Below are positions 1 to 64,000 of a DNA stretch of 64,000 nt, piece by piece. Source of the DNA: Palleronia pelagia (GTDB lineage Bacteria; Pseudomonadota; Alphaproteobacteria; Rhodobacterales; Rhodobacteraceae); NCBI RefSeq assembly GCF_900110115.1, contig NZ_FOCM01000001.1, positions 434,001 through 498,000 of the forward strand. The letters are read 5' to 3'. The notes beneath the pieces were generated by a model that saw nothing but the letters and a program-made list of their open reading frames with translations, searched no databases and was not told where the DNA came from. The translations under genes were made by a program, and so were the position numbers. Each line of letters opens with the position of its first letter. The first letter of the stretch is position 1.

Positions 1-259
1 CGCGGCGCGCGATTGTGAAGGCCAGCACGAACATCAGCACCTCGCCCAGCGCGTAGGCGGCGAGCGGGCGGGGCGCCACGCCGCTCAGGTCCGCGCCGGC
101 CATGAGCGGGAAGATCAGCGCGGGCTGCAGGACCAGGAAGGACACGCGGTTGACCGCCCGCGCCTCGACCGTGCCCACCACGCCGCCGCGCCCCATGGCG
201 AAGCCCAGCGCCAGCATGGCGAAGACCGGCAGGATGTCGTGGGTGAGGATATGGATCAT
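1..259 (-). CDS. AEC-family (auxin efflux carrier) transporter, N-terminal part
   Basis: Only the first 86 codons are inside the window; the gene runs off the left edge. The protein opens MIHILTHDILPVFAMLALGF and has two or three hydrophobic stretches (about residues 5-22, 36-52 and 68-82). The pattern, with an early PVF motif and a hydrophobic LVLQPALIFPLM segment, resembles the AEC / membrane transport protein family, which exports small organic acids through the inner membrane. It lies downstream of the MoxR-type gene on the same strand, separated by about 75 bases that contain a hairpin-bearing repeat, so it may have a separate transcript. The substrate cannot be told. The family call is moderately sure because only a third of the protein is visible. 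Confidence 0.72.
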   Translation of the reverse strand, partial: MIHILTHDILPVFAMLALGFAMGRGGVVGTVEARAVNRVSFLVLQPALIFPLMAGADLSGVAPRPLAAYALGEVLMFVLAFTIARR

Positions 260-270
260 CGACGGGACCA

Positions 271-316
271 GCGGGGGCCAGCCCCCGCACCCCCGAGGTA
301 TTTCCCGAAAGATGAA
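271..316. repeat. Intergenic hairpin element with GAAATAC core
   Basis: Read on the minus strand, this spacer between the MoxR-type gene and the transporter has CTTCATCTTTCGGGAAATAC, then CTCGGGGGT, then a hairpin with a 7-bp stem (GCGGGGG/CCCCCGC, 271-288). From memory, elements of this form (CTTC-TCTTT, AAATAC, a G run, a GC hairpin) are dispersed in Rhodobacterales intergenic regions. It may act as a terminator or mRNA-end structure for the MoxR-type gene. Related shorter copies lie near 34.7 kb and 45.3 kb. Confidence 0.55.
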
Positions 317-335
317 GAGGCCGCGTCGGGCGGCA

Positions 336-1175
336 TCATCCCTGTCGGCGGGCCATGAAGGCCAGGCGTTCGAACAGGTGGACGTCCTGCTCGTTCTTCA
401 GGAGCGCGCCGTGCAGGCGCGGCAGGGCCGCGGCGCCGTCGCGCTTCAGATCCTCGGCGCTCAGGTCCTCGGCCAGCAGCAGCTTCAGCCAGTCGAGCAC
501 CTCGGAGGTCGAGGGCTTCTTCTTGAGGCCCTGCTGCTCGCGCAGCTCGTAGAACTGCGTCAGCGCGGCCGTCAGCAGCTGCGACTTGATGCCGGGATGA
601 TGCACCTCGACGATCTTCTTCATTGTCTCCATGTCCGGGAAGCGGATGTAGTGGAAGAAGCAGCGGCGCAGGAAAGCGTCGGGCAGCTCCTTTTCGTTGT
701 TGGAGGTGATGATGACGATGGGGCGCTGGCGCGCCCGCACCGTTTCGCCGGTTTCGTAGACATGGAACTCCATCCGGTCGAGTTCCTGCAGCAGGTCGTT
801 GGGAAACTCGATATCGGCCTTGTCGATCTCGTCGATCAGCAGCACGCAGCGGTCGTCACGCTCGAACGCTTCCCACAGCTTGCCGCGGCGGATGTAGTTG
901 CGCACGTCGTGCACGCGCGCGTCGCCGAGCTGGCTGTCGCGCAACCGGCTGACGGCGTCGTATTCGTAAAGGCCCTGCTGGGCGCGGGTGGTGGATTTGA
1001 CGTGCCATTCGATCATCGGCAGGCCCAGCCCCGCGCTGACCTGTCGGGCGAGTTCGGTCTTGCCGGTTCCCGGCTCGCCCTTTACCAGAAGCGGGCGTTC
1101 CAGGGTGATGGCAGCGTTCACGGCCAGCGTCAGGTCTTCGGTTGCAACGTAGCCGTCGGTCGATTCAAATTTCAT
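336..1175 (-). CDS. MoxR-family AAA+ ATPase
   Basis: 279-residue AAA+ ATPase of the MoxR type. MoxR ATPases act as chaperones that insert cofactors or remodel complexes, usually with a von Willebrand factor A (VWA) partner; CoxD of carbon monoxide dehydrogenase clusters belongs to this group. The Walker A motif GEPGTGKT is at residues 33-40, Walker B VLLIDE around 111-117, and a sensor-1 ITSNNEKE segment follows with a conserved Arg pair (FLRRC). The ATG at 1175 is chosen because the protein aligns from MKFEST; the longer upstream reading has no homologous content. No VWA (CoxE-type) gene is adjacent within the window; the next gene downstream is a transporter. The divergent neighbour is dksA. 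The target of this ATPase is unknown. Confidence 0.88.
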   Translation of the reverse strand: MKFESTDGYVATEDLTLAVNAAITLERPLLVKGEPGTGKTELARQVSAGLGLPMIEWHVKSTTRAQQGLYEYDAVSRLRDSQLGDARVHDVRNYIRRGKLWEAFERDDRCVLLIDEIDKADIEFPNDLLQELDRMEFHVYETGETVRARQRPIVIITSNNEKELPDAFLRRCFFHYIRFPDMETMKKIVEVHHPGIKSQLLTAALTQFYELREQQGLKKKPSTSEVLDWLKLLLAEDLSAEDLKRDGAAALPRLHGALLKNEQDVHLFERLAFMARRQG

Positions 1176-1353
1176 TGCTGATGCGTCCCGGATGCCAGAA
1201 TTTCGCGGACCATAGGTGTGGCAGAAAGAAGCCGCAACCGATGCAACATGAAGCGTGACAAGCATTTGTCCATGGGATAAGTCCCGCCGCAGGAGTAGCC
1301 AACGGTAAGCGGTGCGGTGGTGGTCATCCCGCACCCGGTAGGGGAGAACGGGG

Positions 1354-1851
1354 ATGAAATTGGATACAATCATTGCGGACGAATACACGCCGAGTGACGA
1401 CGAGCCGTTCATGAACGCACGTCAGACGGAGTATTTCCGTCGCAAGCTCATCGCGTGGCGCAACGATCTTCTGGACGAAAGCCGCAGCACCATCAACGGG
1501 CTGCAGGACGGCACCCGCAACATCCCCGACGTGGCCGACCGCGCCTCCGAGGAAACCGACCGCGCGCTGGAACTGCGCACCCGCGATCGCCAGCGCAAGC
1601 TGGTCGCCAAGATCGACGCCGCACTGCGCCGGATCGACGAAGGCGAATACGGCTATTGCGAGGTCACGGGCGAGCCCATCTCGCTCAAGCGGCTGGACGC
1701 GCGTCCCATCGCCACGCTCAGCCTCGAAGCGCAGGAGCGGCACGAGCGCGCGAGAAGGTGCATCGCGACGACTGAGACCGCGCCCATTACGGGCCGACTG
1801 ATGAACCGGGGCCCTCACGCCCCGGTTTTTCTTTGGGAAGAGTGCATATGA
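1354..1851 (+). CDS. dksA: DksA-type RNA polymerase-binding regulator, C-terminus frameshifted
   Basis: DksA binds the RNA polymerase secondary channel and, with ppGpp, retunes rRNA and amino-acid promoters. The sequence shows a coiled-coil N-terminal half, the segment DVADRASEETDRALELRTRD, and the globular GEYGYCEVTGEPI region with one cysteine, as in Rhodobacter-type DksA lacking the full four-cysteine zinc site. Start ATG 1354 follows GGGGAGA. After ...EAQERHER the frame reads ARRCIATTETAP and runs to a stop at 1851. Adding one base near 1749 restores the expected family ending REKVHRDD and a stop at 1775, just before a strong terminator (1804-1831). As written, the protein has about 29 foreign residues, and its stop overlaps the next start as ATGA. 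Either a sequencing error or a genuine one-base deletion. Confidence 0.85.
   Translation: MKLDTIIADEYTPSDDEPFMNARQTEYFRRKLIAWRNDLLDESRSTINGLQDGTRNIPDVADRASEETDRALELRTRDRQRKLVAKIDAALRRIDEGEYGYCEVTGEPISLKRLDARPIATLSLEAQERHERARRCIATTETAPITGRLMNRGPHAPVFLWEECI
1804..1831 (+). terminator. Rho-independent terminator of dksA
   Basis: A perfect 9-bp stem AACCGGGGC/GCCCCGGTT with a 6-base loop is followed directly by a T run (TTTTTC counting the stem end). It sits 28 bases after the TGA at 1773-1775 that ends dksA in the frame restored by one base. As the sequence stands, the dksA reading frame passes straight through this hairpin, which supports the view that the upstream frame is broken. Confidence 0.85.
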
Positions 1852-2981
1852 GCGAGGCGATCACCATCGTGGGCGGCGGGATCGGCGGGCTGACCGCCGC
1901 AATCGCGCTGGCCCGCCGCGGATTCGCGCCGACGGTGATCGAGCGCGCGTCGCGGATCGCCGAGGTCGGCGCCGGCGTGCAGGTCAGCCCGAACGGCTTT
2001 GCCGTGCTGCGGGCTCTGGGCCATGGCGACGCGCTGGGTGCCGTGTCTGTCCCCAGCGAGGCCGTGGCGCTGATCGACGGTCCCAGCGGGCGGCCCATCG
2101 CGCGCATGGACCTGGCGGGGCGCGACTATCACATGGTGCACCGGGCCGCGCTGATCGACCTGCTGGCGGGCGCCGCGCGGGAGGCCGGTGTTGCGTTTCG
2201 GCTGGGCGAACGCGTCACCGGGGCCGAGGATGGGGTCGAGTGCCGGTTATCGTTCGGCGATCGCATGGAATCGCACCCGTTCGTCGTCGGCGCGGATGGT
2301 CTGAACTCGGTCCTTCGGGGCGCGCTGAACGGGACGGATGCGCCGTTCTTCACCGGGCAGGTGGCGTGGCGGGCCATCGTCCCGGCCATGGCGCCGCCGC
2401 GCGCGCAGGTCTTTCTGGGACCGGGCCGGCACCTCGTGGCCTATCCGCTGGGCCGTGGACGGCTGAACCTGGTCGCGGTCGAGGAACGGTCCGACTGGGC
2501 CGAGGAAGGCTGGCACATCCCTGGGGACCCTGACGCGCTGCGCCGCGCCTTCGCCGGGTTCGGCGGGCCGGTGCCGGACTGGCTGGCGCGGGTCGAGATC
2601 TGCCACCTGTGGGGTCTTTTCCGTCATCCCGTGGCGCCGCGCTGGCACGGGCGATCCATGGCGCTGCTGGGCGACGCGGCGCACCCGACGCTGCCGTTCC
2701 TGGCGCAGGGCGCGAACCTCGCGCTGGAGGATGCTTGGTGCCTGGCAGGGGCGCTGGCCGCGCCGGACCGCGCGGCAGCGTTGGCGGGCTACCAGAAGCA
2801 GCGCGCACCGCGGGTGACGCGCGCCATCGCCGCGGCAAACGCGAACGCCCGCAATTACCACCTGCGTGGCCCCGCGCGATTGGCCGCCCACGCGGCGCTG
2901 CGGGTGGCAGGGCGGGTGCCGGGCCTGCTGCTGGGCCGGTTCGACTGGCTCTACGGCCACGACGTGACCGCCGGGGCCTAG
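1848..2981 (+). CDS. FAD-dependent aromatic-type monooxygenase
   Basis: 377-residue flavoprotein hydroxylase of the salicylate hydroxylase / UbiH-like class A group, using FAD, NAD(P)H and O2 to hydroxylate an aromatic or similar ring. The dinucleotide-binding GGGIGG is at residues 9-14, the DG motif (VVGADGLNS) at about 147-154, and the second FAD-binding GD motif ([11 protein letters not shown]) at 273-283. The ATG at 1848 is preceded by GGGAAG at 1835-1840 and comes just after the dksA terminator. Its TAG stop overlaps the stop of convergent tpiA. The substrate is not evident, since no ring-cleavage or ubiquinone genes are nearby. Sure of the family, not of the reaction. Confidence 0.87.
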
Positions 2982-3724
2982 CCCTCCAGCGCCGCGATGA
3001 TCCCGCCGAAATCGTCGGCCTTAAGCGACGCGCCGCCCACAAGGGCGCCGTCGACCTTGTCCACCGCGAAGATCTCGGCCGCGTTCGAGGGCTTGACCGA
3101 CCCGCCATAGAGCAGGGCGATCGCGTCGCCCGCGTCTCCGAACCGTTCTTTCAGCCGGGCATTCATGTGCGCGTGGACCTCGGCGATCTGCTCGGTGGTG
3201 GGGACCTTGCCGGTGCCGATGGCCCAGACGGGCTCGTAGGCGATGACGACAGTGTCTCCGGTGGCGCCATCGGGCACAGACCCGGCCAGTTGGGTGTCGA
3301 TCACGTCCAGCGTCCGGCCGCCTTCGCGTTCGTCCAGCGTCTCGCCCACGCAAACGATGGCGACCAGTCCCGCGCCGATTGCGGCCTCGGTCTTGGCGCG
3401 CACGTCCACGTCGGTTTCGCCGTGGTCGGCGCGGCGCTCGGAATGGCCGGTGATCACGTGGCTCGCGCCCGCGTCGCGCAGCATGCCGGCCGAGATGTCG
3501 CCGGTATGCGCGCCCTTCTCGGCGGCGTGGCAATCCTGCCCGCCGACGGCGATCTTGCCGCCCGCGCGTGCGACCATGGGCGCGATCAGCGTGGCGGGCG
3601 GGCAGATCAGCACCTCGCAGCCCGCGTCGCCATGGGCGGCGACCAGTGCATCGATCTGCGACAGCTCGGCGGTGGTGCCGTTCATTTTCCAGTTGCCGGC
3701 GGCAAGCTTGCGGCGATCGGCCAT
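2978..3724 (-). CDS. tpiA: Triose-phosphate isomerase
   Basis: 248-residue cytosolic TIM-barrel enzyme interconverting dihydroxyacetone phosphate and glyceraldehyde 3-phosphate. All signature residues are present: N11 and K13 in the GNWKMNG segment, catalytic His94 in ITGHSERR, and catalytic Glu164 in [12 protein letters not shown]. Length matches the family. The gene is monocistronic and converges on the FAD monooxygenase, with the two TAG stops sharing the CTAG at 2978-2981. It diverges from the oxygenase gene at 3832, leaving about 107 bases for both promoters. Confidence 0.97.
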
Positions 3725-3831
3725 GGGGGATCCTTCCTGCTGTGGTTCCTGTCCGTTGCGCGAAAAGCTAGCGTGTTTGCGTGCGGGTCAAAAGACCACC
3801 ATATGCAAAGCACCGCCCGAAGGAGTTCCGC

Positions 3832-4761
3832 ATGATCCCCCGTATCGACGCTGCCCGCCTTATCGCCCCGGACGACCCGTCTCATGCCGCGCTGCTGCAG
3901 GACATGGCGCACGCAGCGACCGAGACAGGCTTCCTGACGGTTCATAATACGGCGCTGTCCGGGGATGATGTGCGCACGGTGATCGAGGCCTATCGGGCCT
4001 TCTTTCATCTGCCGGCCACCCGCAAGGCCCGGATCGACATGGCGGCGACAGGATCGAACCGGGGTTGGGGCGCGCCGGGGGCCGAGCGCGTGGATCCGAA
4101 CGCGAACGCCGATTACAAGCAGGTTTTCGACATGGGGTTCGAGCTTGCGGCGGACGACCCGCTGGCGCGGCACGGGCTGAAATACTACGCGCCGAACCAC
4201 TGGCCCGAGGATCTGCCGGGGTTTCGCGAAACGCTGGAGGCGTATTACGCGCAGTCCATGGGCGTGGCGCTGGATCTGTTGCGCGGGCTGGCGCGCAGCC
4301 TGCGCGCACCGCACGATTTCTTCGACGACAAGTTCGACCGGCCCATGGCGCTGTTGCGCGGGAATTTCTACCCCGAGCGGCCCGCCTGGGCGACCGCGAA
4401 GGATTTCGGGATCGGCACCCATACCGATTACGGCTGCCTGACACTGCTGGCCACCGACGGCACGCCGGGGCTGGAGGTGCGCAAGCGCGGTGGCGGCTGG
4501 ATCCCGCTACAGGCGCCGCCGGGCGAGTTCATCGTCAACTTCGGCGAGATGCTGGAGATGTGGACCGGCGGGCGCGTTCGCGCCACGCCGCATCGGGTGG
4601 TGGGCACCGCGGCCGAGCGGATCTCGGTCCCGCTGTTCTTCAACCCGAACTACGACACCAACGTCGCGCCCATGGGCTCCGGCAAGACGGTGCTGGCGGG
4701 CGATCACCTGTCCCGCCGCTATGACGAGACGTATCTGCATTTGGCGAACGGAACGGGGTAG
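3832..4761 (+). CDS. 2-oxoglutarate/Fe(II)-dependent oxygenase, isopenicillin N synthase-like
   Basis: 309 residues with the isopenicillin N synthase fold: an N-terminal DIOX_N region and a C-terminal jelly roll. The iron ligands are visible as H197-x-D199 in GTHTDYG and H254 in ATPHRV, and the 2-oxoglutarate-binding Arg-x-Ser is R263-x-S265 in ERISVPLFF. Start ATG 3832 follows AAGGAG at 3820-3825. Family members hydroxylate or desaturate small molecules; the substrate here is unknown. The gene is next to tpiA (divergent) and ends 6 bases before the stop of the convergent DsbA-like gene, so it is likely transcribed alone. Confidence 0.88.
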   Translation: MIPRIDAARLIAPDDPSHAALLQDMAHAATETGFLTVHNTALSGDDVRTVIEAYRAFFHLPATRKARIDMAATGSNRGWGAPGAERVDPNANADYKQVFDMGFELAADDPLARHGLKYYAPNHWPEDLPGFRETLEAYYAQSMGVALDLLRGLARSLRAPHDFFDDKFDRPMALLRGNFYPERPAWATAKDFGIGTHTDYGCLTLLATDGTPGLEVRKRGGGWIPLQAPPGEFIVNFGEMLEMWTGGRVRATPHRVVGTAAERISVPLFFNPNYDTNVAPMGSGKTVLAGDHLSRRYDETYLHLANGTG

Positions 4762-4767
4762 GGCGGT

Positions 4768-5505
4768 TCAGCCCTCGTCCCGCTCCTCGGCCACGATCTG
4801 GCGCATGGCGTCCAGCGGTACGTATCCGCGCACCATCTGGTCGCCGAAGACGAAGCTGGGCGTGCCCGAGATGCCCATGGTCTGCGCCAGGGCATAATTC
4901 TCGGCGATCTTGGCGTCGATCTCGGGCGTGCCCATGGCGCCCATGATGGCGGAACCGTCCAGCTCCAGCTCATCGGCCAGAGCGCCCAGGCTGTCGGCGG
5001 TGATTTCGCCGCGCATGGTCATCAGGGCATCGCTGACCTCGCCATAGGCCTCGCTGCCCGCGACCTCGAGCGTCGCCATGGCGAAGCGCGAGGCGAGGAC
5101 CGACTGCTCGCCCAGGATCGGGAATTCCTTCACGATCAGGCGGATGTTGCCGTCGCTTTGCAGAAGCTCGGCCACCTCGGGATGGGCGCGCTTGCAGTAG
5201 CCGCAGCGGTAATCGAGAAACTCGACCACGGTCACGTCGCCCTCGGGATTGCCGCCGACCCAGTCGCCTTCGGCCCGGAACAGCGCATCGGCATTGTCGG
5301 CCACCAGCTGGTTGTCCTGCGCGGCCTGCGCCTCGGACTCCTGCGCCTCGAGCGCGGCGACCGCTTCCATGATGACCTGCGGGTTCTCCATCAGGTAGGC
5401 GCGGACCCGCTCGCCAAATTCGGCATCGCTCATCTGCTGGGCCAGCGCGCCCTGACCCAGGGCCAGCGCGGGGGCAAGGATGGCGGCGAGGGTGAGGGTC
5501 TTCAT
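4768..5505 (-). CDS. Secreted DsbA-family thiol-disulfide oxidoreductase
   Basis: 245-residue periplasmic protein with an N-terminal signal peptide (MKTLTLAAILAPALALGQGA, likely cleaved after residue 22). A helical stretch rich in Ala/Glu (about 24-75) precedes a thioredoxin fold with active-site C101-G-Y-C104 and the cis-proline loop G-T215-P216-S. This layout matches the DsbA/ScsC/Com1-like group rather than classical DsbA (CPHC), so it may isomerise or oxidise disulfides in the periplasm. The ATG at 5505 is preferred because GGAG precedes it and the signal peptide begins there. It diverges from the aminotransferase at 5664. Confidence 0.88.
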   Translation of the reverse strand: MKTLTLAAILAPALALGQGALAQQMSDAEFGERVRAYLMENPQVIMEAVAALEAQESEAQAAQDNQLVADNADALFRAEGDWVGGNPEGDVTVVEFLDYRCGYCKRAHPEVAELLQSDGNIRLIVKEFPILGEQSVLASRFAMATLEVAGSEAYGEVSDALMTMRGEITADSLGALADELELDGSAIMGAMGTPEIDAKIAENYALAQTMGISGTPSFVFGDQMVRGYVPLDAMRQIVAEERDEG

Positions 5506-5663
5506 GGCATGGCTCCGGCGCTTGAAACTGTCGCGCGCATACTCGCAGATCGGGACGCCGGCGCAACCGGCCATGACCCCAATGTGAAAGGCCCGCGCGG
5601 CTTGACGCCACCTTGGCTTCGCGCCAGTCAGGCGGCGGAATTCCGAAAACAGGAGAAGCTTTC

Positions 5664-6803
5664 ATGCGGGTGTCGAAACGCGGCGCGGTCGATCCATTCC
5701 TGGTCATGGACGTGATGGAGCGGGCCCGCGCACGCGAAGAGGCCGGCCACCGCGTCATCCACATGGAGGTAGGCCAGCCCGGCACCCCCGCGCCCGAAGG
5801 TGCCCGTGCGGCCCTAAGTGCCGCGATGGCGGCCGGGCCGCTGGGCTATACCGTCGGCCTGGGCCTGCCCGCGCTGCGCCAGCGGATCGCGCGCCACTAT
5901 GGCGAGACCTACGATGTCGATCTCGACCCGGGCCGCGTGGTGGTGACGGCGGGCGCCTCGGGCGCGTTCATCCTGTCCTTCACCGCGCTGTTCGAGGCGG
6001 GCGACAAGGTGGCGCTGGGGCTGCCGGGATACCCGTCCTACCGCCAAATCCTGCGCGCGCTGAGCCTTGATCCGCTGGGTATCGAGACGCGGATGGAAGA
6101 CCGCTTCCAGCCGGTGCCGGACCAGATCCCCGCGAAGGCCGACGGATTGATCGTGGCGAGCCCGGGCAACCCCACGGGCACCATGCTGGACCGTGCGGCT
6201 CTGGCCGCGCTGTTGGACGCCTGCGCCGCGCGCGATGTCGCTTTCATCTCGGACGAGATCTATCACGGGATCGACTACGACATGCGTCCGGTCTCGGCGC
6301 TGGAACTCACCAACGACGTGCACGTGGTCAATTCGTTCTCGAAGTATTTTTCGATGACGGGCTGGCGCGTGGGCTGGATGGTCGTCCCCGAGGAACACGT
6401 GCGGATCATCGAGCGTCTGGCCCAGAACCTGTTCATCTGCGCCCCCCATGCCAGCCAGGTGGCCGCGCTGGCCGCCTTCGACTGTCGGGACGAGCTGGAC
6501 CGCAACCTATCGGTGTATGCAGCCAACCGGCAGCTGATGGTCGACGGCCTGCGCGCGGCGGGCTTCACCGCCTTCGCGCCGCCCGACGGCGCGTTCTACA
6601 TCTACGCCGATGTGTCCGATCTGACCGATGACGCGCTGGCCCTGTCGGCCGAGATCCTCGACAAGGCCGGGGTCTCCGTGACGCCGGGGCTGGATTTCGA
6701 TCCGGGGCGCGGGGGGCGGATGCTGCGCTTTTCCTACGCCGGATCCACCGAGGACATAACCGAGGGTCTGTCGCGCCTGAAGGCATGGCGGCACAATCGA
6801 TAG
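5664..6803 (+). CDS. PLP-dependent class I/II aminotransferase
   Basis: 379-residue fold-type I aminotransferase transferring amino groups between an amino acid and a 2-oxo acid. The cofactor-binding pieces are visible: N169-P-T-G in SPGNPTG, D197 in the SDEIYHGI segment, and the Schiff-base lysine K227 in NSFSKYFSMTGWRVGW. Start ATG 5664 follows AGGAGA at 5651-5656. Sequence style is closest to aspartate/alanine-type transaminases of subgroup I-gamma; the exact substrate is not decidable. It stands alone between the DsbA-like gene and the amidase gene. Confidence 0.88.
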   Translation: MRVSKRGAVDPFLVMDVMERARAREEAGHRVIHMEVGQPGTPAPEGARAALSAAMAAGPLGYTVGLGLPALRQRIARHYGETYDVDLDPGRVVVTAGASGAFILSFTALFEAGDKVALGLPGYPSYRQILRALSLDPLGIETRMEDRFQPVPDQIPAKADGLIVASPGNPTGTMLDRAALAALLDACAARDVAFISDEIYHGIDYDMRPVSALELTNDVHVVNSFSKYFSMTGWRVGWMVVPEEHVRIIERLAQNLFICAPHASQVAALAAFDCRDELDRNLSVYAANRQLMVDGLRAAGFTAFAPPDGAFYIYADVSDLTDDALALSAEILDKAGVSVTPGLDFDPGRGGRMLRFSYAGSTEDITEGLSRLKAWRHNR

Positions 6804-6893
6804 GCGATTTCGTCTTCCCCCGACCCCAGCCTTCGCGTTAGGCTAGTGTCAGAGGGGCGCAAAGCCTCCGAAACAGGCGGATCGGGGCAACAG

Positions 6894-8144
6894 ATGGTCA
6901 TTGCACGGGCCTTTCGAACAGTTGTGGCGCTTGGCGCCCTCTCTCTCGCGATCGGGGCGGCCGTGCCGGCTGCGTCCTCCGAACCCGCGCAGCTGACCGC
7001 CCTGGCGCGGATCGACACAGAGACCAGCCGTATCGCCGATTTCGGCCCCGACCTGCAGTTCGAACTCGCGCTCAGCCAACCGGTGCCGTGGCGCGTCTTC
7101 ACCCTGTCCGATCCCAGACGGCTCGTGGTCGATTTCGGCGAAGTCGATTTCACCGGCAGCGACCTGGCCGGGATCGTTGCGTCGGATTGTATCGCGGATC
7201 TGAGCCACGGGCGCATGCGTGACGGCTGGTCTCGGCTCGTCGTCACACTGGCCGAGCCCATGGCGATCGAAACGGCGGGCTTGGTCATTGCCGAAAGCAC
7301 GGGTCGCGCGGTGTTGAAGCTGTCGCTGGCGCCCAGCACGGAGAAGGCGTTCGACGCCGCCGCCGGCGCGCCCGAGTCGGGCCTCTTCGCTTTGCCCGAG
7401 CCTGCCGCGATGGACGCGCCGCTCACCCGGCAGAAGGGGGACCGCCCATTGCGGGTGGTGCTCGATCCCGGACACGGCGGGATCGATCCGGGCGCCATGG
7501 CAGAGGGCCTGACCGAGGCCGACGTAATCCTGGGCATCGCCCACGAGCTTGGCGATGCGCTACGCGAGGCCGGACACGAGGTCACCCTGACGCGCGAGGA
7601 CGACAGCTTCGTCTCGCTGGAGCGCCGGGTCAGCATTGCCCGTGCGGCCCGCGCCGACCTGTTCATGTCCTTGCACGCCGACGCCCTGACCGAGGGCCGC
7701 GCCTCGGGGGCCAGCGTCTACACGCTCAGCGACCGGGCTTCCGATGTGGCGTCGCAGAAGTTGGCCGAACGGCACGACCGCAGCGATCTCCTGGCCGGGC
7801 TGGACCTGCACAGCCACGACGACGAGGTCGCGCTGGTGCTCATGGACCTGGCCCGGCGGGACACCGCCCCGCGCAGCGACCGGCTGGCCGCGCGGCTGGT
7901 TGACGGGCTGGCAAGCTACACGGGCGACCTGCACAAACGGCCGCGTCTGCAGGCCGGGTTCTCGGTCCTCAAGGCGCCCGACATCCCCTCGGTGCTGGTC
8001 GAGCTAGGCTTTCTCAGCAGCGCACGGGACCGGGTGAACCTGACCGATCCCGAGTGGCGGGCGCAGGCCGTGGCAGGCATCGTGCATGCCGTCGATGCCT
8101 GGGCGGCCGAGGACGCGGTCGAGGCGCGCGGCCTGCGGCAATAG
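6894..8144 (+). CDS. N-acetylmuramoyl-L-alanine amidase (AmiC-type)
   Basis: 416-residue periplasmic amidase cleaving the lactyl-amide bond of peptidoglycan for daughter-cell separation. A signal peptide spans residues 1-28, an AMIN domain (septal peptidoglycan targeting) follows at about 40-150, and the Amidase_3 catalytic domain occupies 185-410. Zinc and catalytic residues are visible: H194 in DPGHGG, E208 in LTEAD, H261 in SLHADA and E370 in VELGF. The ATG at 6894 is preferred over a GTG at 6846 because the signal peptide starts there. The gene is followed on the same strand by PBP1A and prfB, so a cell-wall synthesis and hydrolysis pair sit side by side. Confidence 0.92.
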   Translation: MVIARAFRTVVALGALSLAIGAAVPAASSEPAQLTALARIDTETSRIADFGPDLQFELALSQPVPWRVFTLSDPRRLVVDFGEVDFTGSDLAGIVASDCIADLSHGRMRDGWSRLVVTLAEPMAIETAGLVIAESTGRAVLKLSLAPSTEKAFDAAAGAPESGLFALPEPAAMDAPLTRQKGDRPLRVVLDPGHGGIDPGAMAEGLTEADVILGIAHELGDALREAGHEVTLTREDDSFVSLERRVSIARAARADLFMSLHADALTEGRASGASVYTLSDRASDVASQKLAERHDRSDLLAGLDLHSHDDEVALVLMDLARRDTAPRSDRLAARLVDGLASYTGDLHKRPRLQAGFSVLKAPDIPSVLVELGFLSSARDRVNLTDPEWRAQAVAGIVHAVDAWAAEDAVEARGLRQ

Positions 8145-8255
8145 CCACTCTCCGGGCGCCGCGTTTCGTGAACCGGACGTCGCGTCAGTTCTTTTGATCT
8201 TTATCCCCGGCCAAGATAAGACGGGGCACCCGATGCCCACGAAGGCCCTCAGCCC

Positions 8256-10751
8256 ATGATCCGTTTCATTCTGTCCATTTTCGGCGGTTTTTTCACCCTG
8301 GTGACCATGGGTGTGCTCGCCGTCGCGCTGACCATCGGCGCAGTGTTCTGGATGTACGGCGCGGACCTGCCCGACACCGATCAGCTGAGCCAGTACCAGC
8401 CCCCGACGATCAGCCGAATCTACTCCGGCGAGGGGCGGATCATCGACGAATTCGCCGAGGAGCGGCGCCTGTTCACGCCGGCTGGCGACATTCCCGACCT
8501 GGTGAAGCACGCCTTCATCTCGGCCGAGGACAAGAACTTCTACACCCACCAGGGCTATGATCCCCGCGGCATGGTCGCCGCGGCCATCGATGCGGCACGG
8601 GGTCAGGGCGTGCGCGGGGCGTCGACCATCACCCAGCAGGTGATGAAGAACTTCCTTCTGGGCGGCGAACGCAGCGCCGAGCGCAAGGTCAAGGAACTGA
8701 TCCTTGCCAGTCGCATCGAGGACTCGCTGAGCAAGGAGAAGATTCTGGAACTTTACCTGAACGAGATCTTTCTCGGCCAGAACTCTTATGGCGTGACGGC
8801 TGCCGCGCAGAGCTATTTCAACAAGCCCCTGGCCGCGCTGCAGCCGGAAGAGGCCGCCTATCTCGCGGCGCTGCCCAAGGCGCCGTCGACCTATCACCCC
8901 GTCCGCGAGAAAGAGCGCGCGATCTCGCGCCGCAACTTCGTTTTGCGCGAGATGTTCGAGAACGGTTTCTTGGACGAGGACGATTACCGCGCCGCCCGGG
9001 TCGCGCCGTTGCAAACCGTGCAGAGCGGCGATTTCGACAGTTTCCGCTCCGAGATCCCGCCGCGCGACTACTTCACCGACGAGATCCGCCGCCAGCTGAG
9101 CCGCGACTACGGCGAGGGCGAGTTCCTGTCGGGCGGCCTGTCGGTTCGCGCCACCATCGACCGCGAGCTTCAGACCGTGGCCGCCCACAGCCTGCAGCGC
9201 GCGCTGGAGGATTACGACCGTTCCACCGGCCGCTGGCGCGGCACGGGCGAGACGATCGATCCGGCCGAACTGGACAACTGGGAAGAGGCGCTGGCCGGCA
9301 CCGACGTGCCGCGCGACATCGACCTGGACAACCAGTGGTACCCGGCCGTCGTCCTGGACATCGCCGACCAGTCGCTGACCGTCGGCGTCGAGGGCGAGGG
9401 CGAGCAATCCGTCCCGCGCGACGATATCGCCTGGCTGCGCGGCGACTTCTTCGACAATTTCGAACGCGGCGACGTCGTCCATGTGCGCCGCATGACCAAC
9501 GATAGCGACGGCAGCCTGATCCGCTGGAGCCTGCGCCAGGTTCCCGAGGTTCAGGGCGCCTTCATGGCGATGGACGTGGATACGGGCCGCGTGCTGGCGA
9601 TGCAGGGCGGCTTCTCCTACCAGGACTCGGTCTTCAACCGCGCCACCCAGGCCACCCGGCAGCCGGGATCGAGCTTCAAGCCCTTCGTCTTCGCCGCGGC
9701 GCTGGATTCGGGCTTCTCGCCCGCGACGATTGTGGTGGACGCCCCGATCGAGATCAACACGCCGCAGGGCCTGTGGCGGCCCAAGAACTATTCCAACCGG
9801 TTCTACGGCCCCACGCCGCTGCGCACCGGGATCGAGCAGTCGCGCAACCTGATGACCGTGCGCCTTGCGCAGGAAGTCGGGATGGACGTGGTGGCGAGCT
9901 ATGCCGAACGCTTCGGGGTCTACGACCGGATGGGCGGCTACCTGTCGGCATCGCTCGGGTCCGAGGAAACGACGCTCTACAAGATGGTGGCGGCCTACTC
10001 CATGTTCGCCAATGGCGGCGAGCGGGTGGAGCCTACGCTGGTCGACCGGGTGCAGGACCGCTACGGGCGCACCGTCTACCGTCACGACCAGCGCGAGTGC
10101 CTGGATTGCGACACCGCGCAGCTCGAGCCCGGATACGGGCCACGCATCGCGTCCGACCGCGAACGCGTCATGGACGCGATCACCGCCTATCAGCTGACAT
10201 CCATGATGAAGGGCGTGGTCGAGCGCGGCACGGCGCGCGGCCGCGTCAACCTGAACGTGCCCGTCGCGGGCAAGACCGGCACCACCAACGACGCCAAGGA
10301 CGTGTGGTTCGTGGGCTTCACGAGCAACATCGCCGCCGGCTGCTATATCGGCTTCGACCAGCCGCGCAGCCTTGGCAGCGGCGCCTCGGGTGGTGGCATG
10401 TGCGCGCCGGTCTTCGACCGCTTCATGCAGGAAGCCACGGCAAAATACGGTGGTGGTCCGTTCGACGTGCCGCCGGGCGGCCATTTCATCAAGATCGACC
10501 GGTTCACCGGCGCGCGCCTGTCGGACGGGGCCAGCGGCGACAACGTCGTGGCCGAGTATTTCCGCCTGGGCGAAGAGCCTGTCTTCGGCGTGGCCTTCGA
10601 CGGCGGCTTCGCCATGGGCGCGAACCTTCCGCTGTTCGAAGAGGCGGCCGGCGGCGGCACGCAGCGCGTGCGCAATGCCGACGGCTCGACAGCGACAATT
10701 CCGCAGAAGAAGGCCACGTTCGGCACGCTCAGTTCCGGCGGGCTCTACTAG
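8256..10751 (+). CDS. mrcA: Penicillin-binding protein 1A, bifunctional glycosyltransferase/transpeptidase
   Basis: 831-residue class A PBP that polymerises glycan strands and crosslinks peptides in the periplasm. An N-terminal membrane anchor (about residues 8-33) is followed by the GT51 domain with catalytic E91-D92 in SAEDKNFYTHQG, a linker and OB-like insert (about 320-440), and the transpeptidase domain with S472-S-F-K475, S529-R-N531 and K673-T-G675. Length and order fit PonA/MrcA. A 111-base gap without recognisable gene separates it from the amidase. prfB begins 77 bases after its stop; the spacer carries the 12-base palindrome CGGGACGTCCCG at 10753-10764. Confidence 0.95.
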   Translation: MIRFILSIFGGFFTLVTMGVLAVALTIGAVFWMYGADLPDTDQLSQYQPPTISRIYSGEGRIIDEFAEERRLFTPAGDIPDLVKHAFISAEDKNFYTHQGYDPRGMVAAAIDAARGQGVRGASTITQQVMKNFLLGGERSAERKVKELILASRIEDSLSKEKILELYLNEIFLGQNSYGVTAAAQSYFNKPLAALQPEEAAYLAALPKAPSTYHPVREKERAISRRNFVLREMFENGFLDEDDYRAARVAPLQTVQSGDFDSFRSEIPPRDYFTDEIRRQLSRDYGEGEFLSGGLSVRATIDRELQTVAAHSLQRALEDYDRSTGRWRGTGETIDPAELDNWEEALAGTDVPRDIDLDNQWYPAVVLDIADQSLTVGVEGEGEQSVPRDDIAWLRGDFFDNFERGDVVHVRRMTNDSDGSLIRWSLRQVPEVQGAFMAMDVDTGRVLAMQGGFSYQDSVFNRATQATRQPGSSFKPFVFAAALDSGFSPATIVVDAPIEINTPQGLWRPKNYSNRFYGPTPLRTGIEQSRNLMTVRLAQEVGMDVVASYAERFGVYDRMGGYLSASLGSEETTLYKMVAAYSMFANGGERVEPTLVDRVQDRYGRTVYRHDQRECLDCDTAQLEPGYGPRIASDRERVMDAITAYQLTSMMKGVVERGTARGRVNLNVPVAGKTGTTNDAKDVWFVGFTSNIAAGCYIGFDQPRSLGSGASGGGMCAPVFDRFMQEATAKYGGGPFDVPPGGHFIKIDRFTGARLSDGASGDNVVAEYFRLGEEPVFGVAFDGGFAMGANLPLFEEAAGGGTQRVRNADGSTATIPQKKATFGTLSSGGLY

Positions 10752-10827
10752 CCGGGACGTCCCGACGCGGGCCGTTGCGGGCGGGCGGCGGCGTTGCTAT
10801 CTGGTGCGCTGACAGGAAAGGCACCCA

Positions 10828-11955
10828 ATGCGCGCAGAAACCCAGAACACCGTCGACGCCATCGAGAAATCGCTGGACCTGCTGCGCCAGCGTATGGACT
10901 GGGAGACGGCGTCCTACAGGCTTGAGGAATTCAACGCGCGCGTCGAGGATCCGACCCTGTGGGACGATCCCGACAACGCCCAGAAGCTCATGCGCGAGCG
11001 GCAGGCACTGGTCGATGCCATGGACCGCTATAAGGCCATGGCGCAGGAGCTTTCGGACAATATCGAGCTGATCGAACTGGGCGAGATGGAAGACGATGCC
11101 GAGGTCGTGGCCGACGCCGAGAAGGCCCTGGCCCGCCTGAAGGACCGCGCCGCCGCCGCCGAGATCGAGGCGTTGCTGAACGGCGAGGCCGACGCCAACG
11201 ATACCTTCCTAGAAATCAACGCGGGCGCGGGCGGGACCGAGTCCTGCGACTGGGCCTCGATGCTTGCGCGGATGTATGTCCGCTGGGCCGAGAAGAAGGG
11301 CTACAAGGTCGAGCTTCAGTCCGAATCCTCCGGAGACGAGGCGGGGATCAAGTCGGCCTCCTACAAGATCAGCGGCCACAACGCCTATGGCTGGCTCAAG
11401 TCCGAATCCGGCGTGCACCGTCTGGTGCGGATTTCGCCCTACGACAGCGCCGCGCGCCGCCACACCTCGTTCAGCTCGGTGTGGGTCTACCCGGTGGTCG
11501 ACGACAATATCGAAATCGAGGTCAATCCGGCCGATATCCGGGTCGATACCTATCGCTCCTCGGGCGCGGGCGGCCAGCACGTGAACACCACCGACTCGGC
11601 CGTCCGGATCACCCACGAGCCCACGGGCATCGTCGTGACCAGTTCCGAGAAGTCGCAGCACCAGAACCGCGACATCGCCATGAAGGCCCTGAAATCGCGG
11701 CTCTACCAGATGGAGCTCGACCGGCGGACCGCCGATATCAACGCCGCGCACGAGGCCAAGGGCGATGCGGGCTGGGGCAACCAGATCCGATCCTACGTCC
11801 TGCAGCCCTACCAGATGGTGAAGGACTTGCGCACCAGCGTGGAAACTTCGGATACGCAGGGTGTGCTGAACGGCGATCTCGACCGGTTCATGGCGGCGAC
11901 GCTGGCGCAAGACGTGTCCGGCAAGTCCCGCGCCGAGGCCAGCGCCGAGGACTGA
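10828..11955 (+). CDS. prfB: Peptide chain release factor 2
   Basis: 375-residue class I release factor recognising UAA and UGA. The peptidyl-tRNA hydrolysis motif GGQ is at residues 248-250, within [20 protein letters not shown]. The anticodon-like tripeptide reads SPY (203-205) where E. coli RF2 has SPF. The frame is continuous from ATG 10828, with no early in-frame TGA, so there is no programmed +1 frameshift of the E. coli type. Its stop is 4 bases from the stop of the convergent fused transporter/synthase-like gene. The short upstream spacer suggests possible cotranscription with mrcA. Confidence 0.96.
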
Positions 11956-11959
11956 CGCC

Positions 11960-14143
11960 TCAGCGCAGCAGCAGCCCCAGAAGGTTGGCGTGATCGTCGG
12001 TCCATTCGCGGCCGCCGTCATCCAGCAGCGCCTGCCAGTCGGAGGCCGCCGTCGCCGACGCCAGCGTCCCTGGATCGCGGGCCAGTGCCACGACCGAGCT
12101 GGCATGGGCGTTCAACTCGTCCTCTTCGGGCCGGTCGTAGCGGTGCGCACCCGCCAGCCCCAGCGCGCTGGCCGAGCGGCCCAGCGGCACCGTCAGGTCG
12201 TAATAGCGGTTCGAGATGTGGTAGATCAGCAATCCGCCGGGATTCAGCCGGTCGAGGTAAAGCTGCATCGCCTCGGTCGTGGTCAGGTGCACCGGCACGG
12301 CGTCCGATGAATAGGCGTCGATCACCAACACGTCGTAGGTCTGGTCCTGCCGCTCCAGCACCATCCGCGCGTCGCCCAGGTGAACGGGCGCGTCGGGGGT
12401 GCAGTCCGACAGGTAGGTGAACAGGTCCGGGTCGGTGGCGATGCGGGCCACGACCGGGTCGATCTCGTAGTACTGCCAGTTCTGGCCCGGGGCGGCATGG
12501 CAGGCCATGGCGCCCACGCCCAGCCCCACGATCCCCACGTCCCGCGCGGCGCGGCCCACGGGCGAGGTCACGAGCTCGGCCAGCGGCAGGCCGGCGTGGT
12601 AATAGCTCAGCGGCGTGGGCTTGCCCGGCTCTTCCAGAATCTGCGCGCCGTGCAGCGTGGTGCCGTTGGTATAGCTGCGGGCGAACCCGTCTTCGTCGAC
12701 CTTGTGCACGCCGAAGAAGCTGCGATCGCGGAAGACGGCGTCATCCGGCAGGCTTTGCATCGCGGGCCAGGTGAAGGCGGCCAGCGCCAGAAGCGCGGCG
12801 CCGATCCGCGCGCGAAGGGACAGCAGCAGCACGAGGGCCGTGACCAGCAGCAGAATCTTTGCGACCAGCTCGGGCTGGGGGGCAACGCGCGACAGTAAAA
12901 GAAGGGCGAACCCGGCCGCGGAGCCGAGGATCCAAGCCAGCACGGCACGGCGGCGGCGGATGGCGAAAGCCCGGGGGCTGAGCAGCAACGCGGCGGCCAC
13001 GGCCAGCGTGACCGGCCCCTCGGCCAGCGTGTCGAACAGCGCGGGCGCGAGGACCGAGTTGAACAGCCCGCCCAGGGCGCCGCCCACCGACATGGCCAGG
13101 TAGAAGCCGGTCAGTCGCGCCCCCTCGGGCCGCGCCTCGTAGAGCCTGCGATGGGCGAAAAGTGCCACCGCGAAGAAGGCCGCCGCCATGGCGATGATCA
13201 TGCCCAGCTTCTGGTGGCCGCCGGTCACGCCCAGGAACACGGCCCCCAGAAGGGCCAACGCCCCGATGGTGGCCAGCCGCAAGGCGGGCAGGGGCAGGAT
13301 GGGCCTGGCGCGGAAGGTCAGCACGAAGGACAGCAGGTAAAGCGACAAAGGCACCGCCCAGACCAGCGGGATCGCCCCGATATCGGTACTGATCTTGGTG
13401 GTGACGGCCAGCATCAGCGACGAGGGCACGAAGGCGAGAACCAGCCACAGCCCGATGCGCCGCCAAGGCAAGGGGGCAGACGACACGCTAGCGACGCGCC
13501 GCCGGGCCTCGCCCCGCGCCATCAGCCCGGCGGCCAGCAACCCGGCGCCCAGAACGGCATAGCCCGCCGCGAACCCGGCGCCTATGCCGCTGGTGCCCCA
13601 GACCGGCTCGGCCACCAGCGGAAAGCCCAGCAGCGCGATCAGCGACCCGAGGTTCGACGCGCCGTAGAGGAAATAGGGATCGTCGGCGGCCGCGCCGCCC
13701 GACCGGGCGTACCACGCCTGGATCAGCGGCGCGTTGGCCGACAGGGCCGCGAAGGGCACACCCACACCCAGCGCGAACAGGGTCAACGTCTGCCACGCGG
13801 CGGGCTGTCCGGGCGTCCAGGTCCAGCCGTCGGGAATCGCCAGGGGCAGGAAGAACAGGCCCAGCCCCCAGACCCCCAGGTGCACCGCCACCTGCGCGCC
13901 CACCGGCAGGTAGCGCGTGATCAGGTGGGCATAGAGATACCCCGCCAGCAGCACTGTCTGGAAGAACAGCATCGCCGTGGTCCAGACCGCCGCCGCGCCG
14001 CCGATCTCGGGCAGAACGATCTTGGCGAAAAGCGGCTGCACGAAGAACAGCAGCCCCGCCGACAGGAAGATCGTGGCGGTGAAGACCACGGGCGCCACCC
14101 GGGTCAGGCCGGGGCGGTGGGACAAGGTGTCGGTCAGGGACAT
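11960..14143 (-). CDS. Polytopic membrane protein fused to spermidine-synthase-like domain
   Basis: 727 residues. The first about 470 are a chain of 12 or so hydrophobic helices resembling a transporter (often called fused MFS/spermidine synthase). The soluble C-terminal part has a Rossmann methyltransferase/spermidine-synthase fold: IVGLGVGAMACHA near residue 538, YEIDPVVARIA near 561, and VLVIDAYSSDAVPVHLTTTEAM. True spermidine synthases carry GGGDG at the first site; here it is GLGVG, so polyamine synthesis is not assured. The ATG at 14143 gives the family N-terminus (MSLTDTL) and drops an unlikely 30-residue extension. The function of this family is not well established. It converges with prfB. 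Confidence 0.82.
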   Translation of the reverse strand: MSLTDTLSHRPGLTRVAPVVFTATIFLSAGLLFFVQPLFAKIVLPEIGGAAAVWTTAMLFFQTVLLAGYLYAHLITRYLPVGAQVAVHLGVWGLGLFFLPLAIPDGWTWTPGQPAAWQTLTLFALGVGVPFAALSANAPLIQAWYARSGGAAADDPYFLYGASNLGSLIALLGFPLVAEPVWGTSGIGAGFAAGYAVLGAGLLAAGLMARGEARRRVASVSSAPLPWRRIGLWLVLAFVPSSLMLAVTTKISTDIGAIPLVWAVPLSLYLLSFVLTFRARPILPLPALRLATIGALALLGAVFLGVTGGHQKLGMIIAMAAAFFAVALFAHRRLYEARPEGARLTGFYLAMSVGGALGGLFNSVLAPALFDTLAEGPVTLAVAAALLLSPRAFAIRRRRAVLAWILGSAAGFALLLLSRVAPQPELVAKILLLVTALVLLLSLRARIGAALLALAAFTWPAMQSLPDDAVFRDRSFFGVHKVDEDGFARSYTNGTTLHGAQILEEPGKPTPLSYYHAGLPLAELVTSPVGRAARDVGIVGLGVGAMACHAAPGQNWQYYEIDPVVARIATDPDLFTYLSDCTPDAPVHLGDARMVLERQDQTYDVLVIDAYSSDAVPVHLTTTEAMQLYLDRLNPGGLLIYHISNRYYDLTVPLGRSASALGLAGAHRYDRPEEDELNAHASSVVALARDPGTLASATAASDWQALLDDGGREWTDDHANLLGLLLR

Positions 14144-14229
14144 GGATTTGCGGCTCTTGGATGGCGTGTCGCGGCGACAATCCCCGGGCAATGCGCCGAT
14201 TGTTGGGCGAGATGGCGGTCTTTCGGGCT

Positions 14230-15480
14230 TCAAAACCGTGACATCATCTGGTCCGCCGCCCGGACCGCGCCGTCCGGGATCAGCCGCGCGGCGAGGCTTT
14301 GTGCGACATCCGCCCGTCGGCGCATGTCCTTAAGATCTTCCACTGCCTTCGGGCCGTCCACCTGCCCGCGCAAGCGGTGTGCGACGCCCAGCCGCTCGGC
14401 CCGCGCAGCATTGTCCGGCTGGTCCGCGCCCAGTGGCAGGATCAGCTGCGGCACGCCCGCGTGCAGCGCCCGGCCCAGCGTGCCCATGCCGCCATGGTGC
14501 AGCACCACGCCCGCGCGCGCAAAAAGCGGCGCGTGGGGCGCGAAGGGTAAGGCGAGGATATCGTCCCCCCGCGGGGCATCGACCGGCCCGGACAGCAGGA
14601 CCATCCGCATCCCGGCCGCGCGGCCCAATCGCACGGCCCGGTCCCAGAAGTCGCGCCCGGCCAGCCGGTGGGACACCGACCCCAGCGTGACCACGAAAGG
14701 CGGTGGCCCGGCATCGAGAAATTCCCGCAAGCCGACGGGCAGCGCGCCGTCATCCGGCAGCGCCGAGAACCCGGTGACCTCCACCGCCGCCGCGTCCTTT
14801 GGCGGCGTACCCAGCACGGGATCCCAAAGCCCCAGCCGCAGCGCCGGCTCGACCGCGTGGCCGAAGAACGGGACGGCGTTGGTTGGGGGCAGGCCCAGTT
14901 CCTTGCGCACCCGTGCCTGCGCCCGTCCGTGGCGGCGCCGCATTTCCAGGTCGACGATGCCCAGCCACGTCCTGTTCCAGCCCAAGGCCAGCCGACCCCC
15001 GGGGCGCGGGATCATGGGCGGCACGAATCCCCGCACGCGCGGCGGAGCCAGGGCCGAACGCATGAGCATCGGCTGCAACAGGATCGGCGCGTGCGGCACG
15101 CCCTCGCGTTCGGCCGCCAGCGGGGCCGCCATGGCCAGCGCGGTCCAGCCCACGGCCCGGCAGCCGCGCGCGTGTGGCTGCATCTCGCGCGCGAGGTCGG
15201 CCAGCATCGGGTAAGTCGCTTGCCGCAGGATCGGCGACGGGTCGCGGAACACCTGCCGGGCGATGGCGTCGCGGTCCATCCCCAGCCGCGCGGCCACGGT
15301 CGCGCTGTCCGGTCCGAAAGCGGTCGCCTCGATCCCCAGGCCCGCCGCCGTGTCCCGGTCGTCGGGGCCGAGAAGAAGGCGCACGGGCTGGCCGCGCGCC
15401 CGCAGCGCCCGGGCCAGCGCCAGCACCGGGAAGAGGTCGCCCAGGGAGCCAACCGTGCTGAGCAGGATCGGCGCCGTCAT
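14230..15480 (-). CDS. UGT-type (GT1) glycosyltransferase
   Basis: 416-residue GT-B glycosyltransferase of the UDP-glucuronosyl/UDP-glucosyltransferase or MGT type, which moves a sugar from a nucleotide donor onto a lipid or small molecule. The N-terminal half begins TAPILLSTVGSLGDLFPVLA, the glycine-rich start of the acceptor domain. The donor-binding motif is visible around residue 325: LHHGGMGTLGRALHAGVPQL, followed by P-L-G-A-D-Q-P-D-N-A. It lies upstream of the fused transporter/synthase-like gene on the same strand with about 86 bases between. The acceptor is unknown; sterol, hopanoid or carotenoid glycosylation are options. Confidence 0.85.
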   Translation of the reverse strand: MTAPILLSTVGSLGDLFPVLALARALRARGQPVRLLLGPDDRDTAAGLGIEATAFGPDSATVAARLGMDRDAIARQVFRDPSPILRQATYPMLADLAREMQPHARGCRAVGWTALAMAAPLAAEREGVPHAPILLQPMLMRSALAPPRVRGFVPPMIPRPGGRLALGWNRTWLGIVDLEMRRRHGRAQARVRKELGLPPTNAVPFFGHAVEPALRLGLWDPVLGTPPKDAAAVEVTGFSALPDDGALPVGLREFLDAGPPPFVVTLGSVSHRLAGRDFWDRAVRLGRAAGMRMVLLSGPVDAPRGDDILALPFAPHAPLFARAGVVLHHGGMGTLGRALHAGVPQLILPLGADQPDNAARAERLGVAHRLRGQVDGPKAVEDLKDMRRRADVAQSLAARLIPDGAVRAADQMMSRF

Positions 15481-15661
15481 GCGGTGATGTCCATGGTGCC
15501 CCCGTGCGTTGGCCGGGCGCCGCTTGCGTCCCGGCCCGCGTCACCACATGCGGTGGCGGCGGGTCAGGGCAAGCCCGGGGATGTCCCACAGCACGCACTC
15601 GCACGGTCACCGGGACGCCGCGCGGATGCGCCGAAAGCGTGGCGACCCTTGATGGGGGTGC

Positions 15662-15703
15662 AAAAGAGGAAGGGCACCGCGACCTGCTGCCGCGATGCCC
15701 TTT
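15662..15703 (-). terminator. Likely terminator downstream of bactofilin gene
   Basis: Read on the minus strand, AGGGCATCGCG / CGCGGTGCCCT forms an 11-bp stem with one G-T pair and a 9-base loop, followed by TCCTCTTTTG. It lies about 35 bases past the bactofilin stop codon. The T tract is interrupted, so termination strength is uncertain. The rest of the spacer to the glycosyltransferase start (15481-15661) shows no gene I can support. Confidence 0.6.
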
Positions 15704-15736
15704 CATGAAAGATATATGGCGCGACGCGCCCGACGA

Positions 15737-16309
15737 TCAGCCCTTGCTGTCGCTGCCGCCGGATCCCGAGCCGGACGCAGAGCTTGCGGGGGCCGAGGAT
15801 TGCGACGACTGCGCCGGCGCCGACTGCTGCGCGGGGCGCTGGCCGCCACCGGTGGTGTTCAGCGGATCGTCGCGACGGGCCACCGAGCCTTCGAAATGCG
15901 CACCGGATTCTATCGCGATGGTCTTATGGATGATGTCGCCTTCGACCCGCGCGGTCGAGGTCAGGCGCACCTTCAGGCCGCGCACGCGACCGACCACGCG
16001 ACCGTTCACCACCACGTCGTCGGCCATGACCTCGCCCTTGACGGTGGCGCCTTCGCCGACGGTCAGCAGGTGGGCGCGGATATCGCCTTCGATGGTGCCT
16101 TCGATCTGGATGTCACCGGTCGTCTTCAGGTTGCCCTTGATGGTCAGGTCGGACGACAGGATCGACGCCGGCGGCTTCGATTTCGATCCGGAGCCGGGGG
16201 CGTCGGTATTGGTCTTGGGTGCGTTCATGGGACTCTCGCTTGTGGGTCGGGTCACAGCCTCGCCGCCCTGTTTGGGGCCGGGCTCGTTGATCTTGCTCTT
16301 AGAAAACAT
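15737..16309 (-). CDS. Bactofilin (polymer-forming cytoskeletal protein)
   Basis: 190 residues. Bactofilins self-assemble without nucleotide into filaments at the inner membrane and recruit peptidoglycan enzymes. A short disordered N-terminal arm (1-48) is followed by the right-handed beta-helix core at about 50-150, with its repetitive pattern (LTIKGNLKTTGDIQIEGTIE, then VGEGATVKGEVMADDVVVNG), and a Ser/Gly/Gln-rich tail. The start at 16309 overlaps the end of the upstream M23 peptidase gene by 11 bases, indicating one operon and translational coupling. Pairing with an M23 peptidase is typical of bactofilins that shape the cell wall. Confidence 0.93.
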   Translation of the reverse strand: MFSKSKINEPGPKQGGEAVTRPTSESPMNAPKTNTDAPGSGSKSKPPASILSSDLTIKGNLKTTGDIQIEGTIEGDIRAHLLTVGEGATVKGEVMADDVVVNGRVVGRVRGLKVRLTSTARVEGDIIHKTIAIESGAHFEGSVARRDDPLNTTGGGQRPAQQSAPAQSSQSSAPASSASGSGSGGSDSKG

Positions 16310-17609
16310 CTTGCGCTGCCTTGATATAGGTCATCGGATTGACGGGCTTGCCGCCGACGCGCACCTCATAGTGCAAATGCGTCCCGGTCGAACGTCCGGT
16401 ATTTCCCATATCACCGATACGCTCACCGCGCGATACCCTTTGGCCGACTTTCACCCGTGCGCGAGACATGTGGGCATAGCGCGTCTCGATGCCGAACTCG
16501 TGCTTGATCTTCACCAGGATGCCGTAGCTGGACAGCCGGCCGGCATGGGTGACGACGCCGTCGGCGGTGGCGTGGATGGGGGTGCCGTGGGCGCCGGCGA
16601 AATCGGTGCCGTTGTGCATCCGGCCCCAGCGCGGACCGAATCCGCTGGTGAAGCGGAACGAGCCGTGGACTGGAAGGGCGAAGGGGGCCTTCTGCGCCGC
16701 CAGCCGGTAGAGGTTCATGCGGTCGAGCTTCTCGAGGATCGAGTTGGCGCGCTGGCCGTCGGCGTCGATATCGCCGCCCTTGGTCGAGAACGAGATCGGC
16801 GTCAGCGGGCCGCCCTGGCCGGAATAGCCCCGCTTGACCTGGTTCAGCAGCGTTTCGGTGTTCAGCCCGGCCGAGCGGAACATCTTGTCCAGCGGCGCAA
16901 CCGAGATCGTCAGGGCATCTTCGAGCTGGCCGAAGATCTGATCGTTGCGGTCCTCCTTGAGCTTCGCCTCGTAGATCATCTCTTCGGCGAAGGTCTCGGC
17001 CTCCTGCGCCTCGACGGCCATGGCATCGCGTTGACCGGCAGCGGCGGTCAGGGCCGACGCCAGCAGGTCGACGGTGTCTTCCATTTCGTCCAGCCGCGCG
17101 ATGTCGGCGGCACCTTCGCCATCCCCCTCGAGAAGGGCGGCCAGGTCCTGTGCCTTGGCCTGCGCCGCGTCGCGGGCGAGAACGACTTCGCGCAGCTTGT
17201 CGTGGGTCACGGACATGCCACGCTGCAACTCGGTCAGGTCGGCCTCGGCGCGCAGCAGGTCGGATTGCATGCTGCTGACCTGACGTAGCGCCGCGTTGAA
17301 ACGCTCCTGCGCGGCGCTGGCATCGTGCAGAGCAGCGTCGCGTTCGGCGGACAGGGCGTTCAGCCGCTGTTCGTAAAGCGCCTGCTCGCGGGCGGCCTGG
17401 TCGCGGGACTGGTCGGCGCCGATGCTGTCCATCAGCAGAACGGCCGAGGCGATGATGCTCCAACCGACGACCGCCGCGACGCCGGTGACGGCGCAAAGCT
17501 GGGTTCCGGGGCTGAGACGGACGTAGCGGGTTTCGGTGTCTGACCGCAGGAACAGCCGTTTTTCGGGGAAAGCACGAGCCAGCGCCGCACTGAATACACT
17601 CGACCGCAT
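16299..17609 (-). CDS. Membrane-anchored M23 (LytM-type) peptidase
   Basis: 436 residues: cytoplasmic N-terminus, one membrane helix (about 42-62), a long periplasmic coiled coil rich in Ala, Glu, Gln and Arg (about 70-230), and a C-terminal M23 domain. The zinc-site motifs are intact: H332-x3-D336 in HNGTDFAG and H411-L-H413 in THLHYEV, which argues for an active DD-endopeptidase rather than an EnvC-like activator. ATG 17609 is chosen over a TTG at 17618. It precedes the bactofilin gene with an 11-base overlap. Expected role: cutting peptidoglycan crosslinks where bactofilin filaments assemble. Confidence 0.92.
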   Translation of the reverse strand: MRSSVFSAALARAFPEKRLFLRSDTETRYVRLSPGTQLCAVTGVAAVVGWSIIASAVLLMDSIGADQSRDQAAREQALYEQRLNALSAERDAALHDASAAQERFNAALRQVSSMQSDLLRAEADLTELQRGMSVTHDKLREVVLARDAAQAKAQDLAALLEGDGEGAADIARLDEMEDTVDLLASALTAAAGQRDAMAVEAQEAETFAEEMIYEAKLKEDRNDQIFGQLEDALTISVAPLDKMFRSAGLNTETLLNQVKRGYSGQGGPLTPISFSTKGGDIDADGQRANSILEKLDRMNLYRLAAQKAPFALPVHGSFRFTSGFGPRWGRMHNGTDFAGAHGTPIHATADGVVTHAGRLSSYGILVKIKHEFGIETRYAHMSRARVKVGQRVSRGERIGDMGNTGRSTGTHLHYEVRVGGKPVNPMTYIKAAQDVF

Positions 17610-17791
17610 TGCTGTCAAAACGCTGTCCCTTCCGCTGTGTCTGCCGCCTGCGCCCGATCTGCCGTGGGCGTCATATTGTTTCCAAGGTGCCTAGCAACCC
17701 AAAAACCACACCGCAACAATTTTGCCTGGCATTTGTCGAATGGTTCCGGAAGGCGCCGAAAATCGGCGAGAATCTGCCGAGTCTCGCGGGG

Positions 17792-18610
17792 TTAGCGGTC
17801 GGCGCGTTCGGCCAGCGGCCAGTAGAAATCCGGCGGCAGCCCGGCATCGGCACGCTTCTCGGTGTTGAATGGCGGCTTCAGCGCGCCGTGGAAATAGCGC
17901 CGGACCAGTGTGTGGAACGTGGGCGTGGGGTCCAGGTTCTCGCGTCCGCACAGAAAGTGAAACCACTTCGATCCGTAGGCCACGTGCGTCACCTCCTCGC
18001 CGTAGATGATCTCGAGCGCGGCGACGGCATCCTTGGCGCCCGAGCGGCGGAAGATCTCGATCATGCCTGGCGTCACGTCGAGCCCCCGCGCCTCGAGGAC
18101 CATGGGCACCACCGCCAGCCGGCCCATGATGTCGTCCTTGGTGTCCTCGGCGGCGCGCCACATTCCGGCATGGGCGGGCAGGGCGCCGTAATGGCTGCCC
18201 ATCGCCTCCAGGCAGTCGCAGATCAGGTTGAAGTGTTTCGACTCCTCGTCCGCCGCCTGCACCCAATCGTCGTGGAAGCCGGGCGGGAAATCCAGGTGCC
18301 CGAACCGCGCGACCATGTCCCAGTGCAGATCGACGGCGTTCAACTCGATATGCGCGACGGCGTGCAGCATCGCGATGCGGCCCTCGGGCGATCCGGGCTT
18401 GCGGCGGAGCACGTCACGCGGGTCGACCAGCTCCGGCAGCGCGGGGCGGGCGGGACGGTCGGGCGGCGCGCCACGGCCGACAGCCTCGCGGCCTGCGCCC
18501 TGGGCGCGCATTTCGCGCCAGCGGGCGGCATGGGCGTGCGACAGGGCGGTCTTCTCGCGGCCATCGGCACAGGTCAGAACCTCGCAGGCCATCTGGGTCA
18601 GGGATGTCAT
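17792..18610 (-). CDS. Ferritin-like DUF455 family protein
   Basis: 272 residues, mostly helical. It matches my memory of the DUF455 ferritin-like family, whose members may carry a di-iron centre and resemble tRNA-modifying MiaE-like oxygenases; the function is not settled. Carboxylate/histidine clusters typical of a four-helix metal site are visible: HAVAHIELNAVDLHWD, DEESKHF, EARGLDVTPGMIE and GEEVTHV. ATG 18610 is used because upstream codons give only low-complexity Gly/Arg sequence. The Bcp gene lies 41 bases upstream on the same strand, so the two may be cotranscribed. A 182-base spacer on the 3' side has only a weak hairpin (17754-17768). Confidence 0.85.
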   Translation of the reverse strand: MTSLTQMACEVLTCADGREKTALSHAHAARWREMRAQGAGREAVGRGAPPDRPARPALPELVDPRDVLRRKPGSPEGRIAMLHAVAHIELNAVDLHWDMVARFGHLDFPPGFHDDWVQAADEESKHFNLICDCLEAMGSHYGALPAHAGMWRAAEDTKDDIMGRLAVVPMVLEARGLDVTPGMIEIFRRSGAKDAVAALEIIYGEEVTHVAYGSKWFHFLCGRENLDPTPTFHTLVRRYFHGALKPPFNTEKRADAGLPPDFYWPLAERADR

Positions 18611-18651
18611 CACTCTTGGTTGACCCGCCGCCGCCGCCCCGTCAACCGCGA

Positions 18652-19110
18652 CTAGAGCGCGCGCGCCGCCTCCAGCACCTCGTCGACGTGGCCCGGCACC
18701 TTCACCTTGCGCCATTCGCGCTTCACCGTGCCGTCCGCGCCGATCAGGAAGGTCGCCCGCTCGATCCCCATCGACGTCTTGCCGTACATCTTCTTCTCGA
18801 CCCAGACGCCGTAATCCTCGCAGACCGATCCGTCCTCGTCGGCCAGCAGGGCGATCTTCAGCCCGTGCTTGTCGCGGAACTTCTCGTGCTTGGCCACGGT
18901 GTCGCGGCTCACGCCCAGCACGGTCACGCCCGCGCCAGCGAAATTGTCCACCGCCTCGGTGAAGCCCACGGCCTCTTTCGTGCAGCCCGGCGTGTCGTCG
19001 CGCGGATAGAAGTAAAGAACCACCGGCCCATCGATGGCCGACAGCGTGACGGTCTCGCCGCCGTCGCGGGGCAGGGTGAAATCGGGGGCTTTCTGGTCCT
19101 GAAGGCTCAT
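18652..19110 (-). CDS. bcp: Peroxiredoxin, Bcp/PrxQ type
   Basis: 152-residue thiol peroxidase reducing H2O2 and organic hydroperoxides. The peroxidatic cysteine is C43 in DDTPGCTKEAVGF, and the active-site Arg lies near residue 119 (ERATF). The usual alpha-2 resolving cysteine five residues after C43 is a valine (V48); another cysteine, C97 in DGSVCEDYGV, remains. The protein may therefore work as a 1-Cys enzyme or use another thiol. Complete length for the family. Its promoter should lie in the 57 bases before the convergent-side membrane gene, or upstream of that gene. It is followed by the DUF455 gene. Confidence 0.94.
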   Translation of the reverse strand: MSLQDQKAPDFTLPRDGGETVTLSAIDGPVVLYFYPRDDTPGCTKEAVGFTEAVDNFAGAGVTVLGVSRDTVAKHEKFRDKHGLKIALLADEDGSVCEDYGVWVEKKMYGKTSMGIERATFLIGADGTVKREWRKVKVPGHVDEVLEAARAL

Positions 19111-19166
19111 TCGGTCGCTCCTGTCGATGTCTCAGATCGGGACAGATAGGCCGCCGCGGCGCGATG

Positions 19167-20099
19167 TCAGATGTCCGATCGCCGCGTCTCCGGCGGCAGC
19201 AGCCGCGAGGTGGCGGGCACCTGTCCGAACCACGTCCCCTTGCCGGTCGTCGCCACCCGGAGCCCCGGCGTGGCCGCTTTCATCAGGTCGTAGGGCACCC
19301 GGCACATGGTCGCCGGGACCGGGCCCGCGGCGACCCTGAGCGATCGCCCGCAGCCCGTTCGGTCGTCGAAATCCGGGTCAACGCCGACGATCGTGAAGAC
19401 ATCGGTCCGAACGCTGCCACCGATCTGCGCGGCCACCCACGGCACAGTGTGCGACAGCGCCCCGTGCACCGCATAGATCGACAATCCGAACATGACGACA
19501 GCCGGCCCCGCCACCTTCGGCAGCAGGCGCAGCCGCGCACCGGGTTCTGCGCCCGCCATGAAGACGGCCCCCACAGCCATCGCGGTCAGCGACGAAGCGG
19601 CGAAGGCCGGCAGCGGAATGATCGCGGCCCAGTCCGGCGCGGCAAGCGCCCTTGGCCCGAAAATGACGGGAAGTCCCAGCGCGAACGGATGCAGGGTCAG
19701 AACCGCAAGAGCCGCCCGGGTCACGGGGCGCTCCCTCAGCCGTGCGCGACCGCGCTCTCGGAGCTCACTCAGGGTCGGCGTGGGGTTGGACGGAACGATC
19801 CCGGCGATGGCGCGCCCTGGCAGAACGAACAGCACCAGCAGCGGCAGGCAGACGGCGATCATCACCCAGGGCGAGACGCTCTGCGACAGGGTCCCGACCA
19901 TCGCGCTCAGAAGCAGCAGCACGGCCAGTTTGACGCGCGCGGCATTCGGGCCGACCTGCGCGGCCAGCGCCCTGACCAGCCGCAGGCCCCGCGACGGGCG
20001 GATCATGATCAGCGCGAAGATTGCCACGAGCAGGATGGAAAGGATGCGCAGGACATCGGCCACAGGCTCTACCCCGAGGTAGAAGTAGGTGACGCGCAC
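19167..20099 (-). CDS. Uncharacterised polytopic membrane protein
   Basis: 310 residues as read from a GTG at 20099. There are about five to six hydrophobic helices (near residues 15-32, 58-75, 79-94, 128-150, 162-185 and 200-220), then a soluble C-terminal region of about 90 residues with two cysteines (C251 area and C266 area) in a sequence like DDRTGCGRSL...ATMCRVPYD. I do not recognise the family. A second possible start is the GTG at 20063; neither has a convincing ribosome binding site. It is on the strand of Bcp and DUF455, 56 bases upstream of Bcp. Codon use looks like its neighbours. Confidence 0.6.
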   Translation of the reverse strand: MRVTYFYLGVEPVADVLRILSILLVAIFALIMIRPSRGLRLVRALAAQVGPNAARVKLAVLLLLSAMVGTLSQSVSPWVMIAVCLPLLVLFVLPGRAIAGIVPSNPTPTLSELRERGRARLRERPVTRAALAVLTLHPFALGLPVIFGPRALAAPDWAAIIPLPAFAASSLTAMAVGAVFMAGAEPGARLRLLPKVAGPAVVMFGLSIYAVHGALSHTVPWVAAQIGGSVRTDVFTIVGVDPDFDDRTGCGRSLRVAAGPVPATMCRVPYDLMKAATPGLRVATTGKGTWFGQVPATSRLLPPETRRSDI

Positions 20100-20345
20100 C
20101 GCCTTGGCGGCGACTTAAAGGGCGACGACGCCGAATACGGCGATGAACGGCGGGGCAAGGCGATCACTGGACATGCTCCAGCACCTGACCCCGCAATGCG
20201 GTCAGAATGGGGCGGCGCCGGCGCGCCATCGGGTCAACGCCTGGAGCCCGACCACATTATTTTCAGACGCATCTTGCGTTGGATCCGGGCGGGGCCATTT
20301 ACCGCGCACGCAATCTCGCGTGGCCCTTTTTGCAAGGCACACCCC

Positions 20346-20606
20346 ATGACCCGTATCGGTCTTCTCTCCCTCTCCGCCGCCCTGTTCGCAGCCCCCGCTT
20401 TCGCCGACACGGTGACGGGCACCGTCCTGGCCTTCGACCGGATGGCACAGGTGATCGTCCTGGACGACAAGTCCGTCTGGTCTTTGGAGGATGGCGGCGC
20501 GACCGCGCCCGAAGGGCTGGTGGCCGGCGACACCGTGACGATCGATTTCCAGACCGTCAGCGACAACGGCTTCGGCAAGATCCTGGGCATCGGCATCGCC
20601 GGGTAG
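20346..20606 (+). CDS. Small secreted protein, DUF1344-like
   Basis: 86 residues. A clear signal peptide (MTRIGLLSLSAALFAAPAFA) is followed by a compact beta-rich domain: GTVLAFDRMAQVIVLDDKSV, then an Asp/Gly turn and VTIDFQTVSDNGFGKILGIG. The pattern of a short beta barrel that ends in a G-D-x-V-T strand resembles the DUF1344 family of small periplasmic proteins. The 245-base spacer upstream holds no other gene I can support. A 5-bp hairpin with a GAAA loop (20628-20641), without a T run, follows the gene. Function unknown; the call as a real gene is fairly sure because of the signal peptide. Confidence 0.7.
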   Translation: MTRIGLLSLSAALFAAPAFADTVTGTVLAFDRMAQVIVLDDKSVWSLEDGGATAPEGLVAGDTVTIDFQTVSDNGFGKILGIGIAG

Positions 20607-20676
20607 CGCGCGTTCGTGATCGGCGGCGCCGGGAAACCGGCTGGCGTGACCGCGCGGGTTGGGAAATAAAGTCCAC

Positions 20677-23600
20677 ATGACCGACCCCGCGGCCGATCCG
20701 AAAGGGCCCGGCGGCCCCAAGCCGCCCAGGCCGCCCAAGCGCTGGCGGTCGCACGCCCGCCGCGCCCACGCCGTGGCCTGGGGATGGGTCGTGGCCCTGT
20801 CCACCATGGCGGTCGTCCTTGTCTTCGCCCTGGCGTTGAGCGAGGCGCGCCTCTCGCTGCCCGACAGCGTCGCCCGCGCGGTCGAAACGCGCGTGGCCCG
20901 CGCGCTGCCGCAAACCCGGCTGGAGATCGGCGGGATCGAGGTCGGGCTCGACCGGCGCGCGGTGCCGCGGGTCTGGATCACCGAGGCGCAGCTGGCCACG
21001 GATGCGGGCCAGCAGCTGGCGCAGATCGCGCGCATCGGGCTGGCCTTCGACCCGGCCGCGGCTCTGCGCGGGCGGCTTGCGCCCCGGGTGCTGCGCGTCT
21101 CGGGCGTGACGGTGACCCTGCGCCGCGACCGGCAGGGCGCGTTCCAGGTCGCCTTCGGGGGTGGCGGCGTGCAACTGGGCGGCGGATTGGCCGGCGTTCT
21201 GGCCGCGTTGGACGGCGCGCTGGACCGCGCCCCGCTGGACCGCGTGGACCGGGTCGAGCTCGAGGGCGCGACGATCAGCGTCGAGGATGCCCGCACGGCC
21301 CGCGTGTGGCAGTTGACCGACGCCGGGGCGCGGCTGGCCCGTGACGCGGACGGGCTCGGCGGCACGCTGTCGGCCGATATTTTCAACGGCACGGACAGCC
21401 TGGGCCGGGTCGAGATCAGCGCGACCGCCCTGCCGGAAGCGGGCGGGGCGACGGCCTCGCTGCGGCTGTCGAACGTCCAGGCCCGCGATATCGCGCTGCA
21501 AAGTCCGGCACTCAGTTTTCTCGGGGTGCTCGAGGCGCCTCTGTCCGGCGCGCTGCGCCTGTCGGTCAGTGGCGAGGGCGCGTTGGAGGACCTGGCCGGC
21601 ACGCTGGATATCGGCGCGGGCCGGCTCGCGCCGAGGGCGGGCGCGCAGCCGCTGTCCTTCGACCGGGCGCAGGCCTATTTCACCTTCGATCCGGTGGCGG
21701 GACGTTTGCGGTTTTCGCAGGTCTCGGCAGATGGCGCACTGGGATCGGGCACGCTGACCGGCCACGCCGACCTTGCCGATATCGGGCCCGACGGCTTCCC
21801 CCGCGCGCTGGTGGCACAGATGACCGTGGACGCGTTGAACCTGGACGCGCCCGAGCTGTTCGACGCCCCCCTGTCGCTCAGCCGCGGACAGATCGATATG
21901 CGCCTGCGGCTCAACCCGTTCGTGGCTGAGTTCGGCCAGATCGCGCTGCCCGACATGGGCGGCGCGCCCGGTCGCGATCTGCTGCTGTCGGGACGCGCTG
22001 CGCCGGGTGCCGACGGTTGGCGCGTCTCCGTCGATGGACGGGCGCAGAGCCTGGGGATCGACGCGCTGCTGCGGCTGTGGCCGCGCCCGATATCCCCGAA
22101 GGCCCGGCAATGGCTGGTGGATAACATCCAGGCCGCCACCGCGCGCAATGTCGACGCGGCTCTCCGTTATGGCCCCGGGGACGAGAAGCCGCAGCTGAAC
22201 CTGACCTTCGGCTTCGACGAGGCGCGGGTGCGGGTGATGCGCGACGTGCCGCCGGTGCAGGATGCCTCGGGCCTCGGGTCGATCATGGATCACCGGCTGG
22301 TCATCGACGTGGCCGCCGGAACCCTGCCGGTCGAAGGACGCGGCGCGCTGGACATCGCGGGTTCGACCTTCGTCATCCCCGACGGCCGGATCAAGCCCAG
22401 CCCGGCCGAGATCACCTTGCGGGCGGACGGCCCGCTGCCCGCGCTGCTGGCGGTGCTGGACGGCCCGCGCTTCAACCTTCTGTCCCGCAGCGGCCGCGAT
22501 GCCGACCTGGCCGAGGGTCGCGTCAGTGGGACCGCGCGGATCGACCTGCTGCTGCGCAAGGGCAACCGCCCCGAGGATATAGATTTCGCGGTGGACGCGA
22601 CGCTGAGCGACCTGTCCTCCGACCGGATCGTGCCGGGGCGGTCCCTTGCCGCAGACAGCCTGGCGCTGACGCTCGAGGACATGGTTCTGCGGGCCGGCGG
22701 GCAGGCGACGCTGGACGGCGTGCCCTTCGACGGAGCCTGGCAGCTGTCGCTGGCGGGCGAGGACCGGGGGCAGGGCGAAGTGGCCGGGCAGGTGACGCTG
22801 GGCCCGGACAGCCTGCGCCGCTTCGGCGTCAGCCTGCCGGACGGTTTGCTGTCGGGCCGGACCCGTGCAGACCTTACCATAGACCTTGCCCCCGGAACCC
22901 CGCCGCGCCTGCGGCTGGCGTCGGACCTGGTAGGGGCGGGTCTGAGCGTTGGCGCGGTGGGTTGGTCCAAGCCCGCCGGCACGCCCGCGGATTTCGACCT
23001 GACGATGGAGCTTGGCGACACCCCGCGGGTCGAGGAGCTTTCGCTGAGCGCACCCGGCCTGTCGGCGCAGGGCAGGGTGCGGCTGGCGCCCGGTCCGCGC
23101 TTCGAGGCGCTGGAGCTGTCGCGCGTGCGGCTGGGCGACTGGCTGGATGGTGCAGTTACGGTGAGCGCGCGGGGGCAGGGGCAGCCGCCCGCGATCCGCG
23201 TGACGGGGGGCGAGATCGACATCCGACGCGCGAACCTGGGCTCGGGCGGCAGCGGCGGTGGTGCGGCGCGCGGGCCGGTCAGCCTGCGGCTCGACCGGCT
23301 GGTGGTCACGGACACGCTGGCACTGAACGGCTTCGCCATGGATCTAGATCCTGGCCGGGCACTGGCCGGCGGGTTCCGGGGCGCGCTGAACGGTGGCGTT
23401 CCGGTGGCGGGCACCCTCGCGGGCACGGCGCGGGGCCCGGCGATCCGGGTCCAGGCCAATGACGCGGGCGCGGTCCTGCGCGATGCGGGGCTGTTTCGCG
23501 ACGTGCGCGGCGGGACGATGGACCTGATCCTGCGGCCCACCGGGCAACGCGGCGAATACGACGGCACGCTGAGGGTGCTTGGCCCGCAACTGCGCAACGC

Positions 23601-24021
23601 CCCCGCGCTGGCCGAGCTTCTGTCGGCGGTGTCGGTCGTGGGCCTGCTGGAGCAGCTGAACGGGCAGGGCATCCCGTTCGAAGAGGTCAGCGCCGAGTTC
23701 CGTCTGTCGCCCTCGCGCATCACGCTCTACCGGTCTTCGGCCACGGGCAACGCTCTCGGCCTGTCCATGGACGGAATCTACGACCCTAGGGCGCGGGTCA
23801 TGGACATGCAGGGCGTGCTGTCGCCCGTCTATCTCTTGAACCGGGTGGGCGAGGTGTTTACCCGGCGCGGCGAGGGGCTGTTCGGCGTGAACTTCACCCT
23901 GCGCGGACCCGTGCGCGACCCGTCGGTGGGGGTGAACCCGCTGTCGATCTTTACGCCGGGCATGTTCCGCGAGATCTTTCGCCGCGCGCCGCCGGAGCGT
24001 CCCGCCGCGCGCGCCAACTGA
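20677..24021 (+). CDS. Large AsmA-like/DUF3971 (YhdP/TamB-like) protein
   Basis: 1114 residues: a short Pro/Lys-rich cytoplasmic tail, one membrane helix (about 35-55, [18 protein letters not shown]), then a very long periplasmic beta-rich chain and a C-terminal AsmA-like region (about 850-1090). Proteins of this AsmA/YhdP group are bridge-like lipid-transport proteins linking inner and outer membranes. ATG 20677 is preferred over an upstream TTG at 20659. queA starts 16 bases after its stop, probably on the same mRNA. The DUF3971-type central part and the AsmA-like end, plus the length, fit the YhdP-type; partial similarity to TamB is possible. Confidence 0.85.
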
Positions 24022-24037
24022 GTTCGAGGAGAATTCG

Positions 24038-25090
24038 ATGCGCCTGTCGGAGTTCGATTTCGATCTGCCCGAGGACCGGATCGCGGTGCGTCCGGCGCGG
24101 CCCCGGTCGTCCGCGCGGATGCTGGTGGCGCGCGGCGACCGCATCGACGATGCCGTGGTGCGCGATCTGCCCGACTGGCTGTCGCCCGGCGACCTGCTGG
24201 TGCTGAACGACACCAAGGTGATCCCCGCGCGGCTGTCGGGCCATCGGACCCGGCAGGGCGCCGAGGGCGAGACCACGGCACGGATCGAGGCCACCCTGCT
24301 CGAGCCGCGCGCCGACGGCACATGGTCCGCCTTGCTGAAGCCCCTGAAGAAGGTGCGGGACGGCGAGGTCGTCGTCTTCTCGGACCAACTGTCGGCCACG
24401 GTCGAGGGACGGTCCGACGGCACCGCGCACCTGCGGTTCAACCTCGCGGGTGACGATTTCGACGCCGCGCTGGCCGACGCCGGCGCCATGCCACTGCCGC
24501 CCTATATCGCGGCCAAGAGGCCCGCCGACGCGCAGGATCACGAGGATTACCAGACCATCTGGGCGGCCCGAAGCGGCGCCGTCGCGGCGCCCACCGCCTC
24601 GCTGCATTTCGACCCGCCCCTGATGGAACGGCTGGCCGCGCGCGGGATCGAGATCGCCCATGTCACCCTGCATGTCGGAGCAGGGACGTTCCTGCCGGTC
24701 AAGGTCGATGACGTGAGCGAGCACAAGATGCACGCAGAGTGGGGTGAAGTCTCGCAAGCGGCGGCCGACGCGATGATGGCAGCGCGTGCCCGCGGCAATC
24801 GCGTCATCCCCGTGGGCACCACCGCACTGCGCCTGATCGAAACGGCGGCGACAGCCAGGGGTCAGATCGCGGCCTGGTCCGGTGACACGGACATTTTTAT
24901 CACGCCCGGCTTCGCCTTCCGGATGGCCGACGCGCTGATGACGAATTTCCACCTGCCGAAATCCACGCTGATGATGCTGGTCTCGGCCTTTCTCGGGGTC
25001 GAGAGAATCCGCCGCGTCTATGATCACGCGATCGGGAACGACTACCGTTTCTTCAGCTATGGTGATGCATCTCTGCTGATCCCGGAGTGA
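24038..25090 (+). CDS. queA: S-adenosylmethionine:tRNA ribosyltransferase-isomerase
   Basis: 350-residue cytosolic enzyme that transfers and rearranges the ribosyl part of SAM onto preQ1 in tRNA to form epoxyqueuosine. Conserved family stretches are visible: [16 protein letters not shown] at the N-terminus, [28 protein letters not shown]-like (here [16 protein letters not shown]), and [15 protein letters not shown] near the C-terminus. The start at 24038 follows GAGGAGAA. No other queuosine gene is in the window. It comes 16 bases after the AsmA-like gene. Confidence 0.97.
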
Positions 25091-25183
25091 AATTCTTCCC
25101 GCGATTCTATACACCGTTGCCCAAACGGGGTTGCTGTGGCAGGCCTTGAACAAGGATCCAAACCAACGGGACGCTCGAGGCTC

Positions 25184-25837
25184 ATGGCAGATTACACCCA
25201 GCGCAGGCGCATGATGGTCGACACCCAAGTCCGTCCCTCGGACGTGACCGAATTTCCCATCATCGACGCCATGTTGAATGTTCCGCGCGAATTGTTCGTC
25301 CCGCAGGCGCTGCGCGAAGCCGCGTATTCGGGCGAACACCTCCCGCTGGGGCCGGGCCGGGTCATCATGGACCCGCGCATCCTGGCCAAGCTGCTGGATG
25401 CGCTCGATATCACGCCGAAGGATCTCGTGCTCGATCTGGGAACGGGCATGGGCTATTCGGCCGCGATCCTCGCACGGCTGTCCCAGGCCGTCGTCGCGGT
25501 CGAGTCCGAGCCGGCCCACGTGGCCGAGGCACAGGCCGCCCTGGTCGAGGTCGGCATCGACAATGCCACCGTGAACGAAGGTGCGCTGGCCGATGGCGCC
25601 CCGGAATACGCCCCGTTCGACGTGATCGTCATCCAAGGGGGTGTCGAAGAGGTCCCCGACGCGATCACCGATCAGCTGGCCGAAGGCGGTCGGATCGGTT
25701 GCATCTTCATGGAAGGGGCCAATGGCACCTGCCGCGTCGGTCACAAGATCGATGGACGCCTGAACTGGCGATACGCCTTCAATGGCACCGCACCCGTTTT
25801 GCCGGGCTTTGCCGCGAAACGGAGCTTTGCGCTATGA
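25184..25837 (+). CDS. Protein-L-isoaspartate O-methyltransferase family
   Basis: 217-residue SAM-dependent methyltransferase of the PCMT family. The SAM-binding motif I is LVLDLGTGMGYSAAIL (about 81-96), with the acidic end of strand 2 at VAVESEPAH and the PFDVIVIQGGVEEVP segment. Canonical PCMT repairs isoaspartate in damaged proteins; this alphaproteobacterial form is commonly placed next to tolC, and its real substrate is less certain. The Met at 25184 starts the conserved MADYTQRRRMMVDTQVRP segment, so the upstream reading is dropped. The stop overlaps the tolC start as ATGA. Confidence 0.87.
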   Translation: MADYTQRRRMMVDTQVRPSDVTEFPIIDAMLNVPRELFVPQALREAAYSGEHLPLGPGRVIMDPRILAKLLDALDITPKDLVLDLGTGMGYSAAILARLSQAVVAVESEPAHVAEAQAALVEVGIDNATVNEGALADGAPEYAPFDVIVIQGGVEEVPDAITDQLAEGGRIGCIFMEGANGTCRVGHKIDGRLNWRYAFNGTAPVLPGFAAKRSFAL

Positions 25838-27258
25838 TCACGACCAAGATTGTCCGCTCGGCACGGCGGCTAAGCGCCGTCGCGCTCCTGGCTCTGGGCA
25901 CCGCGCTGCCCGTGCAGGCCGAAACGCTTGCCGACGCGCTGGTGTCGGCCTACCGGAATGCGGGGCTCATCGACAAGAATGCCGCCGCCCTGCGCGCCGC
26001 CGACGAGGACGTGGCCCAGGCGCTGGCCGCGCTGCGCCCGATCATCAACTACACGGCGTCGTTGACGCGGACCTGGCAATTCCCGAATGACCGCACGGTC
26101 GTCACGCCGACCGGCCCCCAGCGGATCGAGAACAGCGCGGAGACCTCGGCCACCATCGGAATAAGCGCAGATCTTCTGCTGTGGGACGGTGGAGCCACGC
26201 GCCTGCGCGGCGACGTCGCGCGCGAGCTTGTGCTCGCCACGCGTCAAGGACTGATCAACGCCGAGCAACAGGTGCTGCTGAACGGCGTGCTGGCCTATCT
26301 CGGCGTGCGCGAGGCGATCGCCTTCGTCAATCTGCGCCAGAGCAACGTTCAGCTGATCTCCGAGCAGCTGCGCGCGGCGCAGGACCGTTTCGAAGTGGGC
26401 GAAGTGACGCGCACGGACGTGGCGGTGGCCGAGGCGGCCCTGGCCTCGGCGCGGTCGAACCTCGCCTTGGCGCGGGGCGACCTGGAACAGGCGCGGGCCG
26501 ATTTCGTCCGTTTCGTGGGTCGCCAGCCGGGCCAGTTGCAGGATGTCTCGGCCCCCGCGCCGGCCGCCGGATCGCTGGACGCCGCGCAGCGCGTGGCGCG
26601 GCGCTCGCATCCGCTGATCCGCCAGCAGATGCGCCTGGTCACGGTGGGCGATCTCAACGTCCTTCGGGCTGAAGCCGCCATGAAACCGTCTATCTCGGCC
26701 AATGCGCGGGTCTCGGTCGCGGACGAATTCGAAGAGCAGGCTTCCGTCGGTGTCACCATGACCGGTCCGATCTATCGGGGCGGCCAGCTGTCGTCGCTGT
26801 ATCGCCAAGCGGTGGCAAACCGGGACGAAACCCGCGCCGACCTGCACATCACGACGGACGATGTTCTGCAGAGCGTGGCCCAGGCCTGGGCGCAGCTGTC
26901 CGTGTCGCGCGCCCGGATCCAGGCCAGCCAGCTTGAAGTGCGGGCCGCGACACTGGCTTTCCGGTCGGTCCAGGAAGAGGTTCGCTTCGGCACCCGCACC
27001 ACGCTGGACGTGCTCGACTCCGAGCAGGATCTGCAGGACGCGCGCGCCAACCTGATCTCGAGCCGCATCGCCGAGATCCGGGCCTCCTACCAGCTTCTGT
27101 CCTCCATGGGGCTGCTGACGGTCGAGCATCTGAACCTGCCCGTCGTCACCTATGACCCGTCGGCCTATTACAACGCGGTCAAGACGGCGCCGGTTCGCAA
27201 GGTGTCGCCGCAGGGTGAGAAGCTGGACCTGCTGCTTAAGTCTCTGGGAAAAAATTAA
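25834..27258 (+). CDS. tolC: TolC-family outer membrane efflux protein
   Basis: 474 residues. A signal peptide (about 1-29, ending PVQA) is followed by two repeats of the TolC outer-membrane efflux domain, each rich in Ala, Gln, Leu and Arg helices. It forms the trimeric outer-membrane duct for RND pumps and type I secretion. The start ATG at 25834 overlaps the methyltransferase stop by 4 bases, suggesting coupled translation. No inner-membrane pump is adjacent; an RND pump operon without its own outer-membrane gene lies at 58-63 kb and could use this duct. A 6-bp inverted repeat CAACGC/GCGTTG (27284-27301) follows the gene. Confidence 0.94.
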   Translation: MITTKIVRSARRLSAVALLALGTALPVQAETLADALVSAYRNAGLIDKNAAALRAADEDVAQALAALRPIINYTASLTRTWQFPNDRTVVTPTGPQRIENSAETSATIGISADLLLWDGGATRLRGDVARELVLATRQGLINAEQQVLLNGVLAYLGVREAIAFVNLRQSNVQLISEQLRAAQDRFEVGEVTRTDVAVAEAALASARSNLALARGDLEQARADFVRFVGRQPGQLQDVSAPAPAAGSLDAAQRVARRSHPLIRQQMRLVTVGDLNVLRAEAAMKPSISANARVSVADEFEEQASVGVTMTGPIYRGGQLSSLYRQAVANRDETRADLHITTDDVLQSVAQAWAQLSVSRARIQASQLEVRAATLAFRSVQEEVRFGTRTTLDVLDSEQDLQDARANLISSRIAEIRASYQLLSSMGLLTVEHLNLPVVTYDPSAYYNAVKTAPVRKVSPQGEKLDLLLKSLGKN

Positions 27259-27362
27259 ACTCTGCGTGTCATGCTGTCTTGTGCAACGCACGCCAGCGTT
27301 GTGTGATCGATTGCAACGGGCTACCCTTGCTTAAAAAGCACGAGTGACAACGAGGCAGGCAT

Positions 27363-28589
27363 ATGTCCGATCCAGCGAAGACCCCGGAAATCGAAGATGT
27401 ATTGGCCTCAATTCGCAGGCTCGTTTCGGTCGACTCGCAACCGGACGGTGACAGCGGTCGACGCAGCCAACGCGCGCCAACCTCGAAGCTTGTCCTGACC
27501 TCTGATCAGCGTGTGGGACCCGTCGCGCACAATACAGAGAAAGCAAGTGCGTCGCAGCCCAAGCCCTACGCCGAGAACGGCAAGGAGCAGCCTGGATCCG
27601 CGCATGACGCGTGGCAGGCCGGGACCGCCAGGAACCCGGGTTCGGACGGTCGGCCTTCTCCGAACGGGTCCGAAATCGTCGCCCCGGTCGTGACGTCAGA
27701 GCGCTTGGCGCGAAAGCCCGCCAATGGTGAGAGCCCGATCTTTCGGTCAGGCACGAACAAGGCCGTTCAGCGTCAGCAGGGCGCGTCGCCGTCCACCTTG
27801 GAAGAGCGCATCGCGCAGTTGGAGAGCGCCGTTTCCTCTGGCGCCGATTTCGAACCCGATGGAAGCGAGGATCAGGCGCAACATGTCCCGACCAGTGTGC
27901 CGAAGCATCGGACACGGGGCGCGCAGGACGGTCCCGATGGCCGTACCACCCTTGAACGGTTGGTTCAGGATGCAACCCGCGAAGCACTGACGGGCTCGTC
28001 CGACATCTCGCAATTCAAGTCACGTCAGCCGGCCACCGCGACGCACGCTTCTTCGGATCGCATGGAGTCCGGCCCGGATTCGGACACGCCGCCGCTCGAA
28101 CTCATCCCCGACAACCGGACCGAGGGTTCGCAGGATGCCGCGCCGCGGGGCGAGGGCACGACGGGGTTCCGCCACCAGCGTATGGCGCCGCGTCTTCACT
28201 TGGGCACGCCCGATACCGGGCGCTTCTCGGTTCCGGTGGACGAATTTCACTTCGGCCCCCCGGAGAAGGAGGATCTGCCAGAAGCGGACGATGCGGAGAC
28301 TGCCGACACAGACGCCGAGGAAGAGGCCCAAGCCTCGACGAGGGAAACCGATGCGCCCGGGATCCGGGAGGATGCAGGGCACGAGCCCGAAGAACCGCAG
28401 CCCAACGCCTTCAACACCGACGAGCTGTCAGAAGACGGCGTCCTGGATGAAGCTGCGCTGCGTGACCTCGTGGCCGAAATCGTGCGCGAGGAATTGCAGG
28501 GCGCATTGGGCGAGCGGATCACCCGCAACGTGCGCAAGCTGGTCCGGCGCGAGATCATGCGCGCCATCACGGTCCGTAATTTCGAGTAA
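27363..28589 (+). CDS. PopZ-like polar organiser (DUF2497-like architecture)
   Basis: 408 residues. The N-terminal helix PEIEDVLASIRRLVSVDS resembles the client-binding helix of PopZ. It is followed by a long low-complexity, probably disordered region (about 25-340) rich in Ser, Pro, Gln, Glu and Asp, increasingly acidic toward its end. The C-terminal about 50 residues form an amphipathic helix pair: LRDLVAEIVREELQGALGER and ITRNVRKLVRREIMRAI. PopZ has the same order: short helix, acidic linker, C-terminal oligomerisation helices. I infer a scaffold at the cell pole that captures chromosome or signalling proteins. The gene follows tolC after 104 bases and converges on cobQ. Confidence 0.7.
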   Translation: MSDPAKTPEIEDVLASIRRLVSVDSQPDGDSGRRSQRAPTSKLVLTSDQRVGPVAHNTEKASASQPKPYAENGKEQPGSAHDAWQAGTARNPGSDGRPSPNGSEIVAPVVTSERLARKPANGESPIFRSGTNKAVQRQQGASPSTLEERIAQLESAVSSGADFEPDGSEDQAQHVPTSVPKHRTRGAQDGPDGRTTLERLVQDATREALTGSSDISQFKSRQPATATHASSDRMESGPDSDTPPLELIPDNRTEGSQDAAPRGEGTTGFRHQRMAPRLHLGTPDTGRFSVPVDEFHFGPPEKEDLPEADDAETADTDAEEEAQASTRETDAPGIREDAGHEPEEPQPNAFNTDELSEDGVLDEAALRDLVAEIVREELQGALGERITRNVRKLVRREIMRAITVRNFE

Positions 28590-28595
28590 TCCCGC

Positions 28596-30056
28596 CTAGC
28601 CGACAGGGTCCGCCAGCGACAGCAGGCGGTTGAGATCCATGTGCCGTTCCAGGTGATCCGCCAACGCGTCGAGCGTGGCGTCGACTCCGTCGTCGAAGCC
28701 CACCTCTGACGGCGCAGCACCGAGCCGCTGCAGATACCAGCGCCGGAAGTCGTCCCCGTTGAACAGCCCGTGCAGGTAGCATCCCATGACGCGCCCGTCG
28801 GGCGAGGCCGCGCCCTCGGGCCGGCCGTCCAGCCGCAGCCAGGCCCGCGCGCCGTCCGGCCCTTCGGTATGGCCCAGGTGGATCTCGTAGCCGCTGACCG
28901 GAAGGCCGGTATCGGCGTGGGTGGCGTGCGAGACTGACAGGCGCTTCTCGGGGCGCATCCGCGTGACTACGTCCAGATGACCCAGTCCGTCGACGCCACC
29001 GGGCGGGCCCTCGATGCCGTCGGGATCCTCGATCCGGCGGCCCAGCATCTGGTAACCGCCGCAGATCCCCATCACGTGGCCGCCGCGCCGCAGATGCGCG
29101 GCCAGGTCGATGTCCCAGCCCGCCGCGCGGAAGGCGGCCAGGTCCGCGATGGTCGACTTGGACCCCGGCAACAGCACGAGGTCCGCGTCGCCGGGCAGGG
29201 GCTGGCCCGGCGCGATCATCCTTAAGGAGACGCCCGGTTCGGCCGCCAGCGGGTCCAGGTCGTCGAAATTCGCGATCCGGCCCAGCCGCGGCACGGCGAT
29301 AACCAGCGCGCCCGCGTTGCGGGCCGGACGGTCGAGGTCCAGCACATCCTCGGCCGGTAGGCGCCAGGCGTCGTCGAACCAGGGGATGACACCAAGGCCG
29401 GCCCAGCCGGTGCGCGCGGCGATCATCTCGTACCCGTCGTCGAACAGCCGCTTGTCGCCCCGGAACTTGTTGATGGCGAAGCCGCGGATGCGGTCGCGGT
29501 CGGCGGGCGGCAGCACCGCGTGGGTGCCCACGCATTGCGCGATGACGCCGCCCCGGTCGATATCGCCCACTAGAACCACGGGCACGTTCGCGGCCTCGGC
29601 GAAACCCATGTTGGCGATGTCGCCCGCGCGCAGGTTCACCTCGGCCGGGCTGCCCGCGCCCTCGATCAGAACCAGGTCGGACGTGGCGGCCAGGCGGTGG
29701 AAACTCTCCAGCACGCGCGGCATAAGCTCGGCCTTGCGGCTGCCGTATTCGCGCGCGCGCATGGTCCCCACGCGGTGGCCCTGCACGATGACCTGTGCGC
29801 CTTGATCGGACTCGGGCTTCAGCAGGACGGGGTTCATGTCCACGCGCGGTGCAAGGCCCGCCGCGCGGGCCTGGAGCGCTTGCGCGCGCCCGATCTCGCC
29901 GCCATCCTCGGTCACGGCGGCATTGTTCGACATGTTCTGCGGCTTGAAGGGCGCCACGCTCAGGCCCCGAAGCATCATGGCCCGGGCGATGCCCGCGACG
30001 AGCATCGACTTGCCCACGTTCGACCCCGCGCCTTGGATCATGATGGCCTTGGTCAT
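28596..30056 (-). CDS. cobQ: Cobyric acid synthase
   Basis: 486-residue ATP- and glutamine-dependent amidase that amidates four carboxylates of adenosylcobyrinic acid a,c-diamide in aerobic cobalamin synthesis. The N-terminal dethiobiotin-synthase-like ATP domain shows [17 protein letters not shown] (about 7-23). The C-terminal glutaminase-like (GATase) domain has the nucleophile region [12 protein letters not shown] (about 330), with the downstream histidine motif CYLHGLF. Start ATG 30056. No cobalamin riboswitch or other cob gene lies next to it; a short divergent spacer of 58 bases separates it from the membrane hydrolase-like gene. Confidence 0.96.
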
Positions 30057-30114
30057 GTCCGCCCCTTCAATACTGCCAACGCCCTAACGGGCGGGCCACG
30101 AAAGGAAAAGAGCA

Positions 30115-30678
30115 GTGAACACCCCGACCCACCTGATCATGGGCGCCGCGCTGTTCAGCCGGGCGGGCGACCGGGGCCGGACCTGGGGCGCCATCGCGGG
30201 GTCCTTCGCACCGGATCTGTCGCTTTACCTGATGGCGAGCGTGGCGCTGGCCCTGGGCATCTCGGCGGGCCGCGTGTTCGGCGAGCTCTATTACTCGGCC
30301 GCGTGGCAGCAGGTCTTCGCCGTCGACAATTCCTTCGTTCTATGGGCGTTGGCCTTCGCCATGGCGTGGTGGTCGGGGCGCGGTTGGGCCATCGCCTTCA
30401 CCGGGGCGGCGCTGGTGCACCTGGCCTTCGACTTCCCGCTGCACAGCCACGACGCGCGCGCCCATTTCTGGCCGCTCACCGATTGGAAGTTCATCTCGCC
30501 CGTCTCCTATTGGGAGGGTGAAGGAGGCCGCCTTGTCGGGATGCTGGAGCTTGCCCTCGTCATCGTGCTTGGGGCGATCCTGCTGATCCGCCATTCCGAT
30601 TGGCGCGCGCGGGCCGGGTTCGCCGCAATTGGCGCGGCGCAACTGGCGCCCGCGATTCTCTGGCCGCTCTTGCTCTGA
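30115..30678 (+). CDS. Membrane-bound hydrolase-like protein (DUF457/YdjM-like)
   Basis: 187 residues from a GTG start at 30115 with a preceding AAAGGA. The N-terminus NTPTHLIMGAALFSR has the early TH(x)nG pattern of DUF457/YdjM membrane-bound proteins, annotated as metal-dependent hydrolases. Hydrophobic helices lie near residues 30-50, 70-85, 90-108 and 150-170; further HD residues occur in VHLAFDFPLHSHDARAH, which could bind a metal. The gene is divergent from cobQ across 58 bases. Function of the family is unproven. The call of a real membrane protein is good; the activity is not known. Confidence 0.75.
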   Translation: MNTPTHLIMGAALFSRAGDRGRTWGAIAGSFAPDLSLYLMASVALALGISAGRVFGELYYSAAWQQVFAVDNSFVLWALAFAMAWWSGRGWAIAFTGAALVHLAFDFPLHSHDARAHFWPLTDWKFISPVSYWEGEGGRLVGMLELALVIVLGAILLIRHSDWRARAGFAAIGAAQLAPAILWPLLL

Positions 30679-30703
30679 TCCGCCTCGACCGCCGGGTGCC
30701 GCA

Positions 30704-30738
30704 CGAAAAAACGCCGCGGGGTTGAGCCGCGGCGTTGA
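30704..30738 (-). terminator. Rho-independent terminator of the DUF6280-like gene
   Basis: On the minus strand AACGCCGCGG pairs perfectly with CCGCGGCGTT (10-bp stem, 7-base loop) and is followed by TTTTTT counting the stem end, 27 bases after the stop codon of the gene at 30765. On the plus strand there is only an A-rich run after it, so it mainly serves the minus-strand gene. It also separates that gene from the convergent membrane protein gene. Confidence 0.85.
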
Positions 30739-30764
30739 AAAGGGGTCGTGCAAGTGTCGTCGGA

Positions 30765-31082
30765 TCAGGCGGCTTCGGCCTGGGCGGCGTTGCGACGCTC
30801 GCTTTCCTCGCGGCTCAGCGCGACCGAGGTGCGCACGCCCTTCGACACGAATTCCATCAGCCCCGACACGACACGTTCGTTCGGGTCGATACCGGCGCAG
30901 CTCAGCACTTCGCGACCGTCGCGCGACCGCGCCCAGCGGGCAATCTGCTCGGGGCCGTTGCCATATTTCTTGTCATCGGCAATCGCATCGTCCAGCGCAG
31001 CCAAGACCACGGCGGCAAACAGCTTGCGCGCGCGATTGCCCTGCTCGTGGTTAAATGCGGTTCCGTCAACGAAGTCGGTCAT
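30765..31082 (-). CDS. Small conserved Rhodobacterales protein (DUF6280-like)
   Basis: 105 residues. I recall near-identical small proteins across Rhodobacterales, labelled DUF6280, so it seems under strong constraint; its role is not known to me. The sequence reads FVDGTAFNHEQGNRARKLFA, then AALDDAIADDKKYG, IARWARSRDGREVLSCAGID and PNERVVSGLMEF. It has one cysteine, and a helix-rich composition with basic N-terminal part. ATG 31082 follows AAGGAT. It is monocistronic: a strong terminator lies 27 bases downstream, and a 217-base divergent region separates it from efp. No signal peptide or membrane helix. Confidence 0.82.
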   Translation of the reverse strand: MTDFVDGTAFNHEQGNRARKLFAAVVLAALDDAIADDKKYGNGPEQIARWARSRDGREVLSCAGIDPNERVVSGLMEFVSKGVRTSVALSREESERRNAAQAEAA

Positions 31083-31299
31083 ACGACGATCCTTATTGCT
31101 CTTTCCGTTTGCACTTGCGGCGTGACGGCCCTTATGGACCATTTGGACCGCTTTTGTCACCTTGTTTCGGAATACCAGCCATGCGCTGCGAGCATAGCCG
31201 CAGCATCAAGCACCCCAGATCGGCCATGTTGCAGCCGTTCCGAACCACAGATATAGGTGCCCCGAATAGTCGATCAACCTTTTGCCACGGTTTTGCCCA
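31083..31299. promoter_or_regulatory. Divergent promoter region between DUF6280-like gene and efp
   Basis: A 217-base region with no reading frame I can support. It is slightly more AT-rich than its surroundings. The minus-strand side has GCAATAAGGATCGTCGTATG leading into the small gene, with AAGGAT as Shine-Dalgarno. A partial inverted repeat GCTGCG/CGCAGC occurs near 31190-31205. No clear sigma-70 boxes could be chosen with confidence. Its unusual length for this dense chromosome suggests regulation from here in both directions. Confidence 0.4.
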
Positions 31300-31863
31300 A
31301 TGCCTAAAATCAACGGAAACGAGATCCGCCCCGGGAACGTCCTGGAGCACAATGGCGGCCTCTGGGCCGCCGTGAAGGTGGATCACGTAAAGCCCGGAAA
31401 GGGCGGCGCTTTTGCCCAGGTCGAGATGCGCAACCTGCGCAACGGCTCGAAGCTGAACGAGCGCTTCCGCAGTGCCGACAAGGTCGACCGCGTGCGGCTC
31501 GAGCAGAAGGACCAGCAGTTCCTTTACGAGACCGACGGCATGCTGGTCTTCATGGACAACGAGACCTTCGAGCAGATCGAGCTGCCGGCCGACATTCTAG
31601 GCGAGCGGCGGCCGTTCCTTCAGGACGGCATGACCATCCAGATCGAGTACTACGAGTCCGAGGCGCTGAACGCGACCCTGCCGCAGAAGGTCACCTGCAA
31701 GGTGGTCGAGACCGAGCCGGTGGTGAAGGGCCAGACCGCGGCCAACAGCTTCAAGCCCGCGATCCTCGACAACGGCGTGAAGGTCATGGTGCCGCCCTTC
31801 GTCGGCCAGGACGAGGATATCGTCATCAACACCGAGACGATGGAATACGCCGAGCGCGCCTAG
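31300..31863 (+). CDS. efp: Elongation factor P
   Basis: 187-residue translation factor that rescues ribosomes stalled at polyproline. Three domains: KOW-like N-terminal (1-60), OB (65-130), C-terminal OB (130-187). The post-translationally modified lysine is K34 in KPGKGGAF, where E. coli K34 is beta-lysylated; no EpmA or EpmB gene is in view. The start at 31300 is chosen for [12 protein letters not shown]. The TAG stop shares CTAG (31860-31863) with the convergent fructosamine-kinase-like gene. Confidence 0.97.
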
Positions 31864-32666
31864 ACGCCCACGCGGTCCAGCAACCCGTCCACCATCCCGC
31901 GATAGCCCGCGCCGAACAGGCGCAGATGCACCAGTGCGGGCCAAAGCTGGTAGATCGGCCGCCGGTCGTCCCAGCCCGGCTCCATCGGGCCGTAGGTGTC
32001 CCGGAATCTGGCGGGCGGGGTGCCGAAGACCGTCAGCATGGCAAGGTCCACTTCGGCATGTCCGCGGTAGCAGGCCGGATCGATCAGGCCGGAAAAGCTG
32101 TCACCCGACAAAAGCACGTTGCCCTGCCACAGATCCCCGTGCAGGAGGCTGGGCGCGGGGTCTTTCGGCAGAAGGTCGGGCAGCCGCGCGGCCAGCCGCT
32201 CGACCCGGCGGGCCGTGTCGCGCGGAAGATGCTCGGGCCAGGCCAGCAGGCGTCTCTCGGCCCAGAAAACGGTCCAGTCATCGGTGGGCGACGCAGGGCA
32301 GGGGACATGGCCAAAGGCGGTGTCCGTGTGCCAGCCATACCCGTCACCGTGCGCCGCGTGCAGCGCGGCGATCGCACGGCCCGCCTCGGCCCAACCCGCC
32401 TCGCTGCCGCGGCCTTCCGCCAGTTCGGAGAGGATCAGCAGGTCATCTCCGTGCCAGAGCACCTTCGGGGCCGGGCACCCCGTCGCGGCGATGGCGTGCA
32501 GCATCCCGGCCTCGACGCGGGCGTCCCCGCCGCTTTTCGCGATGACACGGCGTCCGTCTTCCAGGGTCATGCGGGCGACGCTGGACAGATCACCCCCCTG
32601 GAGCCGCACGCTGTCGCTGACCCCAGCCCCGAGGGCCGTCGCCACGGATGTGGCCAGGTCAGCCAT
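31860..32666 (-). CDS. Fructosamine kinase / ketosamine 3-kinase family protein
   Basis: 268-residue small-molecule kinase of the aminoglycoside phosphotransferase/fructosamine kinase fold. The catalytic loop reads [12 protein letters not shown] and the metal-binding loop [17 protein letters not shown]; the Lys of the ATP site is in VIAKSGGD. Fructosamine kinases phosphorylate sugar groups on glycated proteins to trigger deglycation. The start at 32666 overlaps the end of the upstream YgfZ-like gene by 8 bases, giving an operon. The stop overlaps the efp stop. Only family-level function is supported. Confidence 0.86.
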
Positions 32667-33390
32667 CGTAGGCGACGACCGCGTCCCCCGCCTGCATGCC
32701 CGCGCCCGCCCGGTCGAACCGCAGCCAGGCCAGCGCCCGCTCACCCGACTGGGTGAACAATGTGCCCGCGGGCTTGCCCGCCGCGGTGATCTCGGTTCCG
32801 GGCTTTGCCGCACCGGTCACGGACACCTGCACCAGGCCCTTCTTCAGCTGGGTCTTGTGCTTCATCCGCGCCGTAACCTCCTGGCCCACGTAGCAGCCCT
32901 TGCGGAAGTCGATGCCGTTCAGCCGGTCCAGCCCGAATTCCAGCGGGTAGCTGTCGTTCGGCCGCAGCTCGATCCCCGACTGCGGCACGATCAGTGCGAC
33001 GCGCCGCGCGTCCCAGTCCGTCGCGTCGCTCGCGTCCGTTTCGCCGATCATGCGCCAACCCAGGTCCGGATGCCGCGGGTCCGCCAGGGCGCCCTCCGGG
33101 GCCGCGCCGGTCCCGCGCGACACCACCAGGTCGGTCATCTCCAGGCCCACGTCGCGGCGGAGGCGATACATGGACAACCTCTGCATCAGCCCCTCGGCCA
33201 GATCATCGGCCACGTCGATCAGCATCGCGTCGGCCCGGTGCGAGACGAAGAAATCCGCCAGGTATTTTCCTTGCGGTGTCAGCAGCGCGGCGTAGACCAG
33301 CGCGCCCGGTTGGGTGACGTCGTTCGTCACCATGTCCTGCAGGAAGTCGACGCGGTCCTTCCCCGTCAGCGCGATCACCTTGCGGCCCAT
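32659..33390 (-). CDS. ygfZ: YgfZ-type tRNA-modifying/Fe-S assembly protein (GcvT-like)
   Basis: 243-residue tetrahydrofolate-binding protein of the YgfZ (IBA57-like) group, which supports Fe-S enzymes such as MiaB. The diagnostic K-G-C-Y-x-G-Q-E motif is present as RKGCYVGQEVTAR near residue 187, in a protein shorter than true GcvT. ATG 33390 (MGRKVIALTGKDR) is chosen because it matches the usual start; the reading upstream is rich in Arg/Gln and not homologous. Overlaps the downstream kinase-like gene by 8 bases. Divergent from the aminotransferase gene at 33524. Confidence 0.9.
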   Translation of the reverse strand: MGRKVIALTGKDRVDFLQDMVTNDVTQPGALVYAALLTPQGKYLADFFVSHRADAMLIDVADDLAEGLMQRLSMYRLRRDVGLEMTDLVVSRGTGAAPEGALADPRHPDLGWRMIGETDASDATDWDARRVALIVPQSGIELRPNDSYPLEFGLDRLNGIDFRKGCYVGQEVTARMKHKTQLKKGLVQVSVTGAAKPGTEITAAGKPAGTLFTQSGERALAWLRFDRAGAGMQAGDAVVAYDG

Positions 33391-33523
33391 GGTCAGTCTG
33401 CCCCCTTTGGTTTGCCTCTGCGGCATTAGCTGGGATGCCGGGCGTCCGCGGTCAATGCGCAATTGACGCCGCCGCGCCCCGCGCCTACGCGAAGATCAAG
33501 TCATCGTTGAAGGATTCCGATCC

Positions 33524-34729
33524 ATGTCGCTTGCCAATGGCCGCTCCTACCTTGCCATTCCCGGCCCCTCGGTGGTGCCCGAGGCCGTCCTGCGGGCCAT
33601 GCACCGCGCCGCGCCCAACATCTATACCGGCGAGCTGCGCGAGATGATGCCGGGGATCATCGCGGACCTGAAACGCGTTGCGAGGACCGAAGCGCACTGC
33701 GCCATCTACATCGCCAACGGCCACGGGATCTGGGAGGCGGCGCTGGCCAATATCCTGTCACCCGGCGACCGGCTGCTGGTGCCCGCCACGGGGCGCTTCG
33801 CCCATGGCTGGTCCGACATCGCGCGGCGGCTGGGCGCCGAGGTCGAGATCCTGGATTTCGGCAAGCGCGACCCCATCGACGCGGCCCGCGTGGCCGAGGT
33901 GCTGCGCGCCGATACCGAGCATCGCATCAAGGCGCTGCCGGTGGTCTATGTCGACACCTCCACCGGCATCCGTAACGACATCGCCGCCATCCGCGCGGCG
34001 CTGGACGAAACCGGGCATCCCGCGCTGCTGCTGGCCGATTGCATCGCGTCGCTGGCCTGCGACCCGTTCGAGATGGACGCCTGGGGCGTCGACGTGACCA
34101 TCGCGGCCAGCCAGAAGGGGCTGATGACCCCGCCGGGCATCGGGTTCGTGTGGTACAACGACCGCGCCGATGCCGCGCGCGAGACGGCCGGCTGCGTCAC
34201 CCATTACTGGGACTGGCGGCCGCGCACCGATCCGGATCAGCTCTATCTCTATTTCGACGGCACCGCGCCGACCCATCACCTCTACGGTCTTCGCACGGCG
34301 CTCGACATGATCCACGACGAAGGGCTCGACCGCGTGCTCGCGCGGCACGCGACGCTGGCCCGCGCCATCTGGGCGGCGCTCGATGCCTGGGGGCAGGGCG
34401 GCCCGCTCGAGGTCAACATGGCCGACCACGCGCATCGCAGCCACGCGGTCACCGCGATCCGGCTGGGGGGCGACCGGGCCGACCGCCTGCGCCACTGGTG
34501 CGAGTTCACGGGCGGCGTGACGCTGGGCATCGGGCTGGGCATGGCCGAGCCGGGCAGCCCCGAGGCGGGCGGATTCTTCCGCATCGGCCACATGGGCCAC
34601 GTGAACGCGCACATGGTGCTGGGCACGCTGGGCGTGATGCAGGCGGGGCTTCTGGCGTGCGACATTCCCCACGGCCCCGGTGCGCTGGACGCCGCCGCCG
34701 CCGTCTGCGCGGCGGCCGACCCCGGCTAG
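33524..34729 (+). CDS. Class V aminotransferase, serine-glyoxylate/alanine-glyoxylate type
   Basis: 401-residue PLP enzyme of the SGAT/AGXT group, transferring amino groups from serine or alanine to glyoxylate. The N-terminus has the family PGPSVVP motif, and the lysine that binds PLP is K198 in IAASQKGLMTPPG. An active-site GHGIWEAAL segment occurs near 66-74. It is not next to serine-cycle genes, so the physiological pair is uncertain. Transcribed alone; two copies of a short repeated motif lie right after its stop. Confidence 0.88.
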   Translation: MSLANGRSYLAIPGPSVVPEAVLRAMHRAAPNIYTGELREMMPGIIADLKRVARTEAHCAIYIANGHGIWEAALANILSPGDRLLVPATGRFAHGWSDIARRLGAEVEILDFGKRDPIDAARVAEVLRADTEHRIKALPVVYVDTSTGIRNDIAAIRAALDETGHPALLLADCIASLACDPFEMDAWGVDVTIAASQKGLMTPPGIGFVWYNDRADAARETAGCVTHYWDWRPRTDPDQLYLYFDGTAPTHHLYGLRTALDMIHDEGLDRVLARHATLARAIWAALDAWGQGGPLEVNMADHAHRSHAVTAIRLGGDRADRLRHWCEFTGGVTLGIGLGMAEPGSPEAGGFFRIGHMGHVNAHMVLGTLGVMQAGLLACDIPHGPGALDAAAAVCAAADPG

Positions 34730-34737
34730 GGGCGCCG

Positions 34738-34766
34738 CATCCCATCACTGGTCCTCAAATACTCAT
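34738..34766 (+). repeat. Intergenic motif copy A (CATCACTGGTCC...AAATACTC)
   Basis: The sequence CCCATCACTGGTCC at 34741-34754 is followed by TCAAATACTCATGGC. The exact 14-base core recurs at 34819-34832, and a variant with CATCACCGGTCCCGGAATAC lies near 45338. It falls 11 bases after the aminotransferase stop codon. No hairpin of note. It may be part of a dispersed intergenic family or a mRNA 3'-end signal. Confidence 0.5.
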
Positions 34767-34815
34767 GGCCGGCGACACGCCATACCGGAACGCGGCTCGG
34801 GCCGCTGGTACGGCC

Positions 34816-34848
34816 GGTCCCATCACTGGTCCGAAAACACCCGTGGCG
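34816..34848 (+). repeat. Intergenic motif copy B (CATCACTGGTCC...AAACAC)
   Basis: CCCATCACTGGTCC occurs again exactly at 34819-34832, 78 bases after copy A, followed here by GAAAACACCCGTGGCG. The part after the core differs from copy A, so the repeat is short and drifting. Together with copy A it takes up much of the 142-base spacer before the small minus-strand gene. Confidence 0.45.
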
Positions 34849-34871
34849 CCCCACGCGCTGCGTGCGCGACT

Positions 34872-35045
34872 TCAGGACCGGCGCGCCAGCCGCGTGATCG
34901 CCTTGTCGGACGCATAGGTCACGCCCAGGGCAGCCAGCAGCCCCCAGATCACCCAGATCGCCATCAGCGCGATGAACACCAGGGGCGCGAGCGACACGAG
35001 GAAGGCGCGGGTATAGTCGGGGGCGGGCTGACGCGGATAATCCAT
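34872..35045 (-). CDS. 57-residue single-pass membrane protein
   Basis: A short frame I translated by hand: MDYPRQPAPDYTRAFLVSLA, then PLVFIALMAIWVIWGLLAAL, then GVTYASDKAITRLARRS. One hydrophobic helix (about 15-40) is followed by a basic tail, which fits an inner-membrane protein with a cytoplasmic C-terminus. The upstream ribosome binding site is weak. The gene sits in the divergent/convergent gap between the aminotransferase and hisC and reads in the same direction as hisC, whose stop is 36 bases upstream of its start. Codon bias fits real coding sequence. Function unknown. Confidence 0.62.
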   Translation of the reverse strand: MDYPRQPAPDYTRAFLVSLAPLVFIALMAIWVIWGLLAALGVTYASDKAITRLARRS

Positions 35046-35081
35046 GTCGCGTAGGTTAGCGCGCCGCGGATTTCTGTCACG

Positions 35082-36191
35082 TTACTTTTTCGTGGCCATT
35101 TCCAGCGCGATCGGCAGCGCCTGCTTAAGCGTCACCATGTCCCGTTCCGGCCCGCAGGAGATGCGGATGCAACGGTCGAGCGGGGCCACGCCGGGCATCC
35201 GGATGAAAACGCCGCGCTCGGCCAGCGATGTCAGCACGCGCCGGGCGAAATCCCCGTCGCGCCCGCACTCCAGCGTGACGAAGTTCGTCGCCGTGGGCAG
35301 CGGCTGTAGCCCGTTCGCGCGCCCGATTGCGGAAATGCGCTCGACGCTGTGCGCGATCATCTCGCGCACCTCGTCCAGGTAGTCGGTATCGGCGAGAGCG
35401 GCGAGCGCGCCGGTCTGGGCGATGCGCGACACGCCGAAATGATTGCGCACCTTGCCGAAGGCCCCGATCAGCGATTTCGGCCCCACGGCGTATCCGATCC
35501 GCGCACCCGCCATCCCGTAGGCCTTGGAGAAGGTCCGGAAGCGGATGACGTTCGGATGCTCCGGCGCCCAGGCGGGCGCGCTTCGGGCCGCGCTGCACTC
35601 GGCATAGGCCTCGTCCAGCACCAGCACGCAGGTCTCGGGAATGCGGTCGATGAAGGCGGCGATGGAGTCCGCGTCGTGCCACGAGCCCATGGGATTGTCG
35701 GGGTTCGACAGGTAGATCAGCTTGGCGTCCATCTCCACGGCCTTGTCCAGCAGCGCGTCCAGGTCCTCGGCATCGTCGCGGTAGGTGACCTTGTGCAGCA
35801 CCCCGCCGAAGCCCGCCACGTGGTAGTTGAACGTCGGATAGGCGCCGTCCGAGGTCACCACCGCGTCGCCCCGGTCCACCAGCAGCCGTACGGTCGAGCC
35901 CAGCAGCCCGTCGATCCCGGCGCCGACCACGATGTGATCCGCGCCGATGCCGTGATGCTGGGCCAGCGACTGGCGCAGCTCGTGGTTCTCGGGGTCGGGA
36001 TACATCCACGCGTCCTGCGCCGCGCGGGCCATGGCCTCGACCGCCCTGGGGCTGGGGCCGAAGGGCGACTCGTTCGCGCCCAACCGGGCGCGGAACGCCG
36101 CCTTGGCCGCGCGCTCCTGCGCTTCGGGCCCGACGAAGGGCACGGTGTCGGGCAGCGCGGCCGCCAGCGACGTCAGGCGCGGGTCGCTCAC
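35082..36191 (-). CDS. hisC: Histidinol-phosphate aminotransferase-like enzyme
   Basis: 369-residue PLP class I/II aminotransferase, 7th step of histidine synthesis if truly HisC. Signatures: [12 protein letters not shown] near 38-49, [10 protein letters not shown] with the substrate-binding motif, [11 protein letters not shown], and the lysine K223 in [17 protein letters not shown]. Start is a GTG at 36191, overlapping the valS stop (GTGA). No other his gene is nearby, so a paralogue acting on phenylalanine or cobalamin precursors (CobC-like) is an alternative. The 57-residue membrane protein follows. Confidence 0.88.
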
Positions 36192-39100
36192 AGCTCGGCC
36201 AGCCGCGCAGCGGCGGTTTCCAGCCGCTGCTTCTCGTCTGTCTTCTCGGCCAGCAGGGCCTTGGTCTCGGCCACGACCTCGTCGGGCGCGCTGTCGAGGA
36301 ACTTGGGGTTCTTCAACCGGCCGTTCAGCCCGCCCAGGTCCTTCTCCAGCTTGCCCAGTGTCTTGGCCAGGCGCGCCTTCTCCGCCTCGACATCCACGAT
36401 GCCGGCCAGGGGCAGGGCAAACGTGCCGCCCTTGACCGCGATGGTCAGGGCACCCTTGGGCAGCTCGGACGCCTCGGTCAGCGTCTCGATCCGCGCGAGG
36501 CGCTGGATGATCTCGGCATTGGCGGCCCAGGCCGCGCGGCCCGCGTCGTCCAGCTCGATCTGCAGGAGCTCAACTTTCAGGCCGGCAGGCACGTTCAGCT
36601 CGCCCCGGACGGACCGGATCGCCTCGATCAGCGCGATGACCCAGCTGATTTCCGCGTCGGCGGCCGGATCGACAAGGTCGCTCGCGCCCTCGGTGGGCCA
36701 CTCGCTGATCGCCAGCATCCGTTCGCCGGCCCACAGTTCCTCGGTGATGAAGGGCATCATCGGGTGCAGCAGCGCCAGGCACCGGTCCAGAACGAAGGCC
36801 AGCGTGGCGCGCGTCTCGGCCACCAGCGCGGCATCGTCGCTGGAGAAAAGCGGCTTCGACAGTTCGAGATACCAGTCGCAGACCACGTTCCACACGAACT
36901 TGTAGATCGCGTCCGCCGCCTCGTTGAACTTGAACCCGGCCAGCGCCGCGTCCACCGCGTCACGCGCGCGGCCCGTCTCGCCCAGGATCCAGGCGTTGAC
37001 CGCGTGCGACGTCTCGGGCCGCGCGCCGCCCTGCATCTCGAGCGCGCCGTTCATCTCGGCGAAGCGGAACGCGTTCCACAGCTTGGTCGAGAAGTTGCGA
37101 TAGCCCTCGATCCGCTTCTCGTCCAACCGGATCGTGCCGGTCATCGTCGCCATGGCGGCGTTGTTGAAGCGGTAAGCGTCGGCGCCGTATTTCTCGACCA
37201 GGTCAAGCGGATCGACGACGTTGCCGATGCTTTTCGACATCTTCTGCCCCTTGGCGTCGCGGACGAGGCCATGGAGGTAGACGGTGTCGAACGGCTTTTG
37301 GTCGACCACCGCGTATTGCATCATCATCATCCGCGCGACCCAGAAGAACAGGATGTCGCTGCCGGTGATCAGCACGCTGGTCGGGAAATACCGCTCCATG
37401 AAGCTCTGGTCGTCGTCGCCCCAGCCCAGCGTCCCGATCGGCCACAGGCCCGAGCTGAACCAGGTGTCCAGCACGTCGGGGTCACGCCAGACCGGGTAGA
37501 CCAGCTGTGTGGGATCCTGCGAGACGGCATAGTCGGCAAGGCTTTTCGCCATCACGTGCAGCGCGTTGTCGCGGCTTTCGACCTCGACCACGCGGGCGTG
37601 GTTCAGCGGCGTGGGCAGATCGTCCAGCAGGTCGCCGAAGCGGGACTTCACCGTGTCGAAATCGGCGGCGCAGTGGGGCTTCAGCTCGCCGTTCGACAGG
37701 CTGTCGGACGATAGGATGCGGCCCAGTTCGACCTCGTCCAGCGCGCCGTCGCCCTCGTCGTCGCGGAACCCGTTCGCGTGCAGGTCGAAGCCGTACCAGA
37801 CGGGGATCCGGTGGCCCCACCACAGCTGGCGCGAGATGCACCACGGCTCGATATTCTCAAGCCAGTGAAAGTAAGTCTTTTCACCGCTTTCCGGGATGAT
37901 CTTGACCTCGCCCGAGCGCACGGCGTCCAGCGCGGGACCGACGATCTTGTCGGTGTCCACGAACCACTGGTCGGTCAGCATGGGCTCGATCACGACCTTC
38001 GAGCGGTCGCCGAAGGGCTGCATGATCGGCTTCGACTCGACCAGCGGGGTCAGCTGGTCCAGCCGCCGCTCGCCGCCTTCTTCCGGGGCCAGCGCCTTCG
38101 CCGGCTCGCCCAGGCGCGGATCGGTGGGCGGCACCATGACGGCCAGCCCTTCCTCGGTGATCTGCTCGACCACCGCGTTGCGCGCTTCGAACCGGTCCAG
38201 CCCGCGCAGGTCGTCGGGCACCAGGTTCACGCTGTCGGCCTCGGCCTCGCCCAGGGTCCGCTCGTCCTTGGCCACGGCCATGGCGATGGCGGCGGCCTCG
38301 GCATAGGGGGCGCCGTCGTCACGCATGGCGCCCTTCATGTCCATGAGGCGATACATGGGAATGCCGCCGCGCCGCGCGACCTCGTAGTCGTTGAAGTCAT
38401 GCGCGCCGGTGATCTTCACCGCGCCCGAGCCGAAATCCGGGTCGGGATACTCGTCGGTGATGATCGGGATCAGGCGGCGATGCTCTTTCGGGCCGACCGG
38501 GATTTCGCAGAGTTTCCCGACGATTGGCGCATACCGCTCATCCGACGGATGAACCGCGACAGCGCCGTCGCCCAGCATGGTCTCGGGCCGGGTCGTGGCG
38601 ATCGAGATGTAATCGCGCTCTTCCTCGAACAGGACGTTCCCATCCTCGTCCTTCTCGACATAGGTATAGGTCGCGCCCCCGGCCAGCGGGTACTTGAAGT
38701 GCCACATGTGGCCCGGCACTTCCTTGTTTTCGACCTCCAGGTCGCTGATCGCGGTCTCGAAATGCGGATCCCAGTTCACCAGCCGCTTGCCGCGATAGAT
38801 GAAGCCCTTCTCGTACATGTCGACGAAGACGCGGATGACGGCATCGTGGAAGTTCGGGCCGTCCTCGGGGCTGGGGTCGCCCGGCGCGCCCTGCATGGTG
38901 AAGGCCTCGCGCGTCCAGTCCATGGAACAGCCCAGCCGCTTGTCCTGTTCGACGATCTTGCCGCCGGACGTGGCCTTCCATTCCCAGACCTTGGCGACGA
39001 AATCCTCGCGGCTCAGGTCCGTGCGCTTGATGCCCTGCTCGGACAGCTGGCGTTCGACCACCAGCTGTGTCGCGATGCCCGCGTGGTCCAGCCCCGGCTG

Positions 39101-39337
39101 CCAAAGCACGTCATCGCCCTTCATCCGGTGCCAGCGCGTCAGAATATCCATCAGCGTGTGGTTGAACCCGTGGCCCGCGTGAAGGAAGCCGGTCACGTTC
39201 GGCGGCGGCAGCAGGATCGAGAAGGCCGACGCGCCCGGTTTCGCCCCGGCGCCCGCCACGAAGCAGCCGGCCTTTTCCCAGGCGTCGTAGAGGGCGGGCT
39301 CGCGCGCGGCGGCGTCGAACGATTTTTCCATGGGCAT
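36188..39337 (-). CDS. valS: Valyl-tRNA synthetase
   Basis: 1049-residue class Ia synthetase that charges tRNA-Val and edits mischarged threonine. The HIGH-type motif is HAGH at 53-56 within [17 protein letters not shown], and KMSKS is at 699-703. The editing (CP1) domain lies between about 200 and 400. The C-terminal coiled-coil tRNA-binding arm is visible in the last 70 residues ([20 protein letters not shown]). ATG 39337 follows AAGGA; a second ATG two codons on (39331) is an alternative. The stop overlaps the hisC start. Confidence 0.97.
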
Positions 39338-39478
39338 CGGCGGTATTCCTTCGCAAAACTTGAGGCAGGGGATAGCCAAAAGCCCGGCCAAGGGGAAGGG
39401 CGCGCAAGGGCCGCATGCGGGGTGCTGGAAAATCCCGCGCGGGCGGGTAGTCTGCCGGTAAATCAGCGAGGAGCAGTG

Positions 39479-41782
39479 ATGCAGAGTTTCGGGAAAAGCC
39501 AGTCGGTGACGCGCCGCGAGGACCAGCGCCTTTTGACGGGGCACGGGCGCTACGTGGATGACATCGCACCCGAGGGCGCGCTGTTCGCCGCGTTCGTCCG
39601 CTCGCCCGTGGGCCACGCCGAGCTGCGCGGCATCGACACGGACGAGGCCCGCGGCCTGCCGGGTGTGGTCGACATCCTGACGGCCGATGATTGCGCCGCG
39701 ATGGGGCTGACGCTGGGCATGCAATTCACCTGCGTGCCCACGCAGGACGGCGGCAAGGGCACCGCGCCCGAGCGTCCCTTCCTCGCGCGCGGTCGCGTGC
39801 GCTTCGTGGGCGAGCCGGTGGCGATGGTGCTGGCCGAGACCGAGCTGCAGGCCCGCGACGCCGCCGTGGCCGTGATGCTCGACCTCGAAGATCTGCCGGC
39901 TCATATGGACCTGTCTACCGGCGGCGAGGCGCTGCATGACGTGGCGCCCGACAATCTCGCCTTCGACTATGGAAAGGGCGACGAGGCGGGCGTCGCGCGG
40001 GCCGTGCGCGATGCGGCCCACGTGGTGCGCCTGAGGGTCGAGGACAACCGCATCATGGTGTCCTCCATGGAGGGGCGCGGTTGCTGGGCGGAATGGGCCG
40101 ACGACCGGCTGCATGTCTGTTTTTCGGGCCAGGGAGTGTGGGGGCTGAAAGGCGAGCTCGCCGCCAATTTCGGTCTGAACCCGGAACAGGTGCGCACCAG
40201 CAACCCCGACGTGGGTGGCGGCTTCGGGATGAAGGGCTTCAACTACCCCGAATATTTCGCCGTCGCCGCGGGGGCGATGAAGGCCGGCCGCCCTGTGCGC
40301 TGGATGTCGGATCGGACCGAGGCGATGCTGTCCGACAATGGCGGTCGCGACCTGGTGCACGACGCCATGCTGGCCTTTGACGAGGATCTGAAGATCACCG
40401 CTTACAGCGTGGAAAATACTTGCAATATAGGCGCCTACAACTCGAACTTCGCGCAGATGATCCAGACCGAGCTTTTCAGCCGCGTGCTCATGGGCACCTA
40501 CGACGTGCAGACCACCTGGCTGCGCACGCGCGGGATCTATACCAACACCGCACCCGTGGACGCCTATCGCGGCGCGGGACGGCCCGAGGCGATCTTCACG
40601 CTCGAGCGGGTCATGTCACGCGCCGCGCGCGAGCTGGGGGTCGATCCGCACGAGCTGCGGCGGCGCAACTTCATCAAGCCGGACCAGTTTCCCTATGTCT
40701 CGGCCACGGGCGAGACCTATGACGTGGGCGATTTCGCCGCCACCATGGCCAAGGGCGAGGATATCGGCGACATGGCAGGCTTCGCCGAGCGCCGCGCGGC
40801 GTCCGAAGCCGCGGGCAAGCTGCGCGGTATCGGCAGCTGCTACTATATCGAGTCGATCCTGGGCGATCCGACCGAGCACGTGAAGATCGCCTTCCACGAG
40901 GATGGCACCGCTTCGATTTTTGTCGGCACCCAGTCGAACGGTCAGGGACACGAGACGGTCTTTCCGCAGTTCCTGTCGGACCACACGGGCATTCCGGTGG
41001 ACAAGATCCACTTCGTTCAGGGCGACTCGGACGCCATTCCCAAGGGCGGCGGCACCGGCGGGTCCCGCTCCGTCACCGTGCAGAACAACGCCACCTACGG
41101 CACGGCCAAGCGCATGATCTCGGAATTCTCGGCCTTCCTGGCGGACGAAATGGGCGTCGGGACGGATGACGTCAGATTCGATGACGAGCGCTTCCGCGTG
41201 ACGGGCAGCAATGACGCCCCCACCATGCTGGACCTGGCGGCGCTGGCGCGAGAGCGCGGGCGCGAGGATCTGCTGACCTTCACCGGCTCGGAGAAGCTGC
41301 CGGGCCGATCCTATCCCAACGGCCTGCACCTGACCGAGGTCGAGATCGACCCCGAGACCGGCGACACCCGCGTCGTGAAATACAGCGTCTGCGACGATTT
41401 CGGAAACCTTATCAACCCGATGCTGGCCGAAGGTCAGGTTCATGGCGGCGTCGTGCAGGGGATCGGGCAGGCGATCCAGGAACGCGTGGTCTACGACGAG
41501 GACGGCCAGCTTCTGACCGCCAGCTTCATGGATTACGGCGTGCCGCGCGCGACGGATGTGCCGATGATGGCGTTCTCGACCAACCCGGTGCCCTCCACCG
41601 CCAACCCGCTTGGCATGAAGGGCTGCGGCGAGGCGGGAACGGTCGGAGCGCTGGCCGCCGTGGCGAACGCGGTCGAGGACGCGCTGTGGGACCTCGGCGT
41701 GCGGCAGGTGGACCTTCCTTTCACGCCGGCCCGGGTCTGGACACTGCTGAACGACGCCCAAGATGCCGTCGCCGCCGAATGA
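39479..41782 (+). CDS. Orphan CoxL-like molybdenum hydroxylase large subunit
   Basis: 767-residue molybdenum hydroxylase large subunit of the xanthine dehydrogenase/CO dehydrogenase family. Molybdopterin-binding stretches are visible: [23 protein letters not shown] and [12 protein letters not shown]. The active-site loop is A362-Y-R-G-A-G-R368, not the CSFR of true aerobic CO dehydrogenase (form I), so this is the form II type of uncertain substrate. The catalytic glutamate is E718 in [10 protein letters not shown]. The FAD medium subunit and 2Fe-2S small subunit that normally accompany it are missing from both flanks. It diverges from valS and its end overlaps the DUF2235 gene by 20 bases. 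Confidence 0.87.
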
Positions 41783-42902
41783 GGACAGGCGCCCCCGGAT
41801 CAATACCGGGGGCCTGGCCCGGCAGCTGCTGTCGTGGCTTGGACGCGGGCGCCATCTGGAACAGACGGCGCCCACCGCGCGGCGCGGCCCCGTCACCCAT
41901 GTGGTCATCCTCGACGGGACCATGTCCTCGCTCGAGCCGGAACGCGAGACCAATGCCGGGCTGACCTGGAAGCTGCTGCGCGAGCTGTCGCCGGCGGCCG
42001 ACCTGTCGGTGCGGTACGAGCCGGGCATCCAGTTCACGTCTTGGCGGCAGGTGCGCGACGTGGCCGAGGGGCGCGGGCTCAACCGCCAGATCCGCCGGTC
42101 CTACGGGTGGCTGGCCTCGCGGTATCGGCCCGGCGACCGGATCTTCCTGTTCGGCTATTCCCGCGGCGCCTACGCCGTCCGCTCGCTCGCCGGGGTGATC
42201 GACCGGATCGGGCTGCTGCGTCCCGACGCCGCGACCGAGCGCAACGTGCACATGGCCTACCGACACTACCGCACGATCCCCGACAGCCACGGGGCCCGCG
42301 AATTCGCGCGGCTGTTCTGCCACGCCGCCGTCGAGGTGCAGATGATCGGGGCCTGGGACACGGTGAAGGCGCTGGGTCTGCGACTGCCCGTGGTCTGGCG
42401 CTGGTCGTCTATGGCGCACCGGTTCCACAACCACGCGCTGGGGCCGACGACCCGCTCGGGCTTTCACGCGCTCGCGCTGAACGAGACGCGCGAGGCCTAC
42501 CGCCCGGTCATGTGGCGGCTGGACGGCGCCTGGGACGGCGACTGCGAGCAGGTCTGGTTCCCCGGCACCCACGGCGACGTGGGCGGGCAACTGGACGGCG
42601 TGCGCGCGGCGCGGCCTCTGGCAAATATCTCGCTGGTCTGGATGCTGCAGAAGGCGGAAGCGCAGGGCCTGCGCCTTCCCGAGGGATGGCGCGCCCGCTT
42701 CGGCACCGATCCGCAGGCGCCGTCCATCGGGCTGAACCGTGGCTGGGGCCGGATCTTCGTGGCACGCACCCCGCGCGTCGTCGGGGCTGACCGGTCCGAG
42801 CGGCTTCATCCCTCGGTCCTCGCGCGCGGTGCCGTGGGCCCCGATGCCGAAGGCTTGCCGGTGGCCGAGGATGCGGCCGTCAGACGACCGGCAGCGCCAT
42901 GA
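41763..42902 (+). CDS. DUF2235 alpha/beta hydrolase (putative lipase-like)
   Basis: 379 residues with the DUF2235 alpha/beta hydrolase core, known in type VI secretion Tle1 phospholipases and in free-standing proteins. The nucleophile elbow is G131-Y-S133-R-G135 (FLFGYSRGAYAVRS), with acid/His candidates in GAWDTVKALG and FPGTHGDVGGQ. The N-terminus is basic and proline-rich. ATG 41763 overlaps the upstream CoxL-like gene by 20 bases, so translation is probably coupled. The C-terminal 23 bases overlap the convergent thioesterase gene. No T6SS gene is nearby, so a secreted toxin role is unlikely. Confidence 0.83.
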   Translation: MPSPPNEDRRPRINTGGLARQLLSWLGRGRHLEQTAPTARRGPVTHVVILDGTMSSLEPERETNAGLTWKLLRELSPAADLSVRYEPGIQFTSWRQVRDVAEGRGLNRQIRRSYGWLASRYRPGDRIFLFGYSRGAYAVRSLAGVIDRIGLLRPDAATERNVHMAYRHYRTIPDSHGAREFARLFCHAAVEVQMIGAWDTVKALGLRLPVVWRWSSMAHRFHNHALGPTTRSGFHALALNETREAYRPVMWRLDGAWDGDCEQVWFPGTHGDVGGQLDGVRAARPLANISLVWMLQKAEAQGLRLPEGWRARFGTDPQAPSIGLNRGWGRIFVARTPRVVGADRSERLHPSVLARGAVGPDAEGLPVAEDAAVRRPAAP

Positions 42903-43365
42903 TCAGGCAGGTGGTCGACCCGGTGGCGTAGACCCGCCCGTCCTTCGCGCCCCGGATCTCGCCATTGGCGACCCCGGTCGACCGGCCCGCATGCACCACG
43001 GTTCCGGTGGCCACGATCTCGGTATCCGCGGGCAGGGCGCGGGTGATATTCACCTTGTATTCCAACGTCGTATAGGTCGACCCGCAAGGCACCTTGGTCA
43101 TCACCGCGCAGGCCATGGCCGAATCCAGCAGCGTGCCGTACCAGCCGCCATGGACCCCGCCCATCGGGTTCAAGGTCTGGAAATGCGGCGTGCCGGTGAA
43201 CCGCACCAGCCCGTCCTCGACATGATCGAGTGCGAAGCCCATGGCGTCGCCGATGGGCGGACCGGCCCGCTCGCCGCTCAGGATCGCCTGCATGAATTCC
43301 AGGCCCGACTGCCGCCGCAGATCTTCGATATCGGCAAGGTCTGCGGCGCTGGCGGCGGTTTTCAT
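42880..43365 (-). CDS. PaaI-type hotdog thioesterase
   Basis: 161-residue hotdog-fold thioesterase that hydrolyses acyl-CoA thioesters. Motifs: LNPMGGVHGGWYGTLLDSAM (about 65-84, with D81 as possible catalytic acid) and TTLEYKVNITR. ATG 43365 is preceded by AAGGA, and a longer upstream reading would invade the metF gene. The gene overlaps the DUF2235 C-terminus by 23 bases on the opposite strand. It has a 67-base gap to metF on the same strand, and may be its operon follower. Substrate unknown. Confidence 0.85.
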   Translation of the reverse strand: MKTAASAADLADIEDLRRQSGLEFMQAILSGERAGPPIGDAMGFALDHVEDGLVRFTGTPHFQTLNPMGGVHGGWYGTLLDSAMACAVMTKVPCGSTYTTLEYKVNITRALPADTEIVATGTVVHAGRSTGVANGEIRGAKDGRVYATGSTTCLIMALPVV

Positions 43366-43432
43366 CGGCTCGGGTCCTTCGGGCTGTGGTGCGCCCGGAC
43401 CCTTGCCCAGATTCGCGACAATGGAAAGCCGG

Positions 43433-44296
43433 TCAGGCGACCTTCTCCAGTTGCCGCTCGGGGGCGAGACCCAGCGCATGGACCACGTCGCGGGTCAGCT
43501 GCGGCTTGTTCAGCGTGTAGAAGTGCAGGTGCTCGACACCGTCGTCGAGCAAGGCCGAGCACATCTCGGTCGCCAGCGCCGTCGACAGCAGCTCTTCGCG
43601 GCCGTCGCGCTTGGCGGTCTCGAACGCGTCGTCCAGCCAGGTGGGGATCGGCGTGCCGCAGGCGGTGGCGAACTTGCGCACGCCGGCCCAGTTCTCGATC
43701 GGCAGGATGCCGGGGATGATCGGCGCGTCGATGCCGGCCGCGACACAGCGGTCGCGGAACCGGAAGAACGTGTCGGCCTCGAAGAAGAACTGGGTGATCG
43801 CCGCATCCGCGCCCGCGTCGATCTTGCGCTTCAGCCAGTCCACGTCGGCGGTGTCGGTTGCCGCCTCGGGGTGGCGGTCGGGATAGGCGCCCACGCGCAG
43901 GGTGAAATCACCGGTCGCGGCCAGCGCCTCGATCAGCTCGACCGAGTTGGCGAAGCCCTCGGGGTGGGGCTGGAACGGCTTGCCGCCCGGCATGTCGCCG
44001 CGCAGGGCCACCAGGTCGGTCACGCCCGCCGCCGCATAGCTCCGCGCGATCTCTAGCGTCTCTTCCTTGCTGGCGTTCACGCAGGTCAGGTGAGCCGCCA
44101 CGCGCAGGCCGGTGGTCTTGCCGATGGTGGTCACCGCCTCGTGGGTCAGCGCGCGGGTGGTGCCGCCGGCGCCGTAGGTGACCGACACGAATTCGGGGGC
44201 CAGCGGGGCCAGCGTGTGGATCGTGTCCCACAGGCGAAACGACGCTTCGAGCGACTTGGGCGGGAAGAATTCGAACGAGATCGAGGGGGCGGTCAT
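43433..44296 (-). CDS. metF: Methylenetetrahydrofolate reductase
   Basis: 287-residue FAD-containing TIM-barrel enzyme reducing 5,10-methylene-THF to 5-methyl-THF for methionine synthesis. Family motifs: ISFEFFPPKS at the N-terminus with the essential Glu in FEFFPP, VSVTYGAGGTTR near 35-47, VALRGDMPGG, and the FFEADTFFRFRDRC segment. ATG 44296 gives the usual start. Divergent from the LysR-type regulator at 44390; the 93-base spacer has inverted repeats, so MetR-type control is likely. The thioesterase gene follows it. Confidence 0.96.
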   Translation of the reverse strand: MTAPSISFEFFPPKSLEASFRLWDTIHTLAPLAPEFVSVTYGAGGTTRALTHEAVTTIGKTTGLRVAAHLTCVNASKEETLEIARSYAAAGVTDLVALRGDMPGGKPFQPHPEGFANSVELIEALAATGDFTLRVGAYPDRHPEAATDTADVDWLKRKIDAGADAAITQFFFEADTFFRFRDRCVAAGIDAPIIPGILPIENWAGVRKFATACGTPIPTWLDDAFETAKRDGREELLSTALATEMCSALLDDGVEHLHFYTLNKPQLTRDVVHALGLAPERQLEKVA

Positions 44297-44322
44297 GACG
44301 GTGTCCTTGCAGGTTTGGACCC

Positions 44323-44356
44323 TTGTCTCACGGCGCGGCGCATGAGACAAACTCAT
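44323..44356. promoter_or_regulatory. Candidate LysR (MetR-type) operator with inverted repeats
   Basis: Between the divergent starts lies TTGTCTCA, a 12-base spacer, then TGAGACAA (44323-44330 and 44343-44350), a perfect 8-bp inverted repeat. Overlapping it, ATGAG-N5-CTCAT (44342-44356) forms a second 5-bp repeat with LysR-like geometry. Classical E. coli MetR sites are TGAA-N5-TTCA; this is related in architecture but not sequence. A binding study would decide. The position, between metF and the regulator gene, is the expected one. Confidence 0.65.
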
Positions 44357-44389
44357 AACTTTCAACATCAACATGAGGCGAAGGCGCGG

Positions 44390-45322
44390 ATGCACATCGA
44401 ATTCCGCCATTTGCGCACGATCAAGGCCATCCACGACGAGGGCGGGCTGGCGCGTGCGGCCGACCGGCTGAACATCACCCAAAGCGCGCTGAGCCACCAG
44501 GTCAAGGGCCTGGAGGAACAGGCCGGGGTCGAGCTTTTCGTCCGCCGGTCGAAACCGCTGAAGCTGTCGGCGGCGGGCCAGCGCCTGCTGCGCGCGGCCG
44601 AGCGGATCCTGCCCGAGGTCGCCGCGCTCGAGGCCGAGTTCGCGGGCCTGCAATCGGGCAAGTCGGGCCGGCTGCATATCGCCATCGAATGCCACGCCTG
44701 CTTTGAATGGCTGTTCCCGGTGCTCGAGAAATTCCGCCACGCCTGGCCCGACGTGGATGTCGACATCCGCCCGGGCCTCGCCTTCGGTGCGCTGCCCGCG
44801 CTCATGCGCGAAGAGGTCGACCTAGTGGTGTCATCGGACCCCGAGGACCTGGCTGACGTGGATTTCACGCCGCTTTTCGACTACGAGCCCGTTTTCGTCG
44901 CCGCCTCGCGCCACCCGCTGGCGCAGAAGCCCTTCATCGAAGCCGAGGATTTCCGCGACCAGACGCTCATCACCTACCCGGTGGACCGCGCGCGGCTGGA
45001 CGTGTTCAGCCAGCTTCTGACGCCCGCCAAGGTCGAACCGGCGGCGATCCGGCAGGTCGAGCTGACGGCGGTGATTCTGCTGCTGGTGGCCTCCATGCGC
45101 GGGGTGGCCGTGCTGCCCGACTGGGTGGTGCGCGACGTGCGGCTGCAATCCGACTACGTGACGCGGCCCCTGACCAAGGGCGGCCTGACCCGCCGTCTCT
45201 ATGCCGCGACACGCTCGGCCGAGACCACGGCGCCCTTCATGGCCCACCTGCTGAGGCTGGCCAAGACCGAGCCGGTCAAGCTGCAACGCCAGTTCCACGG
45301 GGGCGACGCCGCGCCGGGCTGA
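44390..45322 (+). CDS. metR: LysR-family transcriptional regulator, probably MetR
   Basis: 310 residues. The N-terminal winged helix-turn-helix (about 1-60, HLRTIKAIHDEGGLARAADR) and LysR effector domain (about 90-300) are intact. The protein is divergent from metF, so MetR is the natural reading: activator of methionine genes with homocysteine as co-inducer. ATG 44390 begins the usual MHIEFRHLRTI segment. Inverted repeats in the shared spacer could be its site. Other LysR types cannot be excluded. A short repeated motif lies past its stop. Confidence 0.86.
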   Translation: MHIEFRHLRTIKAIHDEGGLARAADRLNITQSALSHQVKGLEEQAGVELFVRRSKPLKLSAAGQRLLRAAERILPEVAALEAEFAGLQSGKSGRLHIAIECHACFEWLFPVLEKFRHAWPDVDVDIRPGLAFGALPALMREEVDLVVSSDPEDLADVDFTPLFDYEPVFVAASRHPLAQKPFIEAEDFRDQTLITYPVDRARLDVFSQLLTPAKVEPAAIRQVELTAVILLLVASMRGVAVLPDWVVRDVRLQSDYVTRPLTKGGLTRRLYAATRSAETTAPFMAHLLRLAKTEPVKLQRQFHGGDAAPG

Positions 45323-45337
45323 TCGCCGCGCGCGCTG

Positions 45338-45370
45338 CATCACCGGTCCCGGAATACTTCGAAACTGCCA
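45338..45370 (+). repeat. Intergenic motif copy C (CATCACCGGTCC...GAATAC)
   Basis: GCATCACCGGTCCCGGAATAC starts 15 bases after the regulator stop codon and then continues TTCGAAACTGCC. It matches the motif copies at 34741 and 34819 with one or two changes in the first 12 bases (CATCACYGGTCC) and shares the AATACT-like downstream part. It holds no gene. The remaining spacer to the phosphatase gene has the palindromic-looking GCGATGGGCAG but nothing I can call. Confidence 0.5.
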
Positions 45371-45470
45371 CCTGCCCATCGCGGGCCGCCTGCCACTTGG
45401 CATCCCGCGCGCGCTGGCGTATGCGGGCCCACCATTCCACGACCGACAGACCGACCGAAAGGTGACCGCC

Positions 45471-46259
45471 ATGCAGGGCAGCGCGAATCTGAACATCATG
45501 ATGAAGGCCGCCCGCAAGGCCGCGCGGGGGCTGGTGAAGGATTTCCGCGAGGTCGAGAACCTGCAGGTGTCCAGCAAGGGAGCGGGCGACTTCGTCAGCC
45601 GCGCGGACATCGCCGCCGAGACGGCGCTGCGCGACGCGCTCCTGGGCGAGCGGCCGAACTACGGCTGGCTGGGCGAGGAAACGGACGAGATCGCCGGCAA
45701 GGACCCCACCCGCCGCTGGATCGTCGATCCGCTTGATGGGACGACCAACTACCTCCACGGCCTGCCGCACTGGGCGATTTCCATCGCGCTTGAGCACAAG
45801 GGCGAGATCGTGGCCGGCGTGATCTACGACGCCGCCAAGGACGAGATGTTCACGGCCGAGAAGGGCGGGGGAGCGTTCCTCAACGACACGCGCCTGCGGG
45901 TGTCGGACCGTCACCGCATGATCGAATCAATCTTCGCCACCGGCCTCCCGTTCGGCGGCCGTCCGCAGCTGCCGGCCATCCTCAAGGACCTGGGCCGCGT
46001 TCTGCCGGCCAGCGCGGGCGTGCGCCGGATGGGCGCCGCGGCGCTCGACCTCGCCTACGTGGCCGCCGGCCGCTACGACGGCTACTGGGAGCGGGGGATC
46101 AAGCCCTGGGACGTGGCCGCGGGCTTGCTGATCGTGCGCGAGGCGGGCGGTTTCGTGGCGCCCATCGGCGAGGCCGGGTCGATCTTCGACAGCGAAACCA
46201 TCGTCGCCGCCAACGGGGCGATCTTCGAGACCTTCGCCAAGGTCATCCGCGATAGCTGA
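45471..46259 (+). CDS. Inositol monophosphatase family protein (SuhB-like)
   Basis: 262-residue Mg2+/Li+-sensitive phosphatase fold. Metal-site motifs: E69-E70 in WLGEETDE, D86-P-L-D89-G-T-T in VDPLDGTTNY, and the C-terminal PWDVAAGLLIVREAGG. SuhB also acts in Nus-dependent rRNA antitermination in E. coli, while other members hydrolyse inositol-1-phosphate or histidinol phosphate. ATG 45471 is preferred over a GTG at 45462; AAAGGTG lies upstream. It converges on the rhomboid gene. Substrate not determinable. Confidence 0.9.
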   Translation: MQGSANLNIMMKAARKAARGLVKDFREVENLQVSSKGAGDFVSRADIAAETALRDALLGERPNYGWLGEETDEIAGKDPTRRWIVDPLDGTTNYLHGLPHWAISIALEHKGEIVAGVIYDAAKDEMFTAEKGGGAFLNDTRLRVSDRHRMIESIFATGLPFGGRPQLPAILKDLGRVLPASAGVRRMGAAALDLAYVAAGRYDGYWERGIKPWDVAAGLLIVREAGGFVAPIGEAGSIFDSETIVAANGAIFETFAKVIRDS

Positions 46260-46292
46260 CCGGCGGGTCGGAAGCTCCAACCCACGAAAGAC

Positions 46293-47027
46293 CTAGCGGC
46301 GGCGGTCGACCTTCGGGATCGACGTGCGACGCATGCGGTACTGCGCCTCGGGGTGGGGCGGCGTGCCGTGGGTGGTGCGCCAGAACGCGGGACCGCCCAG
46401 CCGCCGCCACAGCGGAAAGGTCAGGGCTAGCCCCGCGACGAAACCCCCCGCATGCGCCCAGTAGGCCACGCCGCCGACGCCCGCGGGCGTGGCCGCGCCC
46501 GATCCGATCTGTAGCGCGAACCACAGCCCCAGCACGACCCAGGCCGGGATCGCGAAGATCCGGAAGAAGATCAGCAGGATCACCAGGATATCGATGCGCG
46601 CGCGCGGGAACAGAAGCAGGTAGCCGCCCATGACCCCCGCGATGGCGCCGGACGCGCCCACCATGGGGATGGTCGAGCCCGGCTCGCTCAGGCTTTGCGC
46701 CAGCGCCGCCGCCACCCCGCAGGCCAGGTAGAAGCCGAGAAAGGGGAAATGCCCCATCTCGTCCTCCAGGTTGTCGCCGTAGAGCCAGAGAAACCACATG
46801 TTGCCGGCCAGGTGCAGAAGGCCGCCATGCAGGAACTGCGACGTGACGAAGGTCACCGGGTCCGATACCGCCGGGATCACGGCGAACCGGACCAGAAAGT
46901 CCTGCGCCGCAGCCTCGTTCGACAGGGCGGGCAGGGTGGTGAAGAAGGCCACCACGTTCACCGCGATCAGCGTGAGCGTGACCCATGGAACGGTCTGCGA
47001 CGGGTTGTGGTCTCGGATCGGAAACAT
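46293..47027 (-). CDS. Rhomboid family intramembrane serine protease
   Basis: 244-residue polytopic protein with six or seven helices. Catalytic serine S126 is in VGASGAIAGVMGG and catalytic histidine H192 in YWAHAGGFVAG; the helix-2 motif HGGLLHLAGNMWFLWL (about 67-82) carries the conserved His/Asn that form the oxyanion site. The N-terminal IRDHNPS motif is standard for bacterial rhomboids. The soluble C-terminal tail is basic. It cleaves membrane segments of unknown targets. Transcribed alone; converges with the phosphatase. Confidence 0.92.
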   Translation of the reverse strand: MFPIRDHNPSQTVPWVTLTLIAVNVVAFFTTLPALSNEAAAQDFLVRFAVIPAVSDPVTFVTSQFLHGGLLHLAGNMWFLWLYGDNLEDEMGHFPFLGFYLACGVAAALAQSLSEPGSTIPMVGASGAIAGVMGGYLLLFPRARIDILVILLIFFRIFAIPAWVVLGLWFALQIGSGAATPAGVGGVAYWAHAGGFVAGLALTFPLWRRLGGPAFWRTTHGTPPHPEAQYRMRRTSIPKVDRRR

Positions 47028-47058
47028 GGAGGTCAGCTAGGCCCCGGCGCCGGGCCGG

Positions 47059-47559
47059 TCAAGCAAGCCCGCGCCCGAGATCGACCTGTTCGAGCGCCTG
47101 TCCGAAGGCGTGGACCGGCCGGCGTCTCTCTTCGGCAAAGCCGCGCCGATGATAGAGCGTCAGCGCAGCGGCGTGCCGGGTGAAGGTCGAGACGACCACG
47201 CGCTCAAGGTCCATGGCCCGCGCGTGGTCCAGTGCACGGTCGAGCATCCGGCCCCCGAGGCCGCTGCCCCGCAGCGCCGGGTCGAGATAGAACAGCCGCA
47301 GCCTGCCTGCCGCGTCGTGATGATCATCGGGCGCCAGGAACAGCGACCCGCGCGGGACGCCACCGGCTTCGGCGATTTGGAAGAGGCTGCGGGGATCGTG
47401 GGCGCGAACGTGCAGCGAGGCGATGGCGCTGTCCACGGCGGCGGCAAAGCTGGCGTCGAAGCCTTCGACCCGCTGGTAATGGTCCAGATGGACCGCGCGT
47501 AACCAATCCCCGTCCCCCGGGCCGAAGGGCCTGAGGGACGGGGCAGGATCATCGCTCAC
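47059..47559 (-). CDS. GNAT-family N-acetyltransferase
   Basis: 166 residues with GNAT fold: the acetyl-CoA-binding pattern LDPALRGSGLGGRMLDRALD (about 96-115) and a C-terminal ALTLYHRRGFAEE segment. It moves an acetyl group from acetyl-CoA to an amine; target unknown. Start is the GTG at 47559, which overlaps the putA stop (GTGA at 47556-47559), so it is likely translated from the putA mRNA. An upstream reading past the GTG is poor in acetyltransferase features. A link to proline or glutamate metabolism is only positional. Confidence 0.85.
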   Translation of the reverse strand: MSDDPAPSLRPFGPGDGDWLRAVHLDHYQRVEGFDASFAAAVDSAIASLHVRAHDPRSLFQIAEAGGVPRGSLFLAPDDHHDAAGRLRLFYLDPALRGSGLGGRMLDRALDHARAMDLERVVVSTFTRHAAALTLYHRRGFAEERRRPVHAFGQALEQVDLGRGLA

Positions 47560-50500
47560 TCGGCGGCCATCTTGTGCGGGTCGTCGGCGGCCACCTGCGC
47601 CAGCAGCGCGGCGTTGCCGCCCGACGCCGTGGTGTCGATGCACAGGTGGCGTTCATGCATGACGTCCGGCACCGTGATCGAGCCGGTGACAAGCCGCAGA
47701 AGCGGGCCGTCGCGACGGGCAAGCTGCGCGGCAAGCTTGCGCGCCGTGTCCTCGTCGCCCCACCAGATCGCGCTGCCGAAGGCGTCGGCCTTCTCAAGGT
47801 CCGGCACATCGGTCATCGGCTTGGCGATCCCGCCCAGCGCGTTCACCGCGGCCACCTGCGCCCGGCGCTGTTCGTCGCTGGGACCGAGACACAGAACCGG
47901 TGCCCGCGGCTCCAGCGTCAGGCGGTTCGATTCGCCGGTGGGCCCGGGCATCTCCATCATGAGCTCGGGGACGTCTGGCGTCTTCGCCTCGGCGAAGCGC
48001 GGCAGGTAGAACGGGCCGCCCGCCTTGGGGCCGGTGCCCGACAAGCCCTCGCCGCCGAAGGGCTGCGAGCCCACGATTGCGCCGATCTGGTTGCGGTTCA
48101 CGTACATGTTGCCGGCCTCGATCCGGTCGGTCACGTGCTGGACGCGGTCGTCGATGCGGGTGTGCAACCCGAAGGTCAGGCCGTAGCCGGTGCTGTTGAT
48201 GGCATCGATGACCTTGTCGATGTTCTTGGACTTGAACGTCGCCACGTGAAGCACCGGGCCGAAGACCTCGCGCTCCATGTCCTCGATGCCGTTCACGCGG
48301 ATCAGCGTGGGCGACAGGAAATGGCCCTTGTCTGGCGACGCGGTCTGGTGGATCAGCCGCCCTTCCTTGCGGGCCTTCTCGACGTAGTCCGAGATCTGGT
48401 CATACGCCGCCTGGTCGATCAACGGACCGCTGTCGGCCTTGATCTGCCACGGGTCGTCCAGGCGGAACACGTCCATGGCGCCCTTCAGCATGGCCAGGAA
48501 TTCCTTGGACACGTCCTCTTGCACGTAGAGGCAGCGCAGCGCCGAGCAGCGTTGGCCCGCCGACTGGAACGACGATTGCAGGATGTCGCGGATCGCCTGC
48601 TCGGGCAGGGCGGTGCTGTCCACGATCATCGCGTTCAGGCCGCCGGTTTCCGCGATCAGCGGGGCGCCGGGGTCGCAGTGCTCGGCCATGGCCTGCTTGA
48701 TCTTGCGGGCCGTCGCGGTCGAGCCGGTGAAGGCCACGCCCTTGATCCGCGCGTCCGACGTCACCGCGGCACCCACGTCGCCGCCGCCGGGCAGCAGTTG
48801 CAGCGCGGTGCGCGGCACGCCCGCCTCATGCATCAGCGTGGTGGCGAAGTGGGCGATGACCGGCGTCTGTTCGGCCGGCTTTGCCAGCACCGCGTTGCCG
48901 GCCGCAAGACCCGCCGCGACCTGGCCGGTGAAGATGGCCATGGGGAAGTTCCAGGGCGAGATGCAGGTGAAGGTGCCCAGCGCCGGCGCGTCCAGATACT
49001 CGATCTGGGCGGCATAGTATCGCAGGAAATCCACCGCCTCGCGCAGCTCGGCCACCGCGTCCATCTGGGTCTTGCCGGCCTCGCGGGCGAGGATCGCGAA
49101 GACCTGGCCGAAGTTCTCCTCGTAGAGATCGGCGGCGCGGTTCAGAATCTCGGCCCGCTCGGCCGGGCTGGCGTCCCACGGCTTGGCCTTGGACAGCGCG
49201 GTTTCCACGTCCTCAGGGCTGGCCGTCTGCACGCGCGCCACCAGGCTGTCGGGATCGGCCGGGTTGAACCGCTCCATGGGCTCTCCGCCCGACACGTCAC
49301 CCGCCAGCAGCGGGGCGACTTCGAAGATCGTTTCGCGATAGGGGGCGCGCGCCGCGTCGATCTCTTCCAGGTGCGACGTGCAGGCCAGGTCCCAGCCCTT
49401 GGAATTGCGCCGCTCGGGCAGGAAGATGTCGGTGCCGGGCGTCACCGGCGGGGTGTAGCCCAGGGCCTCGAACGGGTCGGCGGCGACCTCCTCGGGCGGG
49501 ACCGACACGTCGACGATCTGGTTCACGAAGCTCGAGTTGGCGCCGTTCTCCAGCAGGCGCCGCACAAGGTAGGCCAGCAGGTCGCGATGGGCGCCCACGG
49601 GGGCGTAGATGCGGCAGCGGACGTCTTCCATCTTCATGGTGATGTCGTAGAGCGCCTCGCCCATGCCGTGCAGGCGCTGGAACTCGTACTCGTCCTTGCG
49701 CACGCCCATCTGGCTGGCCATCTGCAGGACGGCCGCCACGGTATTGGCGTTGTGAGTGGCGAATTGCGGATAGATGTGGTCGCGCAGCTGCAGCAGCTTG
49801 CGCGAATTGGCGATGTAGCTCACGTCGGTGGCGGGCTTGCGGGTGAACACCGGGAAGCGTTCCATCCCCTGCACCTGCGCCAGCTTCACCTCGGTGTCCC
49901 AGTAGGCACCCTTCACCAGCCGCACCATGATCTTGCGGTCCAGCGCCTTGGCCTGGTCGGCGATCCAGTCGATGGCATAGGACGCGCGCGGGCCATAGGC
50001 CTGCACGACCACGCCGAAGCCGTCCCAGCCCTTGAGCCGGCGGTCCTTCAGCACACGCCCGATCACCTCGAGCGACAGGGTCAGGCGGTTGGCCTCCTCG
50101 GCGTCGATGTTGAAGCCGATGCCCAGCCGCGCGGCCTTGGCGGCCAGGTCGGCCACCAGCGGCGTCAGCTCGTCCAGGATCTCGTCGTGCTGCGCCATTT
50201 CATAGCGCGGGTGCAGTGCCGACAGCTTGACCGAGATACCGGGGTTCTTGGCGATGCTGTCGTATTTCGCCTGGCGCGAGATCGATTCGATCGCGTTGTC
50301 GTAGCTTTTGTAATAGCGGCGCGCGTCTTCCATGGTGCGCGCGGCCTCGCCCAGCATGTCGTAGCTGTAGGTATAGCCCTTTTCCTGCTGGGCCTTGGCG
50401 CGCTCCATCGCCTTGTCCATGGTCTGGCCCAGGACGAACTGCTGGCCCATCACGCGCATGGCCTGGCCGGTGGCGGTGCGGATCACCGGCTCGCCCAGAC

Positions 50501-50948
50501 GCTTCATCGCGCCCTTCAGCGCCTTCACCGGCGAGGGCCGCTTCTTGTCCAGCACGCGGCCCGTCAGCATCAGCGCCCAGGTCGAGGCGTTGACCAGCGG
50601 CGAGGACGAGTGGCCCATGTGGGTGCCCCAGTCGCCCGGCGCGATCTTGTCCTCGATCAGCGCGTCGATGGTGGGCGCGTCGGGCACCCGCAGCAGCGCC
50701 TCGGCCAGGCACATGAGCGCGATGCCCTCGTCGGTGCTGAGCCCGTATTCGGCGAGGAAGACTTCCATCATGCCCGGTTCCGCATCGTTGCGGATGCGGC
50801 GGACGAGATCCGTGGCCCGTGCGTGGATCTGCTTGCGATCCTCCTCCGACAGGTCGGCCATGGCGATGAGCTTCTTCAGCTCGGTATCGGCATCCGGGTA
50901 GGGATCGATCGGCAGGATCGCGGGCGGCAGAACGGTATCTCGCGGCAT
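47556..50948 (-). CDS. putA: Bifunctional proline dehydrogenase / delta-1-pyrroline-5-carboxylate dehydrogenase
   Basis: 1130-residue enzyme oxidising proline to glutamate. The N-terminal alpha region (about 1-110) and the PRODH TIM barrel (about 150-470, with SVKLSALHPRY, VRLVKGAYWD, and the FAD-binding end RRLLENGANSSF) precede the aldehyde dehydrogenase domain (about 540-1020). The ALDH nucleophile is a cysteine near residue 800 in SAGQRCSALRC, and the Glu base region is AETGGLNAM. It lacks the ribbon-helix-helix domain of trifunctional E. coli PutA, so it is not its own repressor; the divergent Lrp-like putR fits that. A GNAT gene follows, coupled by GTGA. Confidence 0.97.
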   Translation of the reverse strand: MPRDTVLPPAILPIDPYPDADTELKKLIAMADLSEEDRKQIHARATDLVRRIRNDAEPGMMEVFLAEYGLSTDEGIALMCLAEALLRVPDAPTIDALIEDKIAPGDWGTHMGHSSSPLVNASTWALMLTGRVLDKKRPSPVKALKGAMKRLGEPVIRTATGQAMRVMGQQFVLGQTMDKAMERAKAQQEKGYTYSYDMLGEAARTMEDARRYYKSYDNAIESISRQAKYDSIAKNPGISVKLSALHPRYEMAQHDEILDELTPLVADLAAKAARLGIGFNIDAEEANRLTLSLEVIGRVLKDRRLKGWDGFGVVVQAYGPRASYAIDWIADQAKALDRKIMVRLVKGAYWDTEVKLAQVQGMERFPVFTRKPATDVSYIANSRKLLQLRDHIYPQFATHNANTVAAVLQMASQMGVRKDEYEFQRLHGMGEALYDITMKMEDVRCRIYAPVGAHRDLLAYLVRRLLENGANSSFVNQIVDVSVPPEEVAADPFEALGYTPPVTPGTDIFLPERRNSKGWDLACTSHLEEIDAARAPYRETIFEVAPLLAGDVSGGEPMERFNPADPDSLVARVQTASPEDVETALSKAKPWDASPAERAEILNRAADLYEENFGQVFAILAREAGKTQMDAVAELREAVDFLRYYAAQIEYLDAPALGTFTCISPWNFPMAIFTGQVAAGLAAGNAVLAKPAEQTPVIAHFATTLMHEAGVPRTALQLLPGGGDVGAAVTSDARIKGVAFTGSTATARKIKQAMAEHCDPGAPLIAETGGLNAMIVDSTALPEQAIRDILQSSFQSAGQRCSALRCLYVQEDVSKEFLAMLKGAMDVFRLDDPWQIKADSGPLIDQAAYDQISDYVEKARKEGRLIHQTASPDKGHFLSPTLIRVNGIEDMEREVFGPVLHVATFKSKNIDKVIDAINSTGYGLTFGLHTRIDDRVQHVTDRIEAGNMYVNRNQIGAIVGSQPFGGEGLSGTGPKAGGPFYLPRFAEAKTPDVPELMMEMPGPTGESNRLTLEPRAPVLCLGPSDEQRRAQVAAVNALGGIAKPMTDVPDLEKADAFGSAIWWGDEDTARKLAAQLARRDGPLLRLVTGSITVPDVMHERHLCIDTTASGGNAALLAQVAADDPHKMAAE

Positions 50949-50964
50949 ATCTCTCTCCTAGGCT

Positions 50965-50974
50965 TTTGATCAAA
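50965..50974. promoter_or_regulatory. Palindrome between putA and putR (TTTGATCAAA)
   Basis: The 111-base putA-putR spacer contains the perfect 10-base palindrome TTTGATCAAA, 16 bases before the putA start codon and in a region AT-rich for this genome. Lrp/AsnC proteins bind short AT-centred palindromes, so it is a candidate PutR site; being close to the putA start it may overlap the Shine-Dalgarno or promoter. No other obvious palindrome was seen there. Confidence 0.5.
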
Positions 50975-51059
50975 GTAGGTTAATGTGGTCGGGATGACGG
51001 CCCGCAATCGCCCGGTCTTGCGGGCACATCGCCTTTGTTTCCAGCCTAGGGCACCACGA

Positions 51060-51539
51060 ATGAAAGACAACGGCCTGGATCAGTTCGACTTGGCGATGCT
51101 CGATGTGCTGGGCGTCGAGGGTCGGATCAGCGTGACCGAGCTCGCCAGCCGCGTCGGGCTGTCGAAAAGCCCGGTCCAGGCCCGGCTCAAACGGCTGGAA
51201 CAAAGCGGTGTCATCACCGGCTATCGCGCGCTGATCGATCCCGTGCGGCTGGACCGCGAACACGTGGCCTTCGTCGAGGTCAAGCTGACCGAAACCCGCG
51301 AGTCGGCGCTGGCGGCCTTCAACGAGGCTGTGCGCCTGATCCCCGAGGTCGAGCAGTGCCACCTGATCGCCGGCGATTTCGACTACCTGCTCAAGGTCCG
51401 CACCGCGGACATGGTGACCTATCGCGCGGTGCTGGGGGCGCATATCTCGACGCTGCCCTTTGTCGCCCACACGTCGACCTACGTGGCGATGCAGTCGATC
51501 AAGGACAGCGACGGCACGCCGGCCAAGCCGCCGGAGTGA
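51060..51539 (+). CDS. putR: Lrp/AsnC-family regulator, probably PutR
   Basis: 159 residues: N-terminal HTH (about 10-55, ISVTELASRVGLSKSPVQARLKRLE) and a C-terminal RAM effector domain (about 75-145). In alphaproteobacteria the Lrp-type gene divergent from putA is PutR, which activates putA in the presence of proline. ATG 51060 begins MKDNGLDQFDLAMLD; the upstream reading through the divergent spacer is not homologous. The call of specific PutR rests on position. Confidence 0.9.
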   Translation: MKDNGLDQFDLAMLDVLGVEGRISVTELASRVGLSKSPVQARLKRLEQSGVITGYRALIDPVRLDREHVAFVEVKLTETRESALAAFNEAVRLIPEVEQCHLIAGDFDYLLKVRTADMVTYRAVLGAHISTLPFVAHTSTYVAMQSIKDSDGTPAKPPE

Positions 51540-51592
51540 CCCGCGACCTCGCGTCGCTTGACAGCTGCGGCCTGCGACGGCCCAATCGGGGG

Positions 51593-52135
51593 ATGCTCAA
51601 GCACGTTGCCCTGCTGGTCTGCCTTGCCGGTCCCGCCCTTGCGCAGGAATGCCCGCCGGCGCCCGATCGTTCGGGCGAGCTTGCGTTCCTGTTTAACCGC
51701 GCCAACGCGGCACGCAGCCCGATCGAGGCACGGCCAATCGCCGACGCCATGTGGTCGATCTGGGCCGACGCGCCCGACGACAGGGCGCAGGCGCTGCTGG
51801 ACGATGGCCGCGAATTGATCGGCGAGGGCGAGCTGGACGACGCGACCGAGGTGCTGGACGACCTGGTGGCGTACTGCCCGGACTACGCCGAGGGCTACAA
51901 CCAGCGGGCCTTCGCGGCTTATCTTCAGGGGGAATTCGCGGCCGCGCTGGTCGATCTGAACGCCGCGCTGGAACGCCAGCCGCTGCACGTGGCCGCGCTC
52001 AGCGGCAAGGCGCTGACGCTGATCGGTCTCGGCCGCGGGGTCGAGGGGCAGCGCGTGTTGCGCCAGGCACTGAAGCTGAACCCGTGGCTGTCGGAACGCG
52101 CGCTGCTGCGCGAAATGCCCGAGGACACGTTCTAG
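51593..52135 (+). CDS. Secreted tetratricopeptide-repeat protein
   Basis: 180 residues. The N-terminal MLKHVALLVCLAGPALAQEC is a signal peptide with cleavage after Ala-Gln near residue 16, and a cysteine at 18 could in principle be part of a disulfide. Residues about 70-170 contain two to three TPR units (ELDDATEVLDDLVAYCPDYA, then LVDLNAALERQPLHVAALSG). Start ATG 51593 follows GGGGG. It follows putR by 53 bases. Similar small TPR proteins act as periplasmic scaffolds; no partner is apparent here. A TTGACA at 51558-51563 could be part of a promoter. Confidence 0.8.
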   Translation: MLKHVALLVCLAGPALAQECPPAPDRSGELAFLFNRANAARSPIEARPIADAMWSIWADAPDDRAQALLDDGRELIGEGELDDATEVLDDLVAYCPDYAEGYNQRAFAAYLQGEFAAALVDLNAALERQPLHVAALSGKALTLIGLGRGVEGQRVLRQALKLNPWLSERALLREMPEDTF

Positions 52136-52173
52136 ACCGGTCCGGATGTTCGCGGGGGATCCGCGCGCGGCGA

Positions 52174-52250
52174 TGGTAGGCCCGGCAGGACTTGAACCCG
52201 CAACCAAAGCGTTATGAGCGCTCTGCTCTAACCAATTGAGCTACAGGCCC
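52174..52250 (-). tRNA. tRNA with CAT anticodon, probably tRNA-Ile2 (lysidine-type)
   Basis: A complete 77-base cloverleaf including encoded CCA: acceptor GGGCCTG/CGGGCCT, D arm GCTC/GAGC, anticodon stem GAGCG/CGCTT with loop CTCATAA, T arm GCGGG/CCTGC and loop TTCAAGT. The anticodon at 52214-52216 reads CAT. C4-G69 and C5-G68, which mark tRNA-Ile2 for the lysidine enzyme TilS, are present, and the arms differ from the alphaproteobacterial elongator Met form I recall. So it should read AUA. An automatic caller may label it Met. The terminal pair is G1-U72, an uncommon wobble. Confidence 0.93.
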
Positions 52251-52408
52251 GCAGCGAGTTGATTAGAAGGCGGCGCGAGGCCCGTCAAGATTGCGTGACG
52301 GGGTCGAGCACGCGAGATTCTCGTCCCGACAATCCGCCCCGCGTTGCGCGGCGCGTCGATTGACGCTATCGCGGCGCCAAACGTGAACTCCCCCGAAAGG
52401 CGCGCGGC

Positions 52409-53458
52409 ATGAGCGAGGACAAGACCGGACTGACCTACGCCGAGGCGGGCGTGGATATCGACGCCGGAAACGCGCTGGTCGATCGGATCAAGCCCGCTGC
52501 CGCCGCAACCAAGCGGCCCGGCACCATGGCGGGGCTGGGCGGGTTCGGCGCGCTGTTCGACCCGCGCGCGGCCGGCTATTCCGACCCGGTGCTGGTTGCA
52601 GCGACAGACGGCGTGGGCACCAAGCTGCGACTGGCCATCGACACAGGCCACCTGTCCGGCGTGGGCATCGACCTGGTGGCCATGTGCGTGAACGACCTGG
52701 TCTGCCAGGGGGCCGAACCTTTGTTCTTCCTCGACTATTTCGCCACGGGCAAGCTGGACACCGAAAGCGCCGCTCGGGTGATCGAGGGCATCGCCGAAGG
52801 GTGCCGGCGGTCCAAAACCGCGCTGATCGGCGGCGAGACGGCCGAGATGCCCGGTATGTACGCCGGCGGCGATTTCGACCTCGCCGGCTTCGCCGTCGGC
52901 GCGATGGAGCGGGGCAGCGACCTGCCGGCCGGCATCGCGGCGGGCGACGTGGTGCTGGGCCTTGCCTCGGACGGGGTTCATTCCAACGGCTTTTCGCTGG
53001 TGCGTCGCGTGGCCGAACATGCGGGCCTCGGCTGGGACGACCCGGCGCCGTGGGAGGATGGCTCTTCCCTGGGCCACGCGTTGCTAACGCCCACGCGGCT
53101 CTACGTGACCTCGGTGCTGGCGGCGATCCGCGCGGGCGGCGTGCGCGGGCTCGCCCATATCACCGGCGGTGGCCTGACTGAGAACCTGCCGCGCATCCTG
53201 CCCGAGGGCCTTGGCGCGCGGATCGACCTGTCGGCCATGCCCCTGCCGCCGGTCTTCGCCTGGATGCGCGACGCGGGCGGCATCGCGGATGCCGAGATGC
53301 TGAAGACCTTCAACTGCGGCATCGGCATGGTCGTGGTCGCCGCGCCCGACCGGGCCGAGGACCTGGCGCGCCTGCTGATCGACGCGGGCGAGCGGGTCGT
53401 GCCGCTCGGAACGGTCGAGCCGGGGCAGGGCGTGTCCTACGAGGGCGCCCTGTCTTGA
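52409..53458 (+). CDS. purM: Phosphoribosylformylglycinamidine cyclo-ligase (AIR synthetase)
   Basis: 349-residue ATP-dependent enzyme closing the imidazole ring in purine synthesis. Typical segments: [50 protein letters not shown] and [14 protein letters not shown]. Start ATG 52409 follows GAAAGG. purN follows with a TTGA overlap. Between the tRNA and purM (52251-52408) nothing further was recognised. Confidence 0.97.
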
Positions 53459-54048
53459 GCCTGCGGGTCGCGATCCTGCTGTCGGGCTCCGGCTCCAACA
53501 TGGCCGCCCTGGCCGACAGCATGACCGGCCTGCATCCGGCGCGGCCCTGTCTCGTGCTTTCGAATGTCCCCGGCGCAGGCGGGCTTGAGCGCGCGGCCGA
53601 GCGGGACATTCCCACCGCGACGGTCGATCACCGCCCGTTCAAGGGCGACCGCGCGGCGTTCGAAGCCGCGCTGCAGGACCGGCTGGTCGAGGCCGCGCCG
53701 GACCTGGTGTGCCTCGCCGGGTTTATTCGCATCCTGACCGCGCCTTTCATCGCCAGCTGGGAAGGGCGGATGCTGAATATCCACCCGTCGCTGCTGCCGA
53801 AATATCGCGGGCTCGATACCCACGCCCGCGCCCTGGCCGCCGGCGATATCGAGGCGGGCTGCACCGTGCACGAGGTGACGGCGGAACTGGACGACGGGCC
53901 GATCCTGGGGCAGGCGCGGGTGCCGATTCGGCCCGGCGACACGCCCGACAGCCTGGCCGCGCGGGTGCTGAAGGCCGAGCACGAGCTCTACCCCTCGGTG
54001 CTGCGCCGGGTGGCCGAAGGCGAGCGGTCGCCACTGCTGCTGGGCTGA
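53455..54048 (+). CDS. purN: Phosphoribosylglycinamide formyltransferase
   Basis: 197-residue enzyme transferring a formyl group from N10-formyl-THF to GAR. Catalytic residues fit: N108 and H110 in [15 protein letters not shown] and D146 in VTAELDDGP (E. coli N106, H108, D144). The start is an unusual TTG at 53455, overlapping the purM stop (TTGA), in the right place for the conserved [14 protein letters not shown]. Coupled translation with purM is expected. Confidence 0.95.
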
Positions 54049-54125
54049 GGCTTTTCTTCCGCCCGTTTCCCGATTATCACGCCCGAACGCGGGGGATAGC
54101 GAGCGAAAAGGAAACCGACGACCCG

Positions 54126-55283
54126 ATGATCACCATCACGACGACCGAAGAGCTGAACGCCTTCTGCACCCGCGCCAGCACCCATCCCTATGTCACGGTC
54201 GATACCGAGTTCCTGCGCGAGCGGACCTATTATTCCAAGCTGTGCCTGATCCAGCTGGCCGTGCCCGGCAAGGACGAAGCCGACGCTGTCCTGGTCGACC
54301 CGCTGGCCAAGGGCCTGTCGCTCGAGCCGCTTTACGAGCTGTTCCGCGACCCCGGCGTGGTCAAGGTGTTCCACGCCGCGCGCCAGGATCTCGAGATCTT
54401 CTGCATCGACGGCGACGTGATCCCCGCGCCGCTGTTCGACACGCAGGTGGCCGCCATGGTCTGCGGCTTCGGCGAGCAGGTGGGCTACGAGACGCTGGTG
54501 CGCAAGATTGCCAAGTCGAGCATCGACAAGTCGTCGCGCTTCACCGACTGGTCGCGCCGCCCGCTGACCGACCAGCAGAAAGCCTATGCGCTGGCCGACG
54601 TGACGCATCTGCGCGTCATCTACGAACACCTGGCGGGCGAACTGGCGCGCACCGGCCGCACCGCCTGGGTCGAGGAAGAGCTGTCGATTCTCAGCGACCC
54701 CGAGACCTATCGCGTCCGGCCGGAAGACGCGTGGAAGCGCGTGAAGACCCGCACCCAGACCGGCAAGTTCATGGCCATCCTGCGCGAGCTTGCCGCCTTC
54801 CGCGAGGAATACGCGCAGACCAACAACGTGCCGCGCAACCGGGTCTTCAAGGACGACGCCATGGTCGAGCTGGCCTCGACCAAGCCGCAGAGCGAGAAGG
54901 ACCTGTCGCGCGCCCGTCTTCTGTTGCGCGAGGCGCGCAAGGGCGAAATCGCCGATGGCATCCTGGCCGCCGTGAAACGGGGCATGGCCATCGAGCCAGC
55001 GGATTACCCTCAGCTCGACCGGTCGCGCGAGAAATTGCAGGTGAACCCGGCGCTGGCCGACCTGCTGCGCGTCCTGCTGAAGGCCAAGGCCGAGACCGCG
55101 GGCGTGGCGCAGAAGCTGATCGCGACCTCGTCGGACCTGGATCTGATCGCCGCGGGCGACCGCGACGTGCAGGCGCTGTCGGGCTGGCGCGCGAAGGTGT
55201 TCGGCCGTGACGCCCTGCGCATGGTCGACGGGCGCCTGGGCCTGAAGGCGCAGGGCAGCGACGTGGTGGTGTTCGAGCTCTAG
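54126..55283 (+). CDS. rnd: Ribonuclease D
   Basis: 385-residue 3'-5' exoribonuclease maturing tRNA and other stable RNAs. DEDD-family residues are seen: D26 and E28 in VTVDTEFLRER, an Asp in VFHAARQDLEIF, and Asp with the downstream Tyr in YALADVTHLR. C-terminal HRDC domains follow. ATG 54126 starts MITITTTEELN. The gene follows purN by 77 bases and converges on the lipoprotein gene with a shared CTAG. Confidence 0.95.
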   Translation: MITITTTEELNAFCTRASTHPYVTVDTEFLRERTYYSKLCLIQLAVPGKDEADAVLVDPLAKGLSLEPLYELFRDPGVVKVFHAARQDLEIFCIDGDVIPAPLFDTQVAAMVCGFGEQVGYETLVRKIAKSSIDKSSRFTDWSRRPLTDQQKAYALADVTHLRVIYEHLAGELARTGRTAWVEEELSILSDPETYRVRPEDAWKRVKTRTQTGKFMAILRELAAFREEYAQTNNVPRNRVFKDDAMVELASTKPQSEKDLSRARLLLREARKGEIADGILAAVKRGMAIEPADYPQLDRSREKLQVNPALADLLRVLLKAKAETAGVAQKLIATSSDLDLIAAGDRDVQALSGWRAKVFGRDALRMVDGRLGLKAQGSDVVVFEL

Positions 55284-55732
55284 CGGCGGACGGCGCGGGC
55301 GTTGCGCGCGCCGGATACCCGGATCTCGCGGATGCCGCCCAGCTGCCGGTTGGTCAGGTACTCGGCCACCGTGACCTCGCGCGAGCGTTCGGTGCTGACG
55401 CGTGTCGCGGTGGGCGGTGGCGCGGCCCGGAATTCGTAGGCCAGTACGCCCGGCTCGGTGCCCGGGACACGCAGCAGCGCGCCCTCGTAGAAGCCCTGCC
55501 GGTCGGCCACGCCCGTTGCGCGCACCACGGCGCCGCCGGGGTTCTGCGTGACCTCGAGCGTGGCGATCTGGTCGATCAATGGCCGGGGGTCGGCGGCGGG
55601 CGCATCGGACAGGGTCACCGTTGCCGGCGCGGACCGCGAAAACCAGTTGAACGGGTTCAACCGCGAGTCGGCCACCCGACCGCATCCCGCAAGAAGGCCG
55701 ATCACCATCACACCCGTCACGACTGTCCGCAT
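55280..55732 (-). CDS. Small lipoprotein
   Basis: 150 residues. The N-terminus MRTVVTGVMVIGLLAGC ends in a lipobox (LAGC, lipidated C17), then a Pro/Ala region and a mixed alpha-beta segment (PRPLIDQIATLEVTQNPGGA onward). I do not recognise the domain. ATG 55732 follows GGGGA. Its stop shares CTAG with rnd. Divergent from the sufE gene. Probably attached to the inner or outer membrane; role unknown. Confidence 0.8.
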   Translation of the reverse strand: MRTVVTGVMVIGLLAGCGRVADSRLNPFNWFSRSAPATVTLSDAPAADPRPLIDQIATLEVTQNPGGAVVRATGVADRQGFYEGALLRVPGTEPGVLAYEFRAAPPPTATRVSTERSREVTVAEYLTNRQLGGIREIRVSGARNARAVRR

Positions 55733-55861
55733 TTTCGTTCCCCGCTGGTCGCCCACGCCACGACTAGCCCAGCCCGCCCGGTTTGAAAAGCGCGCCCGCG
55801 CTTGCAAGGCCGGAACCAACCGCCTAGGTCCATGGCAGACGCTAGAAAACGGGACGATACC

Positions 55862-56275
55862 ATGGCCCAAGCCGAATTCGACGAGATTGCCGAAACCTTT
55901 GAGTTTCTCGACGACTGGGAAGACCGCTATCGCCACGTGATCGAGCTGGGCCGCGATCTGCCGCCGCTTGACGACAGCCTGAAGGGCCCGGCCAGCAAGG
56001 TCGACGGCTGCGCCAGCCAGGTGTGGCTTGTGCCCAAGCTGGAGGGCGACCGCTTCGATTTCGACGGCGACAGCGACGCGATGATCGTGAAGGGGCTGAT
56101 CGCCATCCTGCACGCGCTTTATGCCGGGCGCCCGGTGGCCGAGGTGCCGCAGGTCGACGCGCTGGCGGCCATGTCGCGGCTGGGCCTGGATGAACACCTG
56201 TCGTCGCAGCGGTCGAACGGCCTGCGCGCCATGATCGACCGGATCCGGCTGGTGACCGCGAACGCGGCGGCGTGA
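55862..56275 (+). CDS. sufE: SufE cysteine desulfurase sulfur acceptor
   Basis: 137-residue helper that accepts persulfide sulfur from the cysteine desulfurase SufS for Fe-S cluster assembly. The acceptor cysteine is C50 in KVDGCASQVWL; the N-terminal EFLDDWEDRYRHVIELGRD motif is intact. ATG 55862 is used; an earlier ATG (55832) would add 10 residues. No suf operon is in view. The stop overlaps the Atm1-type ABC exporter start as GTGA, so the two are translationally coupled. Confidence 0.93.
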   Translation: MAQAEFDEIAETFEFLDDWEDRYRHVIELGRDLPPLDDSLKGPASKVDGCASQVWLVPKLEGDRFDFDGDSDAMIVKGLIAILHALYAGRPVAEVPQVDALAAMSRLGLDEHLSSQRSNGLRAMIDRIRLVTANAAA

Positions 56276-58107
56276 GGTCGCTGTCGCGCGGCCGCACGGG
56301 CGGCCCCACCTCCACCGATCCCGACCCGTCCGCGGGCGGGTTCAGCATCATCGCCCGCGTGGCGCCCTATCTCTGGCCGGATGGCGAGCCGTGGGTGAAG
56401 CGCCGCGTGATCATCGCGGTCGCCGCGCTGGTGCTGGCCAAGCTCATCGCCGTGGCGACGCCGTTTTTCTACAAGACCGCCGTCGACGCGCTGGCGGGCG
56501 AGGGCACGCAGCCCGCGTGGCTGCTGGGCGCGGGCGCCATCGGTCTGACCGTCGCCTATGGCGTGGCACGGGCGATGAACACCGGCATGCAACAGCTGCG
56601 CGACGTGGTCTTCGCCGCCGTGGGCCAACGCGCGCTGCGGGCGCTGGCGCTCGAGACCTTCACCCATATCCACCGCCTGTCGCTGCGCTATCACATCCAG
56701 CGCAAGACGGGCGGGCTGTCCCGGATCATCGAGCGGGGCGTGCGCGGGGTCGAGTTCCTGCTGCGGTTCCTGCTGTTCTCCATCGGCCCGCTGGCGCTGG
56801 AGCTGCTGCTGATCGCCGGCGTGCTCGCCTGGCTTTTCGACATCTGGTACCTGGTGGTCGTCGCCGCGACCATCGCGGCCTATGTCTGGTTCACCTTCAC
56901 CATCACCGAATGGCGCGTGAAGATTCGGCGCGAGATGAACGAGCAGGACAACGACGCCACCCAGAAGGCGATCGACAGCCTGCTGAATTTCGAAACGGTG
57001 AAGTATTTCGGGGCCGAAACGCGCGAGGCCGCGCGCTATGACGGCGCCATGGCCAAATACGTCGCCGCCGCGCTGAAGACCTCGTACACGCTGGCCGCGC
57101 TGAACCTGGGACAGGCGGTCATCATCACCACGGGCCTTGTCGTCGTCATGGTCATGGCGGCCATGGGGGTGCAGTCGGGGCAGCTGACCGTGGGCGATTT
57201 CGTGATGGTCAACGCCTACATGATCCAGGTCACCATGCCGCTGAACTTCCTCGGCACGGTGTATCGCGAAATCCGGCAGGCGCTTGTGGACATGGGCCAG
57301 ATGTTCGGCCTGCTGGATCAACCGCCCGAGGTGCAGGACCAGTCGGGGTCAGGTCCGCTCGCGGTCTCCGACGGTGCGGTCGAGTTGCACGACGTCCACT
57401 TCGGCTACGAGAGCGACCGGGTGATCCTCGACGGCATTTCGCTGACGGTTCCGGGTGGCAGCACCACGGCCATCGTCGGCCCCTCGGGGTCGGGGAAGTC
57501 CACCATAGGACGGCTGCTGTTCCGGTTCTACGATGTGACCCAGGGCGCGATCCGCATCGACGGTCAGGACCTGCGCGACGTGACGCAGGACAGCCTGCAC
57601 GCGCAGATCGGCGTGGTGCCGCAGGACACGGTGCTGTTCAACGACTCAATCCTCTACAACATCGCCTACGGCCGCCCCGACGCCACCCGCGACGAGATCG
57701 AGCAGGCGGCCCGCGCGGCCCGCATCCACGATTTCATCGCGGGTCTGCCGCAGGGCTATGACACGCAGGTGGGCGAGCGGGGCCTGAAACTGTCGGGCGG
57801 CGAGAAGCAGCGCGTGGGCATCGCGCGCACGCTCTTGAAGAACCCGCCGATCCTGCTGCTGGACGAGGCGACCAGCGCGCTGGATTCCGAGACCGAGGCC
57901 TCGATCCAGTCCGAGCTGCGTTTGCTGGGGCAAGGGCGCACCACGCTGGTGATCGCCCACCGCCTGTCGACCATCGCCGACGCGGACGAGATCGTGGTGC
58001 TGGAGCAGGGGCGCATCGTCGAACGCGGGACCCACGACGCGCTGTTGGCGCGCGGCGGGCGATATGCCGCGCTGTGGCAACGTCAGCAATCCGAAGACGC
58101 GGCCTGA
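56272..58107 (+). CDS. Atm1-type half ABC exporter
   Basis: 611-residue homodimeric ABC exporter: six transmembrane helices in about 40-330 and a nucleotide-binding domain at about 360-600. Walker A VGPSGSGKST near 402-411, signature LSGGEKQR, Walker B ILLLDEATSALD. The transmembrane motifs (SRIIERGVRGVEF, LLNFETVKYFGAE) match the Atm1/HMT family that exports glutathione-linked sulfur or metal conjugates. The GTG start at 56272 overlaps sufE, which fits a sulfur/Fe-S context. It converges with the RND operon. Confidence 0.92.
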   Translation: MRSLSRGRTGGPTSTDPDPSAGGFSIIARVAPYLWPDGEPWVKRRVIIAVAALVLAKLIAVATPFFYKTAVDALAGEGTQPAWLLGAGAIGLTVAYGVARAMNTGMQQLRDVVFAAVGQRALRALALETFTHIHRLSLRYHIQRKTGGLSRIIERGVRGVEFLLRFLLFSIGPLALELLLIAGVLAWLFDIWYLVVVAATIAAYVWFTFTITEWRVKIRREMNEQDNDATQKAIDSLLNFETVKYFGAETREAARYDGAMAKYVAAALKTSYTLAALNLGQAVIITTGLVVVMVMAAMGVQSGQLTVGDFVMVNAYMIQVTMPLNFLGTVYREIRQALVDMGQMFGLLDQPPEVQDQSGSGPLAVSDGAVELHDVHFGYESDRVILDGISLTVPGGSTTAIVGPSGSGKSTIGRLLFRFYDVTQGAIRIDGQDLRDVTQDSLHAQIGVVPQDTVLFNDSILYNIAYGRPDATRDEIEQAARAARIHDFIAGLPQGYDTQVGERGLKLSGGEKQRVGIARTLLKNPPILLLDEATSALDSETEASIQSELRLLGQGRTTLVIAHRLSTIADADEIVVLEQGRIVERGTHDALLARGGRYAALWQRQQSEDAA

Positions 58108-58168
58108 GGGACGCCGGCGGCGGCGGCGCGCGACCGGGACCGTGCCCGACCGCGCGGCTGGCCCGCCG

Positions 58169-61100
58169 TTACTCGGCCGCCTGCAGCGGCGCGACGATGC
58201 GCGGGGGGTGCCCCTTTTGATCGTCGCGGCCCGGGTCGGTGCCGTCGTCGATCCACTGGATCTCGGGCGCCTTGGCCTTGCGCGCCTTCCGGGCCAGCCG
58301 CATGTCCTCGCGCACCTTGAGCACGCTCAGCGATTTGAGGCTGCGCACGCCCTTGTAGGCCCCGCGCGAGATCCAGACCCGCAGCGCCAGCGCCGAGGGC
58401 GTGAAGACCAGCGTCAGTACCGTTGCGATGCCAAGGCCGAACACCACCGCCGTGGCCAGCTGCTTCCACCACAGCGCCGTGGGGCTGTCGATGGAATAGC
58501 CGCCGGCGATGAAGTCCAGGCTCAGGCCGAACATCATCGGCGCCAGGCCCGCCATGGTGGTGATGGTCGTCAGCAGCACCGGGCGGATGCGATCCTCGGC
58601 CGTGCGGATGATCGCCTCGATCCGCGGCATGTAGCGCGAGTATTCCTGGTAGGTGTCGATCAGCACGATGTTGTTGTTCACCACGATCCCGGCCAGCGCT
58701 ACGATGCCGGTGCCGGTCATGATGATCGAGAAGGGCTGGTTCATCACCAGCATCCCGATCAGGCAGCCCGCGGTCGACAGCACCACGGCCAGCAACACCA
58801 GCACCGCGTTGTAGACCGAGTTGAACTGCGCCAGCAGGATGATGAACATCAGCCCCAGCGCGCCGGCGAAGGCCTTCATCAGGAAGGCGCCGCTTTCGGC
58901 CTGGTCTTCCTGGTCACCGGTCCATTCCCAGTTGACGCTGCCGGGCAGCGGGTTGTCGGGCCCGTTCAGCCATTCGGTCAGCACGCCGATGCGCTCGTTC
59001 GCGTTGGCAGGCACGGCGCTGAGGGTGCCATTTTCCAGACCTTGCGACAGGTCCGAGACCGAGGCCGCGGCCTGGAGCGATACGATGCGCTGCGGCTCGC
59101 CGTTCAGGGTCAGCCCGCCGTCCGGTTCGTCGCCCGTCACGGGCGCGACGAAGCCCGCGATGACGCCTTCGTCGTCCACCAGCTTTTGCAGGCCAGGGAC
59201 CACGTCGGCTTTCACGTCGAAATGCCGGGTCTGGTCCACGCGGTCGATCTGGCCCAGCGACGGGACGGGCTTGCGGGTGATGAAGTTCGACAGAGGCACC
59301 AGCCCGTCGGCGGTGCGCACCTTCAGACTGTCCAGCGTCGACAGGACGCGGTCTTCCTCGGGCAGACGCACGCGGATGTCGATTTCCTCGTCCGAGCTGT
59401 CCACGCGCATGGTGTCGAGCAGCAGGCCGCGGGTGACCAGCTGCACCATGCCGCCCACGGTGGCGACGTCGGCGCCGAACTGGCCGGCCTTCTCGACATC
59501 GACCTCGATCTCCCAGTCGATGCCGGGCAGGGGCAGGGTGTCCTCGATATCGATGAGGCCCGGGGTGTCCTCGAACTTCAGCCGGGCGATGCGCGCGGCG
59601 TCCTGCAGCTCGGCCCAGTCGTCGCCCAGCAGACGCAGGTTCACCGGTTTGCCGCTGGCCGGACCCTGGGCCAGGTTCAGCGTCTCGGTCACCACGCCCG
59701 GCAGGCGGTCCAGCTGGTCCTGAAGGTTCGCAAGCACCACGTCGCCGTCCAGCTGCTCGATGGTCACGTCCTCGCGCGCGTTGGCGAAATCGGGCCGCTC
59801 GTCCCACGGGATCAGCTCGATCTGGACCTGCCCGATCGTGTCGAGCGGGGCTTCGGCGCCGCCGGTATTGCTATTGAGCCCACCTTCCCCGGCGAAGGCG
59901 AAGGCGGATTCGACGCCGAAGGTGTTCAGCGCGATGGCCTCGGCCTCGCGCAGCAGCGCGTCCTTTTCCGACAGCGACAGGTTGCCGCGCGCCCGGACAT
60001 AGACGATCGCCTGCTCGGGCTCGGATTCGACAAAGAATTCGACGCCGTTGTTGTTCGCGGCGTAGTACATGTAGGTCGAGACGACGAAGGCGCTGACCGC
60101 GCCGATGGCGAGCACCGGCATGATCGGGTTCGCCACGATCATCTTGATGACCCAGCCGAAGGGCGTGCGGCCACGGCCCGCGCGCACCTCGCGCGGGGCG
60201 CGGTTCCATTTCACCGATCCGAGCGTGATGCCCAGCGCCACGGCGCCGCCCAGGAACAGGACCGCGCCGGGCAGGAAGGCGACGGGGCCGGGCAGGGGCG
60301 AGGGGCCCCCGAACAGGTAGCCGTGGTTCAGCGACTGCATTGCGCCGATGAACACCACGTAGGCGGCCGCGACGGCCAGTGCGGCGCGGACCACCCACGG
60401 CAGCATCCGGCGCAGGGCGTTCGACCCGCCCTCGAAGGCCCGGCTCATCCGGCCGGCGACGCCGCCCATCACGGGCAGGTAGATCAGCGCCACGATCAGC
60501 GATGCCGACAGCACGAAGATCAGCGTGACCGGCAGCATGCCCATGAACTCGCCCGGAACGCCGGGCCAGAACAGCATGGGCAGGAAGGCGCAAAGCGTCG
60601 TCGCGGTCGAACTGACGATGGGCCAGAACATCCGCTTGGCGGCCTCGGTGAAGGCGGTCATGGGGCCGGCCCCTTCCGAGATCCGGCGGTCGGCGTATTC
60701 CACGACCACGATCGCGCCGTCCACCAGCATGCCGACGGCCAGGATCAGGCCGAACATGACGATGTTGGAAATGCTGATGCCCATGATGCCCAGCAGGATG
60801 AAGCACAGCAGGAACGACGTGGGAATCGCGAAGCCCACCAGCAGGGCCGAGCGGATGCCCAGCGCCGCCAGCACCACGATCATCACCAGCGCCACCGCGG
60901 TCAGGACCGAGCCCTCCAGCTGGGACACCATGGATTCGACCTGCGTCGACTGGTCGTTCGAGGTGTTCACCCGGATCGCCTGTTGCAGGTCCTCGGGCCA
61001 CTCGGCCTCGGCCGCAGCGACCTCGTCCCGGATCAGCGCGGTGGTGTCGATCAGGTTGAAGCCCTTGCGCTTGACCACCTGCAGGGCAACGGTTTCCTCG

Positions 61101-61924
61101 CCGTTGAACCGCGCCGTGCCGGTGCGATCTTCGAAGGTCAGGCGGATGGTCGCCAGATCGCCCAGCGTCACCACGCGGTCTCCGTTCACCTTCACCGGCA
61201 GGTCGTAGATGTCGCGCTGGTCATCGAAGGACGACGGGATCTTGACCGCGAAGGCGCCGCTTTCGGTCTCGACCTCGCCCGCCGCGATCAGCTGGTTGTT
61301 GTTCTGCACGACCGAGATCAGCTCGCCCGCGGTGACGTTGTAGGATTCCAGCCGGAGCGGGTCGATCAGGACCTCGACCATCTCGTCCCGGTGGCCCGCC
61401 AGCCCGGCCTCGAGAACCGGCTCGAGCCCTTCAAGGCGGTCCTGCAGGTCCTGCGCCACGCGCAGCAGCGTGCGCTCGGGCAGATTGCCCGTGAGCGATA
61501 CGATGATGATCGGGAATTCCGAGAAGTTGATCTCGTTGATCGAATACTGTTCGGCCCCATCGGGGAAGTTCGCCTCGGCGTTCGACATGGCGTCGCGCAC
61601 GTCGGCCATGATTTTGGTCTTGTCCCAGCCGAATTCGAACTCCATCGCGACGCCGGCGTAACCTTCGGAGGCGGTGGCACTCATGGTCTTGAGACCGTCG
61701 AGATCGCTCAGCTCGGTCTCCATCGGCTTGACCAGCAGGCGTTCGCTGTCCTCGGCCGAAATGCCGGGGAAGGGCACCGACACGAACAGGGCCGGGATCT
61801 CGATATCCGGCTCGCCCTCTTTCGGCAGCGTATCGTAGGTGACCCAGCCCACCGTCAACGACAGGACGATGAAGGCCAGGACCATCCGCGCGTGCTGCGC
61901 GGCCCAATCGACGATTCCGGTCAT
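58169..61924 (-). CDS. RND-family efflux transporter permease
   Basis: 1251-residue inner-membrane proton-driven pump of the AcrB/HAE1 type. Twelve membrane helices with two large periplasmic loops (about 35-330 and 600-890); the protein is longer than AcrB by about 200 residues, mostly in the region around 560-640 and at the C-terminus. The start ATG 61924 overlaps the adaptor stop (ATGA). No outer-membrane gene is in this operon; tolC at 25.8 kb could serve. Drug or lipid substrate unknown. C-terminal tail has basic and acidic stretches. Confidence 0.95.
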   Translation of the reverse strand: MTGIVDWAAQHARMVLAFIVLSLTVGWVTYDTLPKEGEPDIEIPALFVSVPFPGISAEDSERLLVKPMETELSDLDGLKTMSATASEGYAGVAMEFEFGWDKTKIMADVRDAMSNAEANFPDGAEQYSINEINFSEFPIIIVSLTGNLPERTLLRVAQDLQDRLEGLEPVLEAGLAGHRDEMVEVLIDPLRLESYNVTAGELISVVQNNNQLIAAGEVETESGAFAVKIPSSFDDQRDIYDLPVKVNGDRVVTLGDLATIRLTFEDRTGTARFNGEETVALQVVKRKGFNLIDTTALIRDEVAAAEAEWPEDLQQAIRVNTSNDQSTQVESMVSQLEGSVLTAVALVMIVVLAALGIRSALLVGFAIPTSFLLCFILLGIMGISISNIVMFGLILAVGMLVDGAIVVVEYADRRISEGAGPMTAFTEAAKRMFWPIVSSTATTLCAFLPMLFWPGVPGEFMGMLPVTLIFVLSASLIVALIYLPVMGGVAGRMSRAFEGGSNALRRMLPWVVRAALAVAAAYVVFIGAMQSLNHGYLFGGPSPLPGPVAFLPGAVLFLGGAVALGITLGSVKWNRAPREVRAGRGRTPFGWVIKMIVANPIMPVLAIGAVSAFVVSTYMYYAANNNGVEFFVESEPEQAIVYVRARGNLSLSEKDALLREAEAIALNTFGVESAFAFAGEGGLNSNTGGAEAPLDTIGQVQIELIPWDERPDFANAREDVTIEQLDGDVVLANLQDQLDRLPGVVTETLNLAQGPASGKPVNLRLLGDDWAELQDAARIARLKFEDTPGLIDIEDTLPLPGIDWEIEVDVEKAGQFGADVATVGGMVQLVTRGLLLDTMRVDSSDEEIDIRVRLPEEDRVLSTLDSLKVRTADGLVPLSNFITRKPVPSLGQIDRVDQTRHFDVKADVVPGLQKLVDDEGVIAGFVAPVTGDEPDGGLTLNGEPQRIVSLQAAASVSDLSQGLENGTLSAVPANANERIGVLTEWLNGPDNPLPGSVNWEWTGDQEDQAESGAFLMKAFAGALGLMFIILLAQFNSVYNAVLVLLAVVLSTAGCLIGMLVMNQPFSIIMTGTGIVALAGIVVNNNIVLIDTYQEYSRYMPRIEAIIRTAEDRIRPVLLTTITTMAGLAPMMFGLSLDFIAGGYSIDSPTALWWKQLATAVVFGLGIATVLTLVFTPSALALRVWISRGAYKGVRSLKSLSVLKVREDMRLARKARKAKAPEIQWIDDGTDPGRDDQKGHPPRIVAPLQAAE

Positions 61925-63138
61925 GATCCGTCCCCGCGCATTGTGATCGTCAGCGGCACGCCGTCGGCCACGTATTCCTGACCCACGACGATCACCCGTT
62001 CGGTCGCGTCGAGGCCGCTGACATAGATGCCGTCCACCGTGTCGCGTACCACGGTGACGGGTTTGAAAAGCGCGGTGTCATCCTCGGTGGCGACCCGCAC
62101 GCCGAGCGCGCCGTCATCGTCCAGCGTCAGCGCGGATTGCGGTAGCAGGTGCGCCTGGCTTCCATCGCTCTGGATCATGATTTCGGCGGTCTGGCCGTCG
62201 CGGATCGTCAGGTCCTCGTTCGGCACCGAGACTTCGACTCGGAAGGTTCGCGTCTGGTCATCGGCCGAACGCGACAGGAACGTGACCTCGCCCTGAACTT
62301 CCTGCCCCGACGCAAGGCGCGCACCGGCCATGGCGCCGGTTTCGATACGGTCGACGGCGGTTTCTGGCACGAAGCCCACCAGCTTGATCGGGTCGAGTTG
62401 CAGGATCGTGGCGCACAGCCCAGCGGGTTGCAAAAACGCACCCAGCTCGGCCGTGTCGGATTCGAGAAGGCCCGAGAAGGGGGCGGTGATCTTCAGGCGA
62501 TCCAGCTCGGTCTGCGCGGCGGCGACGGCGGCCTCGGCGCTCTGGACCGTGGCGGCGCTGGATTCCAGCCCGCCCCGGGCGGCCTCGATGGACGCGAGGG
62601 CCGATTCGACACCCGCGTCTGCGCCGGCCACGCGGGCGTCGGATGCGAATCCGTCCTGCGATAGGCGCTGCGCGGCGTTCTGATCGATTTGGGCCTGGCG
62701 CAGGGCCGCCTCGGCCTCGGCCAGCCGGGCGCGGGCCGATGGCGCGCTGGCCCTTGCTTCGGCCAGCCGGGCTTCGGCCTCGGCCAGGGCCACGTCGCGG
62801 GTGCCGGGATCCAGCTCGCACAGCAGGTCACCCTCGGCCACGGTCGCGCCCTTGCGCAACGGGTCCGAGATGATCTTGCCGCTGGTTTCGGCGCGGACGT
62901 CGACCTGGCGCGCCGCCTCGGTCCGGCCGCGCGTGATGACAGCGGTGTCGATGGCGCGCGCCTCGGACTGCATGGCGACCACCGAAACGGCGCTGGCGTC
63001 CGACAGGGTGTCGGTCTCGCCCTCGGCCCCGACAAGGCTGTCGGTTCCGGCGAGTTCCAGCACGGTGTCGCGTTCGAAGACGAGCAGATACAGGCTCGCC
63101 GCGACGACCAGTGCTATCAGGATCGAGACAAGTCTCAT
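61921..63138 (-). CDS. RND efflux periplasmic adaptor (membrane fusion protein)
   Basis: 405 residues: one N-terminal helix (about 4-22, signal-anchor), then lipoyl halves and an alanine-rich hairpin (about 105-220) and beta-barrel domains. It couples the pump to the outer-membrane channel. ATG 63138 begins MRLVSILIALVVAASLYLLV; the longer upstream reading is not homologous. The permease follows with an ATGA overlap. A candidate operator lies about 80 bases upstream. Confidence 0.92.
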   Translation of the reverse strand: MRLVSILIALVVAASLYLLVFERDTVLELAGTDSLVGAEGETDTLSDASAVSVVAMQSEARAIDTAVITRGRTEAARQVDVRAETSGKIISDPLRKGATVAEGDLLCELDPGTRDVALAEAEARLAEARASAPSARARLAEAEAALRQAQIDQNAAQRLSQDGFASDARVAGADAGVESALASIEAARGGLESSAATVQSAEAAVAAAQTELDRLKITAPFSGLLESDTAELGAFLQPAGLCATILQLDPIKLVGFVPETAVDRIETGAMAGARLASGQEVQGEVTFLSRSADDQTRTFRVEVSVPNEDLTIRDGQTAEIMIQSDGSQAHLLPQSALTLDDDGALGVRVATEDDTALFKPVTVVRDTVDGIYVSGLDATERVIVVGQEYVADGVPLTITMRGDGS

Positions 63139-63218
63139 GGCGCAGTCCCGTAATAGAGAAAAGACGTGGTGTTGAGCGGTGACATAAGGGCCGGTGCCAA
63201 CATAAGAAAGGGTGCAAG

Positions 63219-63236
63219 GTAAACTAATCGGTTCAC
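63219..63236. promoter_or_regulatory. Candidate TetR-type operator upstream of RND operon
   Basis: In the 231-base divergent spacer, GTGAACCGATTAGTTTAC (minus strand) is an imperfect palindrome, matching its reverse complement at 12 of 18 positions, and is close in form to known TetR/AcrR-type sites for RND pumps (AAACC-N4-GGTTT). It overlaps a plausible TTGTCG / AGTTTA promoter pair on the minus strand. No TetR regulator is seen in the window. The rest of the spacer shows nothing I can call. Confidence 0.5.
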
Positions 63237-63369
63237 TTTTTGCGACAAGATCGCGGCGCCGCGGCATTTTGGCCGGGAGGAGCCGCCCGAACGGGTACGA
63301 GAACCGGGTCTTTGCATTGGGCGCACGCCCGGGCTAGAAGGTCGCGAACACCGGGGACGAGGCCAGAAA

Positions 63370-64000
63370 TTGAGCAACAACGACAGTTTCATCGACGAGG
63401 TCAGCGACGAGCTGCGCCGTGACCGTCTGTTCGGGATGCTTCGCCGTTACGGCTGGATCGCCATCGCGCTCGTGCTGCTGCTGGTGGGCGGGGCCGCCGT
63501 CTACGAATACCAGCGGGCCCAGGACAGGGCAGAGGCGCAGGCGTTCGGAGACGCGCTTCTGGCGGCCTTGGGTGAGGATTCGCCCGAGGCCCGTCGCGAG
63601 GCGCTTATGCAGATCGAGGCCGAGGGCACGCGCCGCGCCCTGATCGCCATGCTGGCGGCCGACCGGCTGGAAGGGGACGAGGCGCGTGCCGCGACCCGCA
63701 CCGAGCTCGACGCCGTCGCCGCGGATGATAGCCTGCCCGCGCTCTATCGCGAGCTTGCGGTGTTGAAATGGGCGATGATCGCGCAGGATACGGTTGACGC
63801 GCAGGAGGTCATCGACCGCCTGTCGCCGCTGACCATCCCGGGCGCGCCCTATCGCCTTCTCGCGCTGGAGCAGCAAGCGGTCGCCCGCCTGCGCGCGGGC
63901 GAGGCCGACGCCGCGCTGAGTGACCTTCAGACCATCATCGCCGACGAGGCCGTGACGCGGGACTTGCGCCAGCGGGCACGGCGGTTGATTGTGGCGCTGG
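63370..64000 (+). CDS. YfgM-like TPR membrane protein, N-terminal part
   Basis: 210 codons visible; the gene continues past the right edge. It starts at a TTG (TTGAGC, encoding MSNNDSFIDEVSDELRRDRL) and has one membrane helix (about 29-46, WIAIALVLLLVGGAAVYEY) followed by Ala/Glu-rich helical repeats. This matches the YfgM/TPR_21 family, which works near the Sec translocon and BAM complex; relatives are often followed by bamB and der, not seen here. The TTG start is inferred from homology style and a weak GAGGCC upstream. Divergent from the RND adaptor gene. Confidence 0.82.
   Translation, partial: MSNNDSFIDEVSDELRRDRLFGMLRRYGWIAIALVLLLVGGAAVYEYQRAQDRAEAQAFGDALLAALGEDSPEARREALMQIEAEGTRRALIAMLAADRLEGDEARAATRTELDAVAADDSLPALYRELAVLKWAMIAQDTVDAQEVIDRLSPLTIPGAPYRLLALEQQAVARLRAGEADAALSDLQTIIADEAVTRDLRQRARRLIVAL

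Follow-up and report, generated by a model that had tools for sequence, protein, structure and literature searches.

The polar organizing protein Z (PopZ) forms the hub at the cell pole in relatives of the bacteria treated here. PopZ of Caulobacter crescentus (PDB 6xry) joins an N-terminal helix, an acidic disordered linker and a C-terminal helical oligomerisation domain. The E12K/R19E/S22P mutant of this protein inactivates its ParA/ParB sites (PMC5182065; this and the papers below are cited for individual passages). A longer linker combined with fewer C-terminal helices yields a weaker, more mobile condensate, PopZ with two C-terminal helices condenses more weakly, and compensation through linker charge has been described; homologues in that work were found by BLAST of the C-terminal region (PMC9512792). 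PopZ is bound by the zinc ribbon of ZitP, an interaction that depends on W35 and a basic patch (R24, R27); the ZitP ribbon of Rhodobacter sphaeroides carries Gln at position 27 and is largely diffuse with Caulobacter PopZ, and the Q27R substitution makes it polar (PMC5182065). In Magnetospirillum and Caulobacter, popZ is found in the context of an efflux-protein gene and valS (PMC6414705). According to the cited passages, many Rhodobacterales lack a conspicuous PopZ orthologue (PMC5182065), and R. sphaeroides, used as a host, contains no PopZ (PMC6414705). popZ was counted in 11 of 13 order representatives, in passages that do not say which two lack it (PMC7987155); should the 11 include a member of the Rhodobacterales, the orthologue would already have been grouped there. 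Among the open-access titles and passages listed for PopZ in Rhodobacter and its relatives, for R. sphaeroides ZitP and for DUF2497, none reports the protein described below.

The window analysed here is a 64,000-nucleotide stretch of a Palleronia pelagia contig (NZ_FOCM01000001.1, positions 434,001 to 498,000). Its forward strand carries an open reading frame (27363..28589, +, ATG start) encoding 408 amino acids, as a sequence-only reading of the same DNA had reported. That reading had also proposed an N-terminal helix, a disordered polar/acidic stretch and two C-terminal helices, a layout that AlphaFold2 (67 aligned sequences) and amino acid composition bear out. Helices were predicted at residues 9-23, 146-159, 197-210, 363-379 and 381-407. 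The mean pLDDT was 54.9, with 223 of 408 residues below 50 and the middle of the protein mostly disordered, while the terminal helices reached approximately 84-96 per ten-residue block (approximately 86-96 for the C-terminal pair). The N-terminal helix (27387..27431, +), of which residues 9-22 read EIEDVLASIRRLVS, corresponds to the PopZ client-binding helix, as judged from AlphaFold2, conservation and the alignment with 6xry. The two-helix C-terminal domain (residues 363-407; 28449..28583, +) corresponds to the oligomerisation domain, the last part of DUF2497, as judged from AlphaFold2, profile-profile comparison and the DUF2497 match. The overall architecture resembles that of Caulobacter PopZ, with two differences in scale: the linker spans 337 residues instead of 78, and two C-terminal helices are predicted instead of three (PMC9512792).

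The linker (residues 24-360; 27432..28442, +) contains 61 Asp and Glu, 35 Lys and Arg (net charge -26), 33 Pro and 14% hydrophobic residues. Its earlier description as polar, net acidic and disordered thus holds, although it is less featureless than had been thought, since two short helices are predicted within it and an LVLT block is conserved. The latter, LVLTSDQRV in the window protein (27489..27515, +) and LVLTPALRV in its family form, belongs to an LxLT motif present in the linkers of 65 of 67 family members and 21 of 29 canonical PopZ proteins (shuffled means, 3.0 and 0.6); VLELT occurs in the linker of many canonical PopZ. One predicted helix (residues 146-159; 27798..27839, +) is part of a block that recurs in the family, LExxIAxLEAAV...WEPDG (27798-27860), whose strict pattern matched 33/67 family members and 0/29 canonical PopZ. 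This block may be an extra binding site. The other helix (residues 197-210, LERLVQDATREAL; 27951-27992) resembles the first C-terminal helix (LRDLVAEIVREEL), but as its oligomerisation-like pattern was matched in the window protein alone (1/67), it is set aside as a curiosity. Acidic residues make up 18% of the window linker, compared with a mean of 25% in canonical PopZ; linker-charge compensation fits this protein, but not the family, where the mean is 27%.

Family members were retrieved with two peptide patterns, GERITRNVR and EDVL[ST]SIRR, plus motif filters. At least 555 loci were found by the two patterns, from which 80 named loci were taken; 66 of these together with the window make up the 67-member set (among the 14 omitted loci, both ends are likewise recognisable by eye in 12, and the other two run off a contig end). 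A 25-member profile was built from 25 of 30 loci, four of which failed the motif filter and one of which (L015) had no N-terminal motif. The canonical set comprises 29 of 30 loci.

Against Pfam, the window protein has DUF2497 (PF10691) as its top family (E = 0.0025, 18.6 bits, residues 363-402), although the match lies below the gathering score of 27 bits. The sequence-only reading had named the lack of an HMM relation to PopZ/DUF2497 as grounds for refutation; this outcome does not refute it. At E ≤ 1, DUF2497 matched all 67 family members including the window protein (best, 1.4e-4), and the next family matched 4 of 67. Among 61 family genomes, tallied by hand, 48 have any DUF2497 match at E ≤ 1, and in 43 of them the best is the present gene. 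In G016 and G047 the best match is a canonical-type PopZ above the cut-off, in G046 and G014 the present gene comes second, and in G001 the DUF2497 match lies elsewhere. Independently, the N-terminal part of the window protein matched NCBIfam PopZ_fam (NF052660) as its top family (E = 7.8e-4), again short of the cut-off (20.7 bits versus 125).

Searches in the opposite direction also reached PopZ. The 25-member family HMM returned a single match at E ≤ 1 against all of the PDB, namely 6xry, Polar organizing protein Z (E = 0.0017). Over 289 genomes of the class and at E ≤ 0.001, the same HMM reached 16 non-family genomes, in most cases via the N-terminal end; 15 of these matches fall in the genome's own PopZ (eight assigned by DUF2497 position and seven by eye, with one of the seven truncated at a contig end), whereas that in G181 does not. 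Profile-profile comparison of end blocks, chosen around motifs already noticed, with the 29 canonical PopZ gave a probability of 95.4% for the C-terminal and 97.0% for the N-terminal block, and 0 of 300 column shuffles reached either score; when full-length profiles were compared without such selection, the C-terminal end scored 90.3%. The C-terminal block aligns with the canonical profile over 42 columns without a gap. One genome, G004, holds an intermediate with a canonical-like N-terminus, a family-type C-terminus and a PopZ_fam match at E = 1.9e-6.

The two ends of the protein have fared differently. In the 6xry alignment, D12, R19 and S22 of the window protein align with E12, R19 and S22 of Caulobacter PopZ in the same numbering. 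D12 is present in 67/67, R19 in 64/67 and S22 in 58/67 family members (25/25, 25/25 and 21/25 in the 25-member set); because retrieval and filters selected on these motifs, invariance inside them, the acidity of D12 included, is partly by construction, while R19, S22, the linker block and the Pro/Trp columns lie outside the selection. By sequence, the client-binding helix is nearly unchanged. The oligomerisation domain, in contrast, has been remodelled. Its Pro/Trp signature, found in 29/29 canonical PopZ for either residue (both were required by the block search that built that set), is absent, and the 67 family members mostly have Gln or Glu and Ala at those columns. The charge pattern has shifted as well, with a mean net charge of the C-terminal block of +1.8 in the family versus -1.1 in the 29 canonical PopZ (first half, -3.2 versus -0.2; second half, +5.0 versus -0.8). 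This C-terminal change, we propose, is why the Pfam and NCBIfam cut-offs miss the gene, and the region searched in PMC9512792 is the very part that has diverged here. The passages of that paper that present the oligomerisation domain as the highly conserved part are thereby qualified, since in this family the helix is conserved and the domain is changed.

The chromosomal position points to the same ancestry. Upstream of the gene lie two conserved neighbours, pcm (25136..25837, +; protein-L-isoaspartate O-methyltransferase family, Pfam PCMT) and tolC (25831..27258, +; outer membrane efflux protein, Pfam OEP). The next gene downstream, cobQ-like (28596..30056, -; Pfam CbiA and GATase_3), is convergent, an arrangement seen within 2 kb in 51/80 loci. 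In 75 of the 80 named Rhodobacteraceae loci, pcm, tolC and the present gene follow one another on one strand; the five exceptions are L074 and L088, whose contigs begin close to the gene, L098, which lacks a pcm match, and L085 and L114, where pcm was matched and tolC was not. Canonical genomes show the order pcm-tolC-PopZ, often followed by valS: in 20 of the 30 best-scoring canonical loci, the distance from the DUF2497 match was at most 1.5 kb for tolC in 18, 4 kb for pcm in all 20 and 1 kb for valS in 15. The sequence-only reading had correctly named tolC, rather than a cell-cycle gene, as the neighbour but had treated it as out of place. As tolC beside popZ is the ordinary context, it counts for PopZ and not against it.

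PopZ of Magnetospirillum gryphiswaldense likewise adjoins an outer membrane efflux protein gene, and differs in being of the canonical type and in having valS adjacent too (PMC6414705). In the window, valS is not directly downstream, its profile matches lying about 7.7 kb away (36260..39331, -; G000:C11:470260-473331); with valS within 1 kb in only 15 of the 20 canonical genomes, however, this adjacency is not strict there either. Within the family, valS lies within 15 kb of the present gene in 20 of the 51 genomes searched and directly adjoins it in three (G004, G013 and G014), where the gene sits between tolC and valS. In a valS tree of 27 rows, in which only L066 has a plain family-type PopZ and from which the window, L172 and L150 are absent because the valS motif was not matched, the earliest branch within the family is G016, followed by G004 (support 88/84), but the canonical-PopZ genome G047 falls among the derived members (88/78). 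A transfer, a replacement or a misplacement is possible for G047. At its locus (L169), the canonical PopZ directly follows pcm, with no tolC match, and the genome carries two ZitP-type ribbons.

Homology at both ends together with the same chromosomal slot argues for orthology to PopZ, which we consider well supported by these comparisons, rather than for analogy. The relation to PopZ raised by the sequence-only reading is thus on firmer ground than it had claimed, although its term "analogue" gives way to orthologue. We regard the gene as quite probably a divergent PopZ orthologue of Rhodobacteraceae that has retained scaffold function. Most likely, it is an overlooked PopZ relative in a family described as mostly lacking an obvious PopZ.

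This relative is widespread, though not universal. The family profile matched 52 of 61 genomes at E ≤ 0.01 (with weak matches in G013, where only a short C-terminal open reading frame was seen in the slot, and G019) and 356 of 395 family genomes at E ≤ 0.001. The other nine of the 61 comprise G016 and G047 with canonical-type PopZ, G014 and G001 with a divergent protein in the slot, and five in which the gene was not found. In three of these five, G024 (L191), G038 (L192) and G025 (L193), the slot held no PopZ-like open reading frame though pcm-tolC was kept, and losses of the PopZ relative are likely; in G052 no gene was seen in the slot, and in G018 the slot itself was not found. With five of 61 genomes apparently lacking the gene, it would not be universally needed. 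The slot protein of G014 (L167, approximately 9793-11043) has a linker with many acidic PLILSD/PLILGD-like copies, as if the LxLT block had been multiplied. Among the matched genomes is G044, which encodes a reaction-centre L chain 100% identical to the R. sphaeroides chain in the PDB and was on that basis identified as R. sphaeroides, the species that PMC6414705 describes as containing no PopZ. After pcm and tolC, this genome has a 249-codon open frame with MTNVEYGDVLSSIRRLVAEG near its start and GERITRNIRKLVRAEIHRAL near its end, and with no DUF2497 match at E ≤ 1, which may explain why the gene was missed.

How such a protein would work can be outlined from its parts. A popZ descendant would have kept its ancestral place after pcm and tolC as its C-terminal domain diverged. 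The two-helix domain would self-associate, the long net-negative linker would keep the assembly expanded and mobile, and the assembly would gather at the nucleoid-free cell pole. There, the near-unchanged N-terminal helix would recruit ParA/ParB-type clients, so that the chromosome origin and regulators become tethered at the pole. Given what the cited passages of PMC9512792 report on linker length and helix number, a 337-residue linker with two predicted C-terminal helices would favour a fluid assembly. A putative polar scaffold function is the most likely one for the window protein. With regard to a candidate control by GcrA/CcrM or CtrA, in the 120 bp upstream GANTC occurs in 33 of the 67 genes versus 24 expected by shuffling (shuffle maximum, 35) but not in front of the window gene, and none of the 67 genes has a CtrA-type site upstream.

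Two other accounts of the gene were weighed. That curated cut-offs are missed and that the homologous blocks are short would be expected if an unrelated disordered protein with short amphipathic ends had converged on PopZ; yet PopZ models recognise two regions of the protein separately, reciprocal searches of whole genomes lead to popZ, the chromosomal slot is the same and an intermediate exists, which makes this account highly improbable. Convergence on the PopZ layout without descent was rejected as a candidate on the basis of synteny and reciprocal searches. More credit, though still little, is due to the idea that the gene descends from popZ but no longer encodes a polar scaffold, its product having taken on another role such as that of a diffuse adaptor or of an accessory to the neighbouring TolC exporter. 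It would account for the remodelled oligomerisation domain without its Pro/Trp signature, for the prediction of only two C-terminal helices and for the lineages without the gene, but it sits poorly with a client-binding helix that is nearly unchanged and with the strong conservation of the new C-terminal domain (the 67 sequences share 28 invariant columns in total, a number inflated by motif-based selection), and at L085 and L114 pcm is followed by the gene without any tolC match. We consider this reuse unlikely and retain a divergent orthologue acting as a scaffold as the preferred interpretation.

The known partner of PopZ was compared across 80 hand-picked genomes, 40 of them canonical and 40 drawn from the 61 of the family, using a ribbon model built from nine ribbons of the Rhodobacteraceae family. 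A ZitP ribbon was found in 78 of them, with no match in G087 and G024. As in the PopZ-binding ribbon (PMC5182065), the four cysteines, R24 and W35 are kept in all 31 genomes with a divergent PopZ; unlike it, residue 27 is Gln in 31/31. In the 39 canonical genomes with a ribbon, residue 27 is always basic (Arg in 33, Lys in six; the calls for G126 and G136 were read by eye), and exceptions at R24 are Gln in G091 and G119 and Lys in G082. Arg is also present at position 27 in G016 and G047, which have canonical-type PopZ, and in the intermediate G004, while G014, G001 and G038 have Gln and G013 and G019 have Glu. The residue-27 change is a clade-level pattern that perhaps goes back to one event, and a Fisher test of it, which takes no account of kinship, is not read as a probability. 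Since Gln is also seen in G038, with no gene found in the slot, and in G001, which has a very divergent one, the link between this change and the family-type PopZ is not a strict one.

An altered C-terminal domain paired with an altered ZitP (Arg-27 to Gln) suggests that the PopZ-ZitP contact, if kept, would be family-specific. One tentative explanation is that the module was retained but its contact re-wired, with a re-charged PopZ C-terminal domain (strongly basic in its second helix) facing a ZitP motif changed from GRxVRC to GRDVQC; such a module would be orthogonal to the canonical one while still using the ancestral ParA/ParB-binding helix. It is equally conceivable, and held with no greater assurance, that R27Q has nothing to do with PopZ and instead reflects a new use of ZitP in Rhodobacteraceae, as passages of PMC5182065 suggest, a view compatible with the window gene being a PopZ orthologue. 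The clade-wide nature of the change, with Gln in G038 and G001 too, and the fact that only the second half of the PopZ C-terminal block became more basic while the first became more acidic speak for such a reuse; the retention of R24, the four cysteines and W35 in all 31 genomes and of Arg in G016, G047 and the intermediate G004 speaks against it. With a named candidate, a partner and predicted contact residues, pole organisation in Rhodobacteraceae becomes directly testable. A ZitP-type ribbon at L293 (G013) has Cys at position 24 and Glu at position 27.
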